Part shown: positions 1 to 64,000 of the stretch, in pieces
Layout: every line of letters starts with the position of its first letter
Position numbering within the stretch: position 1 is the stretch's first letter
Assembly: GCF_027947535.2 (NCBI RefSeq)
Contig: NZ_JAAGKO020000005.1
Location: 186,001 to 250,000 of the forward strand
Length of the DNA stretch: 64,000 nt
From: Streptantibioticus silvisoli
GTDB taxonomy: Bacteria; Actinomycetota; Actinomycetes; Streptomycetales; Streptomycetaceae
Reading direction: 5' to 3'
Position numbers and translations under genes: made by a program
The notes under the pieces: model-generated
Told to the model about the DNA's origin: nothing
Database searches by the model: none
What the model saw: only the letters and a program-made list of their open reading frames with translations

Positions 1-1377
1 GGTGCCGTGCGGCCGGCCGAAGCCGACGTTGTCCAGGGCCGGGAACTTGTAGCGGGTGAAGTCCTGGAAGACCACCGCGGTCCGTGCCCGATGGGCCCGC
101 AGGTCCGTGATCGGCGTGCCGTCGTGCAGCAGCCGCCCGCTGTCCGGCGGGTAGAGCCCGGCCAGCAGGTGGGCGAGCGTCGTCTTGCCCGACCCGTTCA
201 CCCCCACGAGGGCCACCACCTGACCCGGCTCGACCGCCAGGCTCACCTCCCGCACCGCCGGGCTGTCCGCACCGGGGTAGGTGAAACTCAGGCGTTCGGC
301 ACGCAACGGACCCAACTCGTTCCGTGGCGAAGGCAGTTGTTGGCGGACCGGCGCTGTCGCGGCCGCCGGGGCGACGGGGCCCGCAGCGGTGAAGCTCCAC
401 AGATCGGTCAGGCGCAGCAGATTCTCGCCGATACCGGTGAGCATGCCCGCGAACGCGTTGAGCCGTACCGAGAGCAGCCACACCCCCGCCACGGCGGTCC
501 CGGCCACGGACAGGGGCAGCAGATGACGGGCCGCCGCCCACCACAGGGCGCCGACCGCCAGGCACGTCAGCGCCCCGCCGGTGGCCTGGGCCGCCATCCG
601 GCGCCGCGCGTGGGCCTTCAGCAGGGCCTCGGTGTCGCGGACCTCGCGCGCGTACTGGTCCTGCCAGCGCCCGGTCAGCACGGCCCCGAGGTCCAGGGCC
701 CGGATCTCCTTGGCCTCCTGGCGGCCGGTGAGCAGCTGTTCGAGGTACTCCCGCAGCCGCCGGCCCTCCGACAGCCCATGGTGCAGGTCGTGGTGCGCGT
801 CGCGCTCCTTTCCCGCGGCCCTGATCCCGGGAACGGCGCCGAGCAGCACGAGCGGGAGCAGCCACCACGCCATCAGGACGAACGCCCCTCCCACCGCCAG
901 CACGGTCAGAGCCGCCTGGAAGGCGGTGACGAGGAGGACGACGGCCATGGCGGGCTGGCGCCGCGAGGCGAACACCGCTCGCTGGAGACCGTCGTGGAAG
1001 TCGGGCTCCTCGAACCGGGGCAACTCGGCCGCCGCCGCGGCCTGGAGCACCATCCCGGCCACCAACCGGTCCACCTTGACCGTCAGCACCGCCATCCGCG
1101 CCGCGCCGGACAACCGCAGGGCGCCGGCCGCCGCGCCCGCCACCAGCAGCACGACGACGGCCGGCACGACCACCGGCGACCGCCCGGCCGCCGCGGGGCC
1201 GTGCGCCAGTACCGACCCGAACACCGTCTGCACGACGACCAGTCCTCCGGCCATCGCGCCCGCCAGGAGAACCTGTACCAGGACCACGTGGACCAGCGCC
1301 CGCCGGTCCGCCCGCCAGGCGAGACGGACGGCGAAGGCCGCCGAGGACCACAGGACACCCACACGTCGATCAGCCAC
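1..1377 (-). CDS. ABC exporter, fused permease-ATPase (3' end beyond the window)
   Basis: Half-transporter that would dimerise in the membrane and export an unknown substrate using ATP. The 459 visible residues hold a hydrophobic membrane domain (roughly residues 20-300) and then the start of the nucleotide-binding domain, with Walker A GVNGSGKT near residue 391 and a Q-loop FQD near residue 430. The signature motif, Walker B and stop codon lie past the left edge. GTG at 1377 is chosen because GAAGGAG sits about 5 nt upstream; the frame stays open to base 1. Similar exporters often lie in peptide or secondary-metabolite loci, but the substrate cannot be told here. Confidence 0.88.
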   Translation of the reverse strand, partial: MADRRVGVLWSSAAFAVRLAWRADRRALVHVVLVQVLLAGAMAGGLVVVQTVFGSVLAHGPAAAGRSPVVVPAVVVLLVAGAAAGALRLSGAARMAVLTVKVDRLVAGMVLQAAAAAELPRFEEPDFHDGLQRAVFASRRQPAMAVVLLVTAFQAALTVLAVGGAFVLMAWWLLPLVLLGAVPGIRAAGKERDAHHDLHHGLSEGRRLREYLEQLLTGRQEAKEIRALDLGAVLTGRWQDQYAREVRDTEALLKAHARRRMAAQATGGALTCLAVGALWWAAARHLLPLSVAGTAVAGVWLLSVRLNAFAGMLTGIGENLLRLTDLWSFTAAGPVAPAAATAPVRQQLPSPRNELGPLRAERLSFTYPGADSPAVREVSLAVEPGQVVALVGVNGSGKTTLAHLLAGLYPPDSGRLLHDGTPITDLRAHRARTAVVFQDFTRYKFPALDNVGFGRPHGT

Positions 1378-1812
1378 CGCGGCTCCTTCCCGAGCCCTGG
1401 CGGACTCCTTGCGGAGCCCCCGGACCGATAACGGCCCGCAGCGGCCCGGGGTTACCGTCGGCCTAGGTGGCGCGAGCCGCCGTCCGCGCGACGGCCCCGG
1501 CGAGCGGCGGCAACGACGGCCGCCTCCGCTTGCACCGGTTGCCGCATGCCGGTCGCGCCGCGCCGCGGTGCCGGAGTCGTCGGCGCGACAGGAGGGCGTC
1601 CCGGCCAGAGCCGGCTTACGCCGGTCACCCGGGGGAGCCGGTCCGGGGCGGGCTGCCGCGGCGATCGGGATCGTCACCGTGTTGCTGATGGCGGGGCCGG
1701 AGCCGGCTCGGCCTTCCCCCTCGGTCACGCACTCGGTGCGGTGTCCATCAGCCGGTGCGGTGTCGATCAGGAACGGAAACCCGCCTGCCGGGGACGGCAC
1801 GCCTGCCTCCGG
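1378..1812. other. Intergenic stretch, no gene recognised
   Basis: The stretch separates the 5' end of the ABC exporter from the 3' end of the Lrp-type regulator. Open frames exist on both strands but none has an SD site, plausible domain or persuasive codon pattern. It should hold the exporter promoter, which I cannot place. Confidence 0.5.
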
Positions 1813-2859
1813 TCACGTTCGCGTACGGGACGGCTTGACGAGGCGATCGCCGGACAGCAGCGTGCCGGCCTGCTTGACGTGCTGGAGTACCGGGGAGATC
1901 TCCATGCTCTGCAGGCCGGCCAGCGACCCGATGCGATCCGAGGTGAACTCGAACAGGTCGTCGAGGTCCCGGCAGTGGGCGACGGCGTGGATGTTGCAGG
2001 GCCCGGAGACGGCCGCGGCGAAGGCGATCTCGGGTTCCCGCGCGAGCGCGCGCCCGACGCTCTTGACCGCCGACGGATGCACGCGCAGCCACAGGTTCGC
2101 CCGGGCGTGGTAGCCCAGAGCGGCCGCGGCGATCTCGACGTCGATGTGGACCACGCGGCTGACGAGCAAGGCGTGAAGGCGGCGTGACACGCGCCCCGGC
2201 GTGGAGTCGGCGGCCGCAGCGAGGTCGACGAGACCGGCGCGGCCGTCCGCGGCGAGCGTGGCGAGAATCCGCTCGTCCTCAACGGTGAGCCGCACGGGAT
2301 CACGGTTGACGACCGGGGATTCGGTGAACGGGGAACCCTCGCTCCCGAGCATGGCCTCCTGCTCCGGCGACAGCACGCCCCGCAGGGCAGCCCAGTAGTG
2401 GCCGCGGCCTCCCATGAACTGGCGCAGCATGGCGAAGGCGTTGATGTCGAGCACCGCCGCGGTACGCGGAAGCCGTTGACCGAGCAGGTCCTCGCGCTGT
2501 TCGCGGGTCCGGGACTGGGTCGCGCAGGTGATCTCGCAGCCCGCCGCGCTCAGGGCCACCCAGTTGACGTCGTCGCGCCTGGCGAGTGCGTCGGCGATCG
2601 CCGCGACGCTGCCGGGGCGGCACCGCAGCCGCACCAGCCACCTGCTCTGTCCCAGCGCCCCCGGGTTGAGCACGCCGGCGACGCGGATGACACCGTCGGC
2701 ACGCAGCCGGCGGTACCGGCGGTTGACGGCGCTCTCGGTGAGGCCCAGCGCGACCGCCATCGAGGCGAAGGAAGCCCGCGGCGCGATCTGAAGCGCTCGA
2801 ATGATTCGCACATCGTCGGGCTGCACGGCGACGGAATCAGACATCGAAGCGTCTGTCAT
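1813..2859 (-). CDS. Double-module Lrp/AsnC family transcriptional regulator
   Basis: DNA-binding feast/famine-type regulator of 348 residues, about twice the usual Lrp length. Two tandem copies are visible: winged HTH near residues 10-55 and ligand-binding (RAM-like) part near 65-145, then a second HTH near 180-225 beginning LTVEDERILATLA and a second ligand domain near 235-320. Such duplicated Lrp proteins are common in actinomycetes and usually act next to the gene they control. Here the divergent neighbour across a repeat array is an SDR dehydrogenase. ATG at 2859 has no SD; TAGGAT lies exactly 7 nt upstream, fitting a leaderless mRNA. An ATG at 2844 is a possible alternative start. The effector is unknown. 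Confidence 0.88.
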   Translation of the reverse strand: MTDASMSDSVAVQPDDVRIIRALQIAPRASFASMAVALGLTESAVNRRYRRLRADGVIRVAGVLNPGALGQSRWLVRLRCRPGSVAAIADALARRDDVNWVALSAAGCEITCATQSRTREQREDLLGQRLPRTAAVLDINAFAMLRQFMGGRGHYWAALRGVLSPEQEAMLGSEGSPFTESPVVNRDPVRLTVEDERILATLAADGRAGLVDLAAAADSTPGRVSRRLHALLVSRVVHIDVEIAAAALGYHARANLWLRVHPSAVKSVGRALAREPEIAFAAAVSGPCNIHAVAHCRDLDDLFEFTSDRIGSLAGLQSMEISPVLQHVKQAGTLLSGDRLVKPSRTRT

Positions 2860-2866
2860 GGGAGGA

Positions 2867-2872
2867 ATCCTA
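2867..2872 (-). promoter_or_regulatory. -10 element for leaderless lrp-type gene
   Basis: TAGGAT reads on the minus strand with 7 nt to the ATG at 2859, so transcription would start at or beside the start codon. No clear -35 was found 17-19 nt further upstream. The call rests on position and consensus only. Confidence 0.5.
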
Positions 2873-2904
2873 CAGACGGGCCCCCGCGACTCGCCCCGGC
2901 GACA

Positions 2905-3110
2905 GCACGGCGGACAGACTTGCCACGTACGACGGCACGGCGGACGGATCGCCACGTAAGGACCGCACGGCGGACCGCTTCGTCACGTAAGGCGTAAGGC
3001 CATAAGGCGTACGCGGCTCCCCGTACGGCCGAACGGCGGACCGACGTCCCCCGTACGGCCCGGCGGCGGACCGCCCCGCCCCGCACCACCGCGCGGCGGA
3101 CCGACCCGCC
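2905..3110. repeat. 30-bp tandem repeat array (degenerate)
   Basis: The core CGGCGGAC recurs at 2908, 2938, 2968, 3034, 3064 and 3094, that is every 30 bp with one decayed unit near 3000. The first three copies share most of a unit starting GCACGGCGGAC. The array fills the divergent space between the Lrp-type regulator and the SDR gene. Because the period is a multiple of three, the minus strand reads as a decapeptide-repeat ORF (2856-3116) rich in VRRAV. Confidence 0.8.
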
Positions 3111-3240
3111 CCGCACAGATCACGCCCCACAGCGGCCGCACCGGCCGACGCCTCGCCGAGGCATCGGTGACGGATGCGACCGACCGGGTTCACCACGCGC
3201 AGAACGAAACGCGAAGAACGAAGAACGGAGATGACGCCGG

Positions 3241-3957
3241 ATGTCATCGACTGTCACCGGCCGGCACACGCCGACCGCTCTCATCATCGGGGCCTCGCGC
3301 GGCCTCGGCCACGCGATGGCTGCCGAATTCCTCGACCGGGGCTGGCACGTGATCGGCACGGTCCGCGACACCACCGCCCGAACGCCCCTGCACGATCTCG
3401 CGGACCGGGCCGACGGGCGCGTCACCATCGAGCGTCTCGACATCAACGAGCCCGACCACCTGGCGCCCCTGCGCGAGCGTCTCGCGCGACGCCGGCTCGA
3501 CCTGCTCTTCGTCAACGCGGGCACCACGAACAACGAGCAGACACCGATCGGCGCGGTGCCGACCGCCGATTTCGTCGAGGTGATGATCACCAACGCTCTC
3601 AGCCCCATGCGGGTCATCGAGGCGCTCGAAGACCTCGTGACCCCCACCGGGCTCATCGGAGCGATGTCGTCCGGTCAGGGCAGCATCACGAACAACACGA
3701 CCGCGGGCCGCGAGGTCTACCGGGGAAGCAAGGCGGCCCTGAACATGTTCATGCGCAGCTTCGCGGCCCGGCAGGCCGGGACGCGGCGCGCCTTCGTGCT
3801 CCTGGCGCCCGGCTGGATCCGCACCGCACTCGGTGGGCCGGACGCACCGTTCACCGTCGAGGAGAGCGTCCCGCTCCTGGTGGACGTCCTGTTGTCCCGA
3901 CTGGGCACGCCCGGCCCGGCGTTTCTGGACCGCTCGGGTCGGACCGTGCCCTGGTGA
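3241..3957 (+). CDS. Short-chain dehydrogenase/reductase (SDR)
   Basis: NAD(P)-dependent cytosolic oxidoreductase of 238 residues, normal SDR length. The Rossmann glycine motif GASRGLG lies at residues 17-23, an NAG motif near 95, the active-site Ser in MSSGQGS near 143 and the Tyr-Lys pair in YRGSK at 160/164. ATG at 3241 has GGAG about 10 nt upstream. It is divergent from the double Lrp-type regulator, a likely controller. The SDR at 40927-41661 is a close relative with the same unusual MSSGQGS and VYRGSKAALN blocks, so the two are probably paralogues. The substrate is unknown. Confidence 0.88.
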   Translation: MSSTVTGRHTPTALIIGASRGLGHAMAAEFLDRGWHVIGTVRDTTARTPLHDLADRADGRVTIERLDINEPDHLAPLRERLARRRLDLLFVNAGTTNNEQTPIGAVPTADFVEVMITNALSPMRVIEALEDLVTPTGLIGAMSSGQGSITNNTTAGREVYRGSKAALNMFMRSFAARQAGTRRAFVLLAPGWIRTALGGPDAPFTVEESVPLLVDVLLSRLGTPGPAFLDRSGRTVPW

Positions 3958-4030
3958 CTTCGTGCTGCGGCCTTCGCCCCGGTGTTTTCATCGGGTGACT
4001 TCGCCCTGCTGCCTTCGCTCGGGTGACTTC
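3953..4030. repeat. Short direct repeats at the 3' end of the SDR gene
   Basis: A 25-mer beginning GGTGACTTCG occurs at 3953 and again at 3994 with three mismatches, and a partial third copy starts at 4022. The first copy overlaps the stop codon of the SDR gene. Small local duplication; no function is evident. Confidence 0.6.
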
Positions 4031-4120
4031 CGCCGCCCGGCCGTTGCGGACGCCCGGGCGACGACCGGAAACCCGTCGGCAGTCCGGCCGCTCGAACGCC
4101 CGGACCGCCTCGCCGGCCGT

Positions 4121-4162
4121 GTCACCCGCGCCGGGACGGTTTCCCGGTACCGGGCGGGTGAC
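4121..4162. terminator. Compound hairpin, bidirectional terminator
   Basis: Outer arms GTCACCCGC and GCGGGTGAC pair perfectly over 9 bp and enclose an inner perfect stem CCGGGA/TCCCGG. It lies between two convergent SDR genes, 13 nt past the stop of the minus-strand one, and has no T-tract, as is usual in Streptomyces. Confidence 0.75.
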
Positions 4163-4175
4163 GCGGGGAGTGGGG

Positions 4176-5012
4176 CTACGCGGCGGGGAAGTCGGTGGAC
4201 AGGGCCAGTTCGCGCCACTGGTCGAGTTCCTCGGCGACGGAGGCGAGCTTGCCCTCGACGAGGTTCACGCAGTCGCTGCCGAGTTGCAGGCGCAGCGGCG
4301 GCTCGGCGGCGACGGCCAGTCGCCGGATGGCGGCCACGGCCTTGACGGGGTCCCCGGGTTGCTTGCCGTTGTTGGCCGCCATCGCCGTGTAGAGCGTGCC
4401 GACCGTGTCGGCGTAGGCCGGGATGTCGGAACCGGCCTGGCGCTTGCTGTCCGCGCTCAGGAACTCGGTGCGGAAGGAGCCGGGTTCCACGACGGTGACG
4501 TGGATGCCCAGGGGGCCGAGTTCGCCGCGCAGCGCCTCGGTGATCGATTCGACGGCGAACTTGCTGGCGCCGTACAGGCCCCGGCCCGCGCCGGCGGCGA
4601 AACCGGCGCTCGATCCGATGTTGAGGACGCGCCCCGCACCCTGGGCCCGCAGGGTCGGAAGCGCCGCCCGGGTGACGTTGAGCAGGCCGAAGACGTTGGT
4701 GTCGAACAGCGCGCGTGCCTCGGCGTCGGTGATCTCCTCGACGCTGCCGAACAGCCCGTAGCCGGCGTTGTTGACCAGCACGTCGATCCGCCCGAAGCGT
4801 TCGGTGGCCGCCGCCACCGCCGCGCTGGCCTGCTCCTGGTCGGTGACGTCGAGCGCCACGGCCAGCAGTGAGTCGCCGGCCTCGGGAAGGGCGTCGAGGA
4901 CCGCTTGCGGGTTCCGGGCGGTCGCGACGACCTGGTCCCCGCCCGCGAGTGCCGCGGCGGCCAGTTCCTTGCCGAAGCCGCGCGAGGCGCCGGTGATGAA
5001 CCAAACAGACAT
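4176..5012 (-). CDS. SDR family oxidoreductase
   Basis: Classical SDR enzyme of 278 residues that would reduce or oxidise a small carbonyl/alcohol with NAD(P). It shows TGASRGFG at residues 7-14, NNAG near residue 90, IGSSAG with the catalytic Ser near 133 and YGASK with Tyr/Lys near 146/150. ATG at 5012 is chosen because GGAG lies 6 nt upstream; an in-frame ATG 24 nt earlier lacks an SD. It lies downstream of the XRE/MmyB regulator on the same strand, a pairing that recurs at 58.4-60 kb, which suggests regulation by that protein. Confidence 0.9.
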   Translation of the reverse strand: MSVWFITGASRGFGKELAAAALAGGDQVVATARNPQAVLDALPEAGDSLLAVALDVTDQEQASAAVAAATERFGRIDVLVNNAGYGLFGSVEEITDAEARALFDTNVFGLLNVTRAALPTLRAQGAGRVLNIGSSAGFAAGAGRGLYGASKFAVESITEALRGELGPLGIHVTVVEPGSFRTEFLSADSKRQAGSDIPAYADTVGTLYTAMAANNGKQPGDPVKAVAAIRRLAVAAEPPLRLQLGSDCVNLVEGKLASVAEELDQWRELALSTDFPAA

Positions 5013-5295
5013 GGTTGCTCCAGGGATAGGGGGCATCGGAAGGACACCCGTGGATCATGAGAGAGCCGTGGCCGTCAGGCCGTCAGGCATGCGGGCATCG
5101 GTGGCCACCGGGCCTGCCGGACGACGCGGATACGCGTCCCGGACAGGGCCTGCCGCACGAGGGTGCTGCCGCATCAGGGCGACGCGGATTTCCCGTGGTC
5201 CTCCGGTGGTGGTCGCCGCCCGCGCCGGCGCCGACCGTGGCGCGGGCGTGCGGGGACGTATCGGGACGTGCGGGAGTTCTGTCAGCTCCGCCGGG

Positions 5296-6201
5296 TCAGC
5301 GGATGCCCTTCTCCGCCGCTGGGCCGTCTTCCGCGGCCAGGTCCTGACGGCGCGAGGCGTGGCTGTCGCTCGCGGGGGTGGCGGCGTAGCTGCCCAGCAG
5401 GGCGAGGGCCTGGTCCTCGCGGCTGCCCGGCTCGGCGTGGTAGACGACCAGGTGCTGGCCGGGGGCGCTCGGGACGGTCAGATTCTCGAAGCGCAGGGAC
5501 AGCTCGCCCACGTCCGGGTGGGTCAGCCGCTTGATCTCGGCGGTCTTGGCCCGTACCTCCTGGCGACCCCACAAGCGGGCGAACTCGGGGCTGTTGACGC
5601 ACAGTTCCCCCACCAGCTCGACCAGCCGCGGGTCGTCGGGGTCGATGTTGGCGGCCCGCAGCGCCGCGACACACCCCTCGCCGATCCTGGCCCAGTCCCG
5701 GTAGAAGGCGCGGGCCGGTGGCATGAGGAAGATCGCGCGCAGCAGGTTGGTCTCCTCGCCCAGCCAGCTGAACAGTGCCTCACCGAGTGTGTTGGCCGCC
5801 AGGAGATCCATGTACCGGCCGTACACCAGCGCCGGAGTGCGGGGCCAGGCGTCCATCAAGGAGACCAGGCCGGGGGAGGCGTACTCCTGGTGGCGCGTGC
5901 GCCGGGAGCGCTGCGACGGGCCCGGTTCCGCCAGCCCGCGCAGGTAGGCGCTCGCCTCGTCCTCCAGCAGCAACGCCTCGGCCAGCGCCTGGACGACCTG
6001 CTGTGAGGGGTGCCTGTCGCGTCCCTGCTCCAGCCGGATGTAGTAGTCGGTGCTGATGCCCGCCAGCATCGCGACCTCTTCGCGTCGCAGGCCGGGCGTC
6101 CGGCGGGTCCCGGCGGGCATCCCGTGGTCCTCGGGGCGTACCCGTGCCCGCCGGGCCCGCAGAAACTCCCCCAGCCGTGGGGCGACCCGCCGCTCGGTCA
6201 T
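5296..6201 (-). CDS. XRE-family regulator with MmyB-like ligand domain
   Basis: DNA-binding regulator of 301 residues. The N-terminal helix-turn-helix (about residues 10-75) carries the family block RRTPGLRREEVAMLAG followed by DYYIRLEQGRD, and the C-terminal two thirds match the MmyB-like domain that often binds a fatty-acyl or similar ligand. ATG at 6201 follows a near-perfect SD GGAGGTGA. The SDR gene 283 bp downstream on the same strand is the likely target. The regulator at 58360-59163 is a paralogue, also next to an SDR. The ligand is unknown. Confidence 0.9.
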   Translation of the reverse strand: MTERRVAPRLGEFLRARRARVRPEDHGMPAGTRRTPGLRREEVAMLAGISTDYYIRLEQGRDRHPSQQVVQALAEALLLEDEASAYLRGLAEPGPSQRSRRTRHQEYASPGLVSLMDAWPRTPALVYGRYMDLLAANTLGEALFSWLGEETNLLRAIFLMPPARAFYRDWARIGEGCVAALRAANIDPDDPRLVELVGELCVNSPEFARLWGRQEVRAKTAEIKRLTHPDVGELSLRFENLTVPSAPGQHLVVYHAEPGSREDQALALLGSYAATPASDSHASRRQDLAAEDGPAAEKGIR

Positions 6202-6519
6202 CTCATCACCTCCGTACCCGTCCGACGAGCTCCTGCCGTCCTGTGCCCTCCACGCTACAAAGCGGCCGATCGAACCGGGTAGCCCCGCCACACCCACCTT
6301 CGCACCGCACCGGCGCCGGGGGCGTTGACGGTGCGTGTCGGCGGTGAGACGGACGGTCGGGCGCGGGATGACCGCCCCGGCGGTGCGATCCGCGGGGCGG
6401 GTCGGCACGCGTCGCCCCGGGGCCCGGCCGGCGTCCGCTACGACGGGTGGCCGGCGACGGCTCACCCCGCGCCCGCTCCCGAAGCGGTCGCCCCCGGCGC
6501 CCGGTACGCCCGCCGGGAC
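6202..6519. other. Intergenic stretch, no gene recognised
   Basis: It lies between the 5' end of the XRE regulator and the 3' end of the phosphotransferase. Nothing beyond the regulator's SD could be identified. Confidence 0.5.
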
Positions 6520-7536
6520 TTACCCCCTCCGCTCGCCTGCGCCCACCAGCTCACGCAGCTGACGGTCGAGGGCCGGCAGTTCGTCCCGCTGCCCGCTGAT
6601 CGTGAACCAGTTGTGGAGCTCGACGGCGAGCGCGATGCGGTAGAGGTGGAGCCGCGGGCGCCAGGCCACCGGCCAGGCGCCCGGGTGCGTTGCGGCCTCG
6701 TGGGCGCCGTAACCGGACAGCAGCCCGGCGATCTTCGTCGGGTCGCCCTGCAACGAGAACGCGTCGAGGCGTACGAAGTCCGTCAACGGATCGCCCGCGT
6801 GCATGTTGAGCGGGTCGATCAGGCCGGTCAGCGAACACCGGTCGTCCCCGGCCGGCTCCACCAGGAGGTTGGGCTCGTGCACGTCGCCGTGGCAGTAGGC
6901 GGGCCGGGGGCACGCGGCGAACGCCTCCGCGCGGTCGGCGACGTGTCCGGCGAGGGCGTTCACCAGGGCGGGGTCGGCGCCGTTCGCCCGGAAGCGGCGC
7001 AGCTCCCGGTCGAACACGCGGGCCATGTGCGCGCGGTTGTCCGGCAACGCGGTCCGGACCGCACCGTCGGCGTGGCCGGGGTCGCCGGCGGCGAGGTATC
7101 CGTAGCCGGGGGCGGGGACGGCGTGCAGGCGCCGCAGGACCTCGCCGACCTGCCGGTAGACGTCGTGGCGCTGAGCGGGCGTCAGCTCGTCGTCGACCGT
7201 CGTCAGCGTGCGCCCCGGCCGGAGCGAGGAGACGACGCAGGGGCGGTCGCCGAGCAGCTCGGCGCAGCGGCTGAAGGCCAGCACGCGCGGCGAGACGTCG
7301 ATACCGTGCCGCGTCAGGAAGCGCAGGGCGCGGGCCTCCCGGACCGCGGACACCAGGTCGTCGCGGCCGTGCACCTTCACCACGACCGGCGCGGTACCCG
7401 CGGCGGCGAAGTCCACCCGGTACGCGCCGGTGACCGACCCCTCGGCGAACCGTGTGACGGCGCGGACCGAACCGTACGCGGGCAGCAGACCGGTGAGGAG
7501 TCCGCCGGCGCTTTCCACCGTCAACACGTCTGACAC
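6520..7536 (-). CDS. Aminoglycoside phosphotransferase (APH) family kinase
   Basis: Protein-kinase-fold small-molecule phosphotransferase of 338 residues. The catalytic loop reads HGDVHEPN (HxDxxxxN type) near residue 215 and the metal-binding aspartate is in LIDP about 20 residues later; VVVKVHGRDDL near residue 45 supplies the ATP-binding lysine. Family members phosphorylate aminoglycosides, macrolides, homoserine, choline or fructosamine, so an antibiotic-resistance role is only one option. GTG at 7536 has no SD, but TATACT sits 6 nt upstream, indicating a leaderless mRNA. It stands alone, with no operon partner. Confidence 0.85.
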   Translation of the reverse strand: MSDVLTVESAGGLLTGLLPAYGSVRAVTRFAEGSVTGAYRVDFAAAGTAPVVVKVHGRDDLVSAVREARALRFLTRHGIDVSPRVLAFSRCAELLGDRPCVVSSLRPGRTLTTVDDELTPAQRHDVYRQVGEVLRRLHAVPAPGYGYLAAGDPGHADGAVRTALPDNRAHMARVFDRELRRFRANGADPALVNALAGHVADRAEAFAACPRPAYCHGDVHEPNLLVEPAGDDRCSLTGLIDPLNMHAGDPLTDFVRLDAFSLQGDPTKIAGLLSGYGAHEAATHPGAWPVAWRPRLHLYRIALAVELHNWFTISGQRDELPALDRQLRELVGAGERRG

Positions 7537-7542
7537 CGGGCA

Positions 7543-7548
7543 AGTATA
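7543..7548 (-). promoter_or_regulatory. -10 element for leaderless APH gene
   Basis: TATACT on the minus strand, 6 nt before the GTG start at 7536, close to the TAnnnT consensus. The -35 region is not distinctive. Confidence 0.5.
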
Positions 7549-7886
7549 GGGAGGACGGCACGCCGGCCGGCCCCGGAATCCCCCTGGGCGCCGCACCCGA
7601 ACGGCCGGCCGGACGCGGTCGCCGGCGGCGCCGCGAGCACGGTCGCCGGTGATCGGGACGCGGTCACGGCTGCGGCGGATGCCATCGCGGTCGGGGTGCG
7701 GAACACCGGTGCCGCGGGCCGGGCGGGCCACCGGTTGCCGGTACCTCCACGAGGACAGCGGCATCCTCGCGGAGCAGGCACCGAGAGGCACCGGCAAGCA
7801 CCGAAAGGCACCCCGCGGAGCCCGCGTACCCGGTCGGCGGTGCCGGGCGCGCGACCCGTGGTGCTCATCCGCCCGGGGCGGAACGC
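7549..7886. other. Intergenic stretch upstream of the APH gene
   Basis: No gene recognised on either strand; the open frames lack an SD and recognisable domains. Together with the terminator at 7887 it separates the APH gene from the secreted protein gene. Confidence 0.5.
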
Positions 7887-7921
7887 GGTGAGCCCCCGAC
7901 CGAAGCTGCCGAGGGCTCACC
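7887..7921 (-). terminator. Hairpin downstream of secreted propeller gene
   Basis: GGTGAGCCC pairs perfectly with GGGCTCACC across a 17-nt loop, 21 nt past the stop codon of the minus-strand gene. It fits a T-less high-GC terminator. Confidence 0.6.
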
Positions 7922-7942
7922 CGGGGCCGGGGCCGTCAGCTG

Positions 7943-8842
7943 TCACCAGCCTCCGTGGTCACGGCCCTGCTTGCCGCACGTGCGGCCGCTGTCCTCGACC
8001 GACGCGGCGCCGTACCACGACAGGCCGGCCGACGGAGCGACCACCTGCCGCAGCGGCAGCAGCCGGTCGGAGGGGGCGCGGGGCGGTGCCGGCAGGCGGT
8101 AGATGGCGCCGTTGGTGGCGGCGAGGAAGAGCCGGCCCCCGGAGACGGTGAGGCCGTAGAACCCGGTCCCGTTCGGGAGGTGGCCCACCACGGTGCGGCT
8201 GCCGTCGGGGTGGATGCGCACCAAGTGCTCGTCGCTCTCCGTCGCCGCGTCCTCGTCGACGGCCAGCAGGTCGTGGTCGCGCAGGGTGATGATGTCGCCC
8301 GCCAGCGATCGTCCCGGTGCCAGGCTGACGGGCAGTACGGTCGCCACGGCGGTGACCGGGTTGATCAGGTACAGCGTGTTCGCCGACGCGTCGCCGGCGA
8401 GCAGCATGCCGTCCGCACGCCGCGACAGCCCGTTGAGGAACTCCGTGGCCGGCACGCCGCTGATGGCGACCGAGGACAGGACCGCCCCGGTCGCCGGGTC
8501 GACGGTGTCCAGCCTGGTCGGGAGGCCCGACTCCAGCGCGTAGAGCCGGCTTCCGTTGGAGTTGGTGGCGATGTCGAAGTACGGGGACGCCACCGCGACG
8601 ATGTCCAGCAGCGCGCCGGACGGCGAGTACCGCCGCAGTTCGAACGGCGCGATGCTGTCGTTCACCCAGAACGACGGGTGGCACCGCGAATCGCCTCCGC
8701 GGTCCGTGGTCGAACAGCACGAGCGCGGCGAGGACGCGTCGGCGTGTGGCGTCACCCCCACCGACAGGGCACCCGTGAGGACCAGTCCCGCCGCGATACG
8801 CAAGCAGGCCAAAAGGCCGCGCGGTCCACTTCTCGGTTTCAT
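7943..8842 (-). CDS. Secreted beta-propeller-like protein
   Basis: Predicted exported protein of 299 residues. The N-terminus is MKPRSG, then a hydrophobic stretch (about residues 11-30) ending in a likely signal-peptidase site near HADAS. The body alternates blade-like segments such as LYALESGLPTRLDTVDP and ADGMLLAGDASANTLYLIN, resembling SMP-30/NHL or YncE-type propellers, with four cysteines in the first 30 mature residues and one near the C-terminus. ATG at 8842 is chosen for its signal peptide and a GAGG about 10 nt upstream. No catalytic residues stand out; it may bind a ligand or be a lactonase relative. The protein at 39279 has a similar plan. Confidence 0.7.
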   Translation of the reverse strand: MKPRSGPRGLLACLRIAAGLVLTGALSVGVTPHADASSPRSCCSTTDRGGDSRCHPSFWVNDSIAPFELRRYSPSGALLDIVAVASPYFDIATNSNGSRLYALESGLPTRLDTVDPATGAVLSSVAISGVPATEFLNGLSRRADGMLLAGDASANTLYLINPVTAVATVLPVSLAPGRSLAGDIITLRDHDLLAVDEDAATESDEHLVRIHPDGSRTVVGHLPNGTGFYGLTVSGGRLFLAATNGAIYRLPAPPRAPSDRLLPLRQVVAPSAGLSWYGAASVEDSGRTCGKQGRDHGGW

Positions 8843-9140
8843 CGTGCGATTACCTCGGCATCCCGTTCGGTGGGGAAATCCCTTTTTGACCGCAATGGGT
8901 CGATGCCGTGTGAACGTAACCCGGGCCCGTTGATATCGCCGGACATCCCGGCGTGGGGAGAAGGCCGTCGAAAAACGCGATGGGCTGGTCATCGCGGGTA
9001 TGAGCGGCGGGAGAAGGACCGGTATGGCCGCCGTCCGTCCGCCTCACGGCGGCTCCATTCGCCGGACCTGAACGTACGGCCGTACCTCGCAGCCCCCTGC
9101 GTGACCTGAACGCCCATCAGAACCGCGTACCCGGGCGGCC
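8843..9140. other. Promoter region of the secreted protein gene
   Basis: Moderately AT-richer near 8843-8900, where the SD and presumably the promoter of the secreted protein gene lie. No gene is recognised. Confidence 0.4.
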
Positions 9141-9175
9141 GCAGCCGTGGAACCCCGTCGGGGTCCCACGGCTGC
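9141..9175 (-). terminator. Very strong hairpin terminator
   Basis: A 16-bp stem with a single mismatch (left arm GCAGCCGTGGAACCCC) and a 3-nt loop GTC. It lies about 110 nt past the stop of the methyltransferase gene and before the promoter of the secreted protein gene. Confidence 0.8.
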
Positions 9176-9284
9176 CGGAAGCGGCCCGCCGCCGGGGCAA
9201 GGCTGCCGACCCCAGCGGTGTCAGCGGAATCGGCGGCGCCGGGGAGGAGAGCGGAGGGGCGGAAGGGGGGACTGGGTCGCCCGG

Positions 9285-10070
9285 TCAGCGGATTCGGGCG
9301 ATCCCCGCGTAGATGCCGCTGACCTCTTCCGGCGGGGCGGGCGTGTCCTTGAACCACTTCGTGGTGGCCACCAGGCCGGGGTCGACGAAGTCGAGGCCGT
9401 CGAAGAACCGGAGGATCTCCGTACGGCTCCGCGGGGTCAGCGCGACGCCGCTGGCGGCGTACTTCTGGGAGACCGAGGCCGCCATCTCCGGCAGCAGTTC
9501 CGAGGAGCCGTGCGACATCACCAGGTAGCTGCCGGAGGGCAGCGCGTCCACCAGGGTGCGGACGATGTCGTGCGGCTTGTCCTCATCGGGCACGAAGGGC
9601 ATGAGTGAGATGAGGGAGAGCGCGATCGGGCGGTCGAAGTCCAGGATGCGGCGGGCGTGTTCGAGGATGCGTTCCGGGTCGCGGACGTCCGACTGGATGT
9701 AGTCGGTGATCCCCTCGGGCCGGCTGACCAGCAGGGCTTGGGCGTGCCGCAGGACGATGGGGTCGTAGTCGGTGTAGACCACCCGCGCGGTCGGCACGAT
9801 CGCCTGGACGACCTGGTGCAGGTTCGGCTCGGTCGGGATGCCGGTACCGATGTCGAGGAACTGGTCGATGCCCGTGCCGGCCAGCCAGGCCATCGCCCGG
9901 TGCATGAACTCCCGGTTCTGCCGGGCCGACTCCTTCGCCGCGGCCGGCAGCTTTTCGCCGACCTCCCAGTCGGGCCGGTAGTTGTCCTTGCCACCCAGCA
10001 GAAAGTCGTAGACCCGCGCGGGATGGGCCTTACTGGTGTCTATCTGCGGACCAGGGGTGTCTGCCGCCAT
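9285..10070 (-). CDS. SAM-dependent methyltransferase, Methyltransf_19 (DUF574) family
   Basis: Actinobacteria-typical S-adenosylmethionine methyltransferase-like protein of 261 residues. Family hallmarks are the opening DTSKAHPARVYDFLLGGKDNY, NREFMHRA near residue 55 and the SAM-binding motif FLDIGTGIPT near residue 72, with VYTDYDPIVL about 30 residues later. ATG at 10070 is preferred over the adjacent GTG at 10073 because GGAG lies 7 nt upstream. Streptomyces genomes carry many copies, often beside regulators; their substrates are generally unknown. It is monocistronic and closed by the strong hairpin at 9141. Confidence 0.9.
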   Translation of the reverse strand: MAADTPGPQIDTSKAHPARVYDFLLGGKDNYRPDWEVGEKLPAAAKESARQNREFMHRAMAWLAGTGIDQFLDIGTGIPTEPNLHQVVQAIVPTARVVYTDYDPIVLRHAQALLVSRPEGITDYIQSDVRDPERILEHARRILDFDRPIALSLISLMPFVPDEDKPHDIVRTLVDALPSGSYLVMSHGSSELLPEMAASVSQKYAASGVALTPRSRTEILRFFDGLDFVDPGLVATTKWFKDTPAPPEEVSGIYAGIARIR

Positions 10071-10263
10071 CACAAAGCTCCGTTACGCGAAGAGATACGC
10101 AGAGTAGATCGAGCCACCTTATCCGCACGTGTCGACCCGGTCCATGCGGTAACGCGAATACGGGTGACCGGCATTGACGTGCCGTCACCACCCTCGCCGG
10201 CGCCCTGGCGGCATCGCGGTCCCCGGGCCGGCGTGCGACGGTATCCGGTCGGTGGGCAACCCC

Positions 10264-10306
10264 GGCCGGGGGTGCCGCGGTCCCAGGACCCCCGGCACCC
10301 CCGGCC
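10264..10306 (-). terminator. Nested perfect hairpin downstream of bioD
   Basis: Perfect 14-bp stem (left arm GGCCGGGGGTGCCG) enclosing a second perfect 5-bp stem GGTCC/GGACC. It lies 25 nt past the bioD stop and ends the bioBAD unit. Confidence 0.8.
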
Positions 10307-10331
10307 CGGTCGCGACGCCCGGCCCGGCCCC

Positions 10332-11051
10332 CTACGCCGTCTCCGCCCGACGTGCGAACGACTCCGCGTCCCAGCGGCCGCCCAGGAGCGGGGCGAGCCA
10401 GTCGGCGGCCGCGGTGCGGAAGCCGGCCGGGCGCAGGGTGCCCGCGCCCTGCGGGACGGCGCCGATCAGGGGCAGGCCGGTCACCGCGGGCAGGTCCGCG
10501 ACGTTGCAGCGTTCGGCGAGGCCCGGGCGGTCCGGCCAGCTGCCGACGACCACGCCCGGGCAGTCGAGCCCGCGCCGCCGCAGCTCCCGCGCGGTCAGCT
10601 CGGTGGCGTTGAGCGTGCCGAGCCCGGCCGCCGTGACGACCAGCACGGGCGCGCCCAGCAGCCGCGCGGCGTCCGCGATCGTGGCGCCCCGGTCGTCGAG
10701 GCGCACGAGCAGCCCGCCCGCGCCCTCCACCAGCACCAGATCGTGTTCGGCGGCGAGCTTGCCGACCGCCTCCGCCACGTGTTCCGGACCGATCGGGGGC
10801 AGCCCGGCCCGCCGTGCCGCGGTGTTGGGCGCCAACGGGTCCGGGTACCGGGCGAGTTCGGCCTGCGTGACCGGGCCGGCCAGCCGTGCCACCTCCGCCG
10901 CGTCGCCCGGCTCGTGCGCGGTGACCCCGGTCTGCGCGGGCTTGAGCACGGCGACGCTGCGCCCCGCGGCCAGCGCACAGGCGGCCAGCGCGGCGGTCAC
11001 CACCGTCTTGCCGATCTCGGTCCCGGTACCCGTCACCACGATCACCGGCAC
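10332..11051 (-). CDS. bioD: Dethiobiotin synthetase BioD
   Basis: Converts 7,8-diaminopelargonate, CO2 and ATP to dethiobiotin, the third late step of biotin synthesis. The 239-residue protein begins with the P-loop GTGTEIGKT near residues 7-15, and shows KPAQTG near residue 38 and [11 protein letters not shown] near 115, all BioD hallmarks. GTG at 11051 follows GGGAGG with a 7-nt spacer. The gene is last in bioB-bioA-bioD; a 143-bp gap with imperfect ATCACCCAC repeats (around 11070-11110) separates it from bioA. Confidence 0.95.
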
Positions 11052-11194
11052 GTCGCGGCCTCCCATGTCACCCACACCATCACCCACTCGATCACCCACT
11101 CCGTCAACCCGCTCCACCGGTCGCGCCGGCCCTGTCGCGCCCGGTCCGTAACTCCCCACCCCGGCCCCGCTCCCTCCGGCACCGCCGCCGGCGC

Positions 11195-12508
11195 TCACCC
11201 CGCCCGCGCCGCGGCCAGCACCGCGGCGCCGATCCGCGCGAGGTCGTCGTCCCCGGTGACGTACGGCGGCATCACGTAGACGAGGTCGCGGAACGGCCGC
11301 AGCCACACGCCGGCGTCCACCGCCGCGCGGGTCGCCGCCGCGACGTCGACCTCGTGGTCGAGCTGTACGACGCCGATCGCGCCGAGCACCCGTACGTCCC
11401 GTACGCTGTCGATCCGCGTCGCCGGCGCCAGACCCGCGCGCAACCCGGCCTCGATCCGGCGTACCCGCGCGGCCCAGTCCTGGCCGAGCAGCAGGTCGAC
11501 CGAGGCGCACGCCACCGCGGCGGCCAGCGGGTTGGCCATGAACGTGGGACCGTGCGCGAGCACCGGGACGTCGCCGCCGCTGATCCCCTGCGCCACCCGG
11601 GAGGTGCACAGCGTCGCCGCCATCGTCAGATAACCGCCGGTCAGTGCCTTGCCCAGGCACATCACGTCCGGTTCGACCCCGGCGTGCTCCGCGGCGAAGA
11701 GCCGGCCGGTGCGGCCGAAGCCGGTGGCGATCTCGTCGAACACCAGCAGCACGTCGTGCTCGTCGCACGCCTCGCGCAGCACCCGCAGGTAGCCGGGCGA
11801 GTGGAACCGCATCCCGCCCGCGCCCTGCACCACCGGCTCGACGATCACCGCGGCCAGTTCGCCGGCGTGCCGTGCGACCAGCTCACGCAGGTGCTCGCAG
11901 TACGCCGGATCGGGCTCGTCGTCGTACCCCCCGGGCGGCGCTTCGGCGAAGACCTGGGCCGGGAGCGCGCCGGACCACAGATGGTGCATGCCGCCGTCCG
12001 GGTCGCACACCGACATCGGCTGCCAGGTGTCGCCGTGGTAGCCGCCGCGCCAGGTCAGCAGGCGCCGTTTGGCGGGGCGGCCGGTCGAGCGCCAGTACTG
12101 AAGGCACATCTTGACCGCGACCTCCACCGACACCGAACCGGAGTCGGACAGGAAGACGTGGCGCAGCGGGTCCGGGGTGATCTCCACCAGCCGGGTGGCG
12201 AGCCGGACGGCGGGCTCGTGGGTGAGCCCGCCGAACATCACGTGGCTCATCCGCTCCAGCTGGCCGCGGGCCGCCCGGTTGAGCACCGGGTGGTTGTAGC
12301 CGTGGATCGCCGACCACCACGACGACATGCCGTCGACCAGTTCGGTCCGGCGCCCGTCGCGGCCGGCGACCCGCAGCCGTACACCGCTCGCCGACTCCAC
12401 CAGCAGCGGTTCCGCGCGGCCCGGCATCGGCCCGTACGGATGCCAGACGTGCTCCCGGTCGAGGTCGAGGAGGTCGGCCACCTCCAGGAGGTCGGACGGC
12501 TCAGGCAT
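11195..12508 (-). CDS. bioA: Adenosylmethionine-8-amino-7-oxononanoate aminotransferase BioA
   Basis: PLP-dependent class III aminotransferase that uses SAM as amino donor to make 7,8-diaminopelargonate. The 437-residue protein contains HVWHPYGPM near residue 20, [13 protein letters not shown] near 60, [12 protein letters not shown] near 245 and the PLP lysine in CLGKALTGG near 275, diagnostic of BioA rather than a generic aminotransferase. Its ATG overlaps the bioB stop by 8 nt, so translation is probably coupled. Confidence 0.96.
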
Positions 12509-13730
12509 TGGGCGCGAGATCCGTGCCCGCGCCCCGGCGGCGGACGGCGACCAGGTCGGTACGGGCGGGCGCCGCCGCGGCGGGCTGCTCACCGCACGGG
12601 CCGCAGCCGCCGGCGTGTCCGGCGCACGCGCCTTCGTCCGCCGCCGCGCCGCCCTCGTGCGTACCGCATCCGCCGTCGTGCGACGCGCACCCGCCCTCGG
12701 GCGAGCCGCAGCCGGCCGCCGCGTCGAGCCGGTGCCGGGGGAGGGTCGTGGTGCCCGCGCCCTCGACCTCGAAGCCGGCGTCCGCGATCATCTCCAGGTC
12801 GGTCCTGCCCGCCTGCCCCTCACTGGTCAGGTAGTCGCCCAGGAAGATCGAGTTGGCCAGGTGCAGGGCGAGCGGCTGGAGGGTGCGCAGGTGGATCTCG
12901 CGTCCGCCGGCCAGCCGCACCTCCACGTCGGGGCAGACGAAGCGGACCATGGCCAGGATGCGCAGGCAGCGCTGCGGGGTGAGGGTCCACTCCTGGGCCA
13001 GCGGCGTTCCCTCGAACGGGATGAGGAAGTTGACCGGAACGGAGTCCGGGTCCATCGCCCGCAGTGCGAAGACCACGTCGACGAGATCGGCGTCCGACTC
13101 GCCCATGCCCGCGATCAGTCCGGAGCAGGCGGAAAGACCGGCGGCCTGCGCCTGCTTGACGGTCTCCACCCGGTCGGAGAAGTCGTGCGTGGTGCAGATG
13201 TCGCCGTAGGTCGCCTCGGCGGTGTTGAGGTTGTGGTTGTACGCGTCCGCGCCGGCCGTGCGAAGCCGTTCCGCCTGGCCGCCGGAGAGCAACCCGAGGC
13301 AGGCGCAGACCTCCACACCCTCGTTCTCCTGCTTGATCGCCTCGATGGTCTTCGACACGCGGTCCACGTCACGGTCGGTCGGACCCCGGCCGCTGGCCAC
13401 CAGGCAGACCCGCTTGGCGCCCCCGGCCACGCCGGCCCCCGCGGCAGCCGCCGCCTCCTCGGGCTTGAGCCAGGTGTACTTGAGGATGTCGGCCTTGGAA
13501 CCCAGCCGTTGCGAGCAGTACGAGCAGTCCTCGGGACACAGCCCGGACTTGAGGTTGACCAGGTAGTTGAGCTTCACCCGCCGCCCGAACCACTGGCGGC
13601 GCACCTTCCCGGCCGCGGCCACCACGTCGAGCAGTTCGTCGTCGGAGGTCGCCAGCACGGCCAGCGCCTCGTCGCGGGTCGGCAGTTCGCGCCGCAACCC
13701 CTTGTCCACCAGCGTCTTCAGCAGATCCAT
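12501..13730 (-). CDS. bioB: Biotin synthase BioB with Cys/His-rich C-terminal tail
   Basis: Radical-SAM enzyme that inserts sulfur into dethiobiotin. The 409-residue protein has the [4Fe-4S]/SAM motif [10 protein letters not shown] near residue 65 and the conserved YNHNLNT and ARG-like [15 protein letters not shown] segments. Beyond the catalytic barrel (ending near residue 335) is an extra 70-residue tail holding repeated Gly-Gly-Cys and Cys-x-x-His groups ([20 protein letters not shown]), a plausible metal-binding extension. ATG at 13730 lacks an SD and has GAAGAT 7 nt upstream, so it may be leaderless; a GTG at 13754 is an alternative. Confidence 0.95.
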
Positions 13731-13737
13731 GGGCCCG

Positions 13738-13743
13738 ATCTTC
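13738..13743 (-). promoter_or_regulatory. Possible -10 element for leaderless bioB
   Basis: GAAGAT on the minus strand, 7 nt before the bioB ATG. The first base departs from TAnnnT, so this is the weakest of the leaderless candidates in the window. Confidence 0.3.
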
Positions 13744-13796
13744 GCGCAGTGCACCGGCCCCGGCCAATGACGGACCGCATAACACCGGCCGCCGAA

Positions 13797-13818
13797 GGTG
13801 TGTGTATCACCACACGCC
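13797..13818. promoter_or_regulatory. Inverted repeat in the bioB-bioF divergent promoter
   Basis: GGTGTGTG-TATCAC-CACACGCC: 8-nt arms that pair except for one G-T wobble, spaced by 6 nt. It lies 20-41 bp upstream of the bioF -10 and about 55 bp upstream of the bioB -10, a fitting operator position for a biotin repressor. Which protein binds is not shown by the sequence. Confidence 0.45.
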
Positions 13819-13837
13819 GTCTGGTACGCGGGCCCGT

Positions 13838-13843
13838 TAGGTT
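13838..13843 (+). promoter_or_regulatory. -10 element for leaderless bioF
   Basis: TAGGTT with 7 nt to the bioF ATG at 13851 and no SD in between, the geometry of a leaderless transcript. Confidence 0.5.
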
Positions 13844-13850
13844 GCCCTGC

Positions 13851-15110
13851 ATGACCACTGACCCGCAGCCCGTCGCCCCGGCCGGGCCGCTCGCGCCGCC
13901 GCAGCCGCCCGCGTCACAGCCGTCGCCCCCGCCGGCGCCGGCCCGTGACCCGTTCGCCTGGATCGACGAGCACGCCGCGACCCGCCGCCGGGCCGGCCTG
14001 GTACGGACCCTGCGGCCGCGCACCGTCGACGCGCGGGTGGTCGACCTGGCCGGCAACGACTACCTGGGCCTGACCCGGCACCCCGAGGTCACCCGGGCCG
14101 CCGCCGACGCGGCCCTGAGCTGGGGCGCGGGCTCGACCGGGTCGCGACTGGTCACCGGGACCACGGGACTGCACGCCGAACTGGAAGGCGAACTCGCCGG
14201 CTTCAGCGGCTTCGAGGCGGCGCTGGTCTTCGCCAGCGGCTACGCGGCCAACCTCGCCGCGGTCACCGCGCTGAGCGCGCCCGGCGGCCTCATCGTCTCC
14301 GACACCGGCAACCACGCCTCGCTCATCGACGGCTGCCGGCTGGCCCGGGCGGCCACCGAGGTCGTCGCACACCGCGACCCGGACGCCGTACGCAAGGCGC
14401 TCGCCGGGCACGACGGCCCCGCGGTCGTGGTCACCGACTCGGTCTTCTCGGTGGACGGCGACGCCGCGCCCCTCGCCCGGCACGCCGAGGTGTGCCGTAC
14501 GGCGGGCGCCGCCCTGCTGATCGACGACGCGCACGGGTTCGGTGTGCTGGGCGAGGGGGGACGCGGGGCGGCCCACGCGGCGGGGCTCGCCGGGGCGCCC
14601 GACGTGGTGTGCACGGTGACGCTGTCGAAGGCGCTGGGCAGTCAGGGCGGCGCGGTGCTCGGACCCGCCCGGGTCGTGGAACACCTGGTCAACGCCGCCC
14701 GCACCTTCATCTTCGACACCGGCCTCGCGCCCGCCGCCGCGGCCGGCGCGCTCGCGGCGCTGCGGGTGCTGCGCCGCGAGCCGCAACGCGCGGGCCGGGC
14801 GGCGGCCGTGGCGCGGGAGCTGTACGACCGGCTCGGCGCCGCCGGACTCGACGCGGTGGCACCGGACGCCTGCGTGCTGTCGGTGCTGGCACCGGATTCG
14901 CGGGCCGCGGTGCGCTGGGCGGCGGACTGCCGGGCGGCGGGACTCGCCGTGGCCTGCTTCCGGCCACCGTCGGTGCCGGACGGGATCTCCCGGCTGCGCC
15001 TGACCGCCCGCGCCGACCTGACGGGCGACGAGATCGCCCGGGCCGTCGAAACGATCGTCCGCGCCGCACCGCCGGAGGCCTTCCGCACGCCTCCGACAGG
15101 GGGCCGGTGA
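13851..15110 (+). CDS. bioF: 8-amino-7-oxononanoate synthase BioF
   Basis: PLP-dependent alpha-oxoamine synthase that condenses pimeloyl-thioester with alanine. The 419-residue protein has a Pro-rich N-terminal extension (residues 1-35), then [14 protein letters not shown] near 65, [10 protein letters not shown] near 95, [10 protein letters not shown] near 225 and the PLP lysine in [11 protein letters not shown] near 255. It is divergent from bioBAD, so the four late biotin genes sit together; no pimelate-forming gene (bioC/bioH/bioW) is seen. ATG at 13851 is supported by the leaderless -10 geometry. Confidence 0.95.
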
Positions 15111-15119
15111 CCCGCGGGG

Positions 15120-15646
15120 CGGTCGGTCGCGGCGCGTTCGAGGCGGTAGGTGGCGTGGACGGGGTTGAAGACGCCGCAGCAGAGGATGAGCCCGAGTTCG
15201 ACGCCCACCACCAGCAGCAGCCCGCCGGTGCCCGGTCCCGGGAAGGCCAGGCCGATGGGCCGGATCGCGCGCGGCGACCGACCGCGACCAGGACCTGCCG
15301 CTGCCCGAACCGGGCGACGAGCGGTCGGGCGAGCCGTGAACCGAGCAGTCCGCCGGTCGAGGGCGCGGCGAACGCCAGGCCGTACTGCCACGGCGGGAAC
15401 CCGGGCCGGCCGAGCATCAGGACGGCCATCAGCGGCTGGGCGGCCGTCACCAGGCCGTTGAACAGGGCGGCGTTGAACAGCGCCGGCCGCAGCGTCGCGT
15501 CGGTGAGGATGTACCGCCGGCCGTCGAGCAGGTCCCCGGCGCGCAGGCGTGCGGCCTCCCGGCGCTCGGGGCGCGGTTCGGGCCCGCCGATCGCGCGGAC
15601 GCCCGGCGCCGGCAGCAGGCGGCTGATCGCGAACGGTTGTGCCCCC
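15120..15646 (-). pseudogene. Remnant of an MFS transporter
   Basis: The minus strand reads as the middle and late part of a major facilitator protein: a cytoplasmic-loop-like stretch, then YILTDATLRPALFNAALFNG, GLAFAAPSTGGLLGSRLARP and, in another frame, VELGLILCCGVFNPVHATYRLER, which resembles the penultimate helix region of Streptomyces MFS proteins. The N-terminal half is missing, there is a frameshift near 15290, and the last helix is absent. It is divergent from the LysR gene, so it may once have been its target. Confidence 0.6.
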
Positions 15647-15652
15647 TAGGGT
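15647..15652 (+). promoter_or_regulatory. -10 element for leaderless lysR-type gene
   Basis: TAGGGT with 7 nt to the ATG at 15660 and no SD, indicating a leaderless mRNA. Confidence 0.5.
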
Positions 15653-15659
15653 CTACGGC

Positions 15660-16595
15660 ATGGATCTCGACGCCGTCCGGACCTTCGTCGCCGCCGCAGA
15701 CGCGGGACAGTTCCAGGAAGCCGCCGCCGAACTGGCGGTCACCCAGCAGGCCGTCTCCAAGCGCGTCGCCACGCTGGAGCGCAACCTCGGGGTGCGGCTG
15801 TTCACCCGCACCCCGCGCGGCGCCGAACTCACCATCGACGGGCAGGCGTTCCTGCCCCACGCGCGCGAACTGCTGCGGGTCGCCGAGCGCGCGGCGGCCT
15901 CCGTGCGCGCCGGCCGCCGTCCGCTGCGTGTCGACGTGATCTCCTCGCGCGGCGCGGCGGCCGGCCTGATGCGCGACTTCCACCGGGTGCATCCCGACAT
16001 CGAGCTCGGCGTGGTGATGCTGTTCGAGATCGAGACGGCGCTGGCCACCATCCGGTCCGGCGCGATCGACGCGTCCTTCCGCGCCGTCGCCATGCCCGGC
16101 CGGTCGCTGCCCGAGGACATCGAGTCCGTGCGGGTGATCGACGAGCCGCTCCAGCTCCTGACCGGTCCGGCCCACGCGCTGGCGGGCGCCCGGTCGGTGA
16201 CCCTCGCCCAGCTGATCGGACACCGGATCTGGATGCCCGGCGTCGTCCCCGGCACCGAGTGGGCCGCCTACTACGACGACCTGGTCGCCGAGTTCGGCCT
16301 CACCATCGAGGCGACCGGTCCCAACTTCGGCTCCGACGCGCTCCTGGACACCATCGCCGACACCCCGGCGCTGGCCACCTTCATGGGCGGGCGGACGCGC
16401 CTGGTGTGGCCCGTCGACCACGGGCTGCGCCGCATCCCGGTGACCGACCCGACGCCCGTCTACCCGCACTCGCTCGTGTGGCACCGCGACAACCCCCACC
16501 CGGCGCTGGCCACCCTGCGTGCCCACCTCGCCGCCACGGCGGCCGGCCAGGACGCGGCCGGGACCTGGACGCCGGGCTGGGTCCGTCCGCGCTGA
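15660..16595 (+). CDS. LysR family transcriptional regulator
   Basis: LysR-type regulator of 311 residues. The N-terminal winged HTH (residues 1-60) contains FQEAAAELAVTQQAVSKRVATLE and RLFTRTPRG, and the C-terminal co-inducer domain runs from about 90 to 290. It is divergent from an MFS remnant and convergent with the enolase-superfamily gene 55 bp away, so its present target may be the uronate genes or the lost transporter. The start is set by the leaderless -10; the effector is unknown. Confidence 0.92.
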   Translation: MDLDAVRTFVAAADAGQFQEAAAELAVTQQAVSKRVATLERNLGVRLFTRTPRGAELTIDGQAFLPHARELLRVAERAAASVRAGRRPLRVDVISSRGAAAGLMRDFHRVHPDIELGVVMLFEIETALATIRSGAIDASFRAVAMPGRSLPEDIESVRVIDEPLQLLTGPAHALAGARSVTLAQLIGHRIWMPGVVPGTEWAAYYDDLVAEFGLTIEATGPNFGSDALLDTIADTPALATFMGGRTRLVWPVDHGLRRIPVTDPTPVYPHSLVWHRDNPHPALATLRAHLAATAAGQDAAGTWTPGWVRPR

Positions 16596-16650
16596 ACGCC
16601 GGGTCGTACCGCGGCCGGGCGCTGTCCCGGTGCGGCTTGCGGCGGGCCGG

Positions 16651-17835
16651 TCAGAACGTGCCGAACCCGGCCGTCTCCCGGGTCCAGGCCCGGGCCTGCT
16701 CGCTCAGCGTGAAGCCGAGTCCGGGACGGTCGGGGACGTACATCCGCCCGTCGCGGGTCTCCAGCCGCTCGTTGAACAGCGGTTCCAGCCAGTCGAAGTG
16801 CTCCACCCACGGTTCCCGCGGGTAGGCCGCGGCGAGGTGCAGGTGGATCTCCATGGCGAAGTGCGGGGCCAGTTGCAGGTGTTGGTGGTCGGCGAGGGTG
16901 GCGAGCTTGAGGAACTGCGTGATCCCGCCGACGCGCGGCGCGTCCGGCTGGATGATGTCGACCGCGTCGTGCTTGATCATCTCCCAGTGCTCGGCGACGC
17001 TGACGAGCATCTCCCCGCTGGCGATCGGCGTGTCCAGCGCCGCGGTCAGCGCCGCGTGCCCCCGCACGTCGTAGGCGTCCAGCGGCTCCTCGATCCACTC
17101 CAGCCGGAACTCCTCCATGGCCCGGCCCATCCGGCGCGCGGCGGGACGGTCCCACTGCTGGTTGGCGTCCACCATCAACGGCACGCCGGCGCCCAGGTGT
17201 TCACGGACGGCGGAGAGCCGGCGCAGGTCGACCGCGTGGTCCGGGTGACCGACCTTGATCTTGATGCCGCCGACTCCCCGGGCGAGGCTGGCGTCCGCGT
17301 TGTCCAGGACCTGTTCGACGGGGGTGTGCAGGAAACCGCCCGAGGTGTTGTAGCACCGCACCGAGTCGCGATGGGCTCCCAGCAGCTTGGCGAGCGGCAG
17401 CCCGGCCCGTTTGGCCTTCAGGTCCCACAGGGCGATGTCGATGGCCGCGATGGCCTGGGTGGACAGGCCGCTGCGCCCGACCGACGCGCTCGCCCACACC
17501 AGCTTCGTCCAGATCTTCGCGATGTCGCTGGGGTCCTCGCCGAGCAGTTCCGGCGCGACCTCGCAGGCGTGCGTGAACTGGGCGGGGCCGCCGGCCCGCT
17601 TGGAGTAGCTGAAGCCCAGGCCCTCGTGGCCCCGCGCGGTGCGGACCTCGGCGAACAGGAAGGCGACCTCGGTCATCGCACGCTGCCGCCCGGTGAGCAC
17701 CTTGGCGTCGCTGACGGGCGTGGTCAACGGCAGGTGCACCGCGCGCAGTCGTACTCCCGTGACGCGGTCGGATGTCGCGTCGCCCTCGGGGGAGGCGAGT
17801 GAGGTCGGGGAGGTGGGGGAGGCGGGTGCGGTCAC
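16651..17835 (-). CDS. Enolase-superfamily sugar-acid dehydratase (L-talarate/galactarate dehydratase-like)
   Basis: Mandelate racemase/muconate-lactonizing enzyme fold that abstracts the alpha proton of a carboxylate sugar acid. The 394-residue protein shows the KxK motif IKIKVGHPDH near residue 190, metal ligands in VDANQQWDR near 220, WIEEPLD near 245 and ASGEM near 270, and the general base His in PHFAMEIHLH near 320. This pattern and the SYSKR segment near residue 75 match talarate/galactarate dehydratases best. GTG at 17835 has AAGGAG 6 nt upstream. The next upstream gene encodes a polyuronide lyase, so it may process uronic-acid products. Confidence 0.85.
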   Translation of the reverse strand: MTAPASPTSPTSLASPEGDATSDRVTGVRLRAVHLPLTTPVSDAKVLTGRQRAMTEVAFLFAEVRTARGHEGLGFSYSKRAGGPAQFTHACEVAPELLGEDPSDIAKIWTKLVWASASVGRSGLSTQAIAAIDIALWDLKAKRAGLPLAKLLGAHRDSVRCYNTSGGFLHTPVEQVLDNADASLARGVGGIKIKVGHPDHAVDLRRLSAVREHLGAGVPLMVDANQQWDRPAARRMGRAMEEFRLEWIEEPLDAYDVRGHAALTAALDTPIASGEMLVSVAEHWEMIKHDAVDIIQPDAPRVGGITQFLKLATLADHQHLQLAPHFAMEIHLHLAAAYPREPWVEHFDWLEPLFNERLETRDGRMYVPDRPGLGFTLSEQARAWTRETAGFGTF

Positions 17836-17956
17836 GGTGTCTCCTTCGATCACGGTCGCGAAGGCGGTCCAGGACGGTTCGCGACGGTCCTGGACCGCGT
17901 CCCCTCGCGTGCGGCACCGCCGGCGCCCCCCGGCCGGCCGGTGTGGGGGACGGGCG

Positions 17957-19273
17957 TCAGGAGGTGACCGGGTCCAGTTGCTCCGGTGCGGGACGCAGCA
18001 GCCAGAACTCTCCGCCGGGCGGCTGCGTGAGGTCGGGCAGCGCCTTGCCCGCGGTGTGGTCGCCGGCGTCAGCGGCCGCCTCGATGACGTCGGTGGCGGC
18101 CCACGCCTGGAAGTTGAGGTCCGGATAGCTCCACGACGCGGTGCCGGTCGCCGCCGGGACGAGGAAGTCGACGGCTTTGAAGATGCTGCCGCCCGCCGGC
18201 GTCCGGTAGTGCCACAGGTCGACGCCGACCTTCTGCCCGATCATGGCCAGCCGGGTCAGCGCGAGCAGGTTGAAGGTGGAGTAGTGGAAGGGCAGCGTGC
18301 GGCTGAGTTCCAGCGGCTGGCTGCCGTCGGCGGCGAGCTGGACGTCGAGCCGCTTCGTCTCGGCGGTCTCGGCGATGGACTTCGCGAGCCCGGGACGGCC
18401 GACCGCCAGCGCGAGCGCGGCCTCCTGCATGTCGAAGAACGAGCCGTGGTTGTTGGTGGCTGCCGCCTCGTCCGCGCCGTTGGAGCTGGTCATCAGCCAG
18501 TTCAGGAACTGGGTGTCCCAGCCGGTCATCGCGGTGTTGTCGGAGTGGCTCCAGCCCGGGGCGCCGGTGTTGAGCAGCGCGACCGCGTCGAGGATGTCGG
18601 TGAACTGCTGGGAGAAGTCGATGATGCCGATCCCGCGGCCGTCGAGCTGGCAGGGGATGCCCTGGGTGTAGGTGAGGTTGGGGTTCATCCGCGTCGCCGG
18701 GTCGATGAACCAGGTCTCCAGGTCGAGGGCGGCCCGCTTGCCGTAGGCCGGGTCGCCGGTGTAGTACCAGGCCAGCGTCAGGTCGTAGACGGCGTTGAAC
18801 ATCTCGCCGCGCTCGGAGTGGTCGGTGATCGTGTCGACCTCGGGGTTGCGCACCCCGTCCCGGTCGACGTACGGGCAGCCCTGCGGATTGCTCGCGGTCG
18901 CCGGCTGGGAGGGCCACCAGTAGGGCGCCTGGCTCAGGTAGTCGTGCTTGTCACCGCTGGGCGGAGTCTGCGGTTTGTCCATCACCGACCACGGCCCCTG
19001 GGTCAGGTAGCTGTCCGCCTGCGCCTTCAACGAGGAGACCGGGCCGCGGAGTTGGGGAGCCCCGGCCCGCACCATCAGGCGCGTGAGGGCCAGCCGCGGT
19101 CCGTCCAGCACGACGGTGCGGGGCACGCCCCCGGGGCCCGCGGCCGGTGACGCGGCGGCCGGTGACGTGGCGGCCGAGGCGGGCGAGGAGATCGCGAGGG
19201 CGGTGAACAGGCCGGCGACGGCGGCCACCGACATGAGTTTTCGGGCCAGACTTCCGCTGCGGGTGCGGCGCAC
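17957..19273 (-). CDS. Secreted alginate-lyase-family protein
   Basis: Predicted exported polysaccharide lyase of 438 residues. After a signal peptide (twin Arg VRRTRSGSLARKL, hydrophobic core, ASAA cleavage region, about residues 1-35) come the family motifs DYLSQAPYWWPS near 135, NPEVDTITDHS near 165 and the catalytic-site-like NNHGSFFDMQ near 285. The fold is alpha-barrel (PF05426-like); family members cleave alginate or other uronans by beta-elimination. GTG at 19273 follows AAGGAG by 8 nt. It lies upstream of the sugar-acid dehydratase gene on the same strand, probably one operon. Confidence 0.85.
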   Translation of the reverse strand: MRRTRSGSLARKLMSVAAVAGLFTALAISSPASAATSPAAASPAAGPGGVPRTVVLDGPRLALTRLMVRAGAPQLRGPVSSLKAQADSYLTQGPWSVMDKPQTPPSGDKHDYLSQAPYWWPSQPATASNPQGCPYVDRDGVRNPEVDTITDHSERGEMFNAVYDLTLAWYYTGDPAYGKRAALDLETWFIDPATRMNPNLTYTQGIPCQLDGRGIGIIDFSQQFTDILDAVALLNTGAPGWSHSDNTAMTGWDTQFLNWLMTSSNGADEAAATNNHGSFFDMQEAALALAVGRPGLAKSIAETAETKRLDVQLAADGSQPLELSRTLPFHYSTFNLLALTRLAMIGQKVGVDLWHYRTPAGGSIFKAVDFLVPAATGTASWSYPDLNFQAWAATDVIEAAADAGDHTAGKALPDLTQPPGGEFWLLRPAPEQLDPVTS

Positions 19274-19431
19274 GATGACGACTCCTTGGATGGTGCCGGC
19301 CGATGGGATCGGTGGCGAGCGCGGGTGAGGCGTAGGAGGAGCGGAGCGAGCGGCCCTGACGAAGCGTGACCTCATGGTGGGGCGCGTGAGCGAGCCGGAG
19401 CAATCGGCGGTACGTCAAGGAGAGGTAAAAT

Positions 19432-19467
19432 TGTTCACTCCCTCGACTTCTGTTCACATCAGTGAAC
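19432..19467. promoter_or_regulatory. GTTCAC operator cluster between lyase and sugar porter
   Basis: A perfect inverted repeat GTTCAC-ATCA-GTGAAC (19452-19467) is preceded 19 bp earlier by a further TGTTCAC (19432). The surrounding 40 bp are AT-rich for this genome. It lies midway between the divergent lyase and sugar-porter genes, so a repressor bound here could control both. It looks like a GntR/IclR/LacI-class site; the protein is not identified. Confidence 0.6.
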
Positions 19468-19663
19468 GGACGCGAGGGGTGATTCCCTGCCGAACATCCT
19501 AAAAGCTGCCGGGTTCCGATCCCGGATGGGGACGCGCGGTCTTGACCCGCGTTGCGGGCCGGCGCTTCAATTCCAGCACCACTCGCCCTCCGGAACGGTC
19601 TGGAACGGTCCTGCGAAGCGCGCACCGACCAGCCGGATACGCTCTGAGACGAGGCAACCCCGC

Positions 19664-21043
19664 ATGGCAAAGGCGCCTACAGGCCCGCCGTCCAGCCTGC
19701 GCAGGATCAGTCCTGCCACCCTCTACTTCTTCGGTGCCCTCGGCGGCATCCTCTTCGGGTACGACCTGGGCGTGATCGCCGGCGTGCTCGTCGTGATCTC
19801 CAAGGTCTGGCAACTGACGGGCCTGGACAAGGGCGTTGTCACCGCCAGCCTGTCCGTCGGCGCCATGGTCGGGGCCGGCCTCGCCGGCCGGCTGACCGGC
19901 CTGATCGGCCGGCGGCGCACCATCATGGCGGCCGCGGGCGTGGTCATCCTCGGCACGGTGGCCTGCGCCCTGGCACCCGGCTTCGGGGCCCTGGTCGCCT
20001 TCCGCACGGTTCTCGGCGTGGGCATCGGCCTGTCCTCGGCGACGGTGCCGACGTACCTGTCCGAGCTGGCGCCCAGCCGGATCCGCGGTGCGATGGGCTC
20101 GCTCAACCAGATCTTCATCGTCAGCGGCATCCTGATCGCGTTCCTGGTCGACTACTGGCTCCAGCCGCACCAGGCGTGGCGCTGGATGCTCGCGGGCGCG
20201 CTGGTTCCCGCCGTGCTGCTGGTCGTCGGGCTCACCCGCCTGCCGGAGACGCCCCGTTGGCTGATCAACCTGGGCAAGGACGACGAGGCGCGCGCCGTGC
20301 TGGAGTGCACGCATCGCGGCGAGGACGTCGACGCCGAGATCTCGGCCATCCGCGAGGTCATCAGGATCGACAGCGAACGCGTCTACCGCATCCGCGACCT
20401 CGGCGCCCGCTGGGTGCGCCCGATGCTGTTCGTCGCGATCCTGCTCGCTGTCGGGCAGCAGTTCAGCGGTGTCAACGCGATCAACGCCTACTTCCCGACG
20501 ATGCTGGTCTCGCTGGGCTTCACCGCCAGCACCGCCCTGCTGTCCGCCGTCGTGCTGGGCGTCACCAAGCTGGTCTTCACCGCCTGGGTGGTGTTCGTCG
20601 TCGACCGCTGGGGGCGCAAGCCACTGCTGCTCATCGGCAACGTCATCATGGTGGTCACGCTCGCCCTGACCGGCTGGGTCGTCATCAGCGTCCACGACCA
20701 GAACACCCTGGGCACGCTGGCGGTCGTGCTCCTCGTGCTGTACCTGGCCGGCTACGAACTCGGGTGGGGCGCGGTCGTGTGGGTGATGATGGCCGAGGTC
20801 TTCCCCCTCAAGGCGCGCGGTGCGGGCATGGGCGTCGGCGCGGTCGTGCTGTGGGCGGCGACCGGCATCGTCACCGCGGTGTTCCCGATCATGTCCGACG
20901 ACAACCACCTGGGCCTCGGCAACACCATGTTCGTGTTCGCCGGCGTCAACGCGGTGCTGTTCGTCCTGACGCGCTGGCTGGTGCCGGAGACGAAGGGCCG
21001 CAGCCTGGAGCAGATCGAACTGGGCCTGCGCGACGGAAAGTGA
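19664..21043 (+). CDS. MFS sugar porter
   Basis: Twelve-helix sugar:proton symporter of 459 residues. Hallmarks of the sugar porter family are GGILFGYDLGVIAG in helix 1 (near residue 25), the GRR loop LIGRRRTIM near 80, PETPRWL near 200, QQFSGVNAINAY near 265 and the terminal PETKGRSLEQIE near 445. ATG at 19664 has GAGG about 10 nt upstream. It is divergent from the lyase/dehydratase genes across a shared operator, suggesting uptake of the sugar or uronate they release. Confidence 0.92.
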   Translation: MAKAPTGPPSSLRRISPATLYFFGALGGILFGYDLGVIAGVLVVISKVWQLTGLDKGVVTASLSVGAMVGAGLAGRLTGLIGRRRTIMAAAGVVILGTVACALAPGFGALVAFRTVLGVGIGLSSATVPTYLSELAPSRIRGAMGSLNQIFIVSGILIAFLVDYWLQPHQAWRWMLAGALVPAVLLVVGLTRLPETPRWLINLGKDDEARAVLECTHRGEDVDAEISAIREVIRIDSERVYRIRDLGARWVRPMLFVAILLAVGQQFSGVNAINAYFPTMLVSLGFTASTALLSAVVLGVTKLVFTAWVVFVVDRWGRKPLLLIGNVIMVVTLALTGWVVISVHDQNTLGTLAVVLLVLYLAGYELGWGAVVWVMMAEVFPLKARGAGMGVGAVVLWAATGIVTAVFPIMSDDNHLGLGNTMFVFAGVNAVLFVLTRWLVPETKGRSLEQIELGLRDGK

Positions 21044-21404
21044 GCCCGGACCGGGCGTATCCGCGACCGAGGCAACGACGGCCTCACGGCCCCCGCCGGG
21101 CGCACGCGTTCGCGACGGCCGCCGCCACGGCATGGCCGGCCGTGGCCTCTGCGGCGTCCACGGCAGCCTGCGACGCGAGGTGATCATCGGCTGAGCCCCG
21201 GCCGGGGACGCCGGCGGGGGCCGGCTGGTGTGCGGGCCCGCCACCCGCCCGTCTCCTCGCTGCGGCCACCCGCGCCCACGGGGTACCCGCCGTCCGGGCG
21301 ACGCCGGCCGGCCCGCGCGGCGTGGCGGAGCCGGCGGCCCGTGGCACACCCCTGTACTGATCACGGCCGCCGGGCCCGCCGGGGGCTGCCGCGCGGGAGT
21401 GATC
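21044..21404. other. Intergenic stretch before the hyp operon
   Basis: No gene is recognised. It contains the hairpins at 21044-21056 (GCCCGG-A-CCGGGC) and 21125-21145, and should hold the hypA promoter, possibly around the TGTACTGATCA segment near 21353; I cannot assign boxes. Confidence 0.4.
21125..21145 (+). terminator. Hairpin downstream of sugar porter
   Basis: Perfect 7-bp stem CCACGGC/GCCGTGG with a 7-nt loop, about 80 nt past the stop codon. Confidence 0.5.
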
Positions 21405-21782
21405 ATGCACGAGATGTCCATCGCGCTGGCCGTGGTCGACCAGATCGGGGACGCCGCACGCAGCGGCGGCCACGAGGCGGTCGAGACGGTGGTGCTGCGC
21501 GTCGGGGAACTCGCCGGTGTCGTCCCGGACGCCCTGCGGTTCTGCTTCGAGCTGGCCTGCGAGGACACGGTGCTCGCCGGCGCCGTACTGCTGACCGAAC
21601 CGGTACCGGGCCGGGCGCACTGCGCGCCGTGCGCCCGGGAGTGGGCGACCGGTCTGCCGCCGCACCTGTGCTGCCCCGCCTGCGAGGGACCGGCGGCCGG
21701 CCTGCTGTCCGGGCGGGAACTGGAGATCGCCGAGGTGCGGTGGGCGCCCGGCCGGCGTGCCGCCGCCCATGAGGAGGCCTGA
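21405..21782 (+). CDS. hypA: Hydrogenase nickel-insertion protein HypA
   Basis: Delivers nickel with HypB to the large subunit of [NiFe] hydrogenase. The 125-residue protein starts with the invariant nickel ligand motif MHEMS and has two Zn-binding CxxC pairs (HCAPC, CCPAC) at about residues 68 and 87. ATG at 21405 follows GGGAG by 6 nt. It is the first gene of hypABFCDE; hypB follows after 4 bp. Confidence 0.95.
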   Translation: MHEMSIALAVVDQIGDAARSGGHEAVETVVLRVGELAGVVPDALRFCFELACEDTVLAGAVLLTEPVPGRAHCAPCAREWATGLPPHLCCPACEGPAAGLLSGRELEIAEVRWAPGRRAAAHEEA

Positions 21783-21786
21783 CGCC

Positions 21787-22620
21787 ATGTGCCGTGCCAC
21801 CGACCTTCGAACGGCGGTGCTCGCCAAGAACGACCGGAGCGCCCACCGCCTGCGGGCCGAACTCGCCGCCCGCGCGACCGTCCTGGTCAACCTGCTGTCC
21901 AGCCCCGGCAGCGGCAAGACCGCCCTGCTGGAGGCCGAACTCGCCCTGGCCCGGCGGCGCGGCATCCCGGTCGCCGCCCTCACCGCGGACCTCGCCACCG
22001 AGAACGACGCGACCCGGCTGGCCCGGGCCGGCGTACCGGTCAAGCAGGTGCTGACCGACGGCCTGTGCCACCTGGAGTCCGACATGCTCCGGGACCACCT
22101 CGACGGCTGGCTGCCCGCCGGCACCCGGCTGCTGTTCGTGGAGAACGTCGGAAACCTCGTGTGCCCGGCGTCGTACGACCTCGGCGAGTCGCTGCGGGTG
22201 GTGCTCGCCTCCGTCACCGAGGGCGAGGACAAACCGCTGAAGTACCCGACCGCCTTCGGGCTCGCGCAGCTCGTCGTCGTGACCAAGCAGGACATCGCGG
22301 CCGCCGTCGAGTTCGACCAGGAGGCCTTCCTCACCAACGTCCGGCAGGTCAACCCCGGCGTCGAGGTGGTCCACACCTCGGCCCGCCGCGGCGAGGGCGT
22401 CGGCCGGCTCCTCGACCGGGCGCTCGCGGTGAGCCACGGCGCGGCCGTCCACCAACCCGTGATGGCCACGGCCCTCGACGGGCACGGTCACCGTGACGGG
22501 CGCGGCCACGGAGACGGGCACGGCCATGATCACGGGCATGATCACGACCACGACCACGACCACGGTGACGAGGACAGCCACGGCGACGGGCATCCCCTCA
22601 CCCACGAGCACGCGCACTGA
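21787..22620 (+). CDS. hypB: Hydrogenase nickel GTPase HypB with C-terminal His-rich tail
   Basis: SIMIBI-class GTPase that powers nickel insertion. The 277-residue protein has the P-loop SSPGSGKT near residue 38, the Cys-His metal site GLCHLE near 95, [15 protein letters not shown] near 120 and VVTKQD near 160. The last 40 residues are alternating His/Asp/Gly (for example [16 protein letters not shown]), a nickel-storage tail. In most HypB proteins such a tail is at the N-terminus, so its C-terminal position is unusual. AGGAGG lies 10 nt before the ATG. Confidence 0.95.
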
Positions 22621-22634
22621 TCGCGGGAAGGCCG

Positions 22635-25052
22635 ATGACCGCCGAGCCGACGCTCGCCCCTGCCGCCGCCGTGCGCCGCCGCGTCGTGGTGCGCGGCGTG
22701 GTGCAGGGGGTCGGATTCCGCCCGTTCGTCCACGCGCTGGCCCACCGGCTGAAGCTGTCCGGGTACGTGACGAACACCGGCGAGGGCGTGGTCGCCGAGG
22801 TCGAGGGCGCGCCGGCGGCCGTCACATCCTTCTGCGGGCTGATCGCGGCGCAGGCCCCGCCGCTGGCCGTGGTGCAGTCGGTGGACCACCGGCCCCTCGA
22901 CGTGCGGGGCGTCAGCGGCTTCAGCATCGTGCCGTCCCGCGCGGACGGCCCCCGGCGCACCCTCGTCCCGCCGGACACCGCCACCTGCGCCGACTGCCTG
23001 GCCGAACTGCGCGACCCCGCCGACCGGCGCCACCGGCACCCCTTCATCACCTGCACCCACTGCGGACCGCGCTTCACCATCGTCACCGGACTGCCGTACG
23101 ACCGCGCCAACACCACCATGGCCGGCTTCGCGATGTGCCCGCGCTGCGAACGGGAGTACACCGACCCCGCCGACCGGCGCTTCCACGCCCAGCCCGTCGC
23201 CTGCCACGACTGCGGCCCGAAGCTGCGACTGCTGCTGGCGCCGGCCCCGGACACCGCCGCCCCCGCGGACGTCACCGCCGCGCCGCGGCCGTACGCCGGG
23301 GGCGGCGCCGACCCGGTGGCCGCCGCACGCCTGCTGCTGGCGCGCGGTGCGATCATCGCCGTCAAGGGACTCGGCGGCTACCACCTGGCGTGCGACGCGG
23401 CGAACGCCGACAGCGTCCGGCGGCTGCGGCGGCGCAAGGCCCGCGGCGACAAGCCGTTCGCCCTCATGGCCGCCGACGTCGACGACATCGCACCGCTGGC
23501 GTACCTCGGCCCGGAAGAACGGCGGCTGCTCACCGGCCACCGCCGGCCCGTCGTGCTGCTGCGCCGCCGGCCCGCCACCGGCCCCGGGACACGGCGGGTG
23601 GCCGACGCCGTCGCCCCCGGCAGCCCGGACCTCGGCGTCATGCTGCCGTACACGCCGGTCCACCACCTGCTGCTGGGGCTGCCCGGTGATCCGCCCGGAC
23701 CGCGGCTGCTGGTGATGACCAGCGGCAACCGCGGCGGTGAGCCCATCGTCACCGACGACGCGGCGGCCCTGGAACGGCTGGCCGGCCTCGCGGACGCCTG
23801 GCTCACCCACGACCGGCCCATCCACGTCCCGTGCGACGACACGGTGGTCCGCATCTGCGACGGCGAGGAACTGCCGGTGCGGCGCTCGCGCGGCTACGCA
23901 CCCTTCCCGGTGCCGTTGCCCGTCGCGGTCACCCCGGTGCTGGCGGTCGGCGGCGACCTGAAGAACACCTTCTGCCTCGCCGAGGGCCGCCAGGCGTGGC
24001 CCTCGGCCCACGTCGGCGACATGGACGACCTGGCCACCCTCACCGCGTTCGGCCTGGCGGAACGGCAGCTGGAGAGCATCACCGGCGTGACGCCGCGCCT
24101 GCTGGCCGCCGACCGCCACCCCGGGTACCGCTCGTCGCGCTGGGCCGCGCGGCACGCCGCCGGGCGCCCGGTACGGCACGTGCAGCACCATCACGCGCAC
24201 ATCGCCGCGGTCATGGCGGAGAACGGTCTCGACGGCGGCCGCCCGGTCATCGGCGTGGCCTTCGACGGGACCGGTTACGGCGACGACGGGGCCGTGTGGG
24301 GCGGGGAGTTCCTGCTCGCCGACTACGACGGCTACCGGCGCGCCGCCCACCTGGCCTACGTACCGCTGCCCGGCGGTGACGCCGCGGTCGAGCGCCCGTA
24401 CCGGATGGCCCTGTCCCACCTGCGGGCCGCCGGCCTGCCGTGGAGCGCGGACCTGCCGTGCGCCGCCGCCTGCCCGGAACCCGAACGCACCCTGCTGGCA
24501 CGCCAGTTGGACACCGGACTGAACTGTGTGCCGACCTCCAGCATGGGCCGGCTCTTCGACGCGGTCGCCTCGCTCGCCGGGGTCCGCCAGCACGCCGGCT
24601 ACGAGGCGCAGGCCGCGATCGAGCTGGAGGCCGCCGCGGCCGCCTTCCCCGGCGAACCGGACCACCCGTACGCCTTCGCCCCGCGTCCCGGAACCGCCGA
24701 CCGCGCCGACGGCCCCCTGATCCTCGACCCCGCCCCCGTGCTCGCCGCGATCGTGGCCGACCTGCGGTGCGGGACGCCGGTGCCGCTGGTCGCGGCCCGG
24801 TTCCACGCGGCGGTGGCCGCCGAGGTCCGCCGCACCTGCCGGACGCTGCGGGACCGGTGGGACGTGCGGACCGCCGCCCTGACCGGCGGCGTCTTCGCCA
24901 ACACCCTGCTGTCGACGGCCTGCGCGCGGGGCCTGCGCGAGGACGGCTTCACCGTGCTGCGCCACCGCCTGGTGCCCCCCAACGACGGCGGGCTCGCCCT
25001 GGGCCAGGCCGTCGTCGCGGCCCGCCGGCGGCCCGACCCCGCCGACGCCTGA
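22635..25052 (+). CDS. hypF: Carbamoyltransferase HypF
   Basis: Makes thiocarbamate on HypE from carbamoyl phosphate, the source of the cyanide ligands of [NiFe] hydrogenase. The 805-residue protein shows the domains in order: acylphosphatase ([15 protein letters not shown] near residue 18), two zinc fingers (CADC..CTHC and CPRC..CHDC, about 115-195), YrdC-like ([16 protein letters not shown] near 240) and Kae1-like carbamoyltransferase with the metal site [11 protein letters not shown] near 520. The length is normal. It starts 14 bp after hypB. Confidence 0.96.
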
Positions 25053-25148
25053 AGGCGTCAACTCCGCACATCCGCACCGTAGTCCGTGCCTCAGCCCACC
25101 CCCCTTACGCCCGCCCCTTACGTCCACGCCCGAGACGAGGAGAACGAC

Positions 25149-25577
25149 ATGTGCCTGGCGGTGCCCGGCAAAGTCCTGGAGATCGAGGAACGCGACGGTA
25201 CGCGGATGGCGACCGTCGACTTCGGCGGCGTCGTGAAGGAGGTCTGCCTGGAGTACCTGCCGGACCTGAAGGTCGGTGAGTACACCATCGTGCACGTCGG
25301 CTTCGCGTTGCAGCGGCTGGACGAGGAGTCCGCCCGGCAGACGCTCGCCCTGTTCGAGAGCCTCGGCCTGCTGGTGGAGGAGTTCGGCGACCCGTGGGAG
25401 GCCGCCGCCGGCGCGGCGCCCGAACGACCGGTGCCGGTACGGACCGCCGGGCAGCCGGGCGAACCGGTCGCCCCGCCGGGGCCCGAACCTGAACCCCAAC
25501 CGGGGCCGGGGCCGCTGTCCGTGCCGGAGCCGGTGCTCGCGGCCGGGCAGCAGGCCGTGGGGGAGGAGGGGCGGTGA
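25149..25577 (+). CDS. hypC: Hydrogenase maturation chaperone HypC with Pro/Glu-rich extension
   Basis: Small chaperone that carries the Fe(CN)2CO group with HypD. The 142-residue protein begins with the essential MCLAVPGKV (N-terminal Cys) and has the HypC core to about residue 90; the remaining 50 residues are a Pro/Glu/Gly-rich low-complexity extension not seen in the usual 75-100 residue HypC. ATG at 25149 follows GAGGAG by about 7 nt. Its TGA overlaps the GTG of hypD (GTGA). Confidence 0.93.
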
Positions 25578-26713
25578 AGTACATCGAGGAGTTCCAGGAC
25601 CCGCAGCTGGCCCGGCGCCTGCTGGACGAGATCCACGCCACCGTGACCCGGCCCTGGGCGCTGATGGAGGTGTGCGGCGGCCAGACCCACTCCATCATCC
25701 GGCACGGCATCGACCAACTCCTGCCCGAACAGCTTGAGTTGATCCACGGCCCCGGCTGCCCGGTGTGCGTGACCCCGCTGGAGATGATCGACAAGGCGCT
25801 GGAGATCGCCGCCCGGCCCGGCGTGATCTTCTGCTCGTTCGGCGACATGCTGCGGGTGCCCGGCACCGGCCGCGACCTGTTCCAGGTCCGGGCGGCCGGC
25901 GGCGACGTGCGGGTGGTCTACTCGCCGCTCGACGCGCTGCGCGTCGCCCAGGACAACCCGGGCTCCGAGGTCGTCTTCTTCGGCATCGGCTTCGAGACCA
26001 CCGCGCCGCCCAACGCCATGACGGTCCACCAGGCGAGCCGCCTGGGCATCCGCAACTTCAGCCTCCTGGTCTCGCACGTCCGCGTACCGCCGGCCATCGA
26101 GGCCATCATGCGGTCGCCGGACTGCCGGGTGGACGCCTTCCTCGCCGCCGGCCACGTGTGCAGCGTCATGGGCGTGGGGGAGTACCCCGCGCTGGCCGAC
26201 ACCTTCCGGGTGCCCATCGTCGTCACCGGGTTCGAGCCGCTGGACATCCTCGAAGGCGTGCGCCGCGCGGTGCGGCAGCTGGAGAACGGCGAACACCGGG
26301 TGGAGAACGGCTACGCCCGCGCGGTCCGCGACGAGGGCAACGCCGCCGCCAAGGAGATGATCGCCGACATCTTCGAGGTCACCGACCGCGCCTGGCGCGG
26401 CATCGGCGTCATCCCCGGCAGCGGCTGGCGACTGGCCCCCCGCTACCGCGAGTTCGACGCGGAAGACCGCTTCGACGTCGGTGACATCACCACCTCGGAG
26501 CCCGCCGAGTGCCGCAGCGGCGAAGTCCTCCAGGGCCTGCTGAAACCGCACCAGTGCGAAGCGTTCGGCACCACCTGCACCCCGCGCAACCCGCTCGGCG
26601 CGACCATGGTCTCCAGCGAGGGAGCCTGCGCCGCCTACTACCTCTACCGCCGGCTCGGCGGCACGCGCGCGACCGCGACATCCCCCACCGTGGAGGCGAC
26701 CCCCGTTGGCTGA
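25574..26713 (+). CDS. hypD: Hydrogenase maturation protein HypD
   Basis: [4Fe-4S] scaffold on which the Fe(CN)2CO unit is assembled. The 379-residue protein has CGGQTHS near residue 34, [10 protein letters not shown] near 60, GFETTAPP near 135, [11 protein letters not shown] near 215 and the C-terminal cysteine cluster [18 protein letters not shown] near 335. The GTG start overlaps the hypC stop; its own TGA overlaps the TTG start of hypE by 8 nt. Confidence 0.96.
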
Positions 26714-27812
26714 CACCACCGACCTGACCCGCCGGCCGGCCGTGACCCCCGCGCGGCACCGGCCGCCGGACTTCTCCGGCTGGACCTGCCCGGTCCCGCT
26801 GCGCGACCACCCGCACGTCGTCATGGGCCACGGCGGCGGGGGCGCGCTGTCCGCCGAACTCGTCGAGCACGTCTTCGCCCCGGCCTTCGGCGGGCCGGTG
26901 CTGTCGGCGCTCGGCGACTCCGCCACGGTCCGGCTGGGCGGCGCCCGGCTGGCCTTCTCCACCGACTCCTTCGTGGTGCGCCCGCTGTTCTTCCCCGGCG
27001 GCTGCATCGGCGACCTCGCGGTCAACGGCACGGTCAACGACCTGGCCATGAGCGGTGCCCGGGCCGCCTACCTGTCGTGCGGGTTCATCCTGGAGGAGGG
27101 CGTCGAGGTCGCCGCCGTCGCCCGGATCGCCGAGGCCCTCGGCGCCGCCGCCCGCACAGCCGGCGTCGAGGTGGCCACCGGGGACACCAAGGTGGTCGAG
27201 GCCGGCCACGGCGACGGCGTCTACATCAACACCTCCGGGATCGGCCTGATCCCCGACGGCGTCGACATCCGACCGCAACGGGCCGTCCCCGGCGACGTCG
27301 TCATCGTCAGCGGCCCCGTCGGCGAGCACGGCGTGGCCATCATGAGCGTCCGCGAGGGCCTGGAGTTCGGCGCCGCCGTCGAGAGCGACTGCGCCGCCCT
27401 CGGCGGACTCGTCGATGCCATGCTCGCGGCCACCCGCGACCTGCACGTCCTGCGCGACCCGACCCGCGGCGGCCTGGCCGCGGCCCTCAACGAGATCGCC
27501 GCCGCCGCGTCGGTCGGCGTCGTCGTCCAGGAACGCGCCGTCCCGGTCCCGCCGGCCGTGGCCAACGCCTGCGCCATCCTCGGGCTCGACCCCTGGTACG
27601 TGGCCAACGAGGGCAAACTCGTCGCCTTCGTCCCCCGCGAACACGCCGACGCCGTCCTCGCCGCGATGCGCGCCCACCCGCTCGGCGCCGGCGCCGCGGT
27701 CATCGGCGAATGCGTCGAGGCCCACCCCGGCATGGTCGTCGCCCGCACCGCCCTGGGCGGCACCCGGATCGTCGACCTGCCCCTGGGCGAGCAACTGCCG
27801 CGCATCTGCTGA
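26706..27812 (+). CDS. hypE: Carbamoyl-dehydratase HypE
   Basis: ATP-dependent enzyme (PurM/SelD fold) that turns the C-terminal thiocarbamate into thiocyanate for iron cyanation. The 368-residue protein has [13 protein letters not shown] near residue 41, [15 protein letters not shown] near 80, [10 protein letters not shown] near 155, [14 protein letters not shown] near 250 and the invariant C-terminal Pro-Arg-Ile-Cys. The start is a rare TTG, supported by GGAGG about 9 nt upstream and by the overlap with hypD. Confidence 0.95.
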
Positions 27813-27824
27813 CGGTTCGCAGGA

Positions 27825-27861
27825 CCGGCCGGCCCCTTGAACGGTCGAGGGGCCGGGCCGG
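27825..27861 (+). terminator. Hairpin ending the hyp operon
   Basis: Thirteen pairs with one bulged G: inner GGCCCCT/AGGGGCC and outer CCGGCC/GGCCGG, loop of 10 nt, starting 13 nt past the hypE stop. Confidence 0.75.
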
Positions 27862-27902
27862 CAGCGGGTTGTCGATCGCCGACCGCTTGCGGAGGGCGGG
27901 TC

Positions 27903-28193
27903 GGTGACGGGGGTCGGGTCAGCGGGTACGGCGGCTCGGTAACGGGGGGCGGGGCAGGGCCGTGCGCCGGAATCGGTAACGGACGTCAAGTCAGGGCCGC
28001 ACGTCGGGTCGGCAATGGACGTCGGGTCAGGGCCGTACGCCGGGCCGGTAACGGACGTCAGGTCAGGGCCGCGCGCCGGGGGCGGCAGCGGATGCCGGCC
28101 AGGACCGTACGTCGGATCAGTACCGCATGCCGGGCGGTCAGTACCGCACGTCGGTCCGGCAGTGAACGTCGGGTCAGTACCGTGCGTCGCTCC
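27903..28193. repeat. 36-bp tandem repeat array (degenerate minisatellite)
   Basis: About eight units. The leading GGTAACGG-type motif recurs at 27903, 27939, 27975, 28011, 28047, 28084, 28119 and 28158, that is steps of 36, 36, 36, 36, 37, 35 and 39. Each unit also carries a GACGTC-GGTCAGGGCCG core. There are no unique spacers, so it is not CRISPR. The right end runs into an aldo/keto reductase remnant. Confidence 0.85.
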
Positions 28194-28374
28194 GCGGCAG
28201 CGGCGGATGCGCGCTGGACGTCTCGCCGTCCACGCTGGTGCCCGCGAACTGGAGCACCGCCCGCAGCGCGCCGTGCACCGGTGCCGGGTAGTCCAGGGCC
28301 GGACCCGAGAGCTCGTCGAACCGCCGCAGGTGTTCGGGGCCGAGGTCCACCGCCGGGCCGGCGAGCTTGCTGGT
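28174..28374 (-). pseudogene. C-terminal remnant of an aldo/keto reductase
   Basis: Minus-strand frame of about 66 codons reading SKLAGPAVDLGPEHLRRFDE, then LDYPAPVH, VLQFAGTSVDG and ending in PRSDARY and TGA. This resembles the tail of actinobacterial aldo/keto reductases; the whole catalytic barrel is gone. The frame stops making sense at about 28375, exactly where an AraC remnant begins on the other strand, so one deletion probably removed both 5' ends. Confidence 0.5.
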
Positions 28375-28537
28375 CGCCCGCGCGGCCGGCGTCGCCGCCG
28401 TCGGACATCTCGTCGGCTACGACAGCCCGACCCGGTTCAGCCACGAGTACCGCCGCCTGTTCGTAGCTCCGCCCGGCCAGGACACCGCACGCCGGCGCGC
28501 GAACACCGCCCCGCACGACGTCCGGCGCCTGCCGTGA
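28370..28537 (+). pseudogene. C-terminal remnant of an AraC family regulator
   Basis: Fifty-five codons ending in TGA that match the second HTH of AraC proteins: VAAVGHLVGYDSPTRFSHEY followed by RRLFVAPPGQD. The N-terminal effector domain and first HTH are absent. AraC proteins with this tail are often divergent from aldo/keto reductases or SDRs, matching the adjacent remnant. Confidence 0.65.
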
Positions 28538-28985
28538 TCCGGCACGCGCGGTGCCGGTGGCTGTGGCGGTCGGGCGTGCGCGGGTGTGGTGCGGCGGCCT
28601 TCGGCGTGGTGGGCGTGGGCGCGGACGTGGACACGGACGCGGTGCGGTGTGTGGCCCCGCCGCGCTGCCCGCACTCGCGCTCCGCGCGGTGGGCGGACCC
28701 CGCGGCTTCGGTCATCCGGAGGGCACGCCCGGCGGCCGGGAAGCGAAACTGATTTTCACGCGCTGAAAGTTCCCGCCGAACGGGAGACATCACCGCAGCT
28801 CCCTGGGCTCCACTTTGGTCTGGACCACAGGTGATCCGAGGAACCTCTTTACGTCCAAGGGCAGTTCATGGCTCACTTATGACGCGTCCACGTCAAGAGC
28901 AACATCGAGCGCATCAGCACCACGTATGAACAGCACTGCCCAGCGTGCCCGTCCCCCACCCCGCTGTCGTGCTCAGGAGGAAGCG
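28538..28985. other. Decayed intergenic stretch with an AT-richer segment
   Basis: No complete gene is recognised. The stretch from about 28740 to 28930 is less GC-rich than its surroundings and contains the DasR-like site at 28816, which suggests a former or present promoter. Confidence 0.45.
28816..28827. promoter_or_regulatory. DasR-responsive-element-like palindrome
   Basis: TGGTC-TG-GACCA, a perfect 5+5 palindrome differing by one base from the dre core TGGTCTAGACCA that DasR binds upstream of chitin/GlcNAc genes in Streptomyces; 12 of 16 positions match the extended consensus. It lies 170 bp before a possible small secreted ORF and 0.8 kb before the GH25 gene. Chitinase promoters carry related repeats. 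Confidence 0.5.
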
Positions 28986-29213
28986 TTGCTGTCCCGCAGA
29001 CCCGCCACGCCGAGCGTCGGACACGCGAGAGTCGCCGTGGCAGCTGTCCGTGGTGCGTTCCTCCCCGCCATGCCGACCTCGGTGCTGTTGACCACGGCGC
29101 TGCTGGCCGCGGCGGTGCTGACCACAGCGGTGAAGGCCGCCGCGGGGGCCGCTGCCGCGTCCCCGTGGTCTGCCGTGGCGTCCTCCCGTTCGGTGGGTGC
29201 CGCGTGGGCATGA
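28986..29213 (+). CDS. Possible small ORF or signal-peptide remnant
   Basis: Seventy-five codons from a TTG that has AGGAGG 5 nt upstream. The translation has a basic start, then a hydrophobic run (SVLLTTALLAAAVLTT near residues 39-54) and an Ala-rich segment, like a signal peptide without a mature domain. With the DasR-like site upstream it could be the 5' relic of a secreted chitin-related protein, or chance. An in-frame ATG exists at 28926 without an SD. Low confidence. Confidence 0.25.
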   Translation: MLSRRPATPSVGHARVAVAAVRGAFLPAMPTSVLLTTALLAAAVLTTAVKAAAGAAAASPWSAVASSRSVGAAWA

Positions 29214-29632
29214 GCCGTCGGATCGCAACGGGCGCCCGCCCGACCGGCCCGCTGCCCGGCGCTGCCGGCGCGGAGGGCGTCGACGCCCCGCGCCGCAGGG
29301 GGACCGTCGTCCCGTGCGGCAGGGAGAGCGGCGCCCGGCCGAAGGCGCGGACCGGCGGCGCCCGGTCCGCCCGGAGTGCGATGCCCCTGAGTCCGTGGAT
29401 CGCGGCGAACTCACCGGCCGCCGGGACCGGCCGCCGGCACTCGCCGGCAGCTTCTCCGATCGTTCGTGAGATCCGGGAGCGCCCCCTGACCTCATGAGGA
29501 CCCCGCCATCCCGGAGCGGCGGTGACGACCGCCGAACCCTTCGGGCGCTACGCGAGTAGAACCGCCCGGTCGCGGGGTACCCCCCAGTCCTGTCCGCCTC
29601 ACCACCCCCATCAAGTGCCCAGGAGGCAAGCC
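29214..29632. other. Intergenic stretch upstream of the GH25 gene
   Basis: No gene is recognised. The end of the stretch carries AGGAGG for the GH25 start. Promoter boxes were not assigned. Confidence 0.45.
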
Positions 29633-30523
29633 GTGTTCTCCCGAATCCGCACCACCAGGTCCGTGAACCGAAGACTGCTGGTGGCCGGCGTCCTCAGCGC
29701 GAGCGTCGCCCTGACCGCGACCATGGCGGCGGCGGGCACCGCCTCCGCCACCCCGGTGCCGGTGGCCAGCAGCATCCCGGTCGGTCAGGGATACATGGGC
29801 GCCGGTTACGCCCAGGACAACAAGGACTTCAAGCCGGTCACGGGGCAGCTCCAGCTGAACACCCCGGGCACGGTGACCCCCGACGCGGCGAACCCTCCCG
29901 GCATCGACGTCTCGCACTACCAGGGGTCGATCAACTGGTCGTCGGTGAAGGCGGCCGGCATCCAGTTCGCCTACATCAAGGCCACCGAGAGCACCACGTA
30001 CAAGGACCCCGACTTCAGCGCCAACTACCTCAACGCCTACAACGCCAAGGTGATCCGGGGCGCGTACCACTTCGCGCACCCGGACCTGTCCAGCGGCGCG
30101 GCGCAGGCGACCTACTTCGCCGCCAACGGTGGCGCCTGGTCGGCGGACAACCTGACGCTGCCGGGGATGCTGGACCTGGAGGGCGGCTGCTACGGCCTGT
30201 CGGCCGCGTCGATGCAGTCGTGGATCCTCGACTTCTACAACACGTACAAGGCGAAGACCGGCCGCGACATCGTCATCTACACCAGCCCCAGCTGGTGGAA
30301 CTCCTGCACCGGTGGCTGGAGCGGCATGTCCACCAGGAGCCCGCTGTTCGTGGCGGACTGGACCACCGCGGCCAGCCCCGTCATCCCGGGCGGCTTCCCG
30401 TACGCGACGCTGTGGCAGTACGCCGACAACGGATCGGTGAGCGGCATCTCGGGCGCCGTGGACCGCGACTACTTCATCGGCACCAGCGCCCGTCTGCTGG
30501 CGCTGGCCAACAACACCCCGTGA
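29633..30523 (+). CDS. Secreted GH25 muramidase (lysozyme)
   Basis: Exported N-acetylmuramidase that cleaves the MurNAc-GlcNAc bond of peptidoglycan. The 296-residue precursor has a signal peptide (about residues 1-42: RRLLVAGVLSASVALTATM then ASATP) and a GH25 TIM-barrel-like domain with GIDVSHYQG near residue 90, FAYIKATEST near 112 and the catalytic Asp-x-Glu in MLDLEGG near 182; WQYADNGSVSGISGAVD closes the domain. GTG at 29633 follows AGGAGG by 6 nt. It is monocistronic with a strong terminator; a role in wall turnover or attack on other bacteria is inferred. Confidence 0.93.
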   Translation: MFSRIRTTRSVNRRLLVAGVLSASVALTATMAAAGTASATPVPVASSIPVGQGYMGAGYAQDNKDFKPVTGQLQLNTPGTVTPDAANPPGIDVSHYQGSINWSSVKAAGIQFAYIKATESTTYKDPDFSANYLNAYNAKVIRGAYHFAHPDLSSGAAQATYFAANGGAWSADNLTLPGMLDLEGGCYGLSAASMQSWILDFYNTYKAKTGRDIVIYTSPSWWNSCTGGWSGMSTRSPLFVADWTTAASPVIPGGFPYATLWQYADNGSVSGISGAVDRDYFIGTSARLLALANNTP

Positions 30524-30602
30524 CAGTCGCCTGAGCGCTGCCGGTCACCGCGGACGACGCCGGCCGCCCGGACCCCGGGCGATCACCGCGGCGCACCGGC
30601 CG

Positions 30603-30645
30603 AGCCCCGGTCGAAGTGGGATCGTTCCCCACTCCGACCGGGGCT
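30603..30645 (+). terminator. Strong hairpin terminator after GH25
   Basis: Outer 11-bp stem (AGCCCCGGTCG) and inner 6-bp stem (AGTGGG/CCCACT) separated by one A-C mismatch, with a 7-nt loop, 80 nt past the stop codon. Confidence 0.8.
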
Positions 30646-30748
30646 GCGGCATGTCGTCCACCGGTTGTGACGGGCCCCGGCGGCGTGCTGCCGCGCGCGC
30701 CCGATCCGGTTGGCGGCCCGGCGCCGGGGGCTCCGGGTCGTCACGCGG

Positions 30749-30826
30749 GAGCCGGTAGCCGGAGACCGGTAGCCGGAGACCGGTAGCCGGTAGCCGGTAG
30801 CCGGTAGCCGGTAGCCGGGAGCCGGG
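30749..30826. repeat. 7-bp tandem repeat (AGCCGGT)
   Basis: About eleven copies of a 7-bp unit AGCCGGT, the first ones broken by GGAGACC variants and the middle ones exact. A pure run like this is prone to slippage, so copy number may vary between strains. It is intergenic. Confidence 0.85.
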
Positions 30827-31364
30827 CGCCCAAGTCGGTTGTCGTGGTTGCCGTGGGTGGGGTGGTCGCGCGAGCGGTCCGCGTCGCGGCCGGCGCGGAC
30901 CGAGTGCGCCACGGCGATACGGACCACCGCGCGGTGGCCGGTGGGACGTCCGTCCGGGGGACTACCGGGCGGCGTTGAGGACTGTGTACGGTGTCGCCAC
31001 GGACGCGGAGGTCGGACTGCCCGGCGCGTGGCGGCAGGGCGCGACGAGGTCGACCCGGTGGCCCGGCCCGATGGAATCGAGCGCCTGCGCAGCGCACTTG
31101 ATGAGACGTTCGGTGAACACGCCATGGCGACGAGCACGCTTGACGACCGGGAGGCCGTCGTCGCCGGGACCACCCTGCGTCCCTCGCGGCCTGCGACCTC
31201 GATGCCCCGGGACCCCGGACGGCGGCCGGTGAGCGGGGAATCGGTACCCTCCGTCGCCTTGGAGCACCGCCCGCCGTTCCGGCCGCACCCCGCGTCGCTC
31301 CACCGGCGGCACCCGAACCTCACGACCCGCTCATCACCACCGATTCGATTGAGGCAGACCAGCA
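30827..31364. other. Intergenic stretch upstream of an acetyltransferase gene
   Basis: Open frames exist on both strands but show no recognisable domain, SD or consistent codon bias. The segment just before 31365 is AT-richer and probably holds the promoter of the GNAT gene. Confidence 0.4.
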
Positions 31365-31832
31365 ATGACAACGATTCGCCCGGCCCAGGCCGCCGACATC
31401 GACGCGATCGCCAGCCTTCTGGACGAGATGGACCGCTTCTACGGCGGGACTTCGACGGAACCCCTTGAGGACCGGCTCGCGCAGATCGACACCGCGCTCT
31501 TCGGGCCGACCGCGACGAGCCGTGCGCTTGTCGCCTGGGACGAGGAGACCCTGGTGGGCCTGGTGTCCTACTCGTTCCTGTGGCCGGCCGCCGGTCTGAC
31601 GCGATCGCTGTACATGAAGGACCTGTACGTCGCCAACTCCTGTCGCAGTGCCGGAGTGGACAAGATCCTCGAAGAGCGCTTCATGAACGAGCTGTTCACC
31701 ATCGCGCGCGACAACAGCTGCTGCCGCGTCGAGTGGGCGGCGGACGTCGACGACACGCCTGCTCTGAACTTCTACGACAAGCTGGGGTTCAAGCCGAGCA
31801 CGTCGCAGCACTTCTATCGAACGGTGCTCTAG
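31365..31832 (+). CDS. GNAT family N-acetyltransferase
   Basis: Acetyl-CoA-dependent acetyltransferase of 155 residues. It begins IRPAQAADIDAIASLLDEM, has the beta4 segment SLYMKDLYVANSCRSAGV near residue 83, where the acetyl-CoA loop lies (the Q/RxxGxG/A motif is weak), and the C-terminal NFYDKLGFKPS near 133. Its acceptor is unknown; it resembles small stand-alone acetyltransferases for amines or amino acids. ATG at 31365 has GAGG about 11 nt upstream. It is convergent with the next methyltransferase gene. Confidence 0.88.
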   Translation: MTTIRPAQAADIDAIASLLDEMDRFYGGTSTEPLEDRLAQIDTALFGPTATSRALVAWDEETLVGLVSYSFLWPAAGLTRSLYMKDLYVANSCRSAGVDKILEERFMNELFTIARDNSCCRVEWAADVDDTPALNFYDKLGFKPSTSQHFYRTVL

Positions 31833-31978
31833 GCCGACGTCCGGGCCGCCGGCGTCCGGGCCGGCGTCCGGCGATCCCGGCGGGCTCGCGACGCCCGCTA
31901 CGGCATCGCGCCGCGGTGCCGAAACGTCCCGACCGCCCGCGTCAACAACCCTGCGGGCCGAGGCACTTGGCGCGGCCC

Positions 31979-32022
31979 GCCGTGCGTGACGAGGGTGGCG
32001 ACTCGCCCTCGTGACGCACGGC
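31979..32022. terminator. Bidirectional hairpin between convergent genes
   Basis: A stem of at least 17 pairs (left arm GCCGTGCGTGACGAGGG) with one G-G mismatch. It is placed 147 nt after the acetyltransferase stop and 8 nt before the methyltransferase 3' end, so it can stop both. Confidence 0.85.
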
Positions 32023-32030
32023 GCACCGCC

Positions 32031-32774
32031 CTACGCGGCCTCCAGGGCGAAGAACAGGAAGCTCAGGAAGGACCCCGAGGGAAACGTCGCGAGGACGTCG
32101 GGGAACAGATCCCGGGCCTGCGGTGCCGGGGGCGGTTCGCTCATGACGGTGATCCGGAAGCCGGCCGCGGTGAAGGCGCCGGTCATCGCGTGCAGCGGCC
32201 GGTGCCAGTAGGTCAGTACGGCGTGTCGGCCGCTGAAGGTGTGGTCCTCGGACCACTGGTGCGTCGTGAAGTAGTCGGCGCCGGGGCTGATCAGCTTCCT
32301 GACGAAGGGATGGTTGACGGCCACGATGAGCCGGCCGCCGGGCGCCAGCACGCGCCGCAGTTCGGCGAGCGGCGCCGTCCAGTCCTCCAGGTAGTGCAGG
32401 ACCAGGCAGACGACGACGTCGTCGAACGCCCCGTCGGGGAACGGCAGCGGGCTGCCGAGGGCGGCTTGGCGCAGGGCCGCGCCGTCTCCGAGCCGCTGCC
32501 TGGCCAGCGCCAGGATTTCCGCGCTGGAGTCGACGCCGGTCACGATCGCGCCCCGCTCGCGCAGCGCCGCCAGCAGGGGGCCGGCCCCGCAGCCGACGTC
32601 GAGGATCCGCCGCCCGGCCACGTCGCCGGCCAGGTCCAGGATCGCGGGCCGGGTGTAGTAGCCGTTGATGAGGTTGGACTCGGTCTCGGCCGCGTACGCC
32701 TCGGCGAAGCTGTCGTAGTCGTTGGTCACCGGCTGGTCCGCGCGCCCGGCGGAGTTCTCGGGAGCGGGAGGCAT
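32031..32774 (-). CDS. Class I SAM-dependent methyltransferase
   Basis: Methyltransferase of 247 residues with a clear SAM-binding core: ILDVGCGAGPLLAALRERGA near residue 57, VTGVDSSAEILALAR near 78 and FDDVVVCLVLHYLEDW near 115. The UbiE/SmtA-like fold methylates small molecules, and the substrate is unknown. ATG at 32774 has CAGGAT 7 nt upstream (leaderless geometry); another ATG at 32783 is possible. It stands alone and shares its upstream region with the plus-strand hydrolase/decarboxylase pair. Confidence 0.88.
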   Translation of the reverse strand: MPPAPENSAGRADQPVTNDYDSFAEAYAAETESNLINGYYTRPAILDLAGDVAGRRILDVGCGAGPLLAALRERGAIVTGVDSSAEILALARQRLGDGAALRQAALGSPLPFPDGAFDDVVVCLVLHYLEDWTAPLAELRRVLAPGGRLIVAVNHPFVRKLISPGADYFTTHQWSEDHTFSGRHAVLTYWHRPLHAMTGAFTAAGFRITVMSEPPPAPQARDLFPDVLATFPSGSFLSFLFFALEAA

Positions 32775-33334
32775 GCGGCCCATCCTGGCACAGCGGGCCC
32801 GTTCCCCCGGTGGACCCGGCGCCGGACGAGGAGCCGTCCGACGGGAGGCGGCCCCCGCCGAGCAGAACGTCGAAATGCCCGACCGCCCGACGCGACGGCC
32901 TCCCTCGCTTTCTCATGACGGACAGTCCCGCTGAAATCCGCCAAGTGCGGCATTTCGCTGTCGCCGATCGAATACGCGTGCCCCCGTATGTATGGACCAG
33001 GGCCGCCGGGGGGACTTCTTGCAAAGGTCCGACTCGTCACCATCGGCGAGCGGAAAATCGTCAGCAACAAGACGAAATGACAGAAACCGAAGCGCGGGAA
33101 CTAGGGTTTTTCCTATGGTGCGTTGCCCGGGTGTCGTGGTGCACTCAGTGCCGCAAGTCTTCGGGGAGAAAACCGCATGGAAACACGGTAATGCTTCATT
33201 GCGGTTTCACAGGGCACGCGCGCCCTCGCTCATAGCTGCGCCACGGAGGATCGTCCCGGCTGTCAGGGTCAAGGCGATCGCGGCATCTGAGAGCGGCCGA
33301 ACCATTCAGCGTCACCAAGACAGGAGCGGCTCAT
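32775..33334. other. AT-richer intergenic leader of the hydrolase gene
   Basis: No gene is recognised. The right half is clearly less GC-rich than the genome average and includes a promoter at 33077-33107, a perfect 11-bp palindrome GCACTCAGTGC (33141-33151) and an 8-bp stem AAACCGCA/TGCGGTTT (33170-33207). If the promoter is right, the mRNA leader is about 220 nt long and could carry regulation. Confidence 0.45.
33077..33107 (+). promoter_or_regulatory. Promoter of the dimethylargininase-like gene
   Basis: -35 ATGACA (33077-33082) and -10 TAGGGT (33102-33107) with a 19-bp spacer, close to the vegetative Streptomyces consensus. It would give a leader of about 220 nt before the ATG at 33335. 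Confidence 0.5.
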
Positions 33335-34288
33335 ATGTCACACGAGGTTGTCGTAACGACGGGGGACGAGCGGGCGAGTGCCGGTGTGCTCACCACTGCG
33401 GCCATGGATTCGCCTGCCTTCCTCGTGGCACCGCCCCTGTCGATGGCGGCTGACGTTCCGAACAACGTGTACATGACCGAGATGACCGACGAGCAGCGTG
33501 CGGTCGACCGTCCCAAGGCGATCCGCCAGTTCGCCTCGTTCGTCCAGGAACTCAGCCGGGACGGCTCGCTCGTCTACTCCCTGCCCTCCCCCCTGCCGCT
33601 TCAGGACCAGCCCTACACCAGCAACGTCGGCATCGTGCTGCCGCACCGTCCCGACACGGCGATCGTCGCCAACTTCTCCACCGAGCCGCGCCGCGGTGAG
33701 GAGAAGGTCGCCGGTCCCTTCCTCGAAGCGCTCGGCTACAACGTGGTCCACCCCCCGGAGCTGTTCGAGGGCGAGGCCGACATGAAGTTCCTCGGCGGCA
33801 ACACCTACGCCTGCGCGTACGGCATGCGCACCTCGCACGAGTTCGCGGACTGGTTCGCGGAGTCGTTCGAGGCCGACGTCATCCCGGTCGAGATGACCGA
33901 CCCGCACCTGTACCACCTCGACTGCGTGATGCTTCCCCTGCCGGGCGGCCGTATCGGCGTCTGCTCCGAGCGGCTCGACCCCGTGGTGCTCAAGCGCCTG
34001 GAAGCCGACTACGACGTCATGGACGTGCCGCTCTCCGCACCGGTGGGCGCTCTCAACTGCGTCGTCTCCGGCCGTCGGCTGCTGAGCAACTGGGCCCTCA
34101 GCGAGGACACTTCGCACACCTCGAAGGAGGACCAGCTGGTCCGTATCCACCAGGTGGAGCGGCTTGCCGAATTCGCCGGTCTCGAGCCGGTGTTCCTCGA
34201 CATGAGCGAGTTCCTCAAGTCCGGTGCCGCGCTCTCGTGCATGGCCATGCACCTGAACCGCAGCAGCTACGACCTCGCCTCCTCCTGA
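33335..34288 (+). CDS. Dimethylargininase/amidinohydrolase-like protein
   Basis: Guanidine-modifying enzyme-superfamily hydrolase of 317 residues, the size of a dimethylarginine hydrolase rather than arginine deiminase. The fold signatures are MKFLGGNTYACAYGMRTSHE near residue 150, the catalytic His in DPHLYHLDCVMLPLPGG near 190 and the nucleophile Cys near the C-terminus in GAALSCMAMHLNR (about residue 303). The family turns guanidino groups into citrulline-type ureas or transfers them. ATG at 33335 follows AGGAG by 8 nt. The next gene is a PLP decarboxylase and then an exporter. Codon use is less GC-biased than its neighbours. Confidence 0.82.
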   Translation: MSHEVVVTTGDERASAGVLTTAAMDSPAFLVAPPLSMAADVPNNVYMTEMTDEQRAVDRPKAIRQFASFVQELSRDGSLVYSLPSPLPLQDQPYTSNVGIVLPHRPDTAIVANFSTEPRRGEEKVAGPFLEALGYNVVHPPELFEGEADMKFLGGNTYACAYGMRTSHEFADWFAESFEADVIPVEMTDPHLYHLDCVMLPLPGGRIGVCSERLDPVVLKRLEADYDVMDVPLSAPVGALNCVVSGRRLLSNWALSEDTSHTSKEDQLVRIHQVERLAEFAGLEPVFLDMSEFLKSGAALSCMAMHLNRSSYDLASS

Positions 34289-34400
34289 ACCCGGTGCGAG
34301 CGCGCTGACGCGTCGCGGGCAGGCCGGAATCGCTGCCTTCGTGCTCCAGGGTGTGACGGGTCCGTTGTCGAGCTGTCCGTGTGACTGAGACCGGAGAGTA

Positions 34401-35615
34401 GTGAGCGGTATGGGAGACATGACAGCCCGCCGGGAATTGACGACCTATCCTCCGTCGAACACGGAGGACAGCGAGGCGATGGCTCGCATCCGGGAGTTCC
34501 TCGACCGTGTGGCGCCGCCGACGCCGTGCCTGGTCATCGACCTGCAAACGGTCCGCGACCGTTATCTGGAACTGACCGAGGCGCTGCCCGGGGCCCGGGC
34601 GTTCTACGCGGTCAAGGCGAATCCCGCGCCCGGGGTGCTGCGTTTGCTGGCGACCCTGGGGGCGGGCTTCGATGTGGCCAGCATTCCGGAGATCGAACTG
34701 TGTCTGGCCGAGGGCGCGCGGCCGGAGGACATCTCCTACGGAAACACGATCAAGAAGCGTGCCGATGTCGCGAAGGCATTCGCGCTCGGTGTCCGGAAAT
34801 TCACCACGGACAGCATGGCCGACCTGGAGAACCTGGCCGAATGCGCACCGGGTTCCTCAGTGTTCTGTCGCGTCGCGCTGAACGACACCGGTGCCGTGTT
34901 CGAGTTCGGTTCGAAATTCGGCTGTGCTTCGGACATGGTCGTCTCCCTTTTGGCGCGCACCGGTGAACTGGGACTGCACCCGGCGGGTGTCTCCTTCCAC
35001 GTCGGTTCGCAGCAACTGGATCCGGCCGCGTGGGACGCCGGAATCGCCGAGGCGGCCGAAATAGCCGCCAAGCTGGCGAGCGACGGAATTCAATTGCCGC
35101 TGCTCAATATAGGTGGAGGATTCCCGGGGAATTACACCGTCGTGTCGCCTCCGACCACCCACTATGCGACGGTGATCTCCGATTCGCTGGCCCGGCACTT
35201 CGGGGCCGCCGGACTTCCGCTGCCGGAGGTCATGCTGGAACCGGGCCGGCTGCTCGTGGCGGACGCGGGTCTGCTGCGTACGGAGGTCGTGCTGGTCTCC
35301 CGTAAATCCACTGCGGACGACCATCGCTGGGTGTATCTCGACAGTGGCCGCTACAACGGCATGGCGGACACCGAGAACGACTGGATCTATTTCCAGCTCA
35401 CCACCCCGCGGCGCGGCGGTGAGACCGGCCCGGTGATTCTCGCGGGACCGACGTGCGACGGTACCGACGTGTGGTACCACAACCGCATGTACGAACTCCC
35501 CCTGGAGCTTCGGGCCGGAGACCACGTCGACGTCCTGAGCGCCGGCGCGTATTCGACGAGTACCTCCTGCGCGGACTTCAACGGGTTCGCTCCGACGACG
35601 ACTCATTGCGTCTGA
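34401..35615 (+). CDS. Fold-III PLP decarboxylase (ornithine/arginine/DAP decarboxylase family)
   Basis: Alanine-racemase-fold decarboxylase of 404 residues. It has the PLP lysine in FYAVKANPAPGVL near residue 72, the substrate/PLP-binding SFHVGSQ near 197, GGGFPGNY near 237, EPGRLLVADAG near 289 and the second-subunit Cys-Asp in GPTCDGTDVW near 350. It lies 112 bp after the amidinohydrolase gene, so the pair could turn arginine-type substrates into amines. Third positions often carry A or T, unlike neighbours (34 G/C in the 60 bases 34741-34800), suggesting acquisition. GTG at 34401 has GGAG 4 nt upstream; ATG at 34410 is an alternative. Confidence 0.85.
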   Translation: MSGMGDMTARRELTTYPPSNTEDSEAMARIREFLDRVAPPTPCLVIDLQTVRDRYLELTEALPGARAFYAVKANPAPGVLRLLATLGAGFDVASIPEIELCLAEGARPEDISYGNTIKKRADVAKAFALGVRKFTTDSMADLENLAECAPGSSVFCRVALNDTGAVFEFGSKFGCASDMVVSLLARTGELGLHPAGVSFHVGSQQLDPAAWDAGIAEAAEIAAKLASDGIQLPLLNIGGGFPGNYTVVSPPTTHYATVISDSLARHFGAAGLPLPEVMLEPGRLLVADAGLLRTEVVLVSRKSTADDHRWVYLDSGRYNGMADTENDWIYFQLTTPRRGGETGPVILAGPTCDGTDVWYHNRMYELPLELRAGDHVDVLSAGAYSTSTSCADFNGFAPTTTHCV

Positions 35616-36033
35616 GTTCTCCCCGCGAGCCGGCCGCCGAGGTCTGCGAGTGCGGGACGAACAGCGGGAGTTGAGTCGGCCGGGACATCCGGACGGCCAC
35701 GCGGACCCCCACGGTGCGCACCGGGAGCGGACACTCACGGTGTGCGGCGGGAGTTGCTCCGCGTGGCCCCGGGCTGTCCCGGCCTTCGTCGGCGTACGGC
35801 GTTGCGACGGCGGCGAGTTGCCGCAAGGCAGCGCAGCACGCCGAGGGCGGCCCGGGACGCCGCGCTCACCGAGAAGCGGGGCGGTGCGCGCAGGCGGGCC
35901 GCTACGACAGCGCGCCATGGTCCTCGATCCCGGACGGGCAGCAGCCGGCCGGGTACGTCCGGCGCGGCGGTGACGTTCCGTCGGTCCCGCAGCCGGCCAT
36001 GACCTGGCATCACTCTTTCGGCAGGACGGACCA
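35616..36033. other. Intergenic stretch between decarboxylase and EamA genes
   Basis: GC content returns to the genome norm here. No gene or strong terminator is recognised; several open frames lack an SD. Confidence 0.4.
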
Positions 36034-36867
36034 ATGACCGCTTTTCTCGCGCTCCTGGCGTCGGTGCTCTGGGGCGCCACCGACTACGGCGGGGGCACGC
36101 TCTCGCGGCGTCTGCCGGTCACGGTGGCGCTGCTGGGCTCCCAGGTCACGGCGGTGGTCGTGCTGGGCGTCGGCCTGGGAGTCCCGGGGGTGCACGTCGG
36201 GTTCGGCGGCTACCTGGTCTACGGCGCCCTGGCCGGCCTGCTGGGAATGCTCGGCCTGTTCGCGTTCTACCAGGCCATGGCGACCGGTCCGATGTCCGTG
36301 GTGGCCCCGGTCTCCGCGTGCGGCACCGCGATCCCGGTCGTCTACGGGCTGCTCCGCGGCGAGCACGTCATGCCGGTCCAGGGCCTGGGCATCGCCGTCG
36401 CGTTCGTGGGCGTCATCCTCGTCTCCGGCCCGGAACTGCACGGCGGCGCCGGCGGCAGACGGACGGTCCTGTTGTCGCTGGGGGCCGCGGCCGGCTTCGG
36501 ATCGGTGTTCCTGTTCTCCGGACTCGGCGCACCGCACGGCGTGTACGGCACGATGCTGGCCGAACAGTTCGTCGGGCTCCTGCTCGTGCTCCCCGGCGCG
36601 TGGGCGAGGCGGGACCTGCGCGGCATCACGTGGGACCGGCGAACCGTGGCCCTCAGCGTCCTGGTGGGGTTCGGGGACCTCGCCGCGATCGCGTCGTACC
36701 TCGGCGCGGCGCGCGGCAGCCACCTCGCGGTGGTGTCGGTCCTCAGCTCGCTCTACCCGGTCGTGACCACCCTGCTGGCCCGGTACCTGCTCGCCGAACG
36801 CCTGCGGTCGATCCAGAACGCCGGAGTCGTGGCCGCCCTCGCCGGCATCGTGCTGATCAACCTGTAG
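36034..36867 (+). CDS. EamA/DMT family transporter
   Basis: Ten-helix drug/metabolite transporter of 277 residues made of two EamA repeats. The first repeat begins ALLASVLWGATDYGG and ends with AIPVVYGLLRGEH plus a helix ending in SGPEL; the second starts near residue 145 and ends SLYPVVTTLLARYLLAERL and AALAGIVLINL. Family members export amino acids, amines and metabolites. Placed after the hydrolase/decarboxylase pair it could export their product, but the 418-bp gap means it need not be in the same operon. Confidence 0.88.
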   Translation: MTAFLALLASVLWGATDYGGGTLSRRLPVTVALLGSQVTAVVVLGVGLGVPGVHVGFGGYLVYGALAGLLGMLGLFAFYQAMATGPMSVVAPVSACGTAIPVVYGLLRGEHVMPVQGLGIAVAFVGVILVSGPELHGGAGGRRTVLLSLGAAAGFGSVFLFSGLGAPHGVYGTMLAEQFVGLLLVLPGAWARRDLRGITWDRRTVALSVLVGFGDLAAIASYLGAARGSHLAVVSVLSSLYPVVTTLLARYLLAERLRSIQNAGVVAALAGIVLINL

Positions 36868-36958
36868 GCACCGTCCGGCGGATCACGGCGGCGCCACCGC
36901 GCCGCGGCCACCCGGTTCGCCGCGCGGTAATTCGGATGTACCGCCTCCCCGGGCGGAA

Positions 36959-36964
36959 TACCCT
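36959..36964 (+). promoter_or_regulatory. -10 element for leaderless acetyltransferase gene
   Basis: TACCCT with 7 nt to the ATG at 36972 and no SD, the same geometry as other leaderless genes in this window. Confidence 0.4.
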
Positions 36965-36971
36965 GCCCGTC

Positions 36972-37496
36972 ATGACGCAGGAGATCCGGCTTCGGCCCGT
37001 GGCCAGGGACGACCTCCAGGTCCTGCAAGCGGTGACCAACAACGGCCCCGAAACGGCGTCGGTCCACGGGTGGTTCGGCTGGACCGACCCCGCCGGCCTG
37101 GTGAGGCGCTGGGAGGAGAACGGGCTGCTCACCCCCGACTTCGGACATCTGGTCGTCGCCGCGGGCCCGGAGGCACTCGGGCACGTGTCGTGGTACCGGT
37201 CGGGCCAAGGGCCGCTCAACCACAGCTGGAACATCGGCGCCGGCCTGCTGCCCGCGGCACGCGGACGCGGCGTCGGCACCGCGGCCCAACGGCTGCTCGT
37301 CCACTACCTGTTCGCCCACACCCAGGTGCACCGGATCGACGCCCACACCGACGTGACGAACACCGCCGAGCAACGCGCCCTGGAGAAGGCGGGCTTCACC
37401 CGCGAAGGCACCCTGCGCGGCGCCCAGTTCCGCAACGGCGGCTACCACGACATGGCCGTCTACAGCATCCTGCGCCCGGAGGTCACCCTCGGCTGA
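36972..37496 (+). CDS. GNAT family N-acetyltransferase (RimJ/RimL type)
   Basis: Acetyltransferase of 174 residues. It begins IRLRPVARDDLQVLQ, has the acetyl-CoA-binding GRGVGTAAQRLLVHYLF near residue 98 (RGxGxA motif) and the RimJ/L-type ending NTAEQRALEKAGFTREGTLR with GYHDMAVYSIL. It probably acetylates an amino group of a protein N-terminus or small molecule. An ATG at 36936 would add 12 residues, but the leaderless -10 supports 36972. Confidence 0.88.
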   Translation: MTQEIRLRPVARDDLQVLQAVTNNGPETASVHGWFGWTDPAGLVRRWEENGLLTPDFGHLVVAAGPEALGHVSWYRSGQGPLNHSWNIGAGLLPAARGRGVGTAAQRLLVHYLFAHTQVHRIDAHTDVTNTAEQRALEKAGFTREGTLRGAQFRNGGYHDMAVYSILRPEVTLG

Positions 37497-37814
37497 GCAC
37501 CGCTTGCGTCGGCGTCCTCGGCCGGCTCGTCCGGCGCCGGGGCGGCCCGGGTGCGCCAGGCGCGGGTGGGAACGGAGCCAGTGGTCAGGGCTCCGCCCCC
37601 TCCGCGTGCGGCGGTCCGCCGTCCTGTCCTACCTTCCGCGCGGGATCGGCCCGCCCTTCGACGGCTCCGCCGGGCAGGCGGCGGGCCCCCTGCTCCACCC
37701 GTTCAACCGCCTCGCCGGCCGCGGGGAACAGCGCACAGCACCCGGCGACGCCTTCGTCCCCCTCGCCTGCGGTCACCTCTGGAGACGCCTCAAGTGCGCC
37801 CCGGCGCGAGCGTG
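37497..37814. other. Convergent intergenic stretch
   Basis: Lies between the 3' ends of the acetyltransferase and HxlR genes. No gene or clear terminator hairpin is recognised. Confidence 0.4.
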
Positions 37815-38234
37815 TTACGAGCTTGGACGTTTCACGGCCCGTCCGTCGTACTCCTCGCGGGCGGTGAGGACTTCCTCGACGTACCGCACCGACCACTCCG
37901 TGAGCGCCTTCAGGGGGCCGCGCAGCGTCTGGCCGAGCGCGGTCAACTCGTACTCCACGCGGGGCGGCACCTCCGGGTGGACCGTTCGCAGGACCAGTCC
38001 GTCGCGTTCGAGGGTGCGCAGCGTCTGGGTGAGCATCTTCTCGCTCACTCCCGCCAGCCGATGCCGCAGTTGGGTGAACCGGCACGCCCCGTGCTTGCCC
38101 AGTTCGCCCAGCACGAGGACCGCCCACTTGCTGCCGATCTGGTCGAGCAGGTCACGCGACGGGCAGCCGCGTGCGTAAGGGTCCCAGGACGGTATGGGCC
38201 CGGTCACATTCTCGGTGGTCGTCAAACTGCTCAC
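37815..38234 (-). CDS. HxlR family transcriptional regulator
   Basis: Winged-HTH regulator of 139 residues. It has the family opening CPSRDLLDQIGSKWAVLVLG near residue 24, with the redox-sensing-position cysteine first, then FTQLRHRLAGVSEKMLTQTL and RTVHPEVPPRVEYELTALGQ. HxlR proteins respond to formaldehyde, quinones or oxidants and often control the divergent gene, here an NmrA-type NAD(P)H-binding protein. The start is a GTG at 38234 without a strong SD. Operator-like direct repeats lie just upstream. Confidence 0.92.
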   Translation of the reverse strand: MSSLTTTENVTGPIPSWDPYARGCPSRDLLDQIGSKWAVLVLGELGKHGACRFTQLRHRLAGVSEKMLTQTLRTLERDGLVLRTVHPEVPPRVEYELTALGQTLRGPLKALTEWSVRYVEEVLTAREEYDGRAVKRPSS

Positions 38235-38251
38235 CTCGATACTTTCCTGCG

Positions 38252-38284
38252 GGTGGCCACCTTACCGCGAAGTGGTCACTTACC
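38252..38284. promoter_or_regulatory. Direct-repeat operator between HxlR and NmrA genes
   Basis: Two near-identical tracts, GTGGCCACCTTACCG and GTGGTCACTTACCG, start 18 bp apart; each has a palindromic core (GGTGGCCACC perfect at 38252-38261, AAGTG-GT-CACTT at 38270-38281). Spacing of almost two helical turns suits binding of two HxlR dimers on one face of the DNA. Confidence 0.6.
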
Positions 38285-38352
38285 GAAGGAGAGTGACCAG
38301 GTCATCCTGGGGTTCGTGCCGCGGGAGGTCCGCGGCAGGAAGGGGCGAACCC

Positions 38353-39210
38353 ATGTCGATCGTTGTCACCGGAGCCTCCGGTCAGCTGGGCGGGCTCACC
38401 GTCGAGGCACTGCTGGCGCGCGGGGTGCCGGCCTCGCAGATCGTCGCGACCAGTCGGGACATCGCCCGGATCAAGGACTTCGCCGACCGCGGCGTCGTGG
38501 TGCGGCGGGCCGACTTCGCCGAGCCGGACACTCTCGCGGCGGCCTTCGAGGGCGCGGACAAGCTGCTGCTGGTGTCGACCACCACCGTGGACGAGCGGGT
38601 CGCCAACCACCGCCGCGCCGTCGACGCCGCGGTGGCGGCGGGGGTGTCGCTGGTGGCGTACACGAGCATGTCGCACGCGGCCACCGCCACCACGGTCCTC
38701 GCCGCGACCCATCGCGCCACGGAGGAGTACCTGCGGGAGCGCGCGGTCCCCGCCGTGATGCTGCGCAACAGCTGGTACCTGGAGAACTACACCGCCCAAC
38801 TCCCGCTGATCCTGGCCGGCGGAGCCGTCGCCGGCGCGGCCGGCCGGGGCCGGATCAGCGCCGCGACCCGTGCCGACTACGCCGAGGCCGCCGCGGTGGT
38901 ACTGACCACCGACGGCCACGCCGGCGAGGTCTACGAGCTGGGCGGTGACGAGGCGTTCACCCTGGCCGACCTCGCCGCGGCGATCTCGGCCGCCACCGGG
39001 AAGCGGATCACGTACACCGACCTGCCGGCCGGTGAACTCGCCCGGGTGCTGGCCGGCGCCGGCCTGCCCGCCGAGCTGGCACACGTCCTCGTCGACGCCG
39101 ACCTCGGCATGGCCCGCGGCGAGCTGTTCACCGACTCCGGTGACCTGCGCCGCCTGATCGGACGGCCGACCACCCCGCCGGCCGACGCGATCGCCGACGC
39201 ACTGCGCTGA
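38353..39210 (+). CDS. NmrA-like NAD(P)H-binding protein (QorB type)
   Basis: Atypical SDR of 285 residues that binds NAD(P)H and either reduces a quinone or senses redox state. It has the Rossmann motif VVTGASGQLGG near residue 4, SRDIARIKDFADRGVVVRRADF near 37 and AYTSMSHA near 102; the catalytic Tyr-Lys pair of classical SDRs is absent. ATG at 38353 follows AGGAAGGGG. It is divergent from the HxlR regulator with shared operators, a common quinone/electrophile-response pair. Confidence 0.9.
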   Translation: MSIVVTGASGQLGGLTVEALLARGVPASQIVATSRDIARIKDFADRGVVVRRADFAEPDTLAAAFEGADKLLLVSTTTVDERVANHRRAVDAAVAAGVSLVAYTSMSHAATATTVLAATHRATEEYLRERAVPAVMLRNSWYLENYTAQLPLILAGGAVAGAAGRGRISAATRADYAEAAAVVLTTDGHAGEVYELGGDEAFTLADLAAAISAATGKRITYTDLPAGELARVLAGAGLPAELAHVLVDADLGMARGELFTDSGDLRRLIGRPTTPPADAIADALR

Positions 39211-39278
39211 CCGGCCACCGACCCGCTTCTCCCACCGGCCCACGTGCCTCCCGACCACCCGGGGAAAGGTCCTTCACG

Positions 39279-40265
39279 ATGTCCCACCGCACCACCGCGC
39301 AGGCCACTTGGCGGCGCTCGCTCCTCGCCCTCACCGCGACGTCCGCCGCCGTGGCGGCCCTCACGCTTCCCGCCGCCGCCGCGCCGGTCCACGACCGCGA
39401 GGGCGGCGACCGCACGATCACGGTCAACGGCGGCAACGCCTTCCCCGAGAGCGTCGCGGCCGACCACCACTACGTCTACACCGCCAGCATCGCCGACGGC
39501 ACCGTCTACCGCGGGCGCCCCGGGGCGACGTCGCTCGACCTGTTCCTGCCGGGCGGCCAGGACGGCCGCACCCAGGCCACCGGGATCAAGACCACCGGCG
39601 ACCGCCTGCTCATCGCCGGCGCCTTCACCGGGCGCTTCTTCGTCTACACGGACACCGGCAAGCTCGTCTCCTCCTACACCGTCCCCGACACGGGCGGGCC
39701 GACCCTCGTCAACGACGAGACCGTCACCCCCGACGGGGACGTCTACATCACCGACTCCTTCCGCGCCGTCGTCTACCGGATTCCGGCCGCCGAGGTGAAC
39801 GCCCCGGCCACCGGCGCCCATCGGACCCTGGAGGTGGCCTACCGACTGCCGGACTACGTGGCCGGCCAGTCCAACGGCAACGGCATCGTCACCACCCCCG
39901 ACGGCAAGTCGCTGATCATCGGCTACTGGTACAGCGGCGCCCTCTACCGGCTCACCCTCGCCACCGGCGAGGTCAGCAGGATCGCCGCACCGGCGCTGGC
40001 CGGCGCCGACGGGATGGCACGGCAGGGCGACACCCTGTACATCGCCCGTTCCGTGACCAACGAGGTCGACACCGTACGGCTGTCCGGCGACGAGACCGCG
40101 GCCACCGTCGTCTCCGCCCGCACCTACCCCGGGGCCGACACCACCACCGGCGTCGCGGTGAGCGGGGACCGGCTGCTGGTGACCAACTCGCAGATGGACA
40201 CCTTCCTGTACGGCGATCCGCTGACCAGCCCCGTCTTCACCCTCGAAAGCCTGCCGCTGCGCTGA
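39279..40265 (+). CDS. Secreted SMP-30/NHL-like beta-propeller protein
   Basis: Predicted exported protein of 328 residues. Signal peptide: RR at residues 12-13, hydrophobic run SLLALTATSAAVAALTL, cleavage near AAAAP (residue 35). The mature part has repeated blade segments such as HHYVYTASIADGTVYRGRPG and VTPDGDVYITDSFRAVVYRI, with an NGNGIVTTPDGKSL block typical of gluconolactonase-like propellers. Enzyme activity is uncertain because the metal ligands cannot be assigned by eye. GGAAAGG lies about 10 nt before the ATG. It may be co-transcribed with the NmrA gene 68 bp upstream. Confidence 0.78.
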   Translation: MSHRTTAQATWRRSLLALTATSAAVAALTLPAAAAPVHDREGGDRTITVNGGNAFPESVAADHHYVYTASIADGTVYRGRPGATSLDLFLPGGQDGRTQATGIKTTGDRLLIAGAFTGRFFVYTDTGKLVSSYTVPDTGGPTLVNDETVTPDGDVYITDSFRAVVYRIPAAEVNAPATGAHRTLEVAYRLPDYVAGQSNGNGIVTTPDGKSLIIGYWYSGALYRLTLATGEVSRIAAPALAGADGMARQGDTLYIARSVTNEVDTVRLSGDETAATVVSARTYPGADTTTGVAVSGDRLLVTNSQMDTFLYGDPLTSPVFTLESLPLR

Positions 40266-40295
40266 CCCCGCGCCGTCGCTCCGGTGCTGTGCTCC

Positions 40296-40328
40296 GTGCG
40301 ACCGGGCCGTGAAGCGGCCCGGTCGCAC
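40296..40328. terminator. Perfect 14-bp bidirectional hairpin
   Basis: GTGCGACCGGGCCG pairs with its exact complement across a 5-nt loop, between the convergent propeller and MarR genes. Confidence 0.85.
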
Positions 40329-40382
40329 CGGGCCGCGGTCCTACGGCGCCCGCCGTACCTGCGGCGGGTGTTCCGTGCTGCG

Positions 40383-40847
40383 TCAACGCCCCCGGTCGCC
40401 GGGGTCGGCCGCGTCCGCGTCGAGCAGACGGGTGAGGACGGCGGTGAGCTGATCGAGGTCGCCGGCCGGGAGGGTCTTGATGGCCGGGGGCGGGCGCAGC
40501 AGTATGGCGTCGGCGGTCGCGATGACGTCGTGCCCGGCGGCGGTCAGCGTGACCAGCTTGCGGCGCCGGTCATCGGGGTGCGGGCGGCGTTCGACGAGGC
40601 CGTGGGCCTCCAGCTTGTCGACGATCAGCGTCGCGTAGGGGGCGTCGACACCGTTGGCCTCCGCGAGCCGGCCCAGGGTCGCCGGTCCTTCGCGGAGCTG
40701 GAAGAGGATCTTTCCCCGGCCGCCGCCCAGGCGGAATCCGAGCGCCTCGGCCAGCTCGCCGTGCCGGTTGTGCGCCTCGACGAACCGCTGCATGAGGGCC
40801 CAGGCCCGCTGGACGGAATCGTCCGATCGTCCGGAGGAGCCTGTCAT
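40383..40847 (-). CDS. MarR family transcriptional regulator
   Basis: Winged-HTH repressor of 154 residues with RGKILFQLREGPATLGRLAE near residue 44, DAPYATLIVDKLEAHGLVER as the recognition helix and the wing PHPDDRRRKLVTLT. ATG at 40847 follows GGGAGAGG. It is 79 bp downstream of the SDR gene on the same strand, so the two are probably one operon with autoregulation at the palindrome over the SDR promoter. The ligand is unknown, probably the SDR substrate. Confidence 0.92.
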   Translation of the reverse strand: MTGSSGRSDDSVQRAWALMQRFVEAHNRHGELAEALGFRLGGGRGKILFQLREGPATLGRLAEANGVDAPYATLIVDKLEAHGLVERRPHPDDRRRKLVTLTAAGHDVIATADAILLRPPPAIKTLPAGDLDQLTAVLTRLLDADAADPGDRGR

Positions 40848-40926
40848 CGTCGCCTCTCCCGCTTCCTTCGGTGCCGCGGCGGTCCGGGCCGCCGCGTCGG
40901 GTGCCCGGTCCGCCGCGGTGCCGCCG

Positions 40927-41661
40927 TCACCACGCTACCGTCCGGCCGAGGTAGTCGACGTAGTGCAGCCCGGGGCGGCCCCGGAGGGCGTCGAGCGTTG
41001 TGACGACGTTCGGGATGCTCTCGTCCATGCCGAGCCGGGCGTTCGGGCCGCCGAGGTCGGTACGCACCCAGCCGGGGGCCATGAGCACCAGGGTCCGGCC
41101 CTCGCCCCGGTGCCGCGCGTCGTAGCTGCGCATGAACGTGTTGAGCGCGGCTTTGCTGCCGCGGTACACCTCGTGGCCGCCGTGCTCGTTGCCGGCCACG
41201 CTGCCCTGGCCCGAGGACATCACCCCGATCGTGCCCTCGGGTTCGACGAGGTCCTGGAGCGCCTCGATGACCCGCAGCGGGCCGAGCGCGTTGGTGACCA
41301 TGACGCGGTTGAACTCGTCGGTCGCGGTCTCCGCCACCGTGCCGTCGGGCCGGTTCGTGACGCCGGCGTTGACGAACAGCAGGTCGAACCTCCGGTCCGC
41401 CAGCCGGTCGTGCAGCGCCGCGATCTGTGCGGGCTCGGTGATGTCGACGGTCTCGATCTCGATCTCCTCGGCACGGGTGTCGGCGAGGTCGTGCAACGGG
41501 GTCCGGCCCGAGCCGCGCACGGTGGCCACGACCTGCCGGCCGTCCCGCGCCCACTCCTGGGCCAGCGCGAGGCCCAGACCGCGCGACGCGCCGATCAGCA
41601 GCACGCGGCCGCCCGGGGCCGACGACGGGTCGGACGGAAGACTCGCGTTAGTTGTAGTCAT
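40927..41661 (-). CDS. SDR family oxidoreductase
   Basis: NAD(P)-dependent oxidoreductase of 244 residues: LLIGASRGLGLAL near residue 21, FVNAGVTN near 103, MSSGQGSVAGNEHGG with the active-site Ser near 150 and VYRGSKAALNTFMRS with Tyr-Lys near 170. It is a paralogue of the SDR at 3241-3957; the two share blocks not general to SDRs. ATG at 41661 has no SD; the promoter TTGACG-N17-CACAAT ends 7 nt upstream, so the mRNA is probably leaderless and starts inside a MarR-type operator. Confidence 0.9.
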   Translation of the reverse strand: MTTTNASLPSDPSSAPGGRVLLIGASRGLGLALAQEWARDGRQVVATVRGSGRTPLHDLADTRAEEIEIETVDITEPAQIAALHDRLADRRFDLLFVNAGVTNRPDGTVAETATDEFNRVMVTNALGPLRVIEALQDLVEPEGTIGVMSSGQGSVAGNEHGGHEVYRGSKAALNTFMRSYDARHRGEGRTLVLMAPGWVRTDLGGPNARLGMDESIPNVVTTLDALRGRPGLHYVDYLGRTVAW

Positions 41662-41697
41662 AACAATGATTGTGTGTCGTATAACTAAATCCGTCAA
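41648..41697 (-). promoter_or_regulatory. Promoter and MarR-type operator of the SDR-marR operon
   Basis: Minus-strand -35 TTGACG (41692-41697), 17-bp spacer, -10 CACAAT (41669-41674), then 7 nt to the ATG. Inverted half-sites TTAGTTATA (within the spacer, 41680-41688) and TTAGTTGTA (just inside the coding region, 41648-41656) flank the start. This is an AT-rich island and a typical MarR-family binding pattern, so repression would block polymerase directly. Confidence 0.65.
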
Positions 41698-41924
41698 GCC
41701 GTGGCTGCGCGTCCCCGCTCGGGGGTCGGCGTCGCCTGCGGCGGTACGGAGTCGGGCCTGCGGATGCCCTGCGGTGGCAAGCCGGCTTTCCCACCGGGCG
41801 CTCGGCCGGCCCGTGGGCCCGCCCGGGCCGGCGGTGGTCTCCTGCGCGGGCGGGGTCGCGGCCGGGCGCTTACGCTGGTGGGAGTGCGCGACGACGGGCC
41901 GACACCACGTCAGGAGGTGTTCGC

Positions 41925-42134
41925 ATGATCGCACTGGAGACCATCGGTCTCTCCCTCGGCGTCATGCTCTTCGTGATCGCCGCACTGCTCTTCTTCATGG
42001 GCGGACCCCGTTACGCGAACCGGGGCGGCCGGAGCGGGAAGAACGCGACCGGCGACCGGCCCGGAACCGGGCGGAACGACGGCGGAGCGACGCCTTACGA
42101 CCGGCGGGACCACGAGGACGCGAAGGTCCCCTGA
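41925..42134 (+). CDS. Small single-pass membrane protein
   Basis: Hypothetical protein of 69 residues: one strongly hydrophobic helix (IGLSLGVMLFVIAALLFFMG, residues 7-26) followed by a soluble, charged Gly/Arg/Asp tail, so the N-terminus probably crosses the membrane and the tail is cytoplasmic. The SD AGGAGGTG 7 nt before the ATG is the best in this part of the window, which supports real translation. No family is recognised. Confidence 0.65.
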   Translation: MIALETIGLSLGVMLFVIAALLFFMGGPRYANRGGRSGKNATGDRPGTGRNDGGATPYDRRDHEDAKVP

Positions 42135-42263
42135 GGGTCCAGCCGACGGCACGGCCGGCCAGGTGGGCCGGCCACCGGTGACGAAGCGGACCCGGCCCGC
42201 GAACCGTGCCCGCGAACCCGGTCGGCGGATCGTGCCCGCGACCCGCCCCGCGAACCCGGCAGG

Positions 42264-42347
42264 CTGACCGAGCGCATCGACGTCCTGACCCGCAACCGCG
42301 ACGCGGTCGCCGCCTACCTGGACGAACTCCGACAGCGTGCGCACTGA
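42264..42347 (+). pseudogene. Possible C-terminal remnant of a MerR-type regulator
   Basis: Twenty-seven codons and TGA reading LTERIDVLTRNRDAVAAYLD, the coiled-coil tail pattern of MerR/TipA-like regulators. Upstream the frame dissolves into short GC repeats, so only the 3' end would remain. Short and therefore tentative. Confidence 0.35.
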
Positions 42348-42409
42348 CCTGCGGCGCACTGCTCCCGCCGCCCACCGCCGCTCTCGTCAGCCGCCCTGCC
42401 TCACCGTGC

Positions 42410-43348
42410 TCAGCCCGCACCCAGTTCCGTGCGGGCCCGGGACGCGGCGCCGATCGCCACCGCGTCGCTGCCCAGGCGGGCCCGGACGAGTCGCACCGGT
42501 GCGCCGCTGACCGGGGGGTCGGCCCGCAGTGCGGTGCGGATCGACGGTTCCAGGAGCGGCCAGGCACCGCTGACCCCGCCGCCGAGCACCACTGTCGTGA
42601 CGTCGACCAGGCCCGCGGTGATGAGGATCGCGCGGGCGACGGCCGATCCCGCGGCGCCGAAGACCGCCAGCGCGTGCGGATCGCCCCGGCCGGCCGCCGC
42701 CGCGACACCGCGCGCGGTGGTGTGCCGCCCGGACCGTCGCGCGTACCGGGCGGCGATGAAACGCCCCGAGGCGAGCGTCTCCAGGTGGCCGCGCCCGCCG
42801 CACGAGCACGGGGTGTCGCCGAAACCCGGGACGTGGCCGATCTCGCCCGCCGCGCCGCGCGGTCCGTCGAACAGCGCGCCGTCCAGCCACAGCGCACCGC
42901 CCACGCCGGTGCCCAGCGTCATCGCGAGCACGTGCGACTCCCCGGCGACGGCGCCCTTGGACACCTCGCCGCGCAGGAACGCGTTGACGTCGTTGTCGAG
43001 GAACGCCGGCACGCCGAGCGCCGCCTCGACGGCGGCCGTGACGGCGAACCCGGCCCAGGCGTGGAAGGAGTCGCTGGCGGCCAGGACGCGCCCGGCGCGG
43101 GCGTCCACGACGCCGGCCGCGCCCACCCCGACCCCCAGCAGGCGGGCCGGTACCCGGTCCAGCAGCGGGCGCAGCGCGGCGAGTGCGGCGCCGACCATCG
43201 CGTGCCCGCCCTCGGCCGCCGGGGTGGGCACCTCGGCGCGGTCCAGCACGGTCAGGTCACCGGTGCACAGCACGACCTGCGTGGTCGTGCCCCCGATGTC
43301 GATCCCGGCGTACGCACCGGGCGGGCCGCCGGCCGCCGATCGCGTCAC
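42410..43348 (-). CDS. ROK family sugar kinase
   Basis: ATP-dependent kinase of 312 residues, most likely for glucose or an N-acetylated amino sugar. It has the phosphate motif YAGIDIGGTTT near residue 11, the catalytic-type FLDNDVNAF near 119, MTLGTGVGGAL near 142 and the ROK zinc motif EIGH...CSCGGRGHLE near 165-185. The last zinc Cys (usual CxCGxxGC) is replaced by His. There is no HTH, so it is an enzyme rather than a repressor. Its GTG overlaps the stop of the ABC ATPase gene (GTGA), placing it last in the importer operon. Confidence 0.88.
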   Translation of the reverse strand: MTRSAAGGPPGAYAGIDIGGTTTQVVLCTGDLTVLDRAEVPTPAAEGGHAMVGAALAALRPLLDRVPARLLGVGVGAAGVVDARAGRVLAASDSFHAWAGFAVTAAVEAALGVPAFLDNDVNAFLRGEVSKGAVAGESHVLAMTLGTGVGGALWLDGALFDGPRGAAGEIGHVPGFGDTPCSCGGRGHLETLASGRFIAARYARRSGRHTTARGVAAAAGRGDPHALAVFGAAGSAVARAILITAGLVDVTTVVLGGGVSGAWPLLEPSIRTALRADPPVSGAPVRLVRARLGSDAVAIGAASRARTELGAG

Positions 43349-45183
43349 GCCCCGGCTCCGGAGCCGTCCGCGGCGAGGGCGGCCCGCCGTTCGGTACGGC
43401 GGCGGCGTTGCAGGACCGGGTCGGGCACCGGCACGGCGGCCAGCAGACGCCGGGTGTAGTCCGTCGTGGGACGCAGCAGGGTGGCGGCGGTGCTGCCCTC
43501 CTCCTCGACGCGGCCGTCGCGCATGACGACGACGCGTTCCGCGAAGTGCTGGACGACGGCGAGGTCGTGCGAGACGAACAGGCAGGCGAAGCCGAGTTCG
43601 CCCTGGAGTTCGGTGATCACCTCCAGCACCGTCTCCTGCACGCTGACGTCGAGCGCGCTCGTCGGTTCGTCGGCGACCAGCAGCCGCGGTTCCAGGACGA
43701 GCGCCCTGGCGAGGCTGACCCGCTGGCGCTGCCCGCCGGACAGCTCGCGCGGCGCGCGCCGGGCGAACGCGCGCGGGAGCCGGACGCGTTCCAGGACACC
43801 GGCGACCAGCTCCTGCCGTTCCTTCGCCGGCATGCCGCGGCGGTGGACCCGCAGCGGTTCGGCGACGCATTCGGCGACGCTCATGCGCGCGTCGAGCGAG
43901 GCCACCGGGTCCTGGAGGACCACCCCGATCCCGGAACGCAGCGCGTGGCGGTCGCGGGCCCTGGTCCTGCGCAGCTCGGAGCCGAAGAGCGCGACGGTGC
44001 CGCCGGTCGGCCTGATCAGGCCGAGGGCCACGCGGGCCGCGGTCGACTTGCCCGACCCGGACTCCCCGACCAGCCCGACCGTCTCGCCGGCCCGGACCGC
44101 CAGCGAGACCCCGTCCAGCGCCCGCACCGCCCGCGCCCCACGCCCGAACACCACCCGGACGTCCCGCAGATCGACCACCGGTGAGTCGACCGCGGGCACG
44201 TCGGTGGCGGGTTCGTCGGCGGGAGCGGTTGCGGCTGCGGGGGCGGAGGTGGAGGCCGGTGCGGACCTCGGGCCGTCCTCCTGGCCGGAGTCGGAGCCGG
44301 AGCCGCCGGAACCGGACCCCGAGCCGTCGAGCGCCGGTGCCGCCTGCCCCGGCGGCTGCTCGGCGACTGTCAGGCGCGGTACCGCTGCCAGCAGGCGCCG
44401 CGTGTAGGCGTGGACCGGGCGCAGCAGGACGTCCTCGACCGGGCCGGTCTCGACGATCTCGCCCTGGAGCATGACGGCGACCCGGTCGGCGAAGTCGGCC
44501 ACCACGCCCATGTTGTGCGTGACGAGCAGTACGCCGGTGCCGGTCTCGGCGGCCAGGCCGCGCAGCAGGTCGAGGATTTCGGCCTGCACGGTGACGTCGA
44601 GCGCGGTCGTCGGTTCGTCCGCGATGAGCAGGTCGGGGTCGTTGGCGATGGCCATCGCGATGACCACGCGCTGCCGTTGCCCGCCCGACAGCTCGAAGGG
44701 GAAGTCCGACGCCCGGCGTTCGGGGTCGGGGATGCCGACGCGGCGCAGCAGGCCGACGGCCGTGCGGTGGGCTTCCCGGGCGGTGACGGACCGGTGGTTG
44801 CGGACGACCTCGGCGATCTGCGCGCCGATCCGGGTGAGCGGGTCGAGCGCGGTGGCGGGTTCCTGGAAGACCATGGAGACCGTGCGGCCCCGCAGGCCGG
44901 CGAGGACGGACTCGGGGGCGGTGACGACGTCGGTGCCGGCGACCGACGCGCGGCCGGTGGCGCGGGCGTTGCCCGGCAGCAGGCCGATCGCGGCCAGCGC
45001 GACCGTCGACTTGCCGGACCCGGACTCGCCGACCAGCGCGAGCGTCTCGCCGGGCCGTACGTGCAGCGAGACTCCGCGCACGGCCGGCACGTCGCCGGTC
45101 TCGGTGCCGAACGTGACGTCCAGGCCGTCGAGTTCGAGGATCGGCTCCGGTGCGGCGCCGGGGGAGTGGCCGATGGCGGTCAC
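43345..45183 (-). CDS. Fused double ATPase of a peptide/nickel-type ABC importer (DppD-DppF)
   Basis: Single 612-residue polypeptide containing both ATP-binding subunits that are normally separate. Module 1: Walker A GESGSGKS near residue 52, signature LSGGQRQRV near 165, Walker B LLIADEP. A Gly/Ser/Asp and Ala/Pro linker spans about residues 280-330. Module 2: a second Walker A GESGSGKS near 370, signature LSGGQRQRV near 482 and LLVADEPTSALD. Both modules end in the oligopeptide-transporter tail YTRRLLAAVP. GTG at 45183 overlaps the upstream permease stop. It energises import by the two permeases. Confidence 0.93.
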   Translation of the reverse strand: MTAIGHSPGAAPEPILELDGLDVTFGTETGDVPAVRGVSLHVRPGETLALVGESGSGKSTVALAAIGLLPGNARATGRASVAGTDVVTAPESVLAGLRGRTVSMVFQEPATALDPLTRIGAQIAEVVRNHRSVTAREAHRTAVGLLRRVGIPDPERRASDFPFELSGGQRQRVVIAMAIANDPDLLIADEPTTALDVTVQAEILDLLRGLAAETGTGVLLVTHNMGVVADFADRVAVMLQGEIVETGPVEDVLLRPVHAYTRRLLAAVPRLTVAEQPPGQAAPALDGSGSGSGGSGSDSGQEDGPRSAPASTSAPAAATAPADEPATDVPAVDSPVVDLRDVRVVFGRGARAVRALDGVSLAVRAGETVGLVGESGSGKSTAARVALGLIRPTGGTVALFGSELRRTRARDRHALRSGIGVVLQDPVASLDARMSVAECVAEPLRVHRRGMPAKERQELVAGVLERVRLPRAFARRAPRELSGGQRQRVSLARALVLEPRLLVADEPTSALDVSVQETVLEVITELQGELGFACLFVSHDLAVVQHFAERVVVMRDGRVEEEGSTAATLLRPTTDYTRRLLAAVPVPDPVLQRRRRTERRAALAADGSGAGA

Positions 45184-46097
45184 GCGCGCCCCCTGACGTC
45201 GAAGGCGTCGCGCAGGCCGTCGCCGATGGCGTTGAACGCGCACACCACGAGGATCACGGCCAGGCCCGGCGGCAGGATCAGCCACCAGCGTCCGGAGTAC
45301 GCGGCGGTGAGGCCGGCCGACAGCATGCCGCCCCAGTCGGTGGCCGGCGGCTGGACGCCGAGGCCGAGGTAGGACACGTAGGCGACGAGCAGGATCGCGT
45401 CGGCGACCTGGAAGGTGGCGGCGACCACGATGGTCGACACCGAGTTCGGCAGGATGTGCCGGGTGATGGCCCGGGTGTGGGTGCCGCCGATCGCCCGGAG
45501 GGTGTGCACGTAGTCGCGGTTCTTCAGGGTGAGGGTCTCGGCCCGGACCAGGCGGGACGGTACGAGCCAGGAGACCAGGCCGAGGATGACGACGAGCCCG
45601 AACACCCCGGGGGTGGAGATGGCGGAGACCACCAGGAGGATGAACAGCGCCGGGATCGCGATGCCGGCGTCGACGACGCGCATCATGGCCGCGTCGATCC
45701 AGCCGCCCGCGTAGCCGGCCGCCGCGCCCCACAGCGTGCCGATGACGGTCGCCAGCAGGCCGGCCGCCAGACCGACCAGCAGCGAGACCTTGCCGCCGAA
45801 CATCAGCCGGCCGAGTTCGTCGTGCCCGACGGCGTCGGTGCCGAGCAGGTGCCGGGCGCTCGGCGCGAGGTTGACCTGCGACAGCGTGGTGTGGGTCTGG
45901 TCGGTCGGGTGGAGGAGCGGTCCGGCGAAGCAGAACAGCAGGAACAGCACGATCACCACGAGCCCGGCGACCGCGAGCCGGTTGCGGGTGAAGCGCCGCA
46001 CCATCAGGCGCGGGCCCACCGCTCCGGCCGTGTCGCCCGGCGGGTCGGCGAGCGGCCCGGTGCCGGGGCTCTGGCCCGGCTGCAGTACGGCGCTCAT
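45180..46097 (-). CDS. ABC importer permease, DppC type
   Basis: Inner-membrane permease of 305 residues. It has an N-terminal cytoplasmic stretch, a first helix LAVAGLVVIVLFLLFCFAGP, the DppC marker HLLGTDAVGHDELGRLMFGG near residue 85 and the EAA loop RAIGGTHTRAITRHILPN near 200 that contacts the ATPase. The ATG overlaps the stop of the DppB-type gene (ATGA). It works with its partner permease to pass peptides or a similar solute. Confidence 0.94.
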   Translation of the reverse strand: MSAVLQPGQSPGTGPLADPPGDTAGAVGPRLMVRRFTRNRLAVAGLVVIVLFLLFCFAGPLLHPTDQTHTTLSQVNLAPSARHLLGTDAVGHDELGRLMFGGKVSLLVGLAAGLLATVIGTLWGAAAGYAGGWIDAAMMRVVDAGIAIPALFILLVVSAISTPGVFGLVVILGLVSWLVPSRLVRAETLTLKNRDYVHTLRAIGGTHTRAITRHILPNSVSTIVVAATFQVADAILLVAYVSYLGLGVQPPATDWGGMLSAGLTAAYSGRWWLILPPGLAVILVVCAFNAIGDGLRDAFDVRGRA

Positions 46098-47053
46098 GCG
46101 CGACCTGCCTTCACTCGGGGGTCGATGATCCGCTGGACCACGTCGGCGATGAGCGTGCCGACGACGGTGGCGATCGAGATGACGAGGACGCAGCCGAGCA
46201 GCACCGGGTAGTCGGAGGACTGCGCGGAGCTCCAGAACAACAGGCCCATGCCCGGGTAGTTGAAGAGCTGCTCGACCACCAGGGCGCCGCCGAAGAGCAC
46301 CGGCACGTAGTAGCCGAGCATCGCGACGACGGGGGTCAGCGAGTTGCGGAAGACGTGCCGCCACAGCAGGGCGTTGCGGCGCGATCCGCCGGCCCTGGCG
46401 GTCCTGACGTAGTCCTCGGACAGGTTCTCCAGCGTCGCGGCGCGCATGTACCGGCTGAAGACCGCGATCATGGACGCCGCCCCGGCGACCACCGGCAGGA
46501 CGAGCCCGGCGGGGTCGGCGAAGACCTGGGCGAGCGTGTCGCCCTGCGGTGCCTGCGCGGGCAACCACGGCAGGAGCTGGCTGAAGACCAGCACCAGGAT
46601 GAGCCCGAGGAAGTACACCGGTGTCGAGTAGGCGACGAAGCTCAGCGTGGTGACGACGTAGTCGACCGGCTTGTTGCGCCGCACCGCCTGCCACATCCCG
46701 AGCGGGATGGCGATCAGCAGGGCGACGACGGCCGACAGCACGGTCAGGACCAGTGTCTTCGGCAGGCGCTGCTCGATGAGCTGCGCGACCGGTTCGTTGA
46801 GGGTGTACGACGTGCCGAGGTCACCGTGCAGCAGGGTGCGCAGGTAGTACAGGTACTGGACGGGCAGCGGCTCGTCCAGGCCCTGCTGGCGGTTGAACTC
46901 GGCGATCTGCTGGGCCGTCGCCTGCGGTCCGAGGATCCCGCGCGCGGGACCCCCGGGCAGGGCGTGCAGCAGGCAGAAGACGACCACCGTCACGATGAGG
47001 ATCACCACGACGGCCTGGAGAACGCGTCTGGCCAGGTACAGGAAGGTAGGCAT
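46094..47053 (-). CDS. ABC importer permease, DppB type
   Basis: Inner-membrane permease of 319 residues with the DppB start YLARRVLQAVVVILIVTVVV, LHALPGGPARGILG near residue 30, GLDEPLPVQYLYYL near 58 and the EAA loop RTARAGGSRRNALLWRHVFRN near 222. The C-terminal IADVVQRIIDPRVKAG is also typical. It follows the binding-protein gene by 48 bp and overlaps the next permease gene. Confidence 0.94.
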   Translation of the reverse strand: MPTFLYLARRVLQAVVVILIVTVVVFCLLHALPGGPARGILGPQATAQQIAEFNRQQGLDEPLPVQYLYYLRTLLHGDLGTSYTLNEPVAQLIEQRLPKTLVLTVLSAVVALLIAIPLGMWQAVRRNKPVDYVVTTLSFVAYSTPVYFLGLILVLVFSQLLPWLPAQAPQGDTLAQVFADPAGLVLPVVAGAASMIAVFSRYMRAATLENLSEDYVRTARAGGSRRNALLWRHVFRNSLTPVVAMLGYYVPVLFGGALVVEQLFNYPGMGLLFWSSAQSSDYPVLLGCVLVISIATVVGTLIADVVQRIIDPRVKAGRA

Positions 47054-47101
47054 GTGCTTTCCGGACGGTCGGGGCGGGGGCGGGTGTGGCCCCCGCGGGG
47101 C

Positions 47102-48913
47102 CTACTTGCCGGTCCAGGCCCACTGGGCGGGGTGGAAGTCGGCCAGCGAGTCCTGCGAGAAGCCGCCGAGTCCGTTCTTGACGACCGAGATCTGGTAGTC
47201 GGGCTCCGGGAGCCAGATGACGGGCAGGTCCTTGGCGAGCGCCGCGCTGTAGTCCTGCACGGCCCGCATCGAGGTCGACGTCGTCGAGGCGTTGATCAGC
47301 TTGTCGACCTGCGGGTCGGAGTAGCTGCCGAAGTTCGACCCGCCCTTGGTCTGGAACAGCGAGTCACCGGTGGGGAAGGCGGAGAAGTACCAGCTGCCGG
47401 CGGTGCCGAAGAACGACAGTTGCCACTTGCAGACCGACTGGCCGGCGGTGCACTGCGGGGTCTGCGACAGCACCGAGTTGACGGGCGCGGTCCTGATGGA
47501 GAACCCGATGCCGGTCTTGGCCAGCGAGGACTGGATGACGCTCATCATGTTGTCGGTCACCGTGGAGCCGGACTGCGACAGCACCTGCATCTGGAACCTG
47601 GTGCCCTTCGCGACGCCCGCCCCGCACTGCGACGACGACGTGCCGGGCTTCACGCAGACCATGGTGCCGCCCTGCTCGCTCCAGCCGTGGCCGGTCAGCA
47701 GCGCCTTCGCCCTGGCGGTGGAGAACGGGTACGGGTTGGCCTTCTGCACCGGCGAGACGAAGTCGGAGCTCTGCGCCTGCGGGACCGGTCCGTAGCCGGG
47801 GACAGCGGTGCCGTTGAAGATGACCTTCGCCAGCCCGGCCTGGTCGATGGAGGTCTGCACGGCCTGGCGGGCGTACAGCTGCTTGAAGACGGCACCCATC
47901 GCCGGGTTGTTGAAGTTGTACGGCATGTACGTGATCGCCCAGCCGGTCCACGGCTTGACCGTGTAGCCCTGCCGGGTGAACGACGCCTTCTGGTCCAGGT
48001 CGGTGGCGTTGATGTACCCGTAGTCGACCTGCCCGGCGCGCAGGGCGTTCTCCTCGGCGTCCGTCGTGGTGAACGGCAGGAGGTTGACGGTCGCGATGTG
48101 CGCCTTCTCGCCGCCGTCGTACTTCTTGTCGGCGGCCAGTACGACCTTGCCGGACGTGGAGAAGGACTTGATCGTGTAGGGACCGCTGACGGTCTTCCAC
48201 AGCGGGTCGGTCGCGTACCGGGAGATGTTCTTGGCGGCCGTGTTCAGGTACGTCCACACCGCCTTGGCGCCCGCGGTGGTCTCGTCCGCGTCGGAGACCG
48301 CGGCGGTGGCACCGGTGCGGTCCCAGGCGTGCTGCGGCAGCGGGGTGATCAGGCTCAGCTCGTTCGCCAGCATCCACTGGTCGTTGTAGGCGTGGTCGAA
48401 GGTGAGGGTGAAGTGCCGGGCGTCGACGGCCTTGAACGACGTCCAGTTGTCGGGTGCCTTGCCGGCGCTGTAGGGGGCCCACTGCGCCTTGTCCGCCTTG
48501 ACCAGGTCGAACCAGAACCGCACGTCGCGCGTGGTGATCGGCGTGCCGTCGCTCCAGTGCCGGTCGCCCAGCGTCACCTCGACGCTCTTGCCGTTCGGGG
48601 CGAAGTCGGCCGCGGTGGCTATCGACGCCTTCTTGTCCCAGCCGATCCCGCCGGAGGAACCGTCGTAGGCGACCAGCGGCTCCCACAGGGCGGCGGCGAT
48701 GGAGATGTTGTTGGTGTTGAGGTGGGCCGCGGTGCCGATCGGCAGGATCCAGTTCGGCGTGAAGTTGGCCGGCAGCGCGTAGTTGACCGAGTCGGACGAC
48801 GCGGACGGCGAACCGGTCGATCCGCTGCAACCGGCGAGCAGGGCGCCCACCGAGACGGCGGCGCCCGCAAAGAGCGCCCATCGGCGGAGTTCCGCCGGGC
48901 GGCCAGGGAACAT
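47102..48913 (-). CDS. Peptide/solute-binding lipoprotein of the ABC importer (SBP_bac_5)
   Basis: Extracellular lipid-anchored receptor of 603 residues. The signal peptide ends in the lipobox LLAGC (Cys near residue 29), then a Ser-rich linker. The mature protein matches the DppA/OppA fold: LWEPLVAYDG near 76, VEVTLGDRHWSDGTPITTRDV near 112 and KSFSTSGKVVLAADKKYDGG near 245. DppA-type proteins bind peptides, nickel chelates or oligosaccharides; the ROK kinase in the operon hints at a sugar-containing ligand. GAGGAGG lies 5 nt before the ATG. Confidence 0.94.
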   Translation of the reverse strand: MFPGRPAELRRWALFAGAAVSVGALLAGCSGSTGSPSASSDSVNYALPANFTPNWILPIGTAAHLNTNNISIAAALWEPLVAYDGSSGGIGWDKKASIATAADFAPNGKSVEVTLGDRHWSDGTPITTRDVRFWFDLVKADKAQWAPYSAGKAPDNWTSFKAVDARHFTLTFDHAYNDQWMLANELSLITPLPQHAWDRTGATAAVSDADETTAGAKAVWTYLNTAAKNISRYATDPLWKTVSGPYTIKSFSTSGKVVLAADKKYDGGEKAHIATVNLLPFTTTDAEENALRAGQVDYGYINATDLDQKASFTRQGYTVKPWTGWAITYMPYNFNNPAMGAVFKQLYARQAVQTSIDQAGLAKVIFNGTAVPGYGPVPQAQSSDFVSPVQKANPYPFSTARAKALLTGHGWSEQGGTMVCVKPGTSSSQCGAGVAKGTRFQMQVLSQSGSTVTDNMMSVIQSSLAKTGIGFSIRTAPVNSVLSQTPQCTAGQSVCKWQLSFFGTAGSWYFSAFPTGDSLFQTKGGSNFGSYSDPQVDKLINASTTSTSMRAVQDYSAALAKDLPVIWLPEPDYQISVVKNGLGGFSQDSLADFHPAQWAWTGK

Positions 48914-49221
48914 GAATCCTCCTCGGGGTGGGCGATCCGTCCCGTCCCGGGCTGAAACGGGTGGGGTTCACGGGAGCGGCGGCTGGCGGAATCAGTCAAC
49001 GGCCTCACGGTCCGAAAAAACAAACGATGATCTGTAACAAGTAAGTATCTGCTGTTCCGACAAAAGTCCGGAGGTTCCGTTCCCGGCCCCCGGAACACCG
49101 CTCACCTGCTGATCACCGGCCGCTCCCGGCCGTCCCCTCCGCGCTCCGGTGGCGCTTCCGCCCCGGCGGATGCGGGCGTACGCTCGTCGCCACCACCCCC
49201 GGCACGGAAGTTAGTTCACCC
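48914..49221. other. Divergent control region of importer and ROK repressor
   Basis: Contains an AT-rich core at about 49010-49075, unusual for this genome and the best place for the importer promoter and the ROK repressor binding site. I see no clear long palindrome. TACGCT near 49178 may be the -10 of the repressor gene. Confidence 0.45.
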
Positions 49222-50430
49222 ATGTCTGACATAAGTGCCCCGCAGCGCGGCGGCGCCCGGAGCGCGCCCTCCCTCGCGGCCCGCGTCCTGGAACTCATCG
49301 CCTCCGGGCAGGCGATGTCGCGCACCGAACTGGCCGAGCGACTGGACGCCGCGCCGTCGACGATCTCGCTCACCGTCAGCCAGCTCGTCGAACGCGGACT
49401 CGTCGCGGAGCACGGCACGCGTGCCTCGACCGGCGGCCGGCCCCGCAAGGTGCTGCGGCTCGGCGGCACCGACGAGTTCGCGGTGGCCGCCGACCTCGGC
49501 GGCCGGCACGCCAGGGTCGGCGTCGTGCTGCCCGGCGGCGGACTGGCCGACGTCTCCACCGTGCCGTTCGCCATCGCCGACGGCCCCGAGGCGTCGCTGT
49601 CCCGGCTCGCGGAGACCCTGGAGCACCTGGCGGAGCAGCGCGGCCGCGCCCGGTTGCGCGGCGTCGGACTCGCGCTGCCCGGACCGGTCGACGTCGGCTC
49701 CGGCGCCGTCACCCTGCCCTCCCGGATGCCCGGCTGGAACAAGTTCCCGGTCGGCGCCTGGCTGCGCGAACGCTTCGGCGTCCCGGCGGCGCTGGAGAAC
49801 GACGCCAACTGCATGGCGCTCGGCGAGCACACCACCCACCCCGGCGAGCGGCGGCAGTCGATCACCGTGAAGATCGGCTCCGCCATCGGCGCCGGCGTCA
49901 TCGCCGACGGAAAGCTCTACCGCGGCGCCACCGGCGCGGCCGGCGACATCACCCACGTCCGCATCGACGCCGCCGGCCACATCCCCTGCTCGTGCGGCAA
50001 CACCGGCTGCCTGGAGACCGTCGCCTCCGGCGCCGCGCTCGTCCGCGTGCTGCGCGAGGGCGGCGCCGACGTGCACAGCGTGGAGGACGTCGTCCGCCTC
50101 GCCTCCGACGCCGACCCGCAGGCCACCCGCGCCGTCCGCCGGGCCGGCGGCTACCTCGGTCAGGTGCTCGCCGCCAACGTCAACTTCTTCAACCCCGACG
50201 CCGTCTACCTCGGCGGCATCCTGTCGACCCTCGAACCGCTGGTCGCCGCCGTCCGCAGCCGGCTCTACGAGGACTGCCACCCCCTGGTCACCGAGCACCT
50301 GACCATCGAACGCGCGAGCCTGGGCCCCGACGCGGGCCTGTTCGGCGCCGGCCAGCTCGCCCTCCAGCACGCCGTGACCCACGCGCTGCGCAACGCCCCC
50401 CTCAACACCGCCGCCCCCACCGCCCGCTGA
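49222..50430 (+). CDS. ROK family transcriptional repressor
   Basis: Sugar-responsive regulator of 402 residues. An N-terminal MarR-like HTH (about residues 15-75: MSRTELAERLDAAPSTISLTVS and GRPRKVLRL) precedes a ROK domain with VAADLGGRHARVGVV near 90, LENDANCMALGEH near 193 and an intact zinc motif CSCGNTGCLE near 255. Proteins of the NagC/XylR class lift repression when their sugar binds. It is divergent from the importer/kinase operon and first in an operon with the M81 and CutC genes, so it probably controls both arms. Confidence 0.92.
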   Translation: MSDISAPQRGGARSAPSLAARVLELIASGQAMSRTELAERLDAAPSTISLTVSQLVERGLVAEHGTRASTGGRPRKVLRLGGTDEFAVAADLGGRHARVGVVLPGGGLADVSTVPFAIADGPEASLSRLAETLEHLAEQRGRARLRGVGLALPGPVDVGSGAVTLPSRMPGWNKFPVGAWLRERFGVPAALENDANCMALGEHTTHPGERRQSITVKIGSAIGAGVIADGKLYRGATGAAGDITHVRIDAAGHIPCSCGNTGCLETVASGAALVRVLREGGADVHSVEDVVRLASDADPQATRAVRRAGGYLGQVLAANVNFFNPDAVYLGGILSTLEPLVAAVRSRLYEDCHPLVTEHLTIERASLGPDAGLFGAGQLALQHAVTHALRNAPLNTAAPTAR

Positions 50431-50576
50431 CCGGGACGCGCCGACCGCGTCCCGCCGCCGGCGCCCGCGGCGAACCGTCGGCCACCGCACCGCCGAGCAC
50501 CACACCACCGGCCGCCGCACCACCGAACGCCGCATCCGCCCCCGCGTCCGCGCCCACGACCACCGCACGAGGAGCC

Positions 50577-52100
50577 ATGTCCCAACCGCGTACCGCCGTC
50601 GCCCTCCCCGTCATCGCGATCGCCGGGCTCGGCATCGAGTCCTCGACCTTCTCCCCGGCCCGCACCGGCGCCGCCGCCTTCCACCCCTCGCGCGGCGCCG
50701 AGGTGCTGGAGCGCTACCCGTTCCTCGCCCCCGGGGCACCGCTGCGGACCGCCGCCGACTGGCGCGGCGCCCTGGTCGGCAAGTCGCTGCCCGGCGGGAT
50801 GGTCACCGCCGCCGCGTTCGCCGAGCTGTCCGGCGAACTGCTCGACCGGCTCGCCGCCCTGCCCCGCCTCGACGGCCTGTGGTACGACATCCACGGCGCC
50901 ATGACCGTCGAAGGCATCGACGACGCCGAAGCCCTGCTGCTCGCCCGGATCCGCGAGACCGTCGGACCGGACGTCATCGTCTCCACCTCCATGGACCTGC
51001 ACGGCAACGTCTCGCGCGAACTGGCGCACCGCAGCGACCTGATCACCTGCTACCGGCTGGCCCCGCACGAGGACCACATGGAGACCAAGGAACGCGCCGC
51101 GCGCAACCTCGTCGACCTCCTCGTCTCCGGCGCGCCCCGGCCGCTGAAGGCCTGGATCCCGGTGCCGGTGCTGCTGGCCGGCGAACAGACCTCGACGCGC
51201 ATCGAGCCGGCCAGGAGCGTCTACGCGGCCGTCCACGAGGTGGAAGCGGTGGACGGGGTCACCGACGCCGCGATCTGGGTCGGGTACGCCTGGGCCGACG
51301 AACCGCGCAACCGCGCCGCGGTCGTCGTCACCGGGTCGTCGCGCGCCGCCGTCACCGCCGGCGCCGAACGGCTGGCCGGCGCCTTCTGGGACAGCCGGCG
51401 CGCGTTCGCCTTCGTCGCCCCGACCGGATCGCTCGACGGCTGCCTCGACGACGCGCTGGCCTCCGGCGCGCGGCCCTACTTCGTCAGCGACACCGGCGAC
51501 AACCCGACGGCCGGCGGCGCCGGCGACGTCACCTGGGGGCTCCAACGGGTCCTCGCCCGGCCGGAGTTCCAGGACCCGGCCGGCCCGACCGTCATCTACG
51601 CCTCGGTGCCGGGCCCCGAAGCCGTCGCCACCGCCGTGCGGGCCGGCGTCGGCGCGACCGTCACCGTCACGGCCGGCGCCGAGGTCGACGACACCCACGC
51701 CGGACCGCTCACCATGACCGGCACCGTGCACGCGATCAAGCACGGCGACCGCGACGCCGGCACCGAGGTCGTCCTGCGGATCGGCAGCGTGTACGCGATC
51801 GTCACCAAGCTGCGCAAGCCGTACCACCACGAGCACGACTTCACCGACCTGTCGCTCGACCCGCGCGGCGCCGACCTGGTGATCGTCAAGATCGGCTACC
51901 TCGAACCGGAGCTGTTCGACATGGCCGCCGACTGGAAGCTCGCCCTCACCCCCGGCGGCGTCGACCAGGACCTCCCGCGGCTCGGCCACCGCCGCATCCG
52001 CCGCCCGATGTTCCCCTACGACGCCGCCATGCCCGACCCGGACCTGACCGCCCGGCTCATCGCCCCCTCCGACGAACCGCTCACCGGGGACGACGAGTGA
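50577..52100 (+). CDS. M81 family metallopeptidase (MlrC-like)
   Basis: Putative zinc peptidase/amidase of 507 residues. Family motifs: IAGLGIESSTFSP near residue 14, DGLWYDIHGAMTVEGIDDAE near 98, the metal-ligand region SMDLHGNVS near 138, TCYRLAPHEDHMETKERA near 155 and SDTGDNPTAGGAGDVT near 303. MlrC of Sphingomonas degrades linear microcystin fragments; actinobacterial members are mostly uncharacterised. GAGGAG lies a few nt before ATG 50577. The stop overlaps the cutC GTG (GTGA), so the two proteins are co-produced. Confidence 0.9.
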   Translation: MSQPRTAVALPVIAIAGLGIESSTFSPARTGAAAFHPSRGAEVLERYPFLAPGAPLRTAADWRGALVGKSLPGGMVTAAAFAELSGELLDRLAALPRLDGLWYDIHGAMTVEGIDDAEALLLARIRETVGPDVIVSTSMDLHGNVSRELAHRSDLITCYRLAPHEDHMETKERAARNLVDLLVSGAPRPLKAWIPVPVLLAGEQTSTRIEPARSVYAAVHEVEAVDGVTDAAIWVGYAWADEPRNRAAVVVTGSSRAAVTAGAERLAGAFWDSRRAFAFVAPTGSLDGCLDDALASGARPYFVSDTGDNPTAGGAGDVTWGLQRVLARPEFQDPAGPTVIYASVPGPEAVATAVRAGVGATVTVTAGAEVDDTHAGPLTMTGTVHAIKHGDRDAGTEVVLRIGSVYAIVTKLRKPYHHEHDFTDLSLDPRGADLVIVKIGYLEPELFDMAADWKLALTPGGVDQDLPRLGHRRIRRPMFPYDAAMPDPDLTARLIAPSDEPLTGDDE

Positions 52101-52915
52101 GCCGCGGTGCGCACGCCCGGCCGCTCGCCCTGGAGATCGCCGTGACCAGCGCGGCCGGCGCCCGCACCGCGCGGGACGGCGGAGCGGACCGCGTCGAGCT
52201 GTGCTCCGCCCTGGAACTCGGCGGCGTGACCGCGTCGGCCGCGCTCGTCGAGGCGGTGTCGGCCGTCGGACCGCCGGTGCAGGCGCTGGTGCGCTGCCGG
52301 CCCGGCGACTTCGTCTACGACGCCGACGAGGTGGCGCTCATGGCCGCCGAGGTCCGGTCCGTCATCGCCTGCGGCGCGGCCGGGGTCGTCGTCGGCGCGC
52401 TCACCGCGGGCGGCACGCTCGACACCGCGGCGATGCGCCGGTTCGCCGACGCCGCGCACACCGCCGGGGCCGCCGCCGGCCGCCGGGTGGAGGTCACCCT
52501 GCACCGGGCGGTCGACCAGGCCGCCGACCCCGTCGGCACGGCCGCGCTCGCGTCGTCCCTCGGCCTGACCCGGGTGCTCACCTCCGGCGGCGCCGTCACC
52601 GCCGCCGACGGCCTCGCCACGCTGGCCGCGATGGCCGCCGCCGCTCCCGGGCTGGAGGTGATGGCCGGCGCCGGAGTACGGCCCCGCGACATCGCCCGGC
52701 TCGCCGCCGCCGGCGCCGGCGCGGTGCACCTGTCCGCCAAACGCCCCGCCCCCGCCCGGCGCGGCGGCCGGTGGATCCCGATGGGCGCCGCCGGCTCCAC
52801 GGCCGCCGCCGACACCCACTTCGTCACCTGCCCCGACACCGTCGCCCGAGCCCGCGCCGCCGCCGACGCCGTACGCCACGCGGCACGGGAGGCGGACGGC
52901 GCGGCTGGGGAGTGA
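52097..52915 (+). CDS. cutC: CutC family TIM-barrel protein
   Basis: Cytosolic TIM-barrel protein of 272 residues, historically linked with copper homeostasis though that role is disputed. It shows LEIAVTSAAGARTARDGGADRVELC near residue 12, LGGVTAS near 42, VRCRPGDFVYDADE near 65, EVTLHRAVDQ near 133 and VLTSGGAVTAADGL near 157. Coupling to an M81 peptidase and a sugar/peptide importer suggests a catabolic rather than copper role here. GTG at 52097 overlaps the M81 stop. Confidence 0.92.
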   Translation: MSRGAHARPLALEIAVTSAAGARTARDGGADRVELCSALELGGVTASAALVEAVSAVGPPVQALVRCRPGDFVYDADEVALMAAEVRSVIACGAAGVVVGALTAGGTLDTAAMRRFADAAHTAGAAAGRRVEVTLHRAVDQAADPVGTAALASSLGLTRVLTSGGAVTAADGLATLAAMAAAAPGLEVMAGAGVRPRDIARLAAAGAGAVHLSAKRPAPARRGGRWIPMGAAGSTAAADTHFVTCPDTVARARAAADAVRHAAREADGAAGE

Positions 52916-52919
52916 CGAG

Positions 52920-52990
52920 GGGGGCGTGCGGGGGAGTGCGCGGGCCCGGAGCGTGCGGGGGAGTACCGGGCCGTGCGGGGGCGTGCCTGG
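52920..52990. repeat. Short direct repeats between convergent genes
   Basis: CGTGCGGGGG occurs at 52925, 52952 and 52972 in the gap between cutC and the response regulator gene. No terminator hairpin was clear. Confidence 0.5.
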
Positions 52991-53043
52991 CCCGGCGTGC
53001 GGTCGCGTCGCCGTGGGCGGTCCGGCGAACGGCCGCGGGTCCG

Positions 53044-53694
53044 CTACGGCTTTACGATTCCCGCGTCGTGGGCGATCAGGCCGGCCTGGGTGCGGTTGTC
53101 GCACCCGAGCTTGTCCAGCGTCCGCGACACGTACCCCTTCACCGTGGCCTCCGACAGGTACAGGCGTGCCGCGATCCGCGCGTTGGACAGGCCCTCGCCG
53201 AGACCGGTGAGCACCTCGGTCTCCCGCTCGGTCAGCGAGGCGACCAGTTCGCGGGCGCGGTCGCGGGCCGAGATGCCGTCGGTGGACGCCGCGACCAGCC
53301 GGCGGGCGGCGGCCGGCGACAGCACGGTGTGCCCCTGGGCGGCCACCCGTACGAGGCCGATCAGCTCCTCCGGCGGTGTGGACTTGACCAGGAACCCCGC
53401 CGCGCCGGCCCGCAGCGCGCGCAGGACGTACTGGTCGGCGTCGAAGGTGGTCAGCACCACGACGGCCGGCGGATCGGGGAAGGCGTTGACCCGCTCGATC
53501 GCGGCGATCCCGTCCATCCCTGGCATCCGCAGGTCCATCAGCACCACGTCCGGCCGGCTGCGGGCGATCGCCTCGACAGCGGCCGCCCCGTCGTGCGCCT
53601 CGTCGACCACCTCGATGTCGTCGGCGGAGCCCAGGATCGTCCGCAGGAACACGCACACCATCGGCTCGTCGTCCACGACCACCACCCGGACCAC
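53044..53694 (-). CDS. NarL/LuxR-type response regulator
   Basis: Two-component response regulator of 216 residues. The receiver domain (1-120) has acidic DDE at 8-10, the phospho-acceptor Asp in VLMDLRMPGMDG near 54 and the lysine in FLVKSTPP near 104; the LuxR HTH (about 150-210) reads LTERETEVLTGLGEGLSNARIA. GTG at 53694 lies 3 bp after the histidine kinase stop, so the two form one operon. The likely target is the divergent ABC exporter. Confidence 0.95.
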   Translation of the reverse strand: MVRVVVVDDEPMVCVFLRTILGSADDIEVVDEAHDGAAAVEAIARSRPDVVLMDLRMPGMDGIAAIERVNAFPDPPAVVVLTTFDADQYVLRALRAGAAGFLVKSTPPEELIGLVRVAAQGHTVLSPAAARRLVAASTDGISARDRARELVASLTERETEVLTGLGEGLSNARIAARLYLSEATVKGYVSRTLDKLGCDNRTQAGLIAHDAGIVKP

Positions 53695-53697
53695 GGC

Positions 53698-54894
53698 TCA
53701 CCCCACCGGTTCGGCGGTCGGCACGTACGCCGGCAGCGTGGCCTCGACGCTGAACCCGCCGTCCGGCGCGGGCCCGGCGCTCAGCGTGCCGTGCACGACG
53801 TCGATGCGCTGCCGCAAGGTGGCCAGTCCCAGCCCGGAGCCGGTGCCGACCAGGGCGCTGCTGGGCGTGCCGGTCGCCGCGGTGTTGCGGACCGTGAGCC
53901 GTACCCGCGTCTCGTCGTAGGCGACCCGTACGGTCACCCGCGCCCCGGGAGCGTGCTTGCGCACGTTGGTCAGCGCCTCGCGCACCACCCGGTACGCGGT
54001 GCGCCCGACGAGCGGTGAGACGAGCGAGCGGTCACCCTCCTCGGTGAGGTCGACCGGGGTGCCCACCGCCGCCGACTCGGCGACCAGGGTGGCGAAGTCG
54101 GCCACCGACGGCATCTGGTCGCCCTCGGGCGCGGTGCGCAGGATGCCGACCAGGTCCCGCAGCTCGTCCAGCGCCTGGCAGCCGGCCGCCCGCAGGTCCT
54201 CGGCCGCCTTGCGGGTCGCCTCGTCGTTCGCCGTCATCCGCAGCGCCCCGGCCTGAAGCACCATCAGGCTCACCCGGTGGGTGACCACGTCGTGCATCTC
54301 GCCGGCCAGCCGGGCCCGTTCCTCGGCGCGGGCCCGCTCGGCCAGCAGGTGGCGCTCGCGCTCGGCCCGTTCCGCCCGTTCGGTCAGCGCCAGCACCAGC
54401 CGGTTGCGGGCGTCGAAGTACAGCGCCAGCAACGGTCCGACGGTGGTGCGCAGCAGGCCGACCATGATGATGGTGGACGACGGTTCCCAGGCCCGGACCA
54501 CGATGACGGTGAAGACGACGAGCGTGACGAACGCGGTGCGCCGGTTGCAGCGGTAGAAGATCGGCCCGTACGCGGCCAGCGCCGTGGCGAACGGCGCCCA
54601 GACGTTGCCGCTGTGCGCCGGGGTCAGCAGGTGCAGCGGCGAGATCAGCAGCGACACCGCCAGCGTGAAGCCGCCCAGGACGGCGACCACCGTCAGCGGC
54701 GCGTGCCGCCGGGCGGCCAGCGAGAGGCAGGCGGCGGCCTGCACGCCCAGCACGACCCAGGCGAGGGTGTCGGGGTGCGCCGGCCACCACGAGGTGCGCA
54801 TCAGCGTCATCCCGGTGTCGAACAGTGCGAAGAAGACCGCGATCGCCACATCAAGGGCGAGCCGGTGCCGGTGGTGCCACGGTCGGTCAGCCAT
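53698..54894 (-). CDS. NarL-system sensor histidine kinase (HisKA_3)
   Basis: Membrane sensor kinase of 398 residues with about five or six N-terminal helices (residues 15-165) and no large extracytoplasmic domain, a coiled segment ERERHLLAERARAEERARLA, the HisKA_3 phospho-His in EMHDVVTHRVSLMVLQA near 202, and the ATPase N-box REALTNVRKHAPGA near 310 with GSGLGLATLRQRI near 352. This intramembrane-sensing type usually detects drugs or membrane stress. ATG at 54894 has TAGCGT exactly 7 nt upstream, so the mRNA is probably leaderless. Confidence 0.93.
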   Translation of the reverse strand: MADRPWHHRHRLALDVAIAVFFALFDTGMTLMRTSWWPAHPDTLAWVVLGVQAAACLSLAARRHAPLTVVAVLGGFTLAVSLLISPLHLLTPAHSGNVWAPFATALAAYGPIFYRCNRRTAFVTLVVFTVIVVRAWEPSSTIIMVGLLRTTVGPLLALYFDARNRLVLALTERAERAERERHLLAERARAEERARLAGEMHDVVTHRVSLMVLQAGALRMTANDEATRKAAEDLRAAGCQALDELRDLVGILRTAPEGDQMPSVADFATLVAESAAVGTPVDLTEEGDRSLVSPLVGRTAYRVVREALTNVRKHAPGARVTVRVAYDETRVRLTVRNTAATGTPSSALVGTGSGLGLATLRQRIDVVHGTLSAGPAPDGGFSVEATLPAYVPTAEPVG

Positions 54895-54901
54895 GCCGCA
54901 C

Positions 54902-54907
54902 ACGCTA
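54902..54907 (-). promoter_or_regulatory. -10 element for leaderless histidine kinase gene
   Basis: TAGCGT on the minus strand with 7 nt to the ATG at 54894. The -35 region is not distinctive. Confidence 0.5.
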
Positions 54908-55061
54908 GGGCATCCCCGGGCCCATCAGGCCGGACGGCCGACGTCCGGCCCACCGCGACCCTACGAAAGTCGTACGCCGGGCCGGCCGGCGGGCCTTTCG
55001 TCGCTCCGGGACCCGACGGCCCGCTCTTCCGCCGCTGCCCGGACCGCGCGTGCAATGGGCC

Positions 55062-55368
55062 CATGAATCACCTCAGCGCGACCCCCGGACCGGGCCGCTC
55101 CGCGACCGCCCCCGGGACCCCGGCCCGTACCGGCGGAGTCCGGCCCCCCGAACCGCCCACCCCGTCCGCGCCGACCGCCCGGACCGCCTGCGGCACCGCG
55201 CGCCACGCCCGCCCGGCCGGTTCCACCGCCCGCGCCCGCGCCGCCCGTGCTCGCGCTGCCCGGCGCCGCATCGCCCGGCACCGCACCGGCACCGGCGTGA
55301 CCGCGCCCCGCGCGGTGGCCGGCCGGCGCCTCGGCGGGACGGCGCGGGCCACGGGCGGACGACGGTGA
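55062..55368 (+). CDS. Possible Arg/Ala/Pro-rich ORF coupled to the ABC exporter
   Basis: One hundred one codons from ATG 55062 to a TGA that overlaps the ABC ATPase GTG in a GTGA. The product would be basic and low-complexity (runs such as [19 protein letters not shown]), without a recognised domain. TGCAAT lies 6 nt before the ATG. The coupled stop supports translation; the composition argues for chance in a GC-rich leader. Undecided. Confidence 0.35.
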
Positions 55369-56339
55369 GCGGGGAGCCCGCGGTCGTCGTGGCGGACCTG
55401 CGCAAGAGCTACGGCCCGGTGCGGGCGGTGCGCGGGGTCGGCTTCCGGGTCGCGCGCGGCGAGATCTTCGCGCTGCTCGGGCCGAACGGCGCCGGAAAAT
55501 CCACCACCCTGGAGATCCTGGAGGGGTTCCGGGCACGGGACGCCGGCCGGGCCGAGGTGCTCGGCCTCGACCCCGGTGACCGGGGCGCCGCCCGTGAACT
55601 GCGCGAACGCATCGGCCTGGTGCTCCAGGACATCGCCGTGGAGCCGTACCTGACGGTCCGCGAGACGGTCACCCGGGACGCCGGCTACTACCGGGCGCCG
55701 CGCGACGTCGACGAGGTGATCGGCCTGGTCGGCCTGACCGGTCAGGAACGCCGGAAGGTGCGGACGCTGTCCGGCGGCCAGAAGCGGCGGCTGGACCTGG
55801 CGCTGGGCGTGGTCGGCGACCCGGAGCTGCTCTTCCTCGACGAGCCGACGACCGGGTTCGACCCGAACGCGCGCCGCGGCGCCTGGCGGCTGGTGCGCGA
55901 GCTGCGCGACACCGGCACCACGGTGCTGCTCACCACGCACTCCATGCAGGAGGCCCAGGCGCTGGCCGACCGGGTGGCCGTGCTGGCCGGCGGCCGGATC
56001 GTGGCCGAGGGCACCCCGGACGACCTGGGCGGCCGCGACACCGCCGGCGCCCGGATCCGCTTCGCCCTGCCGCCCGGGTGCGCCGCCGCCGACCTGCCGG
56101 TCGCCGCCGAGGTGCGCGGCGCCCAGGTCACCGTACGGACCGCCGAACCCACCGGCACGCTGCACCGGCTCACCGGCTGGGCCCTGCAACGCGGCACCGC
56201 CCTCGTCGGCCTCACCGTGGAGCGGCCCACCCTGGAGGACGTCTACCTGGACCTGACCGGCCCCGACACCGCGCACGACACCCCGCGCGGGACCCCACCC
56301 GACACCGCGCACGAGACCGCCGAAGGAGGCGCCCGATGA
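55365..56339 (+). CDS. ABC exporter ATPase (DrrA type)
   Basis: Cytosolic ATPase of 324 residues that drives an ABC-2 permease. It has Walker A LLGPNGAGKSTTLEILEGF near residue 39, signature LSGGQKRRLDLALG near 132, Walker B LLFLDEPTTGFDP near 153 and H-loop LLTTHSMQEA near 184, then a DrrA-type C-terminal domain ending with a Pro/Thr/His-rich tail. GTG at 55365 is the best start because the homologous domain begins at once. The stop overlaps the permease ATG (ATGA). Divergent from a two-component system that probably induces it; drug efflux is inferred. Confidence 0.93.
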   Translation: MSGEPAVVVADLRKSYGPVRAVRGVGFRVARGEIFALLGPNGAGKSTTLEILEGFRARDAGRAEVLGLDPGDRGAARELRERIGLVLQDIAVEPYLTVRETVTRDAGYYRAPRDVDEVIGLVGLTGQERRKVRTLSGGQKRRLDLALGVVGDPELLFLDEPTTGFDPNARRGAWRLVRELRDTGTTVLLTTHSMQEAQALADRVAVLAGGRIVAEGTPDDLGGRDTAGARIRFALPPGCAAADLPVAAEVRGAQVTVRTAEPTGTLHRLTGWALQRGTALVGLTVERPTLEDVYLDLTGPDTAHDTPRGTPPDTAHETAEGGAR

Positions 56340-57127
56340 ACCCCGTGACCCGCCGGCCACCGCGCCGCCGCGACCTGGCGATGCTGTGGCACCAGGTCCG
56401 CTACGAGCAGTTGACCTTCTGGCGCAATCCGCAGAGCGCGTTCTTCACCTTCGTCTTCCCGGTCGTGGTCATCGCGATCTTCGGCGTGATGTTCCACGGC
56501 GGAACGCCCAGCCCGTACTTCTACGGGCTGTCGGCGCTGGGCTACTACGTGGCCACCATCGCCGCGGTGTCCGTCCTGGGCGCCTGCTACAGCCAGTTGG
56601 CGATCGTCGTGGCGTCGCGGCGGCAGAACGGCATCCTCAAGCGGGTGCGGGCGACACCGCTGCCGTCCTGGATCTACTTCCTGGGACTGCTGGCGCACTG
56701 CGTCATGGTCGGCGTCGTGGACGTGCTGCTCATCCTCGGCGTGGGCCGGCTGTTCGGCGTGCCGTTCCCCGGCGTCGCGCGCTGGCCCGCGATCGCGGTG
56801 ACCCTCGTGCTGGGGGCGACCGCCTTCTGCGCCCTGGGCGTGGCCGTGGCGTCGCTGATCCGCAACGCGGAGGCCGCGCCGGCCGTCGTGCAGTTCGTCC
56901 TGTTCCCGCTGGTCTTCCTGTCCGGCACCTACCTGCCGATCCACTCCGGCGCGGTCGTCACGGTCGCCGGCGCGCTGCCGGTCCGGCCGTTCAACGAGGC
57001 GCTGCTCGGCGCCCTGACCCGCTCCGGCGGATTCGCGTGGCACGACCTGGCGGTGCTGGCCGCCTGGGGTGCCGCGGGCGCGGTCGTGGCGGTCCGCCGC
57101 TTCCGCTGGGACCCCCGCCCGGAGTGA
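56336..57127 (+). CDS. ABC-2 type permease
   Basis: Membrane partner of the preceding ATPase, 263 residues with six predicted helices. The N-terminal amphipathic EQLTFWRNPQSAFFTFVFPVVVIAIFG near residue 24 and the conserved RRQNGILKRVRATPLPSWIY near 103 are typical of ABC-2 exporters, as are VFLSGTYLPI and LPVRPFNEALLGAL near the end. GAAGGAGG lies 7 nt before the ATG. Confidence 0.93.
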   Translation: MNPVTRRPPRRRDLAMLWHQVRYEQLTFWRNPQSAFFTFVFPVVVIAIFGVMFHGGTPSPYFYGLSALGYYVATIAAVSVLGACYSQLAIVVASRRQNGILKRVRATPLPSWIYFLGLLAHCVMVGVVDVLLILGVGRLFGVPFPGVARWPAIAVTLVLGATAFCALGVAVASLIRNAEAAPAVVQFVLFPLVFLSGTYLPIHSGAVVTVAGALPVRPFNEALLGALTRSGGFAWHDLAVLAAWGAAGAVVAVRRFRWDPRPE

Positions 57128-57258
57128 GCGGCGGCCCGACGGCCGGCGACCGGCCCGCCCGGCGACCGACCACCGGCAACCGGCGACCGGTCACCGGTGC
57201 ACAGGCGCCCGCGTCCGCGTCCCGCCGTGCTTCGCAGGACCCCGCGTCCCGCTGCGCG

Positions 57259-58179
57259 TCAGGGGAGGAGGACGATCTTGCCGCGGGTGTGGCGCTGTTC
57301 GAGTTCGGCGTAGGCGTCGCGGACCCGGTCGAGGGGGTAGGTGGCGGCGATCGGGATCTCGATGTCGCCGGAGGCCGCCAGCGCGGCCATCTCGGCCAGC
57401 ACGCCGGTGTCGCTGGCGTCCACGCTGCCCTCGGCCCTGGTGCCCAGCTCGGCCGCCTCCGCGAACGAGATGATCGTCTCGATCCGGTCGCGCGGCACCC
57501 CGAGGTCGACCGCCAGCCGCAGGTACTGCGGGCCGAACAGGTCGATGAACGCGTCGATGCCCTGCGGCGCGGCGGCCTTGAGGCGTTCGGCGAGACCGTC
57601 GCCGTAGGCCACCGGGACGGCGCCGTGCTCGGCGAGCCAGCCGTGGTTGGACGGCGAGGCGATGCCGACGACCGTCACGCCCCGGGTCCGCAGCAACTGC
57701 GTGACGACGCTGCCCACCCCGCCGGCCGCCGCCGACACCACGACGGTGTCGCCCTTGCCCGCACCCACCGCCCGCACCGCCGCGTAGGCCGTGCAGCCGA
57801 CGACGTACAGGCTGCCGGCCACCTCCCAGCCGAGCCCCGGCGGCTTGGCGATGAGCTGGGAGACCGGGACGGCGGCGTACTCGGCCTGGCTGGAACGCCG
57901 CACGGACCAGCCGAGCACCTCGTCGCCGGCCGCGAACCGCGTGACCCCGTCGCCGACCGCGCTCACCACCCCGGCCAGGTCGCTGCCCTGCCCGGAGGGG
58001 AAGGTGGCCGGGAACATCTCGCGCATCGCGCCCTGCCGGACGGCCGCCTCACCCGGGTTGATCCCCGCCGCCTCGACCCGCACCACGACCTCGCCGGCGG
58101 CCGGCCGCGGCACCTCCACGTCCTCGACGTACAGCACGTCGCGGTCGCCGTACTCGTCGAACCGCACCGCTCGGGCCAC
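57259..58179 (-). CDS. Zinc-independent quinone oxidoreductase-like MDR protein
   Basis: Medium-chain dehydrogenase/reductase of 306 residues. It has the GroES-like domain with VRVEAAGINPGEAAVRQG near residue 35 and SGQGSDLAGVVSAVGDGV near 62, and the Rossmann motif VVVSAAAGGVGSVVTQLL near 140. The cysteine/histidine zinc ligands are absent, so it belongs to the NADPH:quinone reductase group. GTG at 58179 follows GAGGAGAG. It stands alone beside the XRE regulator on the same strand. Confidence 0.92.
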   Translation of the reverse strand: MARAVRFDEYGDRDVLYVEDVEVPRPAAGEVVVRVEAAGINPGEAAVRQGAMREMFPATFPSGQGSDLAGVVSAVGDGVTRFAAGDEVLGWSVRRSSQAEYAAVPVSQLIAKPPGLGWEVAGSLYVVGCTAYAAVRAVGAGKGDTVVVSAAAGGVGSVVTQLLRTRGVTVVGIASPSNHGWLAEHGAVPVAYGDGLAERLKAAAPQGIDAFIDLFGPQYLRLAVDLGVPRDRIETIISFAEAAELGTRAEGSVDASDTGVLAEMAALAASGDIEIPIAATYPLDRVRDAYAELEQRHTRGKIVLLP

Positions 58180-58359
58180 GGGACTCTCCTCACGCAGGCA
58201 TTCAGCAGACGGACCTTCGGTATGACTACGTGATCGTATGAACGCCCGGCGGGATGCGCGCCGGTCCCACTCCGGTACGTCCCCCGGTCGGGCGACCGCC
58301 GCGGGCACCGGCGCACCGACCCCGTGGCCGGCGGCGCGGCCCCCGGCGCGGCCGGTGCG

Positions 58360-59163
58360 TCAGCAGGCGGCGCGCAGCCGGCGCAGCGCCCGGGCGGCGG
58401 GCGAACCGGGGTCGGCGGTGATGAAGACGACCTGCTGGTCGTCGTCGGGGACGGTGAGCACGTCGCAGTTCAGCCGCAGCGGGCCGGCCTCGGGGTGGGT
58501 CAGCGTCTTCGTGCGGTGGCCGGGGGCGTGCACCGGGTCGGCGTCCCAGAGCGCGACGAACTCCTCGCTGCCGGCCCGCAGTTGGGCCAGCAGGCCGGCG
58601 AGCCGCGCGTCGTGGGGGTAGCGGACCGCCGCGCCGCGCAGCCGGGCCACCACGATGCGGGCGTACTCCTCGGAGCCGGAGGTCCTACGGGGCTCCCCGG
58701 TGTGCAGGAAGTACCGGCGGGCCATGTTCGGCTCGGTGTCGACGTCGCCCAGCAGGGCCTCCGCGAGCGGATTCCAGCCGATCACGTCGTAGCAGGCGTT
58801 GGTGACGATCGCCCCGGCCTCCGGCATCCGGCGCAGCAGGTCGGCGACGTAGGGGCGGACCTGGCGTGCCGGGCCGGCCGGCGGGGTCGGGCTGGCGCCG
58901 GCCAGCCGGAACAGGTGGGTCCGCTCGGCGGCGGTCAGCCGGAGCGCGCCGGCGAGGGCGTCGAGGACGCGCGGCGACGGGCGCGGACCCCTGGCCTGTT
59001 CCAGCCGCGCGTAGTAGTCGACGGACATGGTGGCCAGGCCGGCGACCTCCTCGCGGCGCAGGCCGGGGGTGCGGCGGCGCGGTTCGGCGGGCAGCCCCAG
59101 GTCGCGGGGGCGCAGGCGCTCGCGCCGGTCACGCAGGAAACGGGCCAGCTCCGGCCTCGCCAT
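58360..59163 (-). CDS. XRE-family regulator with MmyB-like ligand domain
   Basis: Regulator of 267 residues with an N-terminal HTH (RRRTPGLRREEVAGLATMSVD then YYARLEQARG, residues 30-60) and a C-terminal MmyB-like ligand domain (about 95-260). ATG at 59163 follows GGAAGGAG. It is divergent from the SDR gene at 59282, which it probably represses. It is a paralogue of the regulator at 5296-6201, making two copies of the same regulator/SDR theme in this window. Confidence 0.93.
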   Translation of the reverse strand: MARPELARFLRDRRERLRPRDLGLPAEPRRRTPGLRREEVAGLATMSVDYYARLEQARGPRPSPRVLDALAGALRLTAAERTHLFRLAGASPTPPAGPARQVRPYVADLLRRMPEAGAIVTNACYDVIGWNPLAEALLGDVDTEPNMARRYFLHTGEPRRTSGSEEYARIVVARLRGAAVRYPHDARLAGLLAQLRAGSEEFVALWDADPVHAPGHRTKTLTHPEAGPLRLNCDVLTVPDDDQQVVFITADPGSPAARALRRLRAAC

Positions 59164-59234
59164 GTGACTCCTTCCGGGTGCCAGGGATCGGTTGTGCCTG
59201 GATGGTTCGATCCGGCTGCGGCATCGTCGGCGGT

Positions 59235-59285
59235 ATGAACGGTGGGACGAACACCGAGACGAACACTGAGGTGACAGCGGTATGA
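59235..59285 (+). CDS. Possible 16-codon leader ORF
   Basis: ATG-initiated ORF encoding MNGGTNTETNTEVTAV, whose stop overlaps the SDR start as ATGA. It lies between the divergent XRE and SDR genes and carries the SDR's GAGGTG SD inside it. It could couple or attenuate SDR translation, or arise from the local GAACACCGAGACGAACAC duplication. It has no own SD. Confidence 0.25.
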   Translation: MNGGTNTETNTEVTAV

Positions 59286-60031
59286 ACAGCGACATGAACG
59301 ATGGTCCGAACAGTGATGTCAACGATGGCACAGCACTGGTCACCGGTGCCAACAAGGGCATCGGCAAGGAGATCGCGCGGCAGCTGGCCGACGCCGGTCT
59401 CACGGTGTACGTCGGCTCGCGCGACGCGGAACGGGGACGGCGCGCCGTCGAGGAGATCGGCGGCGGCGCCCGGCTGCTCGTCCTCGACGTGACCGACGGG
59501 CGGAGCGTCGACGCGGCGGCCCGGCAGGTCGGGGAGCTGGACATCCTGGTCAACAACGCCGGCGTCATGGTCGGCGGCGGTACGGCGCCCGAGTCGGACA
59601 TCGACAGCTTCCGCGCGACGTACGAGACGAACGTCTTCGGCGTCCTCGCGGTCACCAACGCCTTCCTGCCCGCACTGCGCCGGTCCGCGCGGCCCCGGAT
59701 CGTGAACATCTCCAGCGGAACGGGATCGCTGACGTGGAGCACCGGCCCGGACGCGCAGTTCCCCACGGTGGGCTCCGGCGCCGCCTACCGGTCGTCGAAG
59801 GCGGCGCTGAACGCGCTGACCGTCTTCTACGCGCACGCGCTGGCCGGCGACGGGTTCAAGGTCAACGCGCTCGCGCCCGGCCTGCGGGCGACCGACCTCA
59901 ACGCCTGCGCCGCCGCCAGCGACGGTGATCCGGCCGAGGCCGCGGCGGGAGCCGTCCGGCTGGCCCTGCTGCCCGACGACGGCCCCACCGGCGGGTTCCA
60001 CTCCTGGGACGGCACCCCGGCCCCCTGGTGA
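59282..60031 (+). CDS. SDR family oxidoreductase
   Basis: NAD(P)-dependent oxidoreductase of 249 residues: ALVTGANKGIGKEIAR near residue 18, NNAGVMVGGGT near 92, NISSGTGSLT with the active-site Ser near 143 and YRSSKAALNALTVFYAHAL with Tyr-Lys near 165. The first 15 residues are Asn/Asp-rich and repeat-derived. ATG at 59282 has GAGGTG about 8 nt upstream. It is divergent from its presumed XRE/MmyB repressor. The substrate is unknown. Confidence 0.92.
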   Translation: MNSDMNDGPNSDVNDGTALVTGANKGIGKEIARQLADAGLTVYVGSRDAERGRRAVEEIGGGARLLVLDVTDGRSVDAAARQVGELDILVNNAGVMVGGGTAPESDIDSFRATYETNVFGVLAVTNAFLPALRRSARPRIVNISSGTGSLTWSTGPDAQFPTVGSGAAYRSSKAALNALTVFYAHALAGDGFKVNALAPGLRATDLNACAAASDGDPAEAAAGAVRLALLPDDGPTGGFHSWDGTPAPW

Positions 60032-60278
60032 ACCGGCCCCCGCCCGGCCCGCCGGTCACCGGTGGCGTTGCCATACGTCGCACGCCGCGTGCGTCGGAGC
60101 GCGTCGGCCGGCGGCGGTGACCCGGGGGCGTCGGGCCGGGCGGCAGGCGGGTGTGTCGGGCATCCGCCGTGCGGACGGTCCGCCCGGAGGTGTGGCCTGG
60201 CGGGCCTGCGGCGGCCACCGCGTCGGCCGGGCCCGATCCCGCGGTGCGTGGCCCGTCCGCCGTGCCGCCGTCGACCGC

Positions 60279-61766
60279 TCACCCGGCCGGCGGCACCGGT
60301 TCCGGCAGCACCGGCTCGCGCGGGTCGCCGTCGTCGAGGCCGTTCCCGGACGCGGCGTCGGCCGGGGCGGGGGCGGGGCGCAGGACGAGGGCGGCGGCCA
60401 CCCCGGCCAGCAGCCACGCGGCGGCGACGTAGGGGAAGCTGTCGTACGGGGGCCGGGGCGCCGGGTGGACGTTGGCGTACAGCACGTAGCCGATGAACAG
60501 CAACCCGGCGACGGGGATGGGCAGTTCGGCCGGCCGGGCGCGGCGCGGACCGGACAGGAAGAGGTACTTCACGGCGCCGACCAGCGTGAAGGCGTAGGCG
60601 AGCAGGAGCACCAGGGAGCCGATGGTGGCGCTCCAGAAGAAGATGTCGGTGGCGCTGGGGGTGGCGAACACGCGGGCGCCGGCCAGGCCGACGGCGACCG
60701 CGGCCAGCACGGTGGCCAGCGCCCGGGCCGGCACGCCGTCGGGACCGCGGACGTCGCCCAGCCGCGGGGAGATGAATCCGTCGCGTCCCATGGCGAACAG
60801 CAGCCGGGAGGCGCTGACGGCGCAGGCCAGCGCCGAGCCGAAGGCGCCCACCGCGGCGCACGCGGTGACCAGGTGGCCGACGCCCGGTGAGATGTACGCG
60901 CCGGCCAGGTCCCCGACCAGGGAGGACGAGTGCGTGAAGCGTGCGAGGCCGGCCGCGTCGGTGCCGTAGCCCAGGGTCTCGGCGGTGGTGACGAAGACGA
61001 AGAAGCCGCCTGCCAGCAGCACGGTCCCGGTCAGGGCGCGCGGGATCGCCCGTTCGGGGTCGCGGGTCTCCTCGCCCAGCGTCGACGCCGCCTCGAAACC
61101 GGCGAAGGACAGGAAGCCGAACGTCACGGCGGAGAACAGTGCGGGGGCCGCCGCGTGCGGTGAGGCCAGGGCGGACAGCGCCAGCCGCTGGTGGCCCGGT
61201 GCGCCGCCGGTAGCGACCTTGACGAGGACGACGGCGGCGACCGCGGTGAACAGCCCCATCGTGGCGAACTCCAGGGCCAGCAGGGCCCGGGTGGCCGCCC
61301 GTGCCGGGCGCGACGCCAGCCGGCTGATCCCGGCGAACGCCACCGTCGCGGGCACCAGCCAGTTGACGCCGGGCCACACCCCGGTCCCGCGCAGGAAGTC
61401 GCTGAGGAACACCGCTGACCCGGCGGTCGTGGTGACCGCGAAGGCCAGGTAGGTGCCCAGCAGCAGCCAGCCCGCCACGAAGCCGGCGCGGCGGCCGAAG
61501 ACCGCGCCGATCCACCCGTACAGCGACCCGGCGTGCGACATGTGCTGCGACATGCGGATGAAGCCGTGCGCCACCAGCAGCACGCCCACGGTCGACAGCA
61601 GGAACACCAGCGGCACCCCGGCGCCCACCCGGGCGGCCGGCTCCTGCGGGTTGAGGTTGGAGGCCATGCTCGGGCCGAGCAGCGCCACCGACAGGCCCAC
61701 CGCGCCCCAGGTCGACAGATTGCGCCGCAGGCGGTGGCCCGCCTCGGCCGGCTCGGGCTTGCTCAT
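60279..61766 (-). CDS. APC superfamily amino-acid/polyamine permease
   Basis: Cytoplasmic-membrane transporter of 495 residues with about twelve helices. The first helix region reads STWGAVGLSVALLGPSMASN; the family motif FAGFEAASTLGEETRDPERAIPRAL near residue 220 and RLLFAMGRDGFISPRLG near 330 are diagnostic of APC permeases. The C-terminal tail is acidic and Pro-rich. ATG at 61766 follows GAAGGAG by 4 nt. Its location beside the NRPS could mean supply of a precursor amino acid, but nothing proves a link. Confidence 0.92.
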   Translation of the reverse strand: MSKPEPAEAGHRLRRNLSTWGAVGLSVALLGPSMASNLNPQEPAARVGAGVPLVFLLSTVGVLLVAHGFIRMSQHMSHAGSLYGWIGAVFGRRAGFVAGWLLLGTYLAFAVTTTAGSAVFLSDFLRGTGVWPGVNWLVPATVAFAGISRLASRPARAATRALLALEFATMGLFTAVAAVVLVKVATGGAPGHQRLALSALASPHAAAPALFSAVTFGFLSFAGFEAASTLGEETRDPERAIPRALTGTVLLAGGFFVFVTTAETLGYGTDAAGLARFTHSSSLVGDLAGAYISPGVGHLVTACAAVGAFGSALACAVSASRLLFAMGRDGFISPRLGDVRGPDGVPARALATVLAAVAVGLAGARVFATPSATDIFFWSATIGSLVLLLAYAFTLVGAVKYLFLSGPRRARPAELPIPVAGLLFIGYVLYANVHPAPRPPYDSFPYVAAAWLLAGVAAALVLRPAPAPADAASGNGLDDGDPREPVLPEPVPPAG

Positions 61767-61974
61767 ACGGCTCCTTCTCCCGGCCGCTCCCGGACGCCCG
61801 CGGCGGCACTTCCCGGCCGCTCCCGGCGGTCACGCCCCCGCCGCCGACCGCCGGTCAGCGAACGCCGACCGCCGCGTGGCCTCGCCCCGACCGCCCGCGG
61901 CCCGCCGTCGGACGGCCTTCCGCACGGCACGGCCCGCCGACCATAGCGGGAATTTAGCGCTTATCCGACAGGGC
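61767..61974. other. Intergenic stretch upstream of the permease
   Basis: The part next to the repeat array (around 61940-61970) contains a short AT-rich patch and may hold the permease promoter. No gene is seen up to the NRPS 3' end at 62158. Confidence 0.4.
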
Positions 61975-62111
61975 GCACCGGTGGCACCTGCGCCGGTGGC
62001 GCTCCCGCGCCGATGGCACTCCGCACCGATGCACTCCCGCGCCGGTGGTACTCCCGCGCCGGTGGCACTCCCGCACCGATGCACTCCCGCGCCGGTGGCA
62101 CTCCCGCACCG
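61975..62111. repeat. 16-17 bp tandem repeat array
   Basis: Nine contiguous units of the form GCGCCGGTGGCACTCCC (17 bp) alternating with a 16-bp variant GCACCGATGCACTCCC. It lies immediately downstream of the NRPS stop codon. The alternation suggests duplication of a two-unit block. Confidence 0.85.
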
Positions 62112-62157
62112 GAAGCCGGGCGCGTCGGACGGGACCGCGGCCGCCGACGCGGTCGGA

Positions 62158-64000
62158 TCACCGGACCGGCGTGAGCGCCTCGGCCTCCTCCAGTGCCCAA
62201 TGCACCGCCCGCGTCCACAGCGCCCCGATCCGGGTCGCCGCGGCGTTGTCGAGCGCGCCCCGCGCGAAGTCCAGGGACCCGGTGAGCCCGGCCGGGGTGT
62301 CCGAGAGCTCGATGTGGAGCTCCAGACCGACCTCACCGCGCCACATCGGGACGTCCTGGACGTCGAGCCCTTCCAGCCGCCAGTTGGCGTCCACCCCGTC
62401 GCTGGAGTAGGTGAACAGCATCTGCCAGATCGGATTGCGCCTCGCCTGCGTGACGCTGTCGTCGCGGAACTGCGCGATGACGCGGTCGATGGGGAAGTCG
62501 CGGTAGGCCAGCGCGGCCCGGACCCCGTGCTTGCTGTCGGCGATCACGGTCGCCAGGTCCGCGTCCGCCGGGATACGGGAGCGCAGCGGCATGAGGTTCT
62601 GGAAGAAGCCGACCGCCTCGAAGTCCTCCACGGTGTTGCGGCTGTCGACCGGTACCAGCAGCGCGACGTCGTCCTGCCCGCCGTAGTGCTTCAGGGCGCG
62701 GAAGAACGTCGCGATCAGGAACTCGAACCGCGTGCACTTCAGCCGTCCGCACACCCGGCCGACGCGCTCCGGGGCGTCCGGTCCGAAGTCGAACCGGACG
62801 GTGTCGGCGGTGAAGGCCGCCGGGTCGGCGACGGGGTCCGGGCTGGGCAGGATCCGGGGCGGCGGGGGAGACGCGCAGGCGACCAGTTCCGGAATCTCCC
62901 GCGCCGGGGGGAACTCCTGCGCCAACCGGGCCGGATCGTACGGTACGGCCGCCGGCAGGCCGGCGCCGTCACCGCGGTACAGCACCGCCAACTCGCTCTG
63001 CAGCATGGCCTTCGACCGCTCGTCGACGGCGATGTGGTCGAGGACCAGCAGCAGGCTGAACAGGTCGGGGGCGTGCCGGTAGACCACGGCCCGGACCGTG
63101 CTGTGCCGGTCCGGATCGCAGAACCGGAGGATCTCCCGCTCGAACTCCTCCTGGACGAACGCCCGCAGCACCTCCTCGTCGCGCACGCCCGTGGTGGACC
63201 TGATCTCCACCGCGTCCGGCGCCGGCCGCTCGTGCTCCACCGCCATCAGCCGGTCGCCGTGGAAGGCGTAGGTCGTCCTGAGCATGGGGTGGCGGGCGAC
63301 CAGCTCGCGGAACGCGTGCTCCAGGCGCGGCAGGTCCAGCTCGCCGCGGATGCGCAGGTGGTTGGCGACCGTCTGGTGCGGCGGCCTGCCCTCGGCCTGC
63401 CGCATGCCGATGAGGCGCTGCTCGGCCAGGGACGCCGGCCGGATGCGCGCCGCACCGGGCCGGGTACGGGCGGTGTCGGCGCCGTCGCGCCGCGGGGCGG
63501 CGGTGGCGGGAGCGCCGCCGCGCGCCCGGTCGATCCCGCGGGCGGGGAACATCTCCCGCAGGCCCGCCACGTCGATCTCCAGCTTCGGCGTCCTGGGCAG
63601 CCGCTCCACCACGTCGATCCTGGTCGGCACCATGAACAGCGGCAGCGCGCCGGCCAGCCGGCGGCGGCACTCGCTCTTCGTCAGCTCCGCGGACTCGATC
63701 ACCACGCCGAGCGCGACCTCGCCGGTGCCGCTTTCGGCCGGGTAGACGTGGCAGTCGCCCACGCCGTCGATCCCGCGGACCGCGGCGGCCACCTCCGACA
63801 GGTCGACGCGGGCGCCGTTGATCTTGAACTGGGTGTCCTGCCGGCCGCTGTAGTGCAGCAGTCCGGCCTCGTCGACGTGGCCGTAGTCACCGGTGCGGTA
63901 GACGGTCCGCGTCGTCCCGCCCTCCTCCAGGGCGACGAACGCCGGCCGGCTCGCGTCCTGCCCGGACACGACCCGGGTGGTCTCGGCGGCGATTCCGCCG
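62158..64000 (-). CDS. NRPS, C-terminal part: adenylation tail plus condensation domain (5' end beyond the window)
   Basis: The visible 613 codons begin inside an adenylation domain: core A7/A8 as VYRTGDYGHVDE and YSGRQDTQFKINGARVDL, and the A10 lysine in PRTPKLEID. About 40 Pro/Arg/Ala residues follow, then a condensation domain from RPASLAEQRLIGMRQ to the end. Its active-site motif is LDHIAVDE in place of HHxxxDG, keeping the second His and Asp; VPVDSRNTVEDFEAVGFFQNLMPLR is the later core. No carrier-domain motif (LGGxS) is visible between A and C or after C, and there is no thioesterase. The GC-rich repeat array follows the stop. Confidence 0.88.
   Translation of the reverse strand, partial: GGIAAETTRVVSGQDASRPAFVALEEGGTTRTVYRTGDYGHVDEAGLLHYSGRQDTQFKINGARVDLSEVAAAVRGIDGVGDCHVYPAESGTGEVALGVVIESAELTKSECRRRLAGALPLFMVPTRIDVVERLPRTPKLEIDVAGLREMFPARGIDRARGGAPATAAPRRDGADTARTRPGAARIRPASLAEQRLIGMRQAEGRPPHQTVANHLRIRGELDLPRLEHAFRELVARHPMLRTTYAFHGDRLMAVEHERPAPDAVEIRSTTGVRDEEVLRAFVQEEFEREILRFCDPDRHSTVRAVVYRHAPDLFSLLLVLDHIAVDERSKAMLQSELAVLYRGDGAGLPAAVPYDPARLAQEFPPAREIPELVACASPPPPRILPSPDPVADPAAFTADTVRFDFGPDAPERVGRVCGRLKCTRFEFLIATFFRALKHYGGQDDVALLVPVDSRNTVEDFEAVGFFQNLMPLRSRIPADADLATVIADSKHGVRAALAYRDFPIDRVIAQFRDDSVTQARRNPIWQMLFTYSSDGVDANWRLEGLDVQDVPMWRGEVGLELHIELSDTPAGLTGSLDFARGALDNAAATRIGALWTRAVHWALEEAEALTPVR

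What the first reader, a model, noticed from the sequence alone, without database searches (positions are those of the whole stretch)
33077..36867. Guanidino-hydrolase plus PLP decarboxylase plus exporter: a possible unusual amine pathway
A dimethylargininase-sized hydrolase with Cys-His active site is followed by an ornithine/arginine-type decarboxylase and then an EamA exporter. The first two genes and their 220-nt leader are less GC-rich than the surroundings (34 of 60 bases in 34741-34800). An arginine-to-citrulline-to-amine route, or making and export of a guanidine-derived signal, is a reasonable hypothesis not matching any cluster I can name.
Basis: partly seen in the sequence, partly recalled or inferred. 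Interest (0 to 1): 0.65.

Follow-up and report, generated by a model that had tools for sequence, protein, structure and literature searches.

The report
Arginine-to-putrescine enzyme pair, widespread in phages
Two neighbouring Streptomyces-family genes look like a two-step pathway that strips arginine to ornithine and then to the diamine putrescine, and the same first enzyme travels with a decarboxylase in bacteria of many phyla and in many phages, a pairing I could not find described.

Summary
33335-34288 encodes an intact guanidino-modifying hydrolase, 34401-35615 an intact PLP decarboxylase, 36034-36867 an EamA transporter. The interpretation needs changing. The hydrolase is not dimethylargininase-like: its closest solved relatives are the cyanobacterial arginine dihydrolases ArgZ/AgrE, which make ornithine, not citrulline. 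The decarboxylase is 47% identical to Sinorhizobium meliloti Odc2, a characterised ornithine decarboxylase. Best reading: arginine -> ornithine -> putrescine (confidence 0.5; no assay). Among 80 genomic relatives of the hydrolase, 60 lie beside a phosphatidylserine-decarboxylase-like (pyruvoyl) gene and 4 (cyanobacteria) beside an ornithine-decarboxylase-like gene. In viral contigs, 79 of 80 have the pyruvoyl decarboxylase directly downstream, overlapping by about one base. Sequenced Campylobacter and Bacteroides phages carry both genes. The window version is a rare, divergent variant with a different decarboxylase. The EamA link is unproven: no relative shows it, and a 418-bp gap and a GC jump separate it. 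I found no description of the module in the papers held. Its wider form implies that phage 'phosphatidylserine decarboxylase' and 'amidinotransferase' genes are a polyamine-type pathway.

The parts
33000..33334 (+). AT-richer leader upstream of the pair (about 60% GC in a roughly 70% GC region)
   Evidence: no sigma-70-like promoter or convincing terminator found
33335..34288 (+). GME-superfamily hydrolase, ArgZ/AgrE-like subfamily (phrog_12759): predicted arginine dihydrolase
   Evidence: AlphaFold model pLDDT 90 with best PDB match ArgZ, Z 34.4, rmsd 1.9
33623..33625 (+). Asn97 codon, aligned with Asn71 of ArgZ; kept in 164 of 166 relatives
33767..33769 (+). Glu145 codon, catalytic triad, invariant in 166 of 166 relatives
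33914..33922 (+). His194-Leu-Asp196 codons: catalytic His, and the Asp that arginine deiminases have where dimethylargininases have Lys
   Evidence: rule from PMC11659421
34238..34240 (+). Cys302 codon, nucleophile
34401..35615 (+). Alanine-racemase-fold PLP decarboxylase, Odc2-like: predicted ornithine decarboxylase
   Evidence: 47% identical to S. meliloti odc2; tree
34614..34616 (+). Lys72 codon, PLP Schiff-base lysine (YAVKAN motif)
36034..36867 (+). EamA-family transporter; membership in the module not established
   Evidence: no EamA beside any relative; no close homologue in 199 other family genomes, one 65% paralogue in the same genome

Best explanation
The pair is a two-step route from L-arginine to putrescine. 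The first enzyme is an ArgZ-like arginine dihydrolase: Cys302 attacks the guanidinium carbon, and two rounds of hydrolysis release two ammonia and carbon dioxide and leave L-ornithine. The second is an Odc2-like PLP decarboxylase that converts ornithine to putrescine. The host has no detectable AdoMet decarboxylase or spermidine synthase N-domain, so putrescine, or something made from it, is probably the end product. Shown here: intact genes and active sites, sequence and fold affinity, and repeated linkage of this hydrolase subfamily to decarboxylases of at least two unrelated folds. Inferred: the substrates, the products and any export.
For: Profile search puts ArgZ/AgrE first by a wide margin (2.6e-32 against 0.012 for dimethylargininase). 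The fold search agrees: ArgZ Z 34.4, dimethylargininase 28, arginine deiminase 26.5, amidinotransferases about 24, agmatine deiminase 20. Triad Glu145/His194/Cys302, Asn97 (= ArgZ Asn71), Asp196, Asp91 and Arg119/Arg165 are all near-invariant. Asp91 and the two Arg fit a free alpha-amino acid substrate; Asp196 fits an unmethylated guanidine (PMC11659421). The decarboxylase's best solved match is a lysine/ornithine decarboxylase. It is 47% identical to S. meliloti Odc2, whose ODC activity is ten-fold its LDC activity and which makes about 90% of that cell's putrescine. Two further close relatives are fused to, or lie next to, spermidine-synthesis genes. Decarboxylase linkage recurs: 60 of 80 genomic loci with a pyruvoyl type, 4 cyanobacterial loci with a PLP type, 79 of 80 viral contigs; the same sets of sequenced phages hold both genes.
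Against: No assay. The hydrolase is only about 22-24% identical to ArgZ, far below the NCBIfam arginine dihydrolase cut-off (57 of 450 bits), and is a long-branch member of its own subfamily. Ordinary actinobacterial 'DDAH' proteins also have Asn at the ArgZ Asn71 position, so that residue alone does not prove dihydrolase chemistry. The decarboxylase has Ser where classical ornithine decarboxylases have Asp; Odc2 lacks it too, so this is neutral rather than fatal. Window linkage is a single genome (1 of 395 family genomes). Three cyanobacterial loci also carry an agmatine-deiminase-like gene that this route does not need.
Confidence: 0.5

Rival explanations
1. Deiminase route: the hydrolase stops at citrulline and the decarboxylase makes N-carbamoylputrescine, which is exported or hydrolysed.
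For: Same superfamily as arginine deiminases and dimethylargininases, with Asp196 in the deiminase-like state (PMC11659421). Ser in place of the classical ODC Asp could suit an uncharged side chain.
Against: Closest relatives by sequence and fold are dihydrolases. The cyanobacterial partner decarboxylases keep the diamine-binding Asp. Characterised Odc2 also lacks that Asp and still uses ornithine.
Confidence: 0.17
2. Amidinotransferase: the first enzyme moves the amidino group of arginine to an unknown acceptor, and the ornithine left over is decarboxylated; the product could be a guanidino metabolite.
For: Campylobacter phage relatives are annotated 'amidinotransferase'. Agmatine-deiminase-like genes accompany some relatives (L016-L018, L085).
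Against: The fold is closer to hydrolases than to amidinotransferases (Z 34 against 24). The triad acid is Glu in 166 of 166, whereas arginine:glycine amidinotransferase uses Asp (from memory).
Confidence: 0.12
3. Tailoring module of a secreted natural product: the substrate is a modified or carrier-bound arginine, and the amine is built into a larger exported molecule.
For: About 30 of 80 relatives have a MATE exporter gene and about 19 an ABC exporter gene nearby; TIGR01194 cyclic-peptide exporter in L018. A PapA5-like acyltransferase follows L015 and condensation-like proteins follow the Prevotella hydrolases. An exporter-family gene lies downstream in the window.
Against: No NRPS, PKS or ligase next to the window pair. 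Phage copies have only the two enzymes, inside the capsid gene region. Free amino acid binding residues are kept.
Confidence: 0.15
4. The two genes are neighbours by chance and act separately.
For: Only one genome with this exact arrangement; 112-bp gap between them.
Against: Hydrolase-decarboxylase adjacency recurs across many phyla and in phages, with different decarboxylase families.
Confidence: 0.05

Closest known systems
ArgZ (Sll1336) / AgrE (Alr4995) arginine dihydrolase, N-terminal domain
   Same: Best sequence-profile and fold match; same triad and Asn71 equivalent
   Different: 22-24% identity; stand-alone 317-aa protein without the ornithine cyclodeaminase domain; partner is a decarboxylase; below the NCBIfam cut-off
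Sinorhizobium meliloti Odc2 ornithine/lysine decarboxylase
   Same: 47% identical over 390 residues; same motifs, including absence of the classical ODC Asp
   Different: Its gene lies beside an N-acetyltransferase gene, not a guanidino hydrolase
Arginase + ODC and ADC + agmatinase / agmatine deiminase routes to putrescine
   Same: Same start and end compounds
   Different: Here the guanidino group would be removed by a metal-free cysteine hydrolase that yields ammonia and CO2 rather than urea, before decarboxylation
Phage-encoded polyamine enzymes: SpeD-derived pyruvoyl ODC/ADC, PLP ODC, arginase (PMC9992855; also PMC10407285)
   Same: Phages making polyamines; pyruvoyl-dependent decarboxylases
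   Different: Relatives found here pair the hydrolase with a phosphatidylserine-decarboxylase-family protein; 'phosphatidylserine' does not occur in either paper, nor 'dihydrolase' or 'amidinotransferase' in the former
Dimethylargininase (DDAH)
   Same: Same superfamily and size; Pfam DDAH_eukar hit
   Different: Asp instead of Lys at the position that accommodates the methylated guanidine; far below family cut-offs

Membership tests
Arginine dihydrolase (ArgZ/AgrE; NCBIfam NF052232) | Curated score cut-off of 450 bits | tested here: not met
   57.1 bits for the window protein, 85 for the best relative tested; so it is called ArgZ-like, not a member of that equivalog
Arginine dihydrolase (ArgZ/AgrE; NCBIfam NF052232) | Glu-His-Cys triad and Asn71 equivalent | tested here: met
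   Glu145, His194, Cys302, Asn97; kept in 166, 166, 162 and 164 of 166 relatives
Arginine dihydrolase (ArgZ/AgrE; NCBIfam NF052232) | Arginine to ornithine + 2 NH3 + CO2 | not testable with these tools
   needs a purified enzyme assay
Dimethylargininase (DDAH) | Lys at the position beside the catalytic His that accommodates methylated guanidine | tested here: not met
   Asp196, invariant in 166 of 166; rule from PMC11659421
Dimethylargininase (DDAH) | NCBIfam cut-offs (300 and 340 bits) | tested here: not met
   82.7 and 30.3 bits
Amidinotransferase | Asp in the catalytic triad and extra acceptor-binding elements | tested here: inconclusive
   triad acid is Glu and fold similarity is lower (Z about 24 against 34), but the Asp rule is from memory
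Alanine-racemase-fold ornithine/lysine decarboxylase | Both Orn_Arg_deC domains, PLP Lys, FHVGSQ, GGGFP, EPGR and GPTCD motifs | tested here: met
Alanine-racemase-fold ornithine/lysine decarboxylase | Asp that binds the distal amine (Asp332 in trypanosome ODC, numbering from memory) | tested here: not met
   Ser in P0002; but Ile in S. meliloti Odc2, a working ornithine decarboxylase, so it does not define the Odc2 branch
Alanine-racemase-fold ornithine/lysine decarboxylase | Ornithine decarboxylase activity | not testable with these tools
   needs an assay

The most novel reading that the evidence does not exclude
The window holds one variant of a general, undescribed arginine-to-diamine module: an ArgZ-like cysteine hydrolase plus an interchangeable decarboxylase. 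Across many bacterial phyla and in T4-like, Campylobacter and Bacteroides phages the decarboxylase is a phosphatidylserine-decarboxylase-family pyruvoyl enzyme that acts on a free amino acid (probably ornithine), so phage genes labelled 'phosphatidylserine decarboxylase' and 'amidinotransferase' are really a putrescine-making pair.
Probability: 0.42. Interest if true: 0.78.

Novelty: new variant of a known kind. Interest (0 to 1): 0.62.

Why it matters
If right, this is a route from arginine to putrescine that uses neither arginase nor agmatine, and it is carried by many phages next to their capsid genes, where a diamine could help neutralise packaged DNA or reshape host nitrogen use. It would also correct two current labels (phage 'phosphatidylserine decarboxylase' and 'amidinotransferase') and add a second fold of pyruvoyl amino-acid decarboxylase to phage polyamine metabolism. 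For the window organism, it predicts a simple testable phenotype: putrescine made from arginine, with ammonia released.

Tried and rejected
Dimethylargininase identity: rejected on score and on the Asp/Lys position. EamA as a conserved third member: no homologue beside any relative, 418-bp gap and GC jump; synteny could not test it because the genus has one held genome and no other family genome searched has a close homologue. Spirulina locus L020 (hydrolase followed by an aspartate-aminotransferase-fold decarboxylase) was first read as another decarboxylase class in the module, then discounted, because that cyanobacterial family is a widespread single-copy orphan of unknown function (PMC8503589). 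The single-protein viral scan found nothing; the alignment-based scan found many. Host spermidine genes: none found. Host PSD genes (C105, C42): one only weakly like the module type, neither beside a hydrolase. Plasmids: no close hydrolase relative. Phylogeny did not settle whether the window and cyanobacterial PLP pairings share an origin: the decarboxylases fall in different clades, but the window hydrolase is a long branch. The ArgZ and AgrE papers are not in the library. Paper searches for the pair found no description.

Full report
What is there. The window lies on contig C76 of an 8.7-Mb Streptomycetaceae genome, the only one held of its genus. Three + strand ORFs match the finding: hydrolase 33335-34288, decarboxylase 34401-35615, EamA 36034-36867. 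Both enzymes are intact. The leader and pair are AT-richer than their flanks, which, with rarity (1 of 395 family genomes), suggests acquisition by transfer; this is inference.

What the hydrolase is. Family scans give only weak DDAH and ArgZ scores; the NCBIfam ones are all below their cut-offs. A profile of 51 relatives matches ArgZ/AgrE at about 1e-32 and dimethylargininase only at 0.01. An AlphaFold model (mean pLDDT 90) matches ArgZ best (Z 34.4, rmsd 1.9 over 263 residues), then dimethylargininase (28), arginine deiminase (26.5), amidinotransferases (about 24) and agmatine deiminase (20). Across 166 relatives Glu145, His194, Asp196, Asp91, Arg119 and Asn241 are invariant, and Cys302, Asn97 and Arg165 nearly so. 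By the residue rules given in PMC11659421, Asp196 fits an unmethylated guanidine. Asp91 and Arg119/Arg165 fit an amino acid's amine and carboxylate; placing these three on the rule is my mapping. Asn97 aligns with ArgZ Asn71, whose Ser mutant was crystallised as a trapped covalent intermediate (title of 6juz). That Asn also occurs in ordinary actinobacterial 'DDAH' proteins. One protein annotated that way, Rv2323c of M. tuberculosis, is needed for growth on arginine in a bacterium that converts arginine to ornithine without a recognisable arginase (PMC4569260), which fits dihydrolase chemistry but does not prove it.

What the decarboxylase is. It has all alanine-racemase-fold motifs and a lysine/ornithine decarboxylase as best solved match. 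It is 47% identical to a gene annotated odc2 in S. meliloti. Odc2 of that species has ten-fold more ODC than LDC activity and makes about 90% of the putrescine (PMC10385936). I assume the annotated gene is that enzyme; I did not match locus tags. Both lack the Asp that classical ODCs use for the distal amine, so this absence is not evidence against ornithine. Two close actinobacterial relatives are fused to a spermidine synthase (L220) or lie next to a SpeD-SpeE fusion (L222). A caution: a different decarboxylase beside SpeD/SpeE proved to be lysine-specific (PMC8503589).

Is the pair meaningful? An alignment-based scan of GTDB species genomes returned 80 relatives of the hydrolase. Sixty have a phosphatidylserine-decarboxylase-family gene (PF02666, about 240 aa) adjacent, median gap 33 bp in the commoner order. 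Four cyanobacteria (L015-L018) instead have an ODC-like PLP decarboxylase adjacent. Hosts include Verrucomicrobiota, Acidobacteriota, Bacteroidota, Pseudomonadota, Actinomycetota, Gemmatimonadota and others. The PSD-like proteins keep the Asp, His and Gly-Ser expected of self-processing pyruvoyl enzymes (Asp49, His100, Gly201-Ser202 in L023). In 80 viral contigs, 79 have hydrolase then PSD-like gene with a median 1-base overlap; the 80th ends right after the hydrolase. Many of these contigs carry what look like T4-like capsid and PhoH genes around the pair (my reading). Among sequenced phages, 39 Campylobacter and 6 Bacteroides phage records have each gene; in Campylobacter phages the two genes lie far apart yet still co-occur. 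Phage contigs are related to one another, so they count as few events; the bacterial loci have varied surroundings and count for more.

Interpretation. One hydrolase subfamily is tied to decarboxylases of at least two unrelated folds (pyruvoyl PSD-like and PLP alanine-racemase fold), the latter from two separate clades. This makes 'hydrolase product is a decarboxylase substrate' the economical reading. Because the PLP partners belong to ornithine decarboxylase families, ornithine is the likeliest shared intermediate. By extension the PSD-like partner is probably an amino-acid decarboxylase, not a phospholipid enzyme; this is inference. The host lacks detectable SpeD and SpeE N-domain, so putrescine or a derivative is the likely end point.

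Export. MATE genes (about 30 loci) and ABC exporter genes (about 19) often sit beside the bacterial modules.

Known or new. Paper searches for the combination gave nothing. The survey of viral polyamine enzymes does not mention it. A marine virus survey reads phage pssA/psd as phospholipid metabolism (PMC11360552), and an early Campylobacter phage paper notes a putative glycine amidinotransferase (PMC2853527). The library is incomplete, so prior description elsewhere cannot be excluded. The components are known kinds; the pairing and its spread are the new part.

Noticed in passing
L095-L174 (viral contigs), L013, L011: Hydrolase and PSD-like decarboxylase form a tightly coupled gene pair in T4-like phages (79 of 80 contigs); Campylobacter Fletchervirus and Bacteroides phages also carry both. 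Both PHROG families (12759, 12670) are listed as unknown function.
   Followed up: partly
L016-L018, L085: An agmatine-deiminase-like gene (PF04371, far below the agmatine deiminase cut-off) and an ABC exporter gene accompany the hydrolase-decarboxylase pair in three cyanobacteria and in Longimycelium.
   Followed up: partly
L052, L064, L074, L082: In Mesorhizobium and Rhodospirillaceae the hydrolase has no decarboxylase beside it but lies near a large protein that looks like a class III nucleotide cyclase and, in most, a conserved ~120-aa protein of unknown function.
   Followed up: no
L015:11429-12694; L079:5989-7218; L087:10870-12132: PapA5-like or condensation-domain-like proteins directly follow the hydrolase, suggesting that the amine may be acylated in some lineages.
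   Followed up: no
L020:11054-12550: An aspartate-aminotransferase-fold Orn/Lys/Arg decarboxylase homologue follows the hydrolase in Spirulina; it may be only the cyanobacterial orphan family.
   Followed up: partly
window 21228-27812: A run of ORFs that look like [NiFe]-hydrogenase maturation genes (hypA/B/F/C/D/E-like), judged from the translations only.
   Followed up: no
window 62158-63969: ORF resembling an NRPS-type adenylation domain at the window edge, beside an amino-acid-permease-like ORF (60279-61766).
   Followed up: no
L002 (G000:C43:236343-237119): The genome also has an ordinary actinobacterial 'DDAH'-like protein, 27-30% identical to the window hydrolase.
   Followed up: partly
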